Shown in pieces: positions 1 to 40,477 of a stretch of DNA of 40,477 nucleotides. The notes under the pieces are model-generated. The model worked only from the letters and a program-made list of their open reading frames with translations, ran no database searches and was not told the DNA's origin. Source of the stretch: Fragilariopsis cylindrus CCMP1102 (taxonomy: Eukaryota > Bacillariophyta > Bacillariophyceae > Bacillariales > Bacillariaceae); the NCBI GenBank assembly GCA_900095095.1, contig FMBT01000591.1, positions 1 to 40,477 on the forward strand. Reading direction: 5' to 3'. Position numbers and translations under genes: made by a program. Numbering within the stretch: position 1 is the first letter of the stretch; every line of letters starts with the position of its first letter.

Positions 1-911
1 ATATGCATAGACACGATCCGTTGTGGAACATATTATCGATTCTGTCCCACTTAGGCAATATATAAGTACACTACCGCATCTCTCGATGTACTGTACTTGC
101 CCGTTGACGTTTATTATATCTTCTCCGTCCGTTGATGGAGTATGTATTAATCATGATAAGCAAGAATTCGATTATGATATATGATATATGATACAGTAGT
201 ATGCCTCTAATTGTATATTGTTGAACTGCTGGGACTGGATGATAATTTTTGATTGATTCACACGGATGATAATTTTTAATTTTTATATTGATTCACATTC
301 TGTCTCTTCTTGAACGATTCTAGATTCGATTCATTCGACTCGATCTTCGATAATTTCTTACGATCTTAAAATATTATTCAATTTAGATTGTTGCTTGTCG
401 CACGTTTGGAAGCATTCTTTAGCGCTCCTCCTACTACGTAGTACTAGTACGACATTCTTTGATGCTGAGTATCTAACAGCCAGAGAGAAAGAGAGGAATC
501 AATCCGTGACTGAAAAATAATTACAACCCACAAAATCTTTAAATGACAACCAGTAACGTTACCGTATTAGATCGGAAGCACATCAAAGCATAACCGGTAA
601 CAACACATCAAAGCAAGAAACCAAACTTGCACACACTGGCAAGCAATACAAACCTTACGCCTCACAAATCTTGTTAATGAGTTGCTATCATTAATTAGCA
701 GACGAACGGCACCCTATCGTTCATATCTTCTTTTTCCTTCCCTTCCTCCTGTCTAGCTTTCTCTCTTATTAGTAGATTCGTTCCGATTCCAATTCCAATT
801 CCGATCCGAATACATCAACAGCAACAACAACAATCTTATTATTCGACAACGACAACAAGACTTTATCGTCAAACAATAAGTAACGACGACAACGACAACA
901 CAAAAAATATC
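1..911. other. Intergenic region upstream of histidinol dehydrogenase
   Basis: No coding frame is convincing here. The stretch is AT-rich with short direct duplications, such as two copies of GATGATAATTTTT around 238-275. One exact copy of the 9-mer GTACTGTAC lies at 88-96; this motif recurs in other intergenic stretches. The last ~120 bases are rich in CAA/GAC triplets and probably form the 5' UTR of the next gene. Confidence 0.6.
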
Positions 912-2384
912 ATGAGTACCGACGAGAATATTATTATGTTACAACCATTATCACCAAAAGAAGTTTCATTAGAATTAAAAGATCCTGTCAATTCCAAAGC
1001 ATTAGAACAAGCCAAAGATATATTAAAAGAATTAACTAATAATGGACAAGAAGGTACAGTCAATCCATCTAATTTATTAAAAGTAGCACAACGATTAGGT
1101 GATGTCGATGCTACAATATGTACGACACCACAAGATTTAATTGTCTCCAAATCTGCCTGTAAAGATGCATTTGATAATTTAACCGACACAGAAAGGACAG
1201 CATTAACCAATATGTATCATCGTATTAAAGCTTTTGCAGAATTACAACGATTATCAGTCGTAGATACCGAAATGAGTATCCCGGGTGGAAAAGCAGGACA
1301 TACTGTCAGTCCGTGTCGTGCTGCGGGATGTTATGCACCGGGTGGACGGTATCCACTACCGTCGTCGGTCTTAATGACGTGTTGTACTGCACGTGCCGCA
1401 GGATGTCCCATCGTGATTTTAGCAAGTCCAAAACCAGCACCTATTACCTTAGCCGCTGCCTATATTGCAGGAGCTGATATCTTTGTCCGAGTCGGTGGTG
1501 CACAAGCAATAGCGACCATGGCCTATGGATTAACTATTGGTAATAATGAAAGTAGTGATAATGAAAGTTCAACAACAACACCAGTAGAGACGGAAGATAA
1601 TTCACCAGATGATGAATCACCAATGAAAAAACACAAAGTAGGATCTGATGGAAATACAAATACAAATACAAATAATAGTATTACTATACCACCCTGTGAT
1701 GTCATCTGTGGTCCAGGGAATCAATGGGTTACTGCTGCGAAATCTATTGTACAAGGAAAATGTGGTATTGATATGTTAGCCGGTCCGTCGGAAGTCTTAG
1801 TGATTTGTGATGAGACCGCCTCACCGAGTATTGTCGCGGCGGATTTATTGGCACAAGCCGAACATGATATTGTGGCACGTGCAATCTTATTAACGACCTC
1901 ATCGACCATGATTGATCAAGTGAATATAGAAATTCAAAAACAAGTCCATGAATTACCCGAACCCAATAAAAGTACCGCATTGTCGGCCTTAAAAAATGGT
2001 AGTTTTTCAGTTCTTTGTCAAGATATGCAAGAATGTATTACCATTAGTGATAATATTGCACCCGAACATTTAGAAATACAAACAATGGATTCACAAGATG
2101 TAGCAAATCAATGTACGAATTATGGTGGTTTATTTATTGGTGTGGGTGCTGCAGAAGTTCTGGGTGATTATGGTGCCGGTCCGAATCATACCTTACCGAC
2201 CGGTGGTACGGGACGATATACAGGTGGTTTATCGGTGTTTAATTTTTTAAGAATACGAACATGGATGAGAATTGATACACCATCGACAGAAGAAAGTCAA
2301 ACGATGATTCATGATGCCGTGATTATGGCAAGATTAGAAGGATTAGAAGGACATGCCCGTGCTGCTGAAAAAAGAAAATTATAG
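912..2384 (+). CDS. hisD: Histidinol dehydrogenase
   Basis: A 490-residue protein that would catalyse the last two steps of histidine synthesis (L-histidinol to L-histidine, two NAD-dependent oxidations, zinc-dependent). The family core is continuous: a Gly/Pro-rich stretch at ~133-150, the Rossmann-type segment with VGGAQAIA near 194-201, CGPGNQ at 266-271, and DMLAGPSE at 287-294. The Zn and catalytic residues known from bacterial HisD are all visible: Q315 and H318 in AQAEHD, E385-H386 in APEHLE, D419 in GDYGAGPNH, and H481 near the C terminus. An Asn/Ser/Thr/Asp-rich insertion of ~45 residues (about 211-257) interrupts the fold just before CGPGN and contains a basic MKKHK patch. I see no signal or transit peptide, so a cytosolic location, or an unseen 5' exon, is possible. 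The ATG follows an A-rich leader (AAAAAATATC). No introns are needed. Confidence 0.96.
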   Translation: MSTDENIIMLQPLSPKEVSLELKDPVNSKALEQAKDILKELTNNGQEGTVNPSNLLKVAQRLGDVDATICTTPQDLIVSKSACKDAFDNLTDTERTALTNMYHRIKAFAELQRLSVVDTEMSIPGGKAGHTVSPCRAAGCYAPGGRYPLPSSVLMTCCTARAAGCPIVILASPKPAPITLAAAYIAGADIFVRVGGAQAIATMAYGLTIGNNESSDNESSTTTPVETEDNSPDDESPMKKHKVGSDGNTNTNTNNSITIPPCDVICGPGNQWVTAAKSIVQGKCGIDMLAGPSEVLVICDETASPSIVAADLLAQAEHDIVARAILLTTSSTMIDQVNIEIQKQVHELPEPNKSTALSALKNGSFSVLCQDMQECITISDNIAPEHLEIQTMDSQDVANQCTNYGGLFIGVGAAEVLGDYGAGPNHTLPTGGTGRYTGGLSVFNFLRIRTWMRIDTPSTEESQTMIHDAVIMARLEGLEGHARAAEKRKL

Positions 2385-2585
2385 AAATAATAATTAAATA
2401 ATACTACACGTCAAATAATAAATGAAAATAAATTGAATGCATGAATGAATAATAAAAAATGAAATACGGTAATACAATCAATAGCTAAATTGAATGAATA
2501 CTAATTAAAGATAATTTTGATAACTTAGTAGGGACCGATTACAAATTATTTAGATACCAATGCGTTTGTTGTTTGTGTGTGTGTG

Positions 2586-5501
2586 TTATGAAATATAATA
2601 ATAAGATACCATTAATATTGTCGTCATTGATGCTGACCACATCGTCACTAACAATGATGACGAAGATGCTGCTGCTGACGATGCAGATGATGGATCATTT
2701 GTTATTGACTGTGATGTGGTTGTTCCATTCGTAGCATCTTCACCAACATTTATTTCTTCTGGCACATCACGATAAAATCGTGGCAACGGTTTCATTTTCT
2801 TACTATTTCCATTGTCATAATTGTTTTCGTTTTCAATTATTTCATTTTCTACTCCTACTCCTCCTTCATTTACTCCTCCTCCATCTCTACCCATGATAAC
2901 ATTGTCATCATCGTAATCATCATAATACTTATAATTATTATTATTAGCATTATTGTTTTCTTCTGTTTCTATTCCTTTTTCTTCATCACCAGCAACCTTT
3001 AATGCATCATTAACGAGTGACTGTACTATACTATCATTATCATAATCAGAGGATAATGATGTTGTTGCTGCTGTTGTTGGGTGTAGTGGCTTCTTCTGCC
3101 TTTAGAATACAACCACCACAGTATTTTTTTGCAATTAAATGTGCTTTTTCTAGACAAAATTTTCTGTTACAAATATTTTACCAGTCTTAAAATTCATACG
3201 TGTACGTCCACGTGAATTCACTTGTATTAATGCATTTTCAAATTCACTACATGACAATGATGTTGCATCTTCATTTTCATCTTCATCTTCATCTAATGGA
3301 ACATATCATTTTGTAATCTTAATTCTGAATCGGGATCACAAACAAAACATGATATTGGATGATTATCTTGTATAGTAGTAGTAAGAGGAGGAGGAGGTAC
3401 ATTATCACCTGCTGATATTTTTGACTCCTCTTCCGCTATCATCAGTGTCGTCGTCGTGTTTATTGCTGCAACAACTGCAGGTGTTGTTGATGTTGATGTT
3501 GACTCAGCAGATAATGAGGAAGAACGAAGTGAAACATTATTACATCGTTCTTATTAACAATACTACTTGTACTTGTACTTGTATTACTTGTAGTAGGTAC
3601 AACCACCACATATATTAGAAACTAATGGTTGGACTATATCAGTACAATAATCAGATGAAAAAAAACCTAATCGTCCAGCTGCCTCTAATGATAAGCATGT
3701 TGTTGGAAAGATGAATCTGGTAAATTCAATATCGTATTCGGATTATTCACATGATAAACAACTTTGGAGTTTGAATTTGAGTTTAAGTCGTCAGCAGTAG
3801 CGGCACTATTATTATTTGAACCACCACAAACATGACACATACTACCATTTATTGTGTCACCCGGTAGAACAAACAAAGGAGGATCTATTGTTTCGGTTTC
3901 AGTTGCTGCTTCTGTTTCTGGTTCTATTTCTTTTTTTGGTTCTGGTTCTGGTTCTATAGATGATACAGTACCACCAGCAAATGACGGCGATTGCGGTTCA
4001 TTCTCATTCTCATTATCATTACTAACGACGGTAGTAAATATTGGTTGACAATCACAATATATATTTGTTTGACTTTGTATTTCTTCACATAACTCACGAT
4101 CAAAGAAACCAATTTTACTCCCTAATTCTAATCCGGAACATGTGTATTCACCAATAATAGGAAATATACCAGTACCAGTCAAATTTTTCATGTAGTACCC
4201 AATACCACAGGGTTGACATTTGGTACAATCATCCCCAAATATAATCTTGTCCTTGAGTGTTGATACACCACTATTGGGACTACTATCACCATTGTCACAT
4301 GTATTAATAATGTATTGTCATTGTCATTTCCATTAGTACCACAATTAATTTCAAAACAACGATTATAATATATATTATCGCCTAATTCATATTCACGTAT
4401 TTCGATTTCACATGAATTACATTGTTTATTATTGAAGGTAACATCACAAGTGTAGTTGTTGTTTGTTGTTCGTAGTACTCAATACCGTTACGTAGGAGTA
4501 GATCATATTATTCGTGACCTGTATTGTGGTGATGGTGATTGAGGAGGAGGAAGTTACTACCATCGTGGTGAATGTTGTACATATTTGTTGTTGATATGGT
4601 TGTGTATACGTTAGACATGTTCTATACAAATAATCATCTACACCAATTGATTCTAAATGAATCGAATCATAATAACAAATCTCAATTTCTTCACCACAAG
4701 AATTGATTGTGGAGGAACAATAGGGTCGTTCTAAATTACAGTCAATTACACCTTTTTGTAATTCAAAATCAAAATTTTCACAGTCACAAAAATGTTGTGT
4801 CATTTTCTGCTTCCTGTTGGTTGTTGTTCACAGAGATATTGTAAACTTGGTATCATAAAGTTCGTTTCTACGTTACTGTTACTGCCATCATCATCAGTAT
4901 TAGTATTAGTAGGATATCGAATTGCACCTGAATGTATTGATACCTTATCCGCACGCTCTTCACTAGTTGTTCTTCGTCAAAGCTGTTGTTAGTTAAGGAA
5001 CGACCATGATGACCATGGCGATTATTGGTATTGGTATTGGCGTTATTGGCCACCGCTGCCGACAATATCCTTCTTCTTTTCTTGATCTTTGGTGTAATAG
5101 CACCAAGATCTAATAATAGTGACACATCATTATTATCTTCGAGATCAGTCGACGACGTCTTTATCGTCTTTCTCTTGATATTAAGAAGTTTTTGAACCAC
5201 TGGATTCTTATTCTTATTCTTGTGATGATGATATAATGACGTCGTCTTACTTGTATCAATATCAATATCAACGCTACTGGCAATATCATCGTTACATGGT
5301 AGCGGTTCCTGTATGAGTGGCTTGTCTTCCTCCGCTATCATTACCAATAACAATACCGCCACCACGAATCGAATGTTGTTGTTGCTGTTTTGTAGTTGTT
5401 GGTGTTGTTGAAGCTACCACTGAAGCTGCTTCTGTTGTTGATGCTGTGGTGGTGGTAGTAGCTAAGATGGCTGCCGTTGTTGATGCGATTACTAATCTCA
5501 T
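2586..5501 (-). pseudogene. Frame-broken Cys-rich cell-surface protein, paralogue of 15265-17940
   Basis: Read from 5501 down, the strand codes first for a Thr/Ala-rich N terminus (MRLVIASTTAAILA, a possible signal peptide). A low-complexity region follows, then a Cys domain (CDCEN... to ...CFEINC at ~4780-4350) that matches residues 271-396 of the 15265-17940 protein spacing for spacing. Next come repeated modules of the form CxxC...TC...G..C......C(D/G)C near 4230-4050, 3700-3600 and 3340-3110, then an acidic/Asn-rich segment and a hydrophobic C-terminal tail (~2655-2589), the same architecture as the paralogue. The frame changes about nine times (near 5340, 4975, 4800, 4450, 4310, 3700, 3580-3520, 3310 and 3155). 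Most changes fit one missing base, often in an A or T run; the one near 4450 could be an intron. Within segments the frame stays open and the cysteines are kept. It is either a recent pseudogene or an intact gene with residual assembly indels. The role is unknown; surface anchoring is inferred. Confidence 0.75.
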
Positions 5502-6718
5502 GATATATATGATATTGGACTGGATTGGATTGTATAAAAGGCGTCGTCTATTAATTGTTTCTAATTTCAATAAGAGTTGTCAGTGAATGTGGTGTGATGT
5601 GAAGGAATATGACTGTACAGTACCGTAATAATGAATGATGTGAATGATGTGAATGATGAATAATGATTTGATAATGAAGGAATCGAATGAATTCGAAAAG
5701 GGTGGTTTTTTGTTCGTTGAGAAGAATAAAGGAGAAGGCCAAAGAAGAGAAGAGGATGTTACTTGTGTACTGTACTTGGCGAGGGTTTATAAGTAGTAGG
5801 GATTCTTAATCGTCGTCGTCGATGTACTGTACTTGATGTTAATTTGTGATTCTTTGTGTTTTCTGTAACTTACTGTACATAAAAATAAGAATATAAAAGA
5901 ATTGTGAGGGAGATGGAATTGAATTCTTTTGAAAAGAAGTTTTCTTTGCCTTGCGCGATCATAACGTTCATAACACACTTATTCAATCAGTTAGAAACCA
6001 AACGAAATGAACTTTATTTAGATGGTTGATCTGCCGTTGTACAGTAAAAAAAAGATTTGGCGGTTACATTTTTTTTTAAAACTACTATGAAGAGTACAGT
6101 ACAGCGCGCGCTTTACTGTCGTAGGACCTACAACACAGCAATGCATCATTGCATACTGTACAATTGTACCAATAATATTATTGTATTACTGTATTATATC
6201 TTCTCTTTTTGGACTTAGCCTACCCTTCCCCTACTGTACTGTATTCACCCCCCACACATACCGCACCACACACCGTACAGTATTGCACACAAAAAAAAGC
6301 ATCCATGTCATCATCATCATTGTCATCATCATTGTCAAGAAAAGCAAAGCAAATCAAGTCAAAGTCAAAGTCAAACCTATTTATAGTATTGCAAGTAAGA
6401 TTAGGTACCAGGGGAATATTCAAAATGTTTGATAAGGTTTTTAATCGAGAGTCAGAGGGAGGCTGTAAGTTGGTAGTTAAAGTACCACACCATTCCATGA
6501 TCTGAGGAATTGCTATCATGATTTTGGGAGTATGTGGAGACTGTATACCATTTGTGTTTGTTTGGGATTATAAGGCTTAAAGGGAATTATGAGAGGAAAG
6601 AAAATAATGATGAACAGTAATGATTGAATGCATGATGATCAGTCTCATCCAAAATTCGACAATGGTTATACAGTAGTATGTATGTGTGTGTGTTTGTACC
6701 AGTAATAATTTTTTCTAT

Positions 6719-6802
6719 GGGACTGATTTTATTCAAGAATGGAAGAGGGACTGATTTTATTCGTGAATGGATCCGGGACTGATTGTATTCATGAATGATT
6801 AA
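6719..6802. repeat. Three tandem copies of a 28-bp unit
   Basis: Units start at 6719, 6747 and 6775, each beginning GGGACTGATT and carrying TATTC and GAATG at the same spacing. They differ by a few substitutions, more in the third copy. This is a short minisatellite in intergenic DNA. Confidence 0.9.
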
Positions 6803-7339
6803 TTTTGAACTAGTCGTCGGGTAAAATACATACAGTACCTGGTAGCGGAGCTTGTTTGTTGACTGTTAACATTTAATCTCTATTCTTTCTTTGTCAATAA
6901 GTAAGAGGTTCTCATTGCGCATCATGGGGAGAAAAGATTCGTTTAATGTGTACTTGTATTGAGATCCTAAAGTTACTATTTAATAAACTCAACTGCGATT
7001 AACACTTAAGCTGTTCTTCATTTGTCACTTAGTAGCGCATGGGGAGAAAGACTGATTCGTTTTATGTGTATTGAGATCGATGTCGACGCATGTTTTATAA
7101 CCCCTAGGGAAACGTTTCGTTAAATGTTTTGAGAAAGACCCCATTTTCGCATCGGGAATTTAATACCCCTGGACATCGACATCGATGTCCAGGTTTATAA
7201 CATTTAACAGTTTGTGGTTTTTCAAGATTAAAATCAAGACACAAGCATAATACATTTATACTCAATTACAGTATTTGTAATCGTACTTATTGTTAACACT
7301 TATACTCGATGTACTTGAAGGACATTGGCACTATATAAA

Positions 7340-7500
7340 GTAGTGGAGAACCAATACCAGAAATTTCCAATAATTCCATAATAAAAATTGCATAACAAAG
7401 ATTAATATCAATTCGATAAGGTAGCGGAGAGAACCAATACCGGAAATTTCCAATAATTCGATAATAAAAATTGCTTAACAAAGATTAATATCAATTCCAT
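7340..7500. repeat. Tandem pair of ~80-bp direct repeats
   Basis: Copy 1 (7340-7418) and copy 2 (7421-7500) both run from GTAG(T/C)GGAGA through ACCAATACC and AAATTTCCAATAATTC to AAAGATTAATATCAATTC. They differ by a few substitutions and a 2-base insertion. This is a local duplication with no coding content. Confidence 0.9.
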
Positions 7501-8088
7501 TATTAATTAATATCTATTTAAACTATTACAATAAATGTAAACTACAGTACAATAAATCTAAACTGGTACACATACTGACACATACAATTTGTAATCGTAT
7601 TTAAACTCGAACTAAATGTGTACTTGAAGTACAGTGGCAAAATGTAGTTGCGAACCAAGAAGAAAAGACATTTCCAGTTCCATATAAAAATCGACGTCGA
7701 CGATGTTCCAGTACGAGGATGATATTTTCAAAAAAATGTCAGAGAGACGCCGTTGATCTTTAGATTTTATTTTTGTCAGTAGTGTTTACGTTGATCTCAC
7801 GTAGGTTAAAAGTGATGTGGTATGACTTTTAGAGAGTCGACGTCTGCTGACTACTAGTAGTCTACATTGATCTCACGTAGGAAAAAGGTGTCTACCGCCG
7901 AAATCTGCATTTGCGGGGTGGTAGTCATTTTCATCAAACCACCCGATCTTTACTGACTATTCTCATTTTTACACTCACCAAAGATATCTTTAACCGCACA
8001 TAATATACGGTACCGTACATTTTACATTACATCACATTGCATCACATTTACAAGTATTATCTCCCGAAAACAGTAAACTAATTCAACG

Positions 8089-9162
8089 ATGGCATTGTTT
8101 ACTATGAAGATATTATCTTGTGTTGCTGTTGTCGTACTGTCGATGGCTCATTCGTCTGCTCAAATCGTCGAGGGGAAGAAGGTAAGTAATGTAATGAACA
8201 TGAAATCTTTTGGGTGCAGTTGGTCAAACAACTCTCTCTCTCTCTCCCTTTTTGTGTTCAGTAACTGACTCTCTCTCTCTCTCTTTCTCTCTTCTTCTTC
8301 TTCTTCTCAACTCCCTTCTTGTTTACAGACTGCTGCTCGTTTATTCGGTGCACAACGTGAACTTCGTGGTGATTGTGAAAATTTGGATGCATTCTTTTTT
8401 GATGGTGATGCAACCAAAACATGTGATGATTATGTTGCAGACAAACCAAACAAGAGATGTAAAAAGAAACAACCTGGTACTGGTAAAAAGGTAAAATTCT
8501 ATTGTCCAGCAACCTGCAAGAGTCAGTGTGAAAAAACTGATTCACCAACAGCATCACCAACAGTTCGTGGTGATTGTGAAAATTTGGATGCATTCCGATT
8601 TAAAGACGATGAAACCAAAACATGTGACTTTGTTGCAGGGAAAACAAAGATATGTAAAAAGAAACAACCTGGTACTGGTGGTAAAAAGGTAAAATTCTTT
8701 TGTCCAGCAAGCTGCAAGAGTGAGTGTAAAAACACTGATTCACCAACATCCTCACCAACAGTAACACGTGGTGCATGTACAAATTTGGATTCATTCCAAT
8801 TTGAAGATGATGCAACCCAAACATGTGATTCATATGTTGCAGAAAAACCAAAGAAGAGATGTCAAAAGGTCCAACCTGGTCCCAACAATAAGAAACTTAA
8901 GTTCTTTTGTCCAGCAACATGCAAAAGTAAGTGTAAAAAAACTGATTCACCAACAGCATCTCCAACAGCAGCACCAACAGCATCACCAACAGCAACACCA
9001 ACAGGAGATCCTACGTCTAATCCAACTACCAGTCCAAGTGTATCATCATATCCGTCTTTAGCGCCGTCTGATTCACCATCTGAATCATCCTATCCGTCTT
9101 TAGCGCCGTCTGATTCACCTACAGAAAACACAATCCCCGCGGCTAGAGCCATTGGAATCTAA
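8089..9162 (+). CDS. Secreted protein with three ShK-like Cys domains and a Ser/Thr/Pro stalk (2 exons)
   Basis: Join 8089-8181 and 8329-9162 (308 residues). Exon 1 encodes a clear signal peptide (MALFTMKILSCVAVVVLSMA, then HSSA). The donor GTAAGT at 8182 and the acceptor TTTACAG ending at 8328 give a phase-0 intron of 147 nt, which contains CT-rich microsatellites. The mature protein carries three tandem copies of a ~60-residue domain with six cysteines each (C...TC...C...CP(A)(T/S)C...C), ending KTDSPT(A/S)SPT. The cysteine pattern resembles ShK-like domains, which are common in algal secreted and wall proteins. The three copies are also very alike at DNA level, so the triplication is recent. 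The C-terminal ~75 residues are a PT/PS-rich repeat ((A)SPTA, then two copies of PSLAPSDSP), a likely O-glycosylated stalk. There is no C-terminal membrane anchor. An extracellular or wall location is inferred; the exact function is unknown. Confidence 0.85.
8182..8328 (+). other. Intron of the ShK-like gene, CT-rich
   Basis: GTAAGT donor and TTTACAG acceptor. Two (CT)n tracts and a CTT tract fill most of it. An internal GTTCAG (~8260) could be an alternative acceptor, but use of it would change the frame. Confidence 0.8.
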
Positions 9163-10577
9163 TTGTACTAGTTCATTACACATACAAAATCAAACGATAA
9201 AACAGATACTATATATATCTAATATATATATTATACAATTCATAAAATCAAACGATCATATAAGTTAGATATGATACGGTACGTGCGGTACAATCTAAGT
9301 AGTTTTCTATTAAATAAAAAATTAAATGTTATAAAACTATCAAATAAATCTTACCATAGATTCACGAAACGTACATACACGTTTAGATACTAGGCTATGT
9401 GGATGATGTTTTTCATTTCTTTCTCATCGGTATTAATTACTTTCAAATACAGAACTACTGTAGTATACCATATTAGAAATTAATAATAATGTACCACTAA
9501 ATCATTACAAATTGTATGTATGTAACTCCCATCCCATAATATCATACTTTCTTACACCATCGTTATCTACAAAGGCGACTAATATTTTCCTTTATTTTTG
9601 CTAACTACACTCATAAACTAAACTACCGTACAAAAAGCACGACAACACAAAGGCGATAAGATATTTCACTTTTTTTTTGACTAAGGATTAAACTACCTTA
9701 CCGTACAAAAATAGTATCGTTGACAAGCACCTACTGTACCTCCCTCCAGCTCTTCGTCTCTCCTCCTTCCTCTCTTTTAGTGTTGTTGGTGTGCCGTTGT
9801 TCATTCTCCTCCTTCCTCTCCTTTTGATTGGTGTTGGTGTGCCGTTGCGTTCTTTTTCTTTTACTATAACACGCACTTGAACTTAGTACGTACTTGCATG
9901 AAAGAGAAGAGCAGAGTTGAATGACGACGTTTCTTTTGGGCTAAGTACTGTACACACTTCTTGTACGGGGAAAATATCATCCTCGGTATAATATCTTTTT
10001 AAGGCCCTGTCAGTTCTATTTCGTGGCGAACACACATTCCATGCGGTCCCTTCCATCCAATGAAAACGAAGAACGCCTAGACTCACTCGACTCGACTTTG
10101 ATATACGTGACTGTACAAGTTTAAAACTAGAGTGACGACACGGGACTGAACTGATTGGTCCAGAGTGGCCGGGCTGTGTCTGTACGTGTTTGAGATAATG
10201 ACAGCCAGGTGGAAGTCTGTAAGTCTGCACGGTTAAGATACTGTTGGGCATAGATACCTTTACTACAGTACTGTACCGTTATTCAATACGAGTACGGGTG
10301 GCGCACGAAGTACTTCTCTACAACAACTTGTAGTCGAACTATGATGATGTTTTCTCGTCATAAAAGAAAAGCACGAAAATATAAAGTATCATATGTATTT
10401 CAAGTCAAATATACCGAATAAATTGAAATCACATCTTTATCCAAGACTAAAATTAAATTAAATTAAATCCTCTCTTTCACTTTTTTCACAAAAACAAAAT
10501 CGGATACGGTAGATTTTAAACTACATACCCTTCTCTAATAATGATGTTGTCTTTCTACGGGTGCCAAGATTTCGACG
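9163..10577. other. Intergenic region
   Basis: No supported gene. The first ~500 bases are very AT-rich and probably hold the 3' UTR of the ShK-like gene. Two GTACTGTAC copies lie at 9945-9953 and 10268-10276, and an ACTCACTCGACTCGACT motif at 10081-10097 matches a motif seen upstream of other genes. Open frames here (for example around 9883-10251 on the minus strand) have no recognisable domain. Confidence 0.5.
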
Positions 10578-12419
10578 ATGATGCCGTCGTTTTCGTTATT
10601 GGTTTTTATTGCCATCATCGTCGTCTTATCATCCTTTTCAAGTTCTGTTAATGGTGATGAAACAACAGCAAGATCTAAAAATGACTATACGAAGTTAAAA
10701 ATGCCTGAAGATGCAACACTTAGGCTTAAAACAATGACAAAGAATAGTGAAAAAGGACTCACCTTTGGTGATAGGAACAACAACAATTTAGAATCGTATG
10801 ATCATGATGATGCTTTGCTCACAGGAAATATAACATGTGGTGCATGCCTTTCTGTATATGAAGGTGATAATGCATACATCAATGCAAGATTATGGAAAAC
10901 TACTGAGGATCCGGATATATATATGAAAAATGCTGATGACACCATTTCAATTGTTAAAGTAAATTCGCCAGGATTTCTTTCATATTCTGGTATGTACTGT
11001 ATAACGTTGTTGTAATATATTTTGTTAATATTACTACTGCTTGTGTAATTTTATTCTCTTACTATGATTTTGCTTCTGCTTCTTTCTTTTCATTTCTAAC
11101 AAAACAAAAGGTGCTAAAACTCATGATCCAACTGTATTCTTATATTGGGATATTTTTGAATCAAAAGATGATTTTGATGCTGCACGTGAAGAATCTGATG
11201 CTGCACGTGATTTATTAGATTTCGATGAAGAATTATTAGTTGAATATGAGGGTACAATATAGTAAGTTCTTGTTCTTTTGTTCAAGATTTCACATCATCC
11301 TTTTTTGTTTCGTTTTCGATCCATTTCTAACCTATTCAGTATTTTTTCTATCCCTTCCTAATCTTTTCCAAATTTTGGGAATAATGTGACGACGACAAAA
11401 CAACAACAACAACAACAATACACATGAACTACGCATTATATGTACAGCTGGTCCGGCTCTGATGAGGATTGTATCAATGAGAATCATGCCGGAAAGTTTA
11501 TGGCTATGCGTATGTTTGAAGTTGAAGATGAAAAGATCTTGACTACATCTGCACCAGCCTTATTTGAAGAATGGGTTGAAATGGATACCTTCGATTACTA
11601 TTTAAATACAAGAGGATTAGCAATAGATGTAACAACGGAAGATGGTATGATATCAACAATGTATATAAATGTATTTAGTAACCTTGAAGACACCAAGGAG
11701 GCTGCTACATTAGCTATACAGAGTATTAATCCTATGTCTAAACTATTAATAGCAATTGTAGGGGAAATTGTGTTTGATCATAATTGTGTTGACTTTTACG
11801 ACTCAGATGATGAGGATGATGATAACGAAGACGATGATGATGCTGAATGTATGACTATTGGTATGTAAATATAATATTCTTTCTTCCACTCATTATGATT
11901 TCACTTTCTTCGTTCCCTCTATTATTGTTATATATAATAAAGACAGCTAACTGTATTTCTTCTTCCTGTTATTTTTTGCTCCTACTTTAATTTATTTATT
12001 TCATAGATGAATTGGTATGTGGTTTTAAAGAGTTTACTAGTTTATGTGAGTTATTAACAACAGTTTTCCCAGATGGTATGGGTGATGATAGTATTACCAT
12101 CTTTGCACCAACCAATGAAGCACTTGAAAATGCGTCTGCATTATTCGATGGATCTGATCTTTCAACTGAACAGATGGAAAGCATCGTTTTGTTCCATGCT
12201 ATGGAAGGAAAATTTACGTCATATGATTTAGTATGTAGTGAACAATATACTATGCTTAGTGGTGACACGAGTCGTTTTGTTTGTGCAAATGATGGTCTAT
12301 TTCAAAGAGGTGGAGGTAATACTAAAGTTGGTGCTCCAAAGATTATTGACGCTGATATCATTGTATGCAATGATTCTATTTTCATGTTGTTGATGAAGTT
12401 TTACTACCCAATTGGTTAA
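10578..12419 (+). CDS. Secreted FAS1 (fasciclin-like) domain protein, four exons, C-terminal frame slip
   Basis: Join 10578-10989, 11111-11261, 11448-11860 and 12007-12419; the sum is divisible by three (462 residues). Donors are GTATGT, GTAAGT and GTATGT; acceptors end AAAAG, TACAG and CATAG; all phases agree. The N terminus is a strong signal peptide (MMPSFSLLVFIAIIVVLSSF..., then VNG). Residues ~95-310 form an acidic region that I do not recognise, with CGAC, a repeated SDAARD/EESDAAR stretch and an Asp/Glu run before C(MT). From ~326 a FAS1 domain is clear: TIFAPTNEA (H1 motif), EQMESIVLFHAMEG, YTMLSGD, ADIIVCND. The expected H2 ending (HVVDEVLLP) is present just downstream but in another frame: a TTTT run at 12379-12382 carries two extra bases, and the shifted frame stays open to a stop at 12467-12469. 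Adhesion or wall attachment is the usual role of FAS1 proteins. Confidence 0.8.
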
Positions 12420-12611
12420 ATAAAGCGACAACGGTTACGGGATCACGCTCGTTAGAAAACACTCTATAGATATAGTGTATATGGTTTGAAGTAGCCGAGG
12501 ATCATAACATATAGCCGGGAATCACAGCACACAGTCTTTAGAAGAAAAATACCATTTGTAACAAATCATTTTCTCTCTGTTCTGTTATTACAATACACTG
12601 TAGCTCTATAG

Positions 12612-12655
12612 TAGTATAAATAGTAGCTCGTGATACATAAATATGTTTCTTTCGT
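12612..12655. repeat. First copy of a ~44-bp dispersed direct repeat
   Basis: TAGTATAAATAGTAGCTCG followed by TGATACATAAATAT. It matches 14517-14558 closely. The pair brackets the decayed fragment and the small secreted gene. The TATAAATA core is promoter-like, but no gene start follows at a fitting distance. Confidence 0.7.
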
Positions 12656-12744
12656 TTGCATAGTTGGGTCGGCCTATCCAGATGAAGTAAAGCTATGTGA
12701 AACTTACGAGGAGGCCAAAGATCGATTTGATACTTGATGAGTAG

Positions 12745-13246
12745 ACGAACTGTATAAGTGGCAATGAATGGTATTTAATTACTCCTGTCCGTGCCTTGGC
12801 TGGAGGATACTGTCAAATTGTCATGACAGCGGGTGCTCTGTTGAACCCGGAAGCATTTCACAACATTCCTGATAAACCAGCAATTCCTTCCAAGATGTCG
12901 GGAGACATTGTTATTCTAGTTTTCCATGAAGAAGGGGAGGTGCTGAGTACCCCAGGTCATGAAGTACCTAAGTCTCCGTCATTATTCGTTTCAGCAGATG
13001 GTTTGACTTAGGCTGGTCCATGTGTTAGATATGCGATTGATTTGATGACAGCAAGTGAGTTGTTGTCTTGATATGCATCAGCTTTCCCCAAGAAGAACCC
13101 GGATCCAACCGGAAAGATGATCAGGAACATTTGTGACGACGTGGATGAAAGCGATGAGCTTTTTGTATAGCAATTACTATTGAGCTCATTTAATTTCGAC
13201 AAAGATGGAACTCAAGAAGAATCTCTATTAGCTTGGTTCATTGTAT
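12745..13246 (+). pseudogene. Decayed coding fragment with in-frame stops
   Basis: One reading frame from 12745 to 13246 reads like protein with balanced composition (for example RALAGGYCQIVMTAGALL, GDIVILVFHEEGEVLSTPGH, FPKKNPDPTGKMI, FNFDKDGTQEESLLAWF). It is interrupted by three in-frame stops (TAG at ~13009, TGA at ~13069, TAG at ~13168). GC content is higher than in the surrounding DNA. A second coding-looking scrap (AYPDEVKLCETYEEAKDRFD, ~12670-12735) precedes it in another frame after a CATAG acceptor-like site. I do not recognise the family. It looks like a remnant of a different gene, perhaps a multi-exon one, decaying by substitutions. Confidence 0.45.
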
Positions 13247-13807
13247 GACGCACGGCAATAACATATACATATTCATATAAATGACATGAAGCAATGTTGT
13301 TTCAATTTTTTGGCACGACATCGGTCAAAATAGACCTTGATTTATCACGTCATTCGCGGCGCGACGATGAAAATAGCATAGATTTTAGCTTTTTGAAAGC
13401 ACAATGGATCTCATTTTAACTCTTTGCATTACTGTAACCAGTCTTTCCTAGCGCACTTGAGCAGGTCTTTCTGTTCGCCGACGAGCGACTCAATATCTTT
13501 TCTGCCGGTTCATGAAAATAATTTCACTTTGATTGCCTACCGTACACATAAAAAATGGGCGCTTTTAAAATTACTTCGTCGCGTCGCGCGTAAATCAAAA
13601 CTTCTTTGACCGGTCTACTGTGAGGTGAGACGAACCGGCAGCTATGTAATTATAGCTGCTCCAGTACCAAAACCGGTCGCTTTCAGTTCTTCATCGCCTC
13701 GAAAATAGATAAGTGTAGTTTCCAAAGGTAATCCCATAAAACTAAAATACTATCAAAACAAAACAAGAAAACGAACCAAATCAAATCAACCAAATCAACA
13801 TTCAAAG
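13247..13807. other. Intergenic region with small hairpins upstream of the small secreted gene
   Basis: Contains CG-rich patches (GCGGCGCGACGATG near 13357, CGTCGCGTCGCGCG near 13577) and an 8-bp stem with a 6-base loop, GCAGCTAT/ATAGCTGC, at ~13639-13660. GACCGGTC and ACCGGTC sites flank this hairpin. It is a candidate promoter region for 13808; no gene is visible. Confidence 0.45.
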
Positions 13808-14332
13808 ATGAAATTCACAACTACTACTCTCACTATCTTTTTGGCTTCCATTTCTGGATCCAATGCAGTTCTCAGCCCATACGTCACCTGCTGTGAAGAT
13901 AACAATGGTAAATACGAGATTATCAATGGAAAAGATGGCCAATATGGAGTCTGCAAAAAAAGTAAAATGAGAACTGATGCGAAAAAATTCTACAAAGACA
14001 ACTGCGATATTCCTCCTCCTCCTCCTCCTTTGTACCATGTTTTTGCTCTGAACAATTGTGACAAAAAAGTTGGAGCAGATTTCGAACTCCACACAAAAGA
14101 GAAGGGCGCATATGATAAAACAGTGTTTATCAAGAAAGATCATTGCAAAAATATTGGAATGACTGATGAAGAGACTGTATCCTATACTGAGTTTGGTAGC
14201 TTTGTTAAAGATGGTCAATCTTCATGTGAGAATATTATCAAAGGTGGTAATCCTGAATGCACGAAAGGCATCGATTCTCATTCTGGAAAAGGACTTAAGG
14301 AAGAAGGTGCATGCGTCATTAAGTTGTGCTAA
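13808..14332 (+). CDS. Small secreted Cys-rich protein with a poly-Pro hinge
   Basis: 174 residues, single exon. The signal peptide is MKFTTTTLTIFLASISGSNA with likely cleavage before VLSPYV. The first half (residues ~25-67) has CC, a Gly/Tyr segment (KYEIINGKDGQYGVC) and a final DNC. This loosely recalls DUF333-type sequences (C...GG.y.i....G..g.C), but I would not assign it. Six consecutive prolines (~69-74) separate a second half with six further cysteines, lysine-rich and ending CVIKLC. The even number of cysteines and the export signal fit a disulphide-bonded extracellular protein. The start is chosen because the ATG opens directly into the signal peptide after an A/C-rich leader (CAACATTCAAAG). 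Function unknown. Confidence 0.75.
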   Translation: MKFTTTTLTIFLASISGSNAVLSPYVTCCEDNNGKYEIINGKDGQYGVCKKSKMRTDAKKFYKDNCDIPPPPPPLYHVFALNNCDKKVGADFELHTKEKGAYDKTVFIKKDHCKNIGMTDEETVSYTEFGSFVKDGQSSCENIIKGGNPECTKGIDSHSGKGLKEEGACVIKLC

Positions 14333-15264
14333 GAAGCTAAAGTATTGATAGAGACTGAATGGAAGAATAGTATAACGAATGAATTATAAATAAAATATTT
14401 ACAAGAAAACACCTTGAACCAATTGTATATCTTTGTCACTACTGCTTTTGGTGTAGTTACTACGTGTGTGTGTATGTGTGTGTACGTGTGTACTAGCACG
14501 CATACCTTCTCTTATTAGTATAAATAGTAGCTCGGGATAGATAAATATTTAACTTCGGTTACTGATCATGCTTTGAAGTCCGACTTAGGACTTTAGCTGT
14601 GTCAGCTTCGGTGGAACACTCGACTCGCGTGATTATTCCAACGAAATCAAATAATGAATGAACTACAGTATCAATCGTTCATACGCAATAAGAATGCTTT
14701 CGCATTTTATCTGTGACTCATTTTTTTTCTGAACTAGACGAAACGTATGCTACCAGCGCAATGTTGAAACACGAAAAAAAACAGTCTCATATTCACATCA
14801 GATGACAAGCATACAGTATCATTTCTGGATAAAGGAAGGAATGAATGAATGGATCGAAACTCTACGAAATTGAAATTGGAAACTGCTTGAAAGTAGGTAA
14901 TGGAAAGTTCATGTTCATATAATAAAAGACAATGCATGAGCTACTCTAGTAAAATAACAACTTATATACTATCCGCACGTGGATATTACATCGAATCTCG
15001 ATCGATTAATGGAATGAAAGATACAATTCGCTAGAAATATAACAAAAATAGTTGAGGGAGATTTTTGTAACAGATATGATTTCTTATTTGAATAGTGTTA
15101 AAGTATTAGATGAACATATTATCATCTTACAATTTTATCTTTACATGAAGTCACGTAACGTCAATTTAGAATTTATTTATTTTGAAACGCAGCATACGTG
15201 TACAGTAGTTGCCATCATCCTCTCCATTGAATATACGACGACGACGACGACGACCCTACGAAAA
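14333..15264. other. Intergenic region
   Basis: No supported gene. It includes a TG/CG microsatellite (14463-14492), the second copy of the dispersed ~44-bp repeat (14517-14558), a short hairpin AAGTCC/GGACTT at ~14576-14593, and an ACTCGACTCG motif at ~14611. The (GAC)n tract at 15236-15253 lies just beyond the 3' end of the next minus-strand gene. Confidence 0.5.
14517..14558. repeat. Second copy of the ~44-bp dispersed direct repeat
   Basis: TAGTATAAATAGTAGCTCG followed by GGATAGATAAATAT. Same orientation as 12612-12655, with a few substitutions. Confidence 0.7.
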
Positions 15265-17940
15265 CTACCACAATGATGCGATCGTGCTAATAGTTGCAAC
15301 AGCAACAGTAATAATGATAACACTCATTGAGATTCCAGCAGCTACTGTTGTTGTTGTTGCTGCTGCTCCAGAGGCAGCAGCATTATTATCACCGGCCATC
15401 ATTGCTGTTGGAAAATTATTTGCTGCAATATTACTACCTGATGATGATGGTGATGACATAGATGGTGCGACTGTTGGTGAACCATCCGAAATACAACCAC
15501 ATGCTTTTTGTGATGATGATTGTACTAATGAACATATCCCATTATTATCTAGCGTGCCATCTAAACCCATTTGTTTCAATTGAATACATGTATATACTCC
15601 TTGTGTCGGTACAGAAACTTCATTTTGTTCTGATGTCATAATTCTATTTGGACCACATGGTGAACAAGAAATATCATCTTCATCATCTTCGGGAGTAGTA
15701 GTAATAGTGACCGATTCTTCTTCATCAACAACAACAACTGTTATTAATTCGATACCACAACATGGTAATGATGCTTCTTTTTGTACAGCTTCGCATAATT
15801 CATCACCAACAATACCACCATTATTTGCAACTGTTGTTGCTTCGGAACATGATATTTCAGAACCTGGCATCATGGAAATTACACCATCAGGATTAACAAT
15901 ACCATCAGGACAAATATTACAAACGCCTGGTGATAGTGTTACAGTAGTAGGACTTGAGGTACTTTCACTAATAGTTGGTGCATCAGTAGTGAAATTACTA
16001 CTACCATCAATATCGATTTCATCAACATCAATGGATGGTGCAGTAGTAGGTACTACTGTCGTTGTGATGTTACTTCCGTCGTCGATTTCGATTGTAGGAA
16101 TATCACAACAACCTAAAATATCACCAGTATTTGTTGGACAACAATCACCCTGTAAATCAGCAGCAATACATTCTGAATGTGCACTGCATGCGGCATCCAA
16201 AATGGTGGAATAATCACCAACAAGATTATCAGAACCATCAGAACCATCAATATTGTTAATTGGTGTACAACCACATGGTATTTGTGCTAAATTTGAAAAG
16301 TACGAACATGATTCTACTGTAAAGAACCCTTGTTTGGATACTTCTTCGACATACGAACATTCATAGGTTGTATTAAATAAAGCAATTGTATTATCTGGGT
16401 ATGTTAATTCATTCCCAATACCACATAAATTACACGATGGACAACCATATGTATCCATAAATAATGAAATAGAATGTGCTGGAAAGTCACATGTATTACC
16501 TTGTTGTTGTTATTGTTGTGTACGGAGTGTGGGTATGGGAGGTCGTTACGGTGAATTGCAAGTAAAGAGACGGTAGAAGGAAAAATAAATGATATGAGTG
16601 TGTGTGGGTTTATGATTTATTACGCGTACCGTTAGCGTCTTTGACTTTGATGACTTACCTGTTTTAGTATTAGATCCACTTTGTTGATTAGTATTAACAT
16701 CTTCTGTTGTATCATCTGATTGTGTACTACTACTACTACTAATAGTATTGGAACAATCAAATTCATAACAATTTTCATCACGAAATTTATAGACGGAACA
16801 CGATGTACATTCTTGTGTATCTATCGATAATAAACATTGTTCATCAATCGAATTACCATATTCCAGATTCGTACTACCATAACATACTTCTTGTTCATAT
16901 GGTAAATTAAAATTTAAACATGTTTTTGAATCCCATACACCCTTGATACCATTATTCAAATCAATGGTATAGGTCGTCGTGTAACATTCTGTGATATTTA
17001 CGTCACAGATACTGGGTGATGTGGTACATATTTCTGGTGTAATACAGGTTGCTGATCCTGTATAGGAATCATTATTTTCTGTATCCAGATCACAGGTACA
17101 ATCATATCCAACAAGTTCACCATAATCACAGGCATATTGTAATTCAGTAACAATTGAATCATCATTGTTTTCATTATTGATCATAAATTCATTGCTGCCA
17201 GCGTTCATTTCAGCAGCTTCAACATCATCACCAGATGTTGGAAGAAATGTAGTCGGTTCAAAAGTTGTTGGCATTGAGGTTGGTGTCGAATCAGAATTAG
17301 AATCAACCATAGTATCAACAACTGGTTCTCCTATATCAAATTGGAGTTCACGATGGTGTTCAGTAGTACGAGTAGTACTATTATCAACACAACGTCCTCC
17401 CAAAGTTGATGAGGATGAGGAGGCTGGTGATGAGTAGTCAACGTTAACTTTTTGACATCTTCGTCCAACACCACAAACTTTTGATGTCGCCTTGTTCCCG
17501 TTTAAGATACCAACAAAATCATCGTTTGCTGATGATGATGCTGATGATGCTGATGATGCAGGAATCTCTCCTTCCTCGTGTTCGTAATGATGACCTCTTA
17601 ATCGTCGTTCTTCTTGTAATGGTGCGTCTACTAAGGGGTCACATTCAATAGTTTCACGTAGACTCTTTAGTTTATTCACAACGGTTTTTGTGACACGTGG
17701 TTGTTTGGACTGACTGCCGTTATCGCCATCACCAGTAGAAGAAGATTTTTTGAATAATCGTTCTGCATGACGTTCTTTACGTGATGAAGACGTAGAAACA
17801 TACTGTTGCTGATGCTGTTTCAAGGTACGATGATGACTATTCACACCACCACCAGCAACGGTGCTACTGCCATCTCCTCCTTTCGAAGACGAAGAGGATG
17901 ATGATGCAAGAATAGCTAAAGCATTAGTAGAAAAACGCAT
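15265..17940 (-). CDS. Multi-domain Cys-rich surface protein with a hydrophobic C-terminal tail (2 exons)
   Basis: Complement of 16659-17940 joined to 15265-16499: 2517 nt, 838 residues. The 159-nt intron has a perfect GTAAGT donor (16658 downward) and an AAG acceptor (ending 16500), with matching phase 1. Residues 1-~15 are a weak signal-like segment (MRFSTNALAILA). Residues ~15-265 are Ser/Thr-rich and low-complexity, with basic patches (KERHAERLFKK). A Cys domain follows at 271-396. CxxCxxCG...CGC modules lie at 447-505, 621-675 and 706-763, and a CCPT...LGCC module (ACSAHSEC...GDCCPTN...LGCC) lies at 531-560. Linkers are Thr/Ser/Asp-rich. Residues 817-838 form an uninterrupted hydrophobic tail preceded by small residues, which fits a GPI signal or a C-terminal membrane anchor. 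These modules are of the type found in diatom surface proteins; the biochemical role is unknown. The upstream in-frame ATG at 18078 is rejected because the added residues come from an A-rich leader. Confidence 0.85.
16500..16658 (-). other. Intron of the Cys-rich surface protein gene
   Basis: 159 nt, GTAAGT...CAACAACAAG, phase 1. Without removal the frame runs to an unrelated tail and stops near 16546; with removal the two halves join into one multi-module protein. Confidence 0.85.
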
Positions 17941-18851
17941 GATGATCTTTTTGTTTTGTTTTGTTTTTTTCGATATAGTAGAATTTGATATTGTTTTGAT
18001 TTTTGATTCAAGCAGATATAGAAGAAAATAGTCGTTAGACAAAAAAAAAAAAAAAAAAAAAAAGAGAGAGAGAGACAAGGAAGACGATTGGGAGAGGAGG
18101 TATATCTTGGGTGCGTATACAGTATCCTACACACACGGAATATAACTTACGGTTACTATGGGTTCTTTGTTCTAGAGTATTCAATATAAAGAGTATAGTA
18201 GGTACCGCTTTGCTTTGCAATTTAGTTGATTGATTGATTGATTGTGTTTTTTGCTTTTGTTTGTGTTTGTGTGTGTTTTTTTCGAACCGGTGTAATTCTT
18301 GTGTCGTGGTTGTTGCTTGTTGGAGTTGCAAATAAAATAGTGAAGGCACATACAGTACAACAAACAGTACATAGTAGCTAGTAAATAAAATAAATGCTGA
18401 ATAACGGTTGTTGAATTTTGAATCCAATCCGTGGACGAGTAAGGCAGTCAAACCAAATTTTTAAATCGAGTGAGTCGAGTCGAGTCGAGTCGAGTCTACA
18501 ATGTACAACGCATAGAGACGAAGGCGATCTGTTCGTGACATAAACACTACACTAGTACCTGTCAAAAGCATTGAATAAATCTCCGCGTGGAATTAGTAAT
18601 TAATATAAAAACTAAATCATGCCCAAATTTTACTAGTAATTGTTAGTGTAGTATATAATAACAACTTTAGCATCAAGCATATACACCTAAAAAGTCATTG
18701 TTTTGGAACTATAAATTATGAAGTTTACAATTGGCATACTGGATGGAGACTTGTTATATTCCTTAGTCTTTTAAGCCTACTAGTATCTCACAATGTAGGC
18801 TCACACATAGAACACATTTTAGGGATTTTTAAAATGTATGTGTACACACAA
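17941..18851. other. Intergenic region with promoter-proximal simple repeats
   Basis: No supported gene. It holds an A23 run followed by (GA)n at 18041-18074, a (TTGA)n tract at ~18226-18243, and a GAGTGAGTCGAGTCGAG array at 18468-18496. The array lies ~530 bp upstream of the minus-strand gene start at 17940. Confidence 0.55.
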
Positions 18852-19795
18852 CAAAATATCTCATTTGAAAGTGTTGCAGAGGACAACACCTTCTGGGTTG
18901 GATGCACTAGTATTCTTATAGTATACTAGATCATTACAGTTCCCTCCTACCACTTTTTTGTTCCTATGGTTGTTGAATAAATTACAATCCACTGTTGTGG
19001 AAGGCACACAAACAACAAGATTTTTAATCAAAATGAACCACAAAATATCTCATTTGAAAGTTTTGCAGAGGACAACACCTTCTGGATTAGATACAATAGC
19101 ATTCTTATAGTATACTAGAACATTACAGTTCCCTCCTACCACTTTTTGTTTTTGTGGCTGCTGAATTCAATAAAATCCACTACACTGTTGTGGAAGGCAC
19201 ACAAACAACAAGATTTTTAATCAAAATGAACCACAAAATATCTCATTTGAAAGTGTTGCAGAGGACAACACCTTCTGGATTGGATACAATAGCATTCTTA
19301 TAGTATACTAGAACATTACAGTTCCCTCCTACCACTTTTTGTTCTTGTAGCTGTTGAATAAAATACAATCCACTACACTGTTGTGGAAGGCACACAAACA
19401 ACAAGATTTTTAATCAAAATGAACCACAAAATATCTCATTTGAAAGTGTTGCAGAGGACAACACCTTCTGGATTGGATACCCTAGCATTCTTATAGTATA
19501 CCAGAACATTACAGTTCCCTCCTACCACTTTTTGTTCTTGTGGCTGTTGAATAAAATACAATCCACTACACTGTTGTGGAAGGCACACAAACAACAAGAT
19601 TTTTAATCAAAATGAACCACAAAATATCTCATTTGAAAGTGTTGCAGAGGACAACCCCTTCTGGATTGGATACCCTAGCATTCTCATAGTATACCAGAAC
19701 ATTACAGTTCCCTCCTACCACTTTTTGTTCTTGTGGCTGTTGAATAAATTACAATCCACTACACTGTTGTGGAAGGCACACAAACAACAAGATTT
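18852..19795. repeat. Tandem array of five ~193-bp units
   Basis: Units start at 18852, 19041, 19234, 19427 and 19620, so periods are 189, 193, 193 and 193; the fifth is cut at ~19795. Each carries CAAAATATCTCATTTGAAAG, TTGCAGAGGACAAC, TATAGTATAC, CAGTTCCCTCCTACCAC, and CTGTTGTGGAAGGCACAC in the same order. Copies 3-5 are most alike; copy 1 is the most diverged, which fits unequal exchange. No coding frame persists across units. The sequence after the array is a TAGC-rich simple repeat (19799-19830). Confidence 0.95.
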
Positions 19796-20229
19796 ATATA
19801 GCTAGATAGCTTGCTAGCTAGCTAGCTAGCTATTTTTGATGCATGCACTTCTGTTTTTTTTTAGAGGAAGAGAGATTATGATATTAAAAGGAATATTAGC
19901 TAAGTGATATGAATATTGTTCTTATAATGTTGATGTGTGGTGTGGTGTGAATGATTGAGATCTAGAGAAGGCTTTGGTCTGAAGGTTTAGCATGCTGCAC
20001 CCCCCCCCCCCCCCCTGACATACCATGGCATGGCGTGGCATGGCATGGCCTGCTGATGCTGTACACTATCCAAATATAAATTGATGCCTCATGTAAATAA
20101 GAAAGATAAGTAATGCTAGCAGCAAATAATTGGTGTGTTATATTATTATTCTTATTTGGGTATACTTTTATATAATACTTCTTACTTCTGTAATACATAT
20201 AGCAGATTGAATAAATTGTTGTTATTGTG
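19796..20229. other. Low-complexity spacer with a C16 run
   Basis: TAGC palindromic repeats at 19799-19830, a homopolymer of 16 C at 20000-20015, and a TGGCATGGCGTGGCATGGCA direct repeat at 20027-20050. There is no gene. Confidence 0.6.
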
Positions 20230-20234
20230 TGTAT
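20230..20234. repeat. Target-site duplication, left copy (TGTAT)
   Basis: TGTAT immediately before the left LTR, repeated exactly at 26496-26500 after the right LTR. Five bases is the usual length for Ty3-type integrases. Confidence 0.9.
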
Positions 20235-20414
20235 TGCCATGCCTACTTCTAGACTACTACTGTAGGATAGATAGATAGGACTTGGTATTGCAATAGAATG
20301 TAATTGTGAGCTTATTAGCTTGTAATGCTTATTGCCACGAGTAGTTACTTGTGATCCCTTTAATCATGAGTCGTGACTCATGACTAAAGACTGAATCAGT
20401 CCCAGTGCACGGCA
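20235..20414 (-). repeat. 3' LTR (left in window)
   Basis: 180 bp, TG...CA termini. It contains the perfect inverted repeat TCATGAGTC-GT-GACTCATGA at 20364-20383 with a TGACTCA (AP-1/GCN4-like) site on each arm. Confidence 0.95.
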
Positions 20415-20520
20415 TACGCCTCCATGGGTGCTATTCTATTTAAGCTATATTATTTGTTATCTTATGATGTGTTGGAAATACGATGTTAGTCACCTCAACC
20501 ACTGTTTCAGTTGTTGGATG

Positions 20521-22569
20521 TTATTCACCTGTTGTTTCACTTTCATCTGTGTTATTGTTGTTTACTTTCGTATAGTACGGACGTACTCTGCGGATGTTTA
20601 CTCTTACAGTAACAAATGGTTCCTTTTCAATAGTGATAGACCCATTTTCATGGTGCTTTATAACTTTATAAGGACCTTGCCGTGGTAACGTTAGTGTACG
20701 GATGATTCCAGTTTTCTCTAAAGTAACTAGGTCACCCTTCTTATACGTATGTGGTATTCGTTTGGAGTTTTCTCTCATATTGCTTTTACGAATCCTTTGT
20801 TGTTTTCTTATTTTTATCTGTTCCCAATCGATATCTGCGCTTACAGGCATGAACATATCTCTTCCAAACACCATCTGTGCAGGAGAGTGGCCATGTGTCT
20901 GATGGAACGCGGCTCGAATTGAGAATGCTGCTGCAGTTAGATACTCTTCAAACGGATCGTCGTCCTGTTCGTTGAATACCTTCTCCTCCAAATTGAATGA
21001 ACGGATGCAATCAGCTAATACTTGGTGTATTCGTTCAAGGATGGCGTTTGACTGTGGATTCCATGCAAGACTTGGTTTTTGTTTTAAACCCATATTGTTA
21101 CATAAATCTTTGAATTCAGCCATGAATTCGCCTCCATTATCGAACCCAATTTCTCTTGGTCTTGGATACCTTGCTAACCACGTATTATCAAGTAGTTGTT
21201 GTGCTCTAAAAGCAGTTGGAGCTCCATATAATGGTGCTAATTCAAACCATCCGGTTACTGGGTCAACCATTGTCATAACATGGACTTGATACGTATATTC
21301 GCCATTGTCCACACTTTTTGGTCCCCATAAATCAACATTTACTCTACTCCATTTTATAACTTCTCCTTTCTTTTCTTGAAGAAGTCCATATTTCTTAATA
21401 CCACCCTTCTTACTCATTTGGCATTCATGACAGTTTTTACAGCGTTCTTTGACTTGTGTTCGCATTCCTGGCCATGTGTATACCAATCTAATTGTAGACT
21501 CCATCCGTTTTTCTCCCGGATGTACAAGTAAAAGATGATACCAATCTAAGACGCGTTCCCATAATTGTTCTGGTACTAATATCTTACCATTATCATGTAT
21601 TAATTCCACTCCTTCAATTTCCTTAGTTGTAAATCTTTGATTGTTCCATTTTTGATTTGCTTGTACTTTAGTTTGTAACTTAGTATCAGCATCTTGGTTT
21701 GTTTTAAATAATGTTACATCTAATGGATATTGTTTGTCAGCGAACTCTCGTTCTGCTGCTAGTGGATACATATATTCGTCGTCAACGTTCGATTCGAACT
21801 GACAGTTTGACATAACATAACACATTTCTTTCATTTGTTTATCATTGACATAATGTAGTGGTTTGTTTTGTTTCTCCCATGTGATAGTATCATATGGTTT
21901 TTCTTTCATTTCTAATCGTGACAGCGCATCTGCTGCATCATTATCTTTACCAGCCACATGTTTAATCGTAGGATTGAACTCTTCTAACATAAGTCTCCAA
22001 CGAACCATTCTTTGTGATGGCATGTTTTGATATAATAGATTAAGATGGTCAGTGTGTACTGTTACGTCCATTCCACGGACTACTCCATCGAATGCTTTGA
22101 GGCCTTCCACGATACCTAGTAACTCCTTTTCTCCCACAGTGTAGTTCATCTGCGCAGAATTAAGTTTTCTAGTGTAGAACCCCAACGGTTTCCCCTCCTG
22201 TACGAGTGTTGCTCCTAGTTGGAGATCACTTGCGTCGGTATAGAGATCAAATGGCTTTGAAAAATCCGGATACGATAGTCTTGCTTCCTTGGATAGCATG
22301 TCCTTCGCCTTCTCGAATGCCTTTTGATGTTCATTAGTCCATTTCCAATTTAGTTTACCAGTTTTTGATGCTATTTTGTTTAATGGAGCTAATGTTTCTG
22401 ACCTCTTTGGCCATAGATCGCGATAAAAGTTAACCATACCTAGGAACATCTTCAATTGTTTAGTGTTCTTCGGTGCTTTGATACGTTTCATTGCTTCGAT
22501 TTTCTTTGGTTGTGGTTCTAATCCTTTTGTTGTTAATAACCACCCTAAATACTCAACTTCTTTCTGCAT
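20521..22569 (-). CDS. Retrotransposon pol, 3' part: RNase H and integrase
   Basis: 682 codons without a stop. It starts inside the RT thumb/connection region; the frame is open upstream through YIDD to ~22718, so the first ATG is not the true start. RNase H covers residues ~105-220, with TDAS (D112), GEKE (E147), HTD (D174) and the DALSR end. The integrase zinc finger uses H345, H350, C380 and C383. The catalytic core has D413 in NVDLWGP, D477 in FDNGGEF and E512 in LERIHQ. The GPY/F module (RQGPYKVI) is at ~635, and a short Asn/Thr-rich tail ends the protein. There is no chromodomain. It would copy and integrate the element's DNA if fused to a functional RT. Confidence 0.93.
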   Translation of the reverse strand: MQKEVEYLGWLLTTKGLEPQPKKIEAMKRIKAPKNTKQLKMFLGMVNFYRDLWPKRSETLAPLNKIASKTGKLNWKWTNEHQKAFEKAKDMLSKEARLSYPDFSKPFDLYTDASDLQLGATLVQEGKPLGFYTRKLNSAQMNYTVGEKELLGIVEGLKAFDGVVRGMDVTVHTDHLNLLYQNMPSQRMVRWRLMLEEFNPTIKHVAGKDNDAADALSRLEMKEKPYDTITWEKQNKPLHYVNDKQMKEMCYVMSNCQFESNVDDEYMYPLAAEREFADKQYPLDVTLFKTNQDADTKLQTKVQANQKWNNQRFTTKEIEGVELIHDNGKILVPEQLWERVLDWYHLLLVHPGEKRMESTIRLVYTWPGMRTQVKERCKNCHECQMSKKGGIKKYGLLQEKKGEVIKWSRVNVDLWGPKSVDNGEYTYQVHVMTMVDPVTGWFELAPLYGAPTAFRAQQLLDNTWLARYPRPREIGFDNGGEFMAEFKDLCNNMGLKQKPSLAWNPQSNAILERIHQVLADCIRSFNLEEKVFNEQDDDPFEEYLTAAAFSIRAAFHQTHGHSPAQMVFGRDMFMPVSADIDWEQIKIRKQQRIRKSNMRENSKRIPHTYKKGDLVTLEKTGIIRTLTLPRQGPYKVIKHHENGSITIEKEPFVTVRVNIRRVRPYYTKVNNNNTDESETTGE

Positions 22570-23850
22570 GAAGAATGACTTCCTCAGGTTCGCACGGAAC
22601 CCCTTTGATTGTAATCGGTGCAGTACTGTTTCAACCTTGTCTAAATGGTCTTGTTCAGTTTCATTTTTGCGTTGAATAATTAAGATATCGTCAATATAAA
22701 CTATACATAATCCAGATCACCTAATATCTCCATCATTATGGATTGAAAGATGTCCGGTGCACATGCTATTCCCATAGCTAAACGTTTATATGCGTACTTG
22801 CCCCACGGTAGACCGTAGTGCAGATCTTTTGAGTTTCCTCGTCAATAGGGATCGAATAATATCCCTGTGACAGATCAAGTGCAGTAGCTGACTTGAACTT
22901 TTCGATCTTTTGAATTGACTCTCCGATTCGTGGTAGTGGAAATGGCTTCCTTTCAATAGCAAGGTTCATCTTGCGGAAGTCCGTTAATATCCTTACATCA
23001 CCAGTCTTCTTAATTTGAGCAAACGATGGTGCTGCCCATGGCGAATCATCATCGTAAGTTAGTTTGCGCAACACGTCGATGTCACACATCCTATCAATTT
23101 CTTTTCTAGTTGATTGTTCGAATGCTTTCGGAATGTTGTAATACCTTCCTTGAATGGTTTCGCATCTTTCTTCAATTCAATAGAAACTGGTGGTATATTG
23201 AGTCGCCCCAATCCTCCTCCAAACAATGTTGGAAACTTATTTAATGTCAGTTTCAACTTTGCTTTACTCGATTCTTCAATATCAAGTTCATCAACCATGA
23301 TGTCGATGTCGACCTTGGAGTAATTGGCATCAAGGATTGCTGATTGTCGCTCCTCGTGCTCCTTCAAGATCGGGCTGTCTGTGTGTAGATTGTAGATCAT
23401 TGCACATGCACAGTCGTCTTGAAGTTCCCCTAAGTTCTTCATTGGAATTGTATCACCATCATATTCCATAACGTTGTGTTATATCTAATGTTAATACCTA
23501 ATTCATTTAATAGATCTGATCCAATGATCATATCATATCTTGCTTCTCGTGACGATTGTAACTCGTCTACTTGAAACTTATAATAATTTGTTGTTTGTTT
23601 TCAAATTCAATCAGTTTGAACCCACGCTTGCTGACGACTTGGAGTGGAATTTGCCACCATAGGTTGCGTATTCCACCCGATCTTTGCCTATTAGCTTGAT
23701 ACGTCGGTCTTTTCTGTAAATTGTTTTAATATTATGGATTTCGAACAGCCTGAATCCAGTAGTGCTCTAAGCATACTACCTTTTCCATTGCTATCGATGA
23801 CTTGGACACATGTTTCTGAATATCTGTATTAATAATAATTGTTTTACCAT
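22570..23850 (-). pseudogene. Retrotransposon protease and reverse transcriptase region, frame-broken
   Basis: In element direction: an aspartic protease segment with LLDSG (DSG codons ~23748-23756), a conserved SDLLNELGI segment (~23510), then the RT fingers/palm with SATALDLSQGYYSIPI (~22880) and YIDD (~22686-22697). The frame changes at least near 23690, 23470, 23145, 22815 and 22700. The last two are single missing bases, one of them just before the catalytic YIDD. Between breaks the family motifs are intact and no in-frame nonsense codons are seen. The copy as given cannot make a full pol protein. Confidence 0.85.
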
Positions 23851-23938
23851 TGTTGTTAACTCGTAATTCCGGAGGGCGCCACTGTCTCATGACTTTCCTT
23901 CGGTTTCTACGTTGTTCATTACCATGTGCCTGTCCATT

Positions 23939-25415
23939 TCATGTCCATTTGCTTTTGATTCCCAGCCTGAAGTCTCTTTTAATCTTCTTCTTTGTTGCTT
24001 TGAATCGCTTTCTATATTGCTTCAAGTCGTCGTCGTCGATCTCAATATCAGCGTCTTCTGTTTGTTGTTCAGCTTGAGCTGCACTTAATACATACATATG
24101 TTCTGATTGAGTCATTCCCTTCGACCACTCGTCGTCGCTGTCAGATTCATCCATTGAATCCCCTTTTGTCTTCTTAACTGCTGCTTCCACCAGTTGGTTG
24201 ATATATTGACGTTGGGGTTTGTTGAACTTGACGTTTCCACTCGTAGAAGTATTGTCGTTATTTCCCTTAGGTTTAAAATGACACTCTCCCCGATGACGCT
24301 TCTTGCAGTGTGGGCATTGACCACTATTGAATTTTTCTTTTGTTGTCATTGCTTTCTCCTCCACCATAGCGTTATTATAAGCTTTGCGTTTCTTCGTTGA
24401 CGAGTTGTTCCGTCGTTGCCCTCCAAAGCCGCGATGCGCTTTTGCATGTTCTTCTCTTTAATAATAGAAGCTTCCAATCCTTCCAACTTGGTGATTGTTT
24501 CCTTGTATGGTTGATCTTGAATTGACCAATCCATATTATACAACTCCATGAGTTGTTCAAATAACAAGTTGTGCTCCAATATTTCCCTCATCTCGTACTC
24601 CGAGAACGGCCTAGGTACTTCGTTACGTCGTTCACCAGCGTCCCATGGACAGTGTGGTAGATAACTTTGGAAGTCTTCCATACGCTCAGCCCATGTCCTA
24701 ATTCCGAAGTTTAAGTCCACTTTGAACTGGTGGATTGTTCGACGAAGTTGGATATATGCACTCTTCCCTGCATGATCGCTACCAAAACCTTTAATGATAA
24801 ATGATATAAGATCTCTACAACGATATCTTCCTTGTACTCATCAGATTCTAAATATACTTCGAAATCACCATTGTCTTCATCTAATTCATGAACCTTCTTT
24901 TTAATTATAATCTTTTCGAATAGATCGTATCATTGTCTCGACATTTTGTTAATGTGTTGTTGACTACTGCGAGTGCCTCATTACGACATATGCGAGTTAA
25001 GATCTTTATCTTCGAATCCCATTCTAATGATGGATGATTGTAAATACGATTCATGAATGCAATCTTCCAGATTACGAAGAGTTCTGGCAACTCATTTCCT
25101 TCTAAAACTAATAATTTTTCATCAAATAATACTCCTCCTACTGCATTTTCATACTTAATTTTCTCCGTAGTAGCGTCCTCCTTCCATCCTTTCCTTCCGT
25201 GGGTGAATGGTCGTAGTCCTTTATACTTATGGTTGTATTTAGCATTGTCAGAAACTTTGTTTTCATGGTGAATCACTTCGTTGTATTCGTTAGCACAAGT
25301 GTAAAGTGGTTGAAATTTAGCAAAAGTGATATATTTCTTGTTGATTTGCTTTTTATGAATTGCTTTTAACACGGTAGTTGTTAGTGTTTTGGGTTAAATC
25401 ATCTTTTGTGTTCAT
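23939..25415 (-). pseudogene. Retrotransposon gag-like region, frame-broken
   Basis: The likely ATG is at 25415 (MNTKDDLTQNTNNY), with one frame change about 14 codons later (near 25375). The segment at 25372-24905 and the one at 24720-24346 are helical, Glu/Lys/Trp-containing capsid-like sequence. The 24367-23939 segment carries a zinc knuckle CPHCKKRHRGEC (CX2CX3HX3C, a short variant of the usual CX2CX4HX4C), followed by an acidic and then a basic tail. Further frame changes lie near 24900-24720 and 24360. This is the nucleocapsid part of the element. Confidence 0.8.
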
Positions 25416-26315
25416 TACGATACACGTTTAATTTTTCATTTGTTATCTTGATGCGTTGACTCCTATTTGTCTATGTTTGGTCGTTGGAGACGATCTTAAT
25501 AGTGGAATCTTATGGAATATTTCATATTTCGACCCTCTCTTTATTCGATTACTTAGTCGTTAGAGAGGATTCCCATTTGAATTCTCATGGTTACATACAT
25601 AGATATAATATTTCATTGGCGTTACTCCTCGCTCTTAAGTTAACTCCGACGGAGAGGAGCGTTGGATCCTCTCTTTTTGGTCGTGCTAAACTTATTTGGC
25701 CACGGAGTAATCCGTTGAATCCCTTCGCAATGTCAATATTTGCATTATTCTAGTGTATGTAGTTTTTATACATTATCTAGTTGTGTCTCTTTGTTTAGAC
25801 GGTGACGTACTGTCTCGTCGGTTGAGCACGCTTCATATATGCCTTATTAACATGTTGTTATATTTGGGCTATTGGTGACGGAATGAATTTTTCATTTGTC
25901 TCTTATGATTACGTGTGTGCGCGTGCGCGTTCCACTCCTCCACATTCAGTCATGATAGCGAGTCACGATGTACTGTTATGTGAAGTTAGTGAAATCGATG
26001 CTTTTTGCGTCTTGTCGTATCGATGGCGTTGTTCGCCATGGTACTCCAGTATGGACCTTGGTCTCTTTTTATTCTTATCTGTTGTCGTTATACATTGATA
26101 CCCTTGGGTTGTATTACGGCTGCTCTTTTGGCAGTCTTCCAGTTGTCTTTATTCGTAAATTTCTAGAAATTGAATATCGATCAGTCGTTGTTTTCATCCT
26201 AGCGTTAACAAGAGTGCAAGCACCTCTATCGAAAGCAGTTTCATGTCGAAACGCGCGCCTTCATGCTCAAACCTTAGTTTGCTCTTATAACAGCTTTAAG
26301 CGGATTTTAAAATCA
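25416..26315 (-). other. Retrotransposon 5' leader
   Basis: About 900 nt between the 5' LTR and gag with no long frame. The first bases after the LTR form the palindrome GATTTTAAAATC. The length is large for a Ty3-type leader and would suit packaging or dimerisation signals, but nothing specific can be named. Confidence 0.6.
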
Positions 26316-26495
26316 TGCCATGCCTACTTCTAGACTACTACTGTAGGATAGATAGATAGGACTTGGTATTGCAATAGAATGTAATTGTGAGCTTATTAGC
26401 TTGTAATGCTTATTGCCACGAGTAGTTACTCGTGATCCCTTTAATCATGAGTCGTGACTCATGACTAAAGACTGAATCAGTCCCAGTGCACGGCA
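26316..26495 (-). repeat. 5' LTR (right in window)
   Basis: 180 bp, identical to 20235-20414 except C26431 for T20350. It contains the same 20-bp inverted repeat at 26445-26464. As the 5' LTR it should hold the element's promoter. Confidence 0.95.
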
Positions 26496-26500
26496 TGTAT
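26496..26500. repeat. Target-site duplication, right copy (TGTAT)
   Basis: Exact match to 20230-20234, directly after the GGCA end of the right LTR. Confidence 0.9.
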
Positions 26501-27309
26501 GATGTGATGGGCACCAGTGTAGTGCAGCATAACACTGTCCAACACTGCAAAATCACATTATATCTATACAAAAATAGATAGGTAGCTCCGTACCTTGTGT
26601 TGCCTTTGGGGGGTGCACTTTCCCGAGTAAGTATCATCCTCGCCATCAATCAACCAACCAAACTTGTCTCTCTTCATTCACTTCCTCTTACTTTTTTGTG
26701 TAGTGTTTGTATGTAGTGTGTGCATTTGTATGTTTGTGTTTTTTTCTGTGAGAAGAGAGAAAAATCAAATAAACAAAACAATGTTGGCAACAACAATGAT
26801 GTAACCTCTAGTCTTCTCTCTCTCTCTCTACTAAAATTATTACTACTGTATGGTATGTAGTGTATGTATACCACACTATAAAAAGGGCAGCAGCAGCAGC
26901 AAATATGTTTAATGATGAAAGTCTCAGAGATAATGCAATGGAGGAATGTTGCTTGCATTCAGAATTTATCTACACTATTTAAGGTGGTGGTGGTTTATTG
27001 GTTCTGGTACTCAGGACAGGAGCGGAGGGCACCAGTTTTGGTTATGTTTTGTTCGAAGTAGTATTTGTAGTGATGTTGATGATGCCGTACTACGCACTAC
27101 AGCCATAGCTAAATTTGCTTCCATTATTTTATGTTACAGTAACACATCGGTAGCACCAGAAAAATGCTATAGGCGCAGCGTTTGAGTAGCGTTCGCATGT
27201 ATCTACCATCTTGTAAATGAATGTTGGAAGAATCAGTTGAAATTGTAGAAGGTACTAAGATTGCATTGTTCAAGGACAGATGCCTAAATTTCGGAAATTG
27301 TTTTGGCGA
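26501..27309. other. Intergenic region right of the retrotransposon
   Basis: No supported gene. (CT)n at ~26816-26829 and (GCA)n at ~26887-26901 are present. The right third covers the 3' side of the ankyrin gene; plus-strand frames there are shadows of it. Confidence 0.5.
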
Positions 27310-28281
27310 TTATTTGTCGATGGAAGGTAACGAGCTTGACAAACGCCAGGCTCGATTCTTCCACATCCGCATAGCGGTCAAGGGACCGGCGCATATAGTT
27401 GTTCCAAAGAGAAGACCCGGTGTTGCTTTGGCACCATGCGCCAAGAGAAGGTTTTGCATATCAGCATTCCCTCTCACTACCGCCATCCAAAGAGCGGTCA
27501 TGCCATCCTCGTTAAGCCTATTTGGGTCAGCTCCATGCTTCAAGAGAAGCTCCAACATATTGGTATGCTTCATGAAAGTGGCAATATTGAGACAGGTACT
27601 ACGTTGTCCACCGGCAGTATTGTTCACATCTGCCCCGTGCTCAATAAGCATCTTTGCGATACCGACGTGTCCTACCACACTGGCTGAAAATAAGGCTGTC
27701 GTGCCTGTTTCTGGTTGACGAAGAGAAACATCAGCTCCATGTGCCAACAGGATCCGCACACATTCTTCGTGAAGAAAGCCGCTGGCGGTTCTTAGTGCTG
27801 TGGTGCCAGTACAGGTGTTGACCTTGGCACCGCTATTCAGAAGCAATTCCACGACACGAGGATGCCCATGCTTACTGGCCAACAAAAGAGCCGTGTATCG
27901 GATAGGTTTAATCTTCTGCACAGTTTTTCCGCATGCTGCGAGTGTCTTTTTCAAGTCTTGTAGAGTCTTATTTTTCGAATTTGGATCTGTTGTTGGCAAA
28001 ATTTCTTCGTTGACAGCAACACCTTTGCCCTCGTACCCCAGAAGTATCTTCACAATTTCTTCGTGTCCAAGCTTACTGGCAATCAACAGAGGAGGAAGTC
28101 CATTGTCAACTCTCTCGGCGAGGAAAGCGTTCTTGGCCTTATCGTTGCTGTTCTGCAACAACTTGTCGACCTCCTCGGTTCGCCCATCGATAATTGCCTG
28201 AAGAAAATTAGTATCTTTTTCTTGTTTCTCGTCCTGCTGCTCATCAGCCACTTGAACTTTGAATTCCGGTTCCATCGTCAT
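27310..28281 (-). CDS. Ankyrin-repeat protein
   Basis: 323 residues, no intron needed. After an acidic N-terminal ~25 residues, about seven ankyrin repeats follow: a divergent first one (NFLQAIIDGRTEEVDKLL), then units marked by LLIASKLGHEEIVKILL, ALLLASKHGHPRVVELLL, ALRTASGFLHEECVRILL, ALFSASVVGHVGIAKMLI, CLNIATFMKHTNMLELLL and ALWMAVVRGNADMQNLLL. Most repeats end in (A/S)HGAD-type turns. A ~35-residue non-repeat linker (about 85-125) separates repeats 2 and 3. The C-terminal ~35 residues after the last repeat are not ankyrin-like. There is no signal peptide or membrane segment, so it is probably an intracellular protein-binding scaffold. Base composition is visibly more GC-rich than neighbouring DNA. 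ATG at 28281 is used; the second Met codon at 28275 is equally possible. Confidence 0.9.
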   Translation of the reverse strand: MTMEPEFKVQVADEQQDEKQEKDTNFLQAIIDGRTEEVDKLLQNSNDKAKNAFLAERVDNGLPPLLIASKLGHEEIVKILLGYEGKGVAVNEEILPTTDPNSKNKTLQDLKKTLAACGKTVQKIKPIRYTALLLASKHGHPRVVELLLNSGAKVNTCTGTTALRTASGFLHEECVRILLAHGADVSLRQPETGTTALFSASVVGHVGIAKMLIEHGADVNNTAGGQRSTCLNIATFMKHTNMLELLLKHGADPNRLNEDGMTALWMAVVRGNADMQNLLLAHGAKATPGLLFGTTICAGPLTAMRMWKNRAWRLSSSLPSIDK

Positions 28282-28951
28282 GACTCTGATCTTCTATTTC
28301 CTATCTACTATATCAAGATGAGGATGGATGAGAATATCAGAAAAACCCACACACATTATATTGTTGTAAGAATAACAAAAATTGAACATTATTTGAATCA
28401 ATCATCAAACTCAGTCAATTTACATGCTTTTTTGTGTATTTAAATTTAACACTTCACAGCTTCCAGGCTATCAAATCAACACAACAACGGCGCGTTTGCA
28501 TTCAAACACGACTTAGATTATTAAGTTCTTTTGTTGCCTACTGTACTTCCTCCGTGCAACCGTAACTTCACGCGCGCTATCAGCCGAAAATTTAGCGTCT
28601 TATTAACACGCTATCACTCAAAGAACTGAATAATGCCCAAAAAATAACTAGCAAATACTAGTAAAACTATTCATCATTCAACTGTGTGCAACTCTATCAG
28701 TAAACAATTTTTTTCAAAATTTGAAAGGTTCCATCTGAACTATTATTCTATACAGATTTCATGTAACAACATCCTGGAGCATCCGGTAATGCAATTAAAT
28801 TGGTTGAAAAATGTTTCTTTCCGCTCGCGCGACTATTTCGGGAGGTTTTCTCCCTCTTTTTGTTTTTGTTTCTCCCCCAAAACTTTTATTCGTGCGAAAT
28901 ATTTTCACGTGCAAAATATTTTCGCGAAATTTTGCGAAAAAACGCGAAAAT

Positions 28952-28981
28952 ATTTCGCACGAATGATCATTCGTGCGAAAT
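28952..28981. repeat. Perfect 30-bp palindrome, block 1
   Basis: Centred between 28966 and 28967 on TGA/TCA, with arms built from TTTCGCACGAA. A further copy of ATTCGTGCGAAATATTTTC at ~28887 is complementary to GAAAATATTTCGCACGAAT at ~28946-28964, so alternative hairpins compete. Confidence 0.95.
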
Positions 28982-29146
28982 TTTAATGTGTTTGAAAGGG
29001 GGAAATAAAATATCTTTTTTTTTTACGCTAAATTAATATCATACGTTTATCCCTCTTTTTATATCTTTCCCCTAAAACTTTTATTCGTGCGAAATTTATT
29101 CTTCACGTGCGAAATTTTTTCGCGAAATTTTGCGAAAGAACGCGAA

Positions 29147-29182
29147 AAAATTTCGCACGAATGATCATTCGTGCGAAATTTT
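29147..29182. repeat. Perfect 36-bp palindrome, block 2
   Basis: Same core as block 1, longer by three bases on each side, centred between 29164 and 29165. The preceding arms GTGCGAAATTTTTTCGCG (~29108) and CGCGAAAAAATTTCGCAC (~29141) pair as an outer stem. Confidence 0.95.
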
Positions 29183-29434
29183 ATGTACTTTTCAAGGGGG
29201 ATAATTAATATCTGTTTTTAATAATGACTGCCCCCTTTTTAACGCGCGCGACTAAAAAGACTTTTTCTAAACAATGAAATTTCATTACCGGATGCTCCTG
29301 AAGTTTTATATTTCCTTCTGAAATAAGTAGGCAACCTGATAGACTAAATTAGCATGTGTGAAATGCACGTTAAAAAAATTCACAAAATTTTCAAACGATA
29401 GAGCGCGTGAAGTTACGGTTGCACGGAGGAAGTA

Positions 29435-30594
29435 TGAAGACAACTACGTAATATAAGGAGCAAGTAAGAATACTTTTTGACAACGGGTTTTTGCAGGTAT
29501 TTTACGCGTCTAAAAAAACACGCGTTAATTTTCACACGCGTTAATTGTATCTTTGTGTGTGGTCATTAAATTCCGTTATTAATAACAGAAGAAGTAAGAA
29601 CGACGATCAGATGAGTTTCTAAACAAAAGTAAATGCTGAAGTTCGAGAGGCACTTTAGACAATTAGGGTATACATATTTTCTATGGAACATTAAGAAAGT
29701 CCGGAATATAATTGAGAGCATTGAAAGAAACAGAGAAGAAGAAGAACATGTATTGTTGGTGATATCATGTTCTGTTATCCTTTTAAATGACGAGAGTTTC
29801 GCTGCGCTTCAACCACGCGAATGATTAGCAAACTGCATACACATCGTCATGGCACGTATAAACATCGTGGATATAAATCAGTCACATTTTCTTGCTTCCG
29901 GGGGATTTTATGAAGTTATAGGTCTTCGTTTTGTGTAATTGTATTGACACGATGCGCTACTAACTTACTGCATTCTGTTTAGTCTATTAGCGGTAAACTC
30001 CAAATTTTAATTTGTATTTGCGTTTTAGTCGTTCACATCTTAGAAAGGTAAACTCCAAATTTTAATTTGTAGTTGCGTTTAGTCGTTCCCATCTTCTCTT
30101 GATCATCCAACGAAAAATCGGGTACGGTATCTACGGGTTCAATTTGTTTACAAAAAGATAGAACATAATAGAACCACGTCACCTAGGCAGCTAGGACTAT
30201 AGACTTTATCCATTCGTTCCTAAAGTACACGTCATTTTGTGTTAACACATTGTACCAGAAGTAAAAATAGATATACACAACGTTGCTTCACAGTCTTCTC
30301 TTTTAGTCATCAACCAAAATTCCGGTGTCAAAAATTGTGGCGTCAACGAATGGTCTTGTAGTACTAGACTGTGCGAATATAAATTTGTAGTTGTAATAGT
30401 AGATAATTCATGAATACCTGGTAGTTTGTAAACGAAAGGATAGTTTAATATAATAGTTAAAAATTGTTTATACTATAGATATTGTTGTGAATACATTGAA
30501 GAAAAATGATGACTGTGTTATGTTACTGTACAAAAATAGAATGATGAATAAGTGCATGAGAGAGAGAGAGAACGAGAAGACAGTAGATGATGAT
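29435..30594. other. Intergenic region
   Basis: No supported gene. A 63-codon plus-strand frame at 29633-29824 has no recognisable domain. A near-perfect tandem pair of ~50 bp lies at 29992-30095. The last ~150 bases contain (GA)n at ~30558-30571 and should include the 3' UTR of the Gln-rich gene. Confidence 0.5.
29992..30095. repeat. Tandem pair of ~50-bp repeats
   Basis: Copy 1 at 29992-30041 and copy 2 at 30047-30095 both begin GGTAAACTCCAAATTTTAAT and end TCGTTC(A/C)CATCTT, with a 5-base spacer. Confidence 0.9.
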
Positions 30595-32085
30595 CTACTT
30601 AGATTTATAGGACAACGCTTCATGTGGTTTGGGTAATCTTGGTGGTCTTTGTAATGGACGATATAGTTTCTTGTAATCACTATGTACAGCATCATGAATA
30701 GCTTGTTGACGTACTGTTCGTTGCTGTTGTACTTGTTGATGACCTTGTTCTTGAATTTGTTTCTGTTGCTGTAGTACTTGTATCTGTTGTTGATGATGAT
30801 GTACCTGTTGTTGCTGATGATGCTGTTGCAATAACATTTGTGTAGTAGTATGATTCGAATTCGAATTCGAATTCAAATTCCTATTCGAATTATTGGCAGC
30901 AAGATACTTCGCAGCAAGAAGTGCAGGGACAGAAGTCATTCCTATATTTGTGTTTGCTGATGATGCTACAACTGGTGGTGCTTGTGCATTATTCGTCGTC
31001 ATGTTCGCAATACTTCTTTTCATAAATGTATTTACTAATGATGATCGTTGTGCTTGTATTTGCTGTGTATGAGTATGAGCATGAGCTTGATGTTGTTGTA
31101 CTTGTTGTTGTGCTTGATTCTGCTGAGCTCTATGTTGCATTTGTATTTGCTGAGCTTGATGTGGTACTTGCGCCTGTTGTTGTTGCTGTTGATGGGCCTG
31201 TTGTTGTTGATAGGCGAAGGCGGAACTGCTATAGGTGGACTCGGACGAAGCTGATGAACTATTCGCTACATATGGATAATAAATGCTACAATCAAAGCCG
31301 CGTATTCTTTTTCCATTCGCATTCGCATTCATATTCATCATTCGTGACTGCTGAGCTGCTGCTCCAGCAGATATTACAGCAGTAGCAGCAACCGCCGCTT
31401 CTATCTGCGCTGCTGCTATTACACCTTCAGTTTGATGATGACGTCGTTGTAGAAGAAATTGCGGATTTGTGGTAACAACTTCTTGAGGAGTGCTTGTAGG
31501 GATAAGAGTATTAGTAGTAGTACTAGTACTGTCTTGTTGTTGCTCTTCAGAAGAACAAGAAGGTGGAGGAGCACGTTCCACAATTGGATGAATATATGGT
31601 CTTGAGCATAAAGGTTGAAAGGGTGCTGCCGTAGTGGACACAGCGGCAGGTGGTAATGGATTATAATTTCCTTCCATAGATGCCATAGATGAAAGTAATG
31701 CTAATAAACGTGGAGTTGTATTCATAGCAGGCACAGTGGTAGATGTCATCAATGGTGTTGAATTAGTAGAACTACTGATGCCAGTAGTGAATGAACGTTT
31801 AATATTTTCAATTGAACTTGTTTCAGAAATATCAGAGGATGCCCTTGGACGTTTATTATTCATGTTGTCACTGTCATTGATATTGATATTGACATTCAAA
31901 ATGTTATCATTATCATTATCATTATCGTGCTCACTATTACTACCACCACGATGATCAGAACCCATTAAGACGAGTGGAGAAGAAGAGAGTTGTTGCTTGT
32001 GTTGTTGTTGCTGTTGCTGCTGCTGCTGTACCATCATCATGGTCATAATATCGTTTGTGAAATGTTGACTCGTTCTTTGATTCAT
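30595..32085 (-). CDS. Gln-rich low-complexity protein, probable nuclear regulator
   Basis: 496 residues in one open frame. Gln-rich tracts occur at ~20-32, 285-345 and 420-465, mixed with His and Ala. Asn/Asp repeats lie at ~52-78 ((DN)n), and Asn/Ser repeats at ~400-413. A basic NNKRPR patch near 80 could be a nuclear localisation signal. Two less repetitive islands may be functional: NTTPRLLALLSSMASMEGNYNPLPP (mid-protein, ~130-150) and the basic, Pro-containing C terminus (SDYKKLYRPLQRPPRLPKPHEAL, last ~30 residues). No DNA-binding fold is recognised. Composition resembles transcriptional co-regulators, but this is inference only. Trinucleotide runs at DNA level suggest length variation between alleles. 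A 5' exon upstream of 32085 cannot be excluded. Confidence 0.75.
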   Translation of the reverse strand: MNQRTSQHFTNDIMTMMMVQQQQQQQQQHKQQLSSSPLVLMGSDHRGGSNSEHDNDNDNDNILNVNININDSDNMNNKRPRASSDISETSSIENIKRSFTTGISSSTNSTPLMTSTTVPAMNTTPRLLALLSSMASMEGNYNPLPPAAVSTTAAPFQPLCSRPYIHPIVERAPPPSCSSEEQQQDSTSTTTNTLIPTSTPQEVVTTNPQFLLQRRHHQTEGVIAAAQIEAAVAATAVISAGAAAQQSRMMNMNANANGKRIRGFDCSIYYPYVANSSSASSESTYSSSAFAYQQQQAHQQQQQQAQVPHQAQQIQMQHRAQQNQAQQQVQQHQAHAHTHTQQIQAQRSSLVNTFMKRSIANMTTNNAQAPPVVASSANTNIGMTSVPALLAAKYLAANNSNRNLNSNSNSNHTTTQMLLQQHHQQQQVHHHQQQIQVLQQQKQIQEQGHQQVQQQRTVRQQAIHDAVHSDYKKLYRPLQRPPRLPKPHEALSYKSK

Positions 32086-33397
32086 TCGATCTTATTTGAG
32101 CGAAACCGATAACAATAATAAGTTATTGTAATAAGTTATTTTGTGTATAAAAAAAACGGATGCAAATTTTAATTTTATGAGAGGCTTTATGAGAGGCCGT
32201 TTTTATGATACACCGGTAGTTAGAAGTAGAAAGAGAGATTTACGACTGAGTTTGATTTGTAATGCTCTCTACTTTACAGCAGTACACAACCAAGTACTTT
32301 ACTAGTAGTAGAAATAACACAATAAGTAAAGTAGTCGATACACCGTTAGATTGTACACACACGCAACGAATCAAGATTGGGGGTAAAGAAGAAGTTACTA
32401 CTGCTGTACAGGTGAGAAGTGATTCAAATTATTCACATTGACCGACATTTAGTTTTCTTGTTACAGTGACGTTACGGGGACAGTAGGTCTCCTCCCAAAA
32501 AAATATGTGTAATGGAACGAAGAAGCATAATATCTTCTGATTGTGAATGAATCAAATCGAAGAATCATCAAAGAATCTGCATTAATTTTTAATGGAACTT
32601 TTCATTTAAACTTCCTGCAGAAAAATAGAACTTCATCTAAATAGTAGGCATCAATTAGTTAGTGTACAAGTCGTATGTCGAAGTAAGTGTGAAGTGTGGC
32701 GACTTTAGTGTTCTGTTTTTTTTCTTCGACACGTACCACTAGGGGGTACAGTAGTAGTCCTTCCTCCGTGTAACGCATTTTGCGTAAATGACTATTGTTT
32801 GAAAACTAAGAGGCACAGAAGGAAGGAGTGTGATTCGAAAACTTTCAAAATTCTCATTTTTTTAATAAATTTCTTGTCGATTGGGTAGATTTTAAGGTTT
32901 TTGTGTCATTCTGCGCGTTTTAATTTTTACACAATAGTCCGCTGAGTAAAATGCGTTGCGCGGAGGAAGCAGTACAATATTTATATAGCGACGTGGAGGA
33001 TATGTAATGCCGGAAGGCATAAACAAACATTGAAGTAACCTTCTTTCAATACGCAGTACACAAGAAGTAGTAAAAAACGAAACGCGTTTTTTTGCTCCTT
33101 ACAGAAAGGAGACAGGATGGTATTTCTTCTCGAAGCACAATTAATGTATGCGTTCTGTTCGTTAATCAAATCTACTTGTGGTACTACTTGTGCGAACTCG
33201 TAATTGCATTGAAACGATAATTTATTACTACCTAGACCTCCTTGAAAGAAAGTGTGATTAATGTATGTACTTTTGATTGATCTTTTTAACACTTAGAGCG
33301 AGCTTCAACTGTGACATGGACTTTACAATTGTGTATATTTCTGTAGAACATTGTTCTTTGGTTCCATGATAGCGTTTGGTTGAAGATTCAAATGAAC

Positions 33398-33434
<37 letters not shown>

Positions 33435-34096
33435 ATGCATGCCTTTGTAATGAATGAATCAATCATTCGAATAATCGAGTGAGTCGAGTCGACTCTACCC
33501 TACAATTGTAGATTCGTGAATGAATCGAATCGTAGAATTGTGAATAACTCCCAGTAGCTGGTTCGATTGACTCACTCAACACACTTTTGGCGCGCTCCTT
33601 CACAATCTTTTCTTCATTTTTCATCGTTACACAACATCCTTATCATCATCCATCAGAATATCTGAAGAATATTAGAAGGAATCCATCATCATCCGTCTTT
33701 CACGGACTCATCCTTTTGAGGAAGTAATGCGTACACTCATTTAAGAATTGATACGGTAGACCGACAACAGTATCACGTAATTGCTACTGCAAGGAGAGTA
33801 ACAGAAAACGACTCGACTCAATCATTCCCCTCTTTTCAAAGCGAGCGCTTAATTAGCTAACTGCACATCAAAGTACATTAATCTGCTTGGCTGATCAGAG
33901 ATTTTTAAAGAAATCACCACACAGCCTTCAGAGATTCTTGTCGTCAGATACTTATTGCTACTGCCTACCGCCATTGCCATTGTCATTGTCATTGCCATTT
34001 TAAATCTACAATTCTATTACAACGGACGGTATCGTAAGATAAGAGGATAGAATTCTGCCTCTTTTAAGAAACAAATCGCATAACAAATAAATAATT
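32086..34096. other. Intergenic region between divergent genes
   Basis: About 2 kb with no supported gene; it separates the starts of the Gln-rich gene (-) and the 34097 gene (+). It contains the second TIR element (~32757-32972), (GA)n at 33401-33432, a CGAGTGAGTCGAGTCGACTC array at ~33476-33495, a related ACGACTCGACTCAATCATT at 33808-33826, and repeated (CATTGC) units near 33970-33998. A minus-strand frame at 32981-33292 has no domain. Confidence 0.55.
32757..32972. mobile_element. ~216-bp TIR element (MITE-like), same terminal motif as 28546-29432
   Basis: The left end is GTCCTTCCTCCGTGTAACGC from 32757; the right end reads, on the other strand, CTGCTTCCTCCGCGCAACGC from 32972. Both continue with ATTTT and, further in, GACTATTGT. 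TA lies just outside each end (32755-32756, 32973-32974). There is no coding capacity. Its outer motif CTTCCTCCG(T/C)G(C/T)AAC matches the larger element, so both could be mobilised by one transposase that is not in this window. Confidence 0.8.
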
Positions 34097-34828
34097 ATGA
34101 TTAAGATACGACAGCTGCGTCTGCATCTGCTATGCCTGTTTATTCTACTTTGCGGCACACAGCTGCTGCAGTTATCACTCTTGGTGGATTCCCTCGTATT
34201 GTATCCATCATCGTCATCACCGCAGAGTAGGAGTAATGTGGCAGCTTCCTTGAGGCTTATTGATAATATTGTTTTGTCGTCATTCCCAGCACAACCTCGA
34301 CTCCTTTTGGCAACAACAACAACAACATCGTCTCAGCTTTTCGCCCAACAACAAAACGACGACGAAGAGGAAGAAGAAGAAATATATACCCCACGGACAA
34401 TAAGATCATCATCTACTACTGAAGACGACGAAAACGAAAAGAACTTTATGGATGATTTAACACCCCCACCAGTGAATTTTGCAAGAAATTCGATATTATT
34501 CTCTGATAATCCATCCACAAAACAACGAAATAATTCCGCATTAGACGCATGGAAATTTACTAGAACATATATACCAGCATTCATTACCGGGGCCTGGCCC
34601 TGGCGTGATATACCATCACTCGATGAACGTCCCTTAGCAGCATTATATAATGCAGCATTTGTACGATTACCTGTGGTAAGTGTGGCGATTGGGTACTTAT
34701 ATCAAAAAATATATGAAAAACATGATTTAATTGTTGATTTTGGATTTGGTGGTCCATTATTTGGGAATGGACCACAAGCCATTAATCCAATTATTGTGAT
34801 TGGTGTATTGATATTAATTTTATTATAA
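34097..34828 (+). CDS. Probable plastid-targeted integral membrane protein
   Basis: 243 residues, single exon. The N terminus is a strong signal-peptide-like segment (MIKIRQLRLHLLCLFILLCG, hydrophobic to ~32) followed by a Ser/Arg/Thr-rich, acid-poor stretch to ~80 (...SSQLFAQQ), the layout of a bipartite plastid presequence in algae with secondary plastids. An acidic run (DDEEEEEE) follows. The C-terminal ~110 residues are non-repetitive and look conserved: ALDAWKFTRTYIPAFITGAW, WRDIPSLDERPLAALYNAAF, a membrane-compatible segment LPVVSVAIGYLYQ (~191-203), and a final transmembrane stretch NPIIVIGVLILILL at the very end. I do not recognise a named family. The missing residues after the last membrane segment mean the protein ends in the bilayer. 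Plastid location is inferred from the presequence. Confidence 0.75.
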   Translation: MIKIRQLRLHLLCLFILLCGTQLLQLSLLVDSLVLYPSSSSPQSRSNVAASLRLIDNIVLSSFPAQPRLLLATTTTTSSQLFAQQQNDDEEEEEEIYTPRTIRSSSTTEDDENEKNFMDDLTPPPVNFARNSILFSDNPSTKQRNNSALDAWKFTRTYIPAFITGAWPWRDIPSLDERPLAALYNAAFVRLPVVSVAIGYLYQKIYEKHDLIVDFGFGGPLFGNGPQAINPIIVIGVLILILL

Positions 34829-35836
34829 AATTCAAAATTAAAATTATAATAAATCTGATAAAAGAAAGAAGCTTTTTGCTTTTTGTTTTACTAAAAGCTT
34901 ACAAACACAAAAAATACACGGCGGCGGTGTCCCAGTTTTTTATTTTCTCCTCTCCCCCCGGTGGACGGATGGCATATTCAAGAATAGTAATTTACAAAAT
35001 GTGTGAAGAAAGATCGATCACCAACCAACGAAACTAAATATTACGTGATTCATTTATTCATTCAACGGACAAACATCGACAGGCAAGACAGTTGACGAAA
35101 AAATGTTACTACCCATGATGAACATACACACGCATGAACATACACACATACGTACACACGCACACACAAACACACACACACACACACTCTATTATTACTA
35201 TTTCTCTGCAAGAAAGTCCATATCCCCAAACGACCGGACCATATCAGACCAAACTCAAAACAACTAATGAAAGAAAAGAAGGCCATGCACATGTCATACA
35301 GATCCGTGGATGATAATATCGTACTATGATTATCTGATAGAATAGAAAAAACTTCAGTCTAAAACATATATTAGGACTAGCTAGTAGGATCATTATATAT
35401 ATGGAGTAGTCAAAGTCGACAAATAGTGTCGTTCTTTCGTACCGTTGTGTGACCATTCTATGCATTTGTCGTCTTTAGACTATTGGTATTCCAGTTTTTT
35501 TCCTCTATTCAAGGATCCTTTCTTATTTTAGCTGTACTTATAGTGGTTAAGATCAAAACTTGATTCATTGCCTGGGTATGTGTCGGTATAGAAGTAGTAG
35601 TAGTATTAACTTCACTTTTCTTAAATGCTGGCAATACCATATAAGAAGAGCAAAACAGACGTGTGAAAAAATAATAATGAGTAATATGCGTCTGTCAGTT
35701 TTTTCTTCGGAAAGAAGGGTTTGTCTACATAACTCCCTTCGTCACTTACCTACCGCCTCTGGCTTTTGTTTGTTTGTTTGTCGTCCAGCATCGCATGCGT
35801 ACATACTGTACATACTGTACATACATTCCTTTTATT
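34829..35836. other. Intergenic region with a CA microsatellite
   Basis: No supported gene. An imperfect (CA)n tract with repeated ACATACACAC units covers ~35121-35188. Two copies of CATACTGTAC lie at ~35803-35822, just beyond the 3' end of the next minus-strand gene. Confidence 0.55.
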
Positions 35837-37654
35837 TTAAAGAATTATTGCCCATCCTATAGCTGGAACAAATTCATCAGGACTATCTAAATATACAGGA
35901 TGTGTACCATTTAATTCTTTCACTTTTGCATAGGAATATTTTTCTAATCGTTTGGATACAATTGAACCACCTTGATCCTGATAACCATATATTGCTAATA
36001 TGTTAAATCTTTTATTCAATTTTTTTTCATCATCGCTTTCATTACTGTTATCGTTATCATCACCTTCACCTTCACCACAAACTGTGAACGCACCAAGTAA
36101 TCGTAATTGATTTTTTGTACAATTCATTACACTATAGGATGCAACAGGAATCCAACGACGAACATATTGTAATAGTTTATCCAGTGGTATTTTAATCTTC
36201 TTTTTCTTTTGTGTGTTGTCTTCATTTTCGTTTTCATTTCCTTTACCTGCGTCGTTGTTGTTGTTGTCGTCATCATCGTCGACCTTCTTGTCATTTTCTT
36301 CATCTTCATCCTTGGCAGCAGTGTCTTCTTCTTCTTCTTCTACTGCCTCATCGTCCTTATCATCATCTACTTCCTCCTTTTCATCGGCCTCAGTTTCTTC
36401 TGTTTCAACTTTTTTGTCATCTTTTTTGTCGTCTTCCTCTTCATCTTCATCAACGGATGCAACAGTACTATCGTCATCGTCATCCACAATTTGTTCACAT
36501 AACCAATCAGTAATAGTTTTACCTGATGCGGATGGTGTAACTAATCCTGATAATGGCAATGATATTACACCCTTCGCTTCCAGTTTGTCTAATAAATCTA
36601 ATAGTAAATAATGATTATTATTTATATCATCTCCTTCTAATTCAGTTGTTAAATTACATGCTGTGACTGCAATGGATGGAAATTGTCTATTAAACATACT
36701 TAGAATACCAGATGTTTTCCAGTTTTCTTTTGTAAATCGTTGTCCATGCAGTAGAACAATATGATGTATTTCAACACCAGGCTTGCGATTCGTTGCTGCT
36801 TGATGATAATAGGAAATTACATCCTTATTCCTGTCCTTGGTTTTGGTATCATCATCTTCTTCTTTCTTCTCATCATCATCATCTTTCTTCTCATCATCAT
36901 CATCTTTCTTCTCATCATCAACCACCTCGGTGTTATTAGTTAGGACGTTTTCATTTTCCTTCTTATTTTTCATTTTTATTTTTTCCATTGTTTCTCCTAA
37001 TAATCCACCTAAATCAAATCCATTAGCCTTAGCACTATCTTCCTTCTGTTGAAATAGTTTCTTCCTTTCTTTTGCTTTTCTTGCTTCTTTTTCTTCTTCT
37101 TCTTCCTCCTCCTCTTTTGTTACACCAAGTGTTACGGTACCCTCAATTAATTCTTCACCATCACCTATTCCAAAATTTCGTTTTTCTTGATCCGCTGTTG
37201 CCTCGTCGTCGTCTCCTATTACCGTCGTATTAGTTGTTTCTGTTACTATCGCAGCTGCTTTCCTGCTGTTACTACTACTAGCTTCAGCTGGTGCTCCGTT
37301 TCTAGAGAAAAAATAATACACAGATAAAGATATTAAAGTAATCGTAATCAATAAAGGTCTGAAGTAGTACAGTAGTTAGGTTCGTGGAATGGAAGAAAGT
37401 GAGGTTCAAGGTGTAGAAAGAAACGGGGAAGAGGAAGATGTTAGTCATAAGTATCCGATCAATGGATGAAAATTCAGAGCGAAAAGGCAACGACACGGTA
37501 CATACGTTACGATACGTTACGTTACGATACGATACGAGAGACAGATACATAGATAGATAGATAGATAGATAGATAGAACAAGCCATGAACTATGCAGGAT
37601 GGCAGGCAGGCAGGCAGGCAGGTAGGATACTTACAGGATGGCGGCGACGCTCAT
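35837..37654 (-). CDS. ABHD14/CIB-like alpha/beta hydrolase with acidic insertions (2 exons)
   Basis: Complement of 37635-37654 joined to 35837-37301 (494 residues). The 20-nt first exon (ATG to CCT) has a GTAAGT donor, and the 333-nt intron ends TTTTTTCTCTAG; phases match (2 then 1 base). Residues ~40-180 are charged and low-complexity. The hydrolase core starts ~183 with HHIVLLHGQRFTKENW, matching the ABHD14 strand-turn (LLLHG.RF....W). The nucleophile elbow is TPSASG (Ser ~264), comparable to SPSLSG in ABHD14B. GYQDQGG (~445) corresponds to the GDQD acid motif but with Tyr for the first Asp. GTHPVYLD (~471) supplies the His. Between the nucleophile helix and the next core segment sits a ~95-residue insertion made almost wholly of Asp, Glu and Lys (~278-372). 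The substrate is unknown. An alternative start at 37351 would give a hydrophobic N terminus, but that stretch is better read as the intron's polypyrimidine tract. Confidence 0.8.
37302..37634 (-). other. Intron of the ABHD14-like gene
   Basis: 333 nt, GTAAGT...TTCTCTAG. It contains GGCA repeats (37601-37622), GATA repeats (37551-37577) and a GATACGTTAC repeat (37504-37537). Confidence 0.8.
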
Positions 37655-38248
37655 GACGTATTATAGAAGCGAAGGTAGGTAAGCAAGGTAGGTGTCTGTC
37701 GAATCGATGATTCAATTCGATTCGTCCTGATAGTAATGGAGAATGCAAAGTCAACTGAACAGCATATAAAATATCATTGATGTTTGATGTGGGGTGTTAT
37801 TCGAAAGTAGAGTATAAAAATGATCCGCGCAAGATAAAGATTGATAAATCGCGCAGTCCGGGGGGGATGCGATTTTTAAATTTCTAAAGTACAAATTTTA
37901 TCCACGTATGAACGGAAGATTTATGATCGTCATTTCATTTTATATCTTCTTTTTCAAATCTTCTCTTTCCTATTTCGCGCTACCAGTTTAGCGGGGAAAG
38001 ACTACTGTAGCTCTACCGTATCTTTCACACAATACACACAATCAAATTACAGGCGGTAAACAAGTTGCATGATAGCTATCCCAAGCATCACAAAACAGTC
38101 ACAACCAGAACAAGTTATTAGGCGATCAACTATTATCGATTCATTAACACGTACTGTACATCATATCAGAGCTGATTCTACTACTCTATTCGAAAAACAT
38201 AAGGATCACTACGTTTAAAGCAGCAGCAGCTTGAATTAACAATTTGAA
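37655..38248. other. Intergenic region between divergent genes
   Basis: No gene. A G7 run is at ~37860 and a GTACTGTAC copy at 38151-38159, about 90 bp upstream of the first ATG of the DUF1336 gene. Confidence 0.55.
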
Positions 38249-39810
38249 TATGGTCGACAGCAACGATGATGGTAACGATTATGACGATGATGATGTTGTG
38301 AATATGAGATTTCCTAATATGACAAAGGATGCTGGAAAAGTTATTTACCGATATTATTTTACAGGCAGAAGAAGGCGAAGAAGGAAATAACAAACATTCA
38401 ATCATGTTGGAGGTCCAAGAGGAGGAGGAAGGTAGTAGTACATCACCGAATCGTAGTAGAAGATCATCGGTATTAAAATTACGACCTTCGATTATGTCGA
38501 GAGAAACATCCGAAAGGGTCATTGAATCATTAATGAAATTAGATGAACAAAAAAAAGGAAACACCGAAGATGAACAACAGAAATGACTATGAAGCTTCGT
38601 TTGAAATGAAAAAAGAAGAGAAGAAAAAGAGTGACGATGACGATGATGGAATTAGTAAAGCGGCTGAGTCTGTAGTAGAGTCTCCGTTGATGATTAGTCT
38701 TCGTCGTATAGCCTCGACAGCATCGTTATCGTTGTTGTCCGATGTTACGGAAGGAATTGAAGATAATGATAGTGATGTTATTGATGTAATGATCCTTCAT
38801 CACTTCCGTATAAACCAATCGCTGGATCGACTACCATTCAACTCAAAAATCCTACCGATCCAGCAATTGATAAAAAGACCGGTAAAGTATTGGCAGGATG
38901 GAGGACGGTGGATCCGTCTACCCTGCAAGTTCGTGGAAGTGGATACAATGGTTCCGATAATAAATGCAAGATTGGTTCTCCTGGTGATTTGTATGAATGT
39001 ATCAATGCTGATGTATTCGAATCTCAACAACGAGTTCCCGATATTGCTAGTAAGGTTGTACTACCAAAAGTTGAATTTGTAGACAACGATGACAACGATG
39101 GCAATGGTAATGGCAACAACACAAAAACATGGACGGCACCGGATTGTTTGTCATTACTGTTGCGTTACCAACCAGTCAACCATCTATGTACGGTGCGAAT
39201 AGTAATAAGGATGATGGTCTTGGATATACTGTTGTTATGTATTATGCAATGCGTCAAGAAACAAGAGATATCCTTCGACGAAATCACAGCCGCTGACTAC
39301 AATAATCGTAATGATGACGAGGATAATAGTAATATGATATTAAAAATCAATGCGGTACGGTTGTTTGAGAAATGGTGTCGTTGTGCACCGAGGATTTCTT
39401 TTCGAGATTTAAGGTATTGCCACAAGCCGAAAATTTAAAAGAAATGGGATTGCCATCATGGATTGAAAAATTCAATGGGATGGCATTTTTAGTCAAACGT
39501 CCTGGTGAAACCGGTTGTATTTACACATCCAACTGTATCCACTAATTCAAATCAACAATCGAATTCTTGTATGGAATTTGATGTATCGTTACATCCATTT
39601 CCGTATTTAGCCAAAAAAGGAATTTGTTACATGAAGGAAACATATTTTGAAAAAACGGTGGTAACATTTGCATTTTGTATAGAGGGACGCTTAGAAGATG
39701 AATTACCAGAATGTTTGTTAGGTGCCTTTCAATTATGTTATCCCAATCCCGTACATGCCATACAAGCAGAAGATTGGTTTACTGCTCCTGCTGGTGGTGG
39801 TGCCAATTAA
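38249..39810 (+). pseudogene. EDR2-C (DUF1336) domain protein, frame-broken
   Basis: A single protein can be followed across frames. It has an acidic N terminus (MVDSNDDGNDYDDDD), a Ser/Arg segment (SPNRSRRSSVLKLRPS), a Lys/Asp-rich region, then a DUF1336 domain. Domain marks in order: LAGWRTVDPSTLQVRGSGY and NKCKIGSPGDLY (~38890-38995), FVITVALPTSQPSMYG (~39150), YYAMRQETRDI (~39240), FNGMAFLVKRPG (~39472), CMEFDVSLHPFPYL (~39570), ETYFEKTVVTFAF and LEDELPECLLGAFQL (~39640-39735). In plants this domain occurs in EDR2, with PH and START domains; neither is visible here, so this is a stand-alone form. Frame changes occur near 38330, 38560 (an A8 run), 38790, 39135, 39285, 39395 and 39515, in both directions. 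No in-frame nonsense codon is needed to explain the breaks. It is either newly broken or an intact gene with residual indels. Confidence 0.8.
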
Positions 39811-40477
39811 TGAAATAATAAATAATAATAATAATTATAATGTTGTTGTAAATAAATAATATTTTTGGGGCCTAAATGACCCTTTTGGGGACTTAGCACA
39901 CCCTGACACCTTCCTTACCCCCTAGAGCCCTAAGCAATAGTTGGACCTTGTACCCATAGGTATGATATTGGGCTCCATATTGTCTATCAAGGTTATTAGG
40001 TCTGTATTGATGGTGCATCACGGCCTTGATTACACGCGCACTTGGCACTTAAGAAATTGTGTGTTTTAATAGTGGTGGATTCTGACCCATGACACCCCAA
40101 ATCTATGTATGGTTACCTAGAACAATGATAGAATCAAAAATCTTATGAATCAGATTGATGTCTAGGTATTTTATTTGGGACTCAGTACCTGGTATGGCCG
40201 GGTAGCATCTCAAATATTTTTTGCCATTATGTGTCTATTGAGCCATTGTTCCCCCACCCCACTATACAACCAATATGGCATGTCCAAGCATTGTTGGTTT
40301 ATTTTGATCATATGCATATGGAAGGTATCTGGGTGTTCAAACCATCGTCCAATTCCTTTTTTTTGATGTTGTGGCAGCCTATTTCTGAATGGTACTTTTG
40401 GGCATGGAAATATGACATGGTGGCCAGAATGCAATGTTTGTGTTCTGGAGGCAAGAATAAGATAAAATATGAGGGAT
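39811..40477. other. Terminal region, unassigned
   Basis: After a short AT-rich 3' UTR-like stretch (AATAATAATAATAATT) the composition changes at ~39868 to more GC-balanced DNA with G4/C4 runs (TTTTGGGGCC, CCTTTTGGGG, TTACCCCC). It has no extended frame on either strand with recognisable content. It may be the edge of a repeat or mobile element that continues beyond the window. Confidence 0.4.

Follow-up and report, generated by a model that had tools for sequence, protein, structure and literature searches.

A MITE with a palindromic core nested in a TA-type MITE of Fragilariopsis cylindrus, and a putative binding array in its transposon family

In the stretch of Fragilariopsis cylindrus DNA analyzed here (40,477 nt, referred to as the window), the region 28544-29434 is very probably a 521-bp non-coding MITE nested in a TA-type MITE, with a palindromic core that represents a putative binding array. 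The repeats and palindromes described in the original prediction are present at the positions it gave and exceed chance expectation, yet that prediction had assigned them to one element with a palindromic core. We are nearly certain that they belong to two elements: the core is a second element with other TIRs and a CTG duplication, inserted in an older outer MITE of the TA type. Nested MITEs are ordinary, and the finding in the window is no exception; the interesting part is the turnover of the arrays and the mosaic second gene in the wider family. The features are as follows.

28544..28545, no strand: TA, left target-site duplication of the outer MITE (four other copies have empty sites with one TA)
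28546..28773, + strand: outer MITE, left part (matches outer-type genomic copies in the alignment)
28546..28575, + strand: outer TIR, 30 perfect bases, starts CTTCCTCCGTGCAACC
28774..28776, no strand: CTG, left target-site duplication of the inner element
28777..29297, + strand: inner element, 521-bp non-coding MITE of a CWG-duplicating, PHIS/Harbinger-like family
28777..28791, + strand: inner TIR GAGCATCCGGTAATG
28889 (28889..28898), 28954, 28970, 29084, 29152 and 29168, no strand: six TTCGTGCGAA/TTCGCACGAA sites
28904..29021, + strand: tandem block 1 (array plus flank), repeat family D1
28952..28981, no strand: 30-bp perfect palindrome ATTTCGCACGAATGATCATTCGTGCGAAAT
29102..29219, + strand: tandem block 2, 86% identical to block 1, repeat family D1
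29147..29182, no strand: 36-bp perfect palindrome (identical 36-mer near the left end of coding copies C425 and C351)
29283..29297, - strand: inner TIR, right copy
29298..29300, no strand: CTG, right target-site duplication of the inner element (single-CWG empty sites of five relatives)
29301..29432, + strand: outer MITE, right part (adjoins the left part in insert-free outer copies)
29403..29432, - strand: outer TIR, right copy
29433..29434, no strand: TA, right target-site duplication of the outer MITE (single-TA empty sites of other copies)

Two elements with separate copies in the genome

The outer element (28546-29432) is a non-coding MITE of about 350 bp without its insert. As predicted, its terminal 30 bases are perfect: 28546-28575 is the reverse complement of 29403-29432 in 30/30 bases, with a TA beyond both ends, and in a longer form the arms span 61 nt at 84% identity. 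The second inverted repeat of the original prediction is likewise present (28776-28831 / 29243-29298, 56 nt, 77%) and is the TIR of the separate nested element, which measures 521 bp (28777-29297) and is flanked by two CTGs.

The window's own assembly (67.9 Mb, 818 contigs) was searched with 28500-29480; 40 of 228 candidates were scored, so that all counts of copies are lower bounds. Many genomic copies align at positions 45-275 of this query and, a few bases on, at 804-935, while in some outer-type copies the match is restricted to the left part of the query. The middle of the query (273-799) stands alone at C36. Since shell and middle are found separately in the genome, the region is composite. 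The insert is absent from all 26 other aligned outer copies. The alignment crosses the insert junction without a break in 25 of the 28 fetched outer loci, a count that leaves out two window-derived loci which are also among the 27 matches; the exceptions are L003 and L006, where the right-hand part differs, and L008. Joined with one CTG, the window flanks are collinear with the outer relatives except for one base at the junction; the relatives differ by this one base in length and have no CTG at that point, so we infer the CTG target of the window's inner copy rather than read it directly. Nested inverted repeats with a TA at both outer ends could also be expected of one mobile element alone, either similar to a foldback or a MITE whose core is complex. 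This explanation is hardly credible, however, as the core occurs alone at C36 and C37, the shell occurs without the core in outer-type copies, and each has its own target-site duplication. A foldback element, in which long TIRs make up most of one element, was considered as well and rejected in view of the two separable elements.

With one mismatch allowed in the search of the fetched outer copies (L003-L030), 20/28 carry TACTTCCTCC and GGAGGAAGTA at opposite ends, separated by 323-391 bp, and in eight copies one or both of these end sequences are missing from the stretch examined. A search with the joined flanks of nine copies yielded contiguous empty places for five of them. Four (L005, L007, L017, L026) align with a clean single TA, which identifies TA as the target-site duplication of the outer family, and the fifth (L018) has a 2-base gap beside the TA. 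The idea of a mobile TIR element with a TA duplication therefore holds for the outer family. Its proposed refutation, a lack of both further copies and single-TA empty sites, is contradicted at the level of the family, in which both exist, although the window copy itself has no clean empty site: the only similar flank in the assembly, on C645, is missing about 47 neighbouring bases along with the element and thus says nothing on the TA of the window copy.

Just beyond the outer element, 29518-29546 holds two copies of ACACGCGTTAATT whose starts lie 16 bases apart. Compared with this stretch, the C645 flank has a gap of about one ACACGCGTTAATT unit, and one such unit may have been gained or lost beside the outer element. 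Elsewhere in the window, an ORF at 20524-22569 (- strand) has RT_RNaseH, integrase zinc-binding and weak integrase-core matches and is presumably a piece of a Ty3/gypsy-like retroelement.

The inner family: movement and coding relatives

Two full-length non-coding relatives of the inner element were found, one of 516 bp at C36 (486/522 columns identical to the window element) and one of 558 bp at C37 (420/586). Both already have the doubled block, hence the doubling is older than the insertion in the window. An identical CWG stands on both sides of all ten elements with both ends read, and likewise of the window copy; single-ended inner fragments are mixed, and several have no CWG outside the TIR. 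When the joined flanks of ten elements were used to look for empty sites, 5/10 matched an unbroken empty site on a different contig, with one CTG or CAG (CWG). The identical columns amount to 145/145 for C37, 142/145 for C36, 140/147 for C664, 139/153 for C640 and 140/158 for C425; C37 and C36 are MITEs with the doubled core. The flanks of C113 have a 73% match at C90, and for the other four elements no match covers both flanks as fully. These five empty counterparts with one CWG show that the inner family has moved recently. Either an insertion or an excision is recent in these cases, as precise excision would mimic absence.

Some contig pairs have equal flanks or search scores (L022/L023; C88/C164, C182/C379, C146/C307), which may reflect two haplotypes or redundant contigs in the assembly. 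On its right side, the coding copy C425 (L061) directly adjoins a TACTTCCTCC end of the outer-MITE type, and the same neighbour is present on C652, the empty counterpart of C425.

Five coding loci share the inner TIR and matching CWG flanks. Four of them (C113, C425, C640, C351) are 4388-4404 bp long, about 4.4 kb without interruption, and the fifth (C80) is interrupted and exceeds 12 kb. All five contain a 346-aa ORF without stops, 99-100% identical between loci, and a second, acidic ORF that runs the other way. Its main exon is stop-free in C640 and C351; in C113, C425 and C80 it is broken or split. The 346-aa protein matched no Pfam family at E<=1, and against solved structures it gave only marginal amidase matches. 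Because its own sequence has no Pfam match, its superfamily membership is derived from relatives: D172, D245 and E277 are invariant when the 346-aa protein is aligned with six homologues of the same genome, PF13359 (DDE_Tnp_4) is matched at E<=0.1 by four of these seven proteins, and the 346-aa ORF hits C88 (E 1.1e-13) in overlap with a PF13359 hit above the cut-off. From these alignments, it is a predicted DDE-type transposase of the PHIS (PIF/Harbinger-ISL2EU-Spy) kind. A Pfam search with six second-ORF pieces, at E up to 10, returned no recognisable DNA-binding domain and no Myb/SANT domain; a diverged domain may fall below the reach of HMMER. On six contigs, relatives of the second ORF are found near relatives of the transposase: C489, C733, C79, C287, C265 and C664. 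The exact parent of the window MITE was not found among the coding copies, as their ends are only 74-79% identical to it. Among viral contigs, one stretch fits the pattern and none encodes a relative of the transposase.

Palindromic arrays and a probable exchange between subfamilies

The two tandem blocks of the original prediction (118 nt each, 86% identical, spacing 198), each with its perfect palindrome of 30 or 36 bp, are well above expectation: the summed palindrome length is 110, a value not attained in any of 500 Markov shuffles (mean 18.7). The 36-bp palindrome is identical in the window MITE and coding copies despite the divergence of their ends. In the coding copies, which form subfamily F1, the distance of the array from the end of the element is about 110-200 bp on the left and 125-200 bp on the right. 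The TTCGTGCGAA palindromes are the subterminal array of the coding parent, doubled in the MITE. Of 50 exact genomic sites of the pattern ATTCGTGCGAAAT, 43 coincide with matches of the inner element; read backwards as a control, the pattern has 0 sites. The remaining seven (C61, C89, C92, C149, C343, C441, C685) may be chance occurrences or remnants.

The original prediction had offered a structured RNA, a protein-binding array or a source of small RNAs for the core, and of these the protein-binding array is best supported; we consider it probable that proteins encoded by the element itself bind to the array. A role as hairpin RNA or as source of small RNAs, i.e., a transcribed palindrome acting as silencing trigger or miRNA-like precursor, would agree with the very stable predicted fold (-113.5 kcal/mol, z -8.7), but a DNA palindrome folds strongly in any case. 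As all 35 Rfam matches at E<=1 stay under their gathering scores and the arrays lie near the ends of coding elements, outside the ORFs, we regard an RNA function as improbable, and the structured RNA is not upheld.

The six motif sites vary less between copies than the rest of the element. Between the window and C36, 0/60 motif columns have changed versus 36/462 elsewhere (Fisher 0.010), and between the window and C37 these numbers are 2/60 and 164/526 (Fisher 2e-7), which fits constraint on the sites. Of the proposed alternatives to account for the palindromes, recent duplication or selection, the duplication predates the insertion in the window, and selection is compatible with the conserved sites. 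Perfection in both blocks is not general: C36 retains it for a 30-mer in just one of its blocks, and neither block of C37 has a perfect palindrome of the TTCGTGCGAA motif, which counts against a need for perfect palindromes.

The sequence comparisons establish that the 521-bp MITE inserted into an older TA-type MITE and duplicated CTG, and that its array block, which coding elements have inside both ends, is present twice in tandem. On the binding-array reading, the MITE would have lost the coding part and kept TIRs and arrays. The array would act as a dyad-symmetric cluster of sites for the second-ORF product or the transposase, the bound protein would load the transposase onto the TIRs, and the MITE would be moved by proteins supplied in trans.

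Four other subfamilies have CWG flanks, TIRs related to the inner family and subterminal arrays of other motifs: F2 (C664 93285-100221) with TTCTAATTAATTAGAA, F3 (C265 1069492-1076459) with TTCTAAA repeats, F4 (C733) with CGTAGA and F5 (C489, only the left end found) with TTAGTA. The arrays could be a by-product of mutation, generated by slippage and inverted duplication near transposon ends and devoid of a binding function. In favor of this, the subterminal parts of F2 and F3 differ strongly (60% identity, with a shuffle range of 46-57%), even though the terminal 85 bp agree at 95% and the transposases and second ORFs are 90% and 89% identical; TTCTAA is abundant in both subfamilies, where F2 arranges it largely in inverted pairs and F3 mostly in direct repeats. 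Moreover, the block of the MITE is a plain tandem duplication, and a commonest 6-mer above all 500 shuffles is seen in F2 only, being equalled for F1, F3, F4 and F5 in 52, 37, 80 and 122 of 500 shuffles (A-runs included). Perfect palindromes exceed shuffles in F1 and F2, not in F3 and F4. Half-sites at multiples of about 10-11 bp are found in F2 (0/4000 random placements as regular), F3 (p 0.006, 0.015) and F4 (p 0.004, 0.005), in a test for which the motifs were chosen after the arrays had been seen; such steps can arise from tandem growth alone. The spacing is not significant in F1 (p about 0.20, 0.14), F5 (0.35) or the MITEs (0.33, 1.0, 0.55), and given the result for F1 its support is limited to F2-F4. 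Three observations nevertheless make a pure by-product unlikely: the distance of the array from the ends is similar across the five subfamilies read, left and right motifs agree in the four with both ends read, and the motif columns of the MITE copies vary less than their surroundings. Left and right arrays of one element have 38, 27, 19 and 57 8-mers in common, compared to 2-15 across subfamilies, with the highest value for F3-F2.

The second gene appears to have a different history from the transposase. The F1 transposase is 56-58% identical to those of F2/F3 and 43% to that of F4, and the first exon of the F1 second ORF is 41% identical to F2 and 24% to F5. In the main exon the identities are 69-73% with F5 and 24-26% with F2/F3 (31-32% over shorter stretches). 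For the main exons compared, L062 1143-2399 (C640) and L099 576-1799 (C489), the accompanying transposases are about 45% identical; versus C664/C265 the relation of C640 is reversed, the transposase being closer and the main exon farther. These identities point to an exchange of the main exon between subfamilies, with F1 as a presumed mosaic. F1 looks like a natural recombinant, F2/F3-like in TIR, transposase and first exon of the second ORF, and F5-like in the main exon. The core of its array, ATTCGT, occurs eight times in the two 300-bp ends (once outside the array), and it occurs five times in F4, twice in F5 and not at all in F2/F3.

Tentatively, two separately evolving codes may be envisaged, one for recognition of the TIR by the transposase, the other for recognition of a subterminal array with a private motif by the second, non-Myb protein. 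This reading draws on five elements compared after the arrays had been seen, and the statement that the array motif follows the second ORF is post hoc. If it is true, the array motif would be a fast-changing lock between sister transposons and their MITEs within one genome. The wider family could matter in this respect, as it comprises five subfamilies in one genome with a shared end layout, different motifs and a mosaic accessory gene, a ready comparison of how two-protein transposons recognise their own ends. With the suggested recent activity, the system may be testable.

Comparison with known systems

MITEs of the Stowaway / Tc1-mariner type are short, non-coding and duplicate TA. The outer element has the same properties, and the start of its TIR, CTTCCTCC, resembles the Stowaway start CTCCCTCC.

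The inner family has TIRs, a short target-site duplication and, via its relatives, an alignment to DDE_Tnp_4, as expected for PHIS elements. Like PIF/Harbinger elements and their MITEs (Harbinger3_DR, mPing), in the descriptions of PMC9710019 and PMC2836001, it is a two-protein system with a DDE transposase, a short duplication and non-coding derivatives. For Harbinger3_DR, PMC9710019 describes an accessory Myb-like protein that interacts with the transposase and recognises a subterminal motif of 9 bp, whereas the inner family has an array of palindromes and an accessory protein without a recognised Myb domain. Its target is CWG and not AT-rich, as given for PIF/Harbinger in PMC4482050, where the role of extra ORFs is called unclear.

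By CWG duplication, two ORFs and length, the nearest group is NuwaI, described within PHIS with a 5'-CWG-3' target-site duplication, two ORFs of which one is DDE, and an average of about 4462 bp (PMC4482050), compared to 4388-4404 bp here. The second ORF of NuwaI is described with a Myb/SANT domain, which was not detected in the inner family, and its TIR usually begins with GGG, unlike the inner-family TIRs GAGCATCCGG, GAGCACCCGG, GAGCACCCGA, GGAGGTCCGA and GAGAGTCCGA, which begin with GAGC, GAGA or GGAG. All NuwaI elements in that account (Han et al. 2015, PMC4482050) come from 16 animal genomes, while the present host is an alga rich in light-harvesting proteins; for Pangu, a further group of PHIS, the account lists a heterokont and two algae as hosts. 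In the present assembly PF00504 gave 104 matches, and one of these proteins matches antenna chains with names including LHCI, VCPI and fucoxanthin chlorophyll a/c protein; the ASAFAP motif at its start suggests a chlorophyll a/c alga such as a diatom. Among the top-ranked matches in open-licence literature we found no report of CWG-duplicating PHIS elements in algae, which is weak evidence of novelty. Given the undetected Myb/SANT domain, the different TIR start and a host outside the animal range reported, the inner family is filed as a CWG-duplicating variant of the PHIS superfamily and not as a member of NuwaI.
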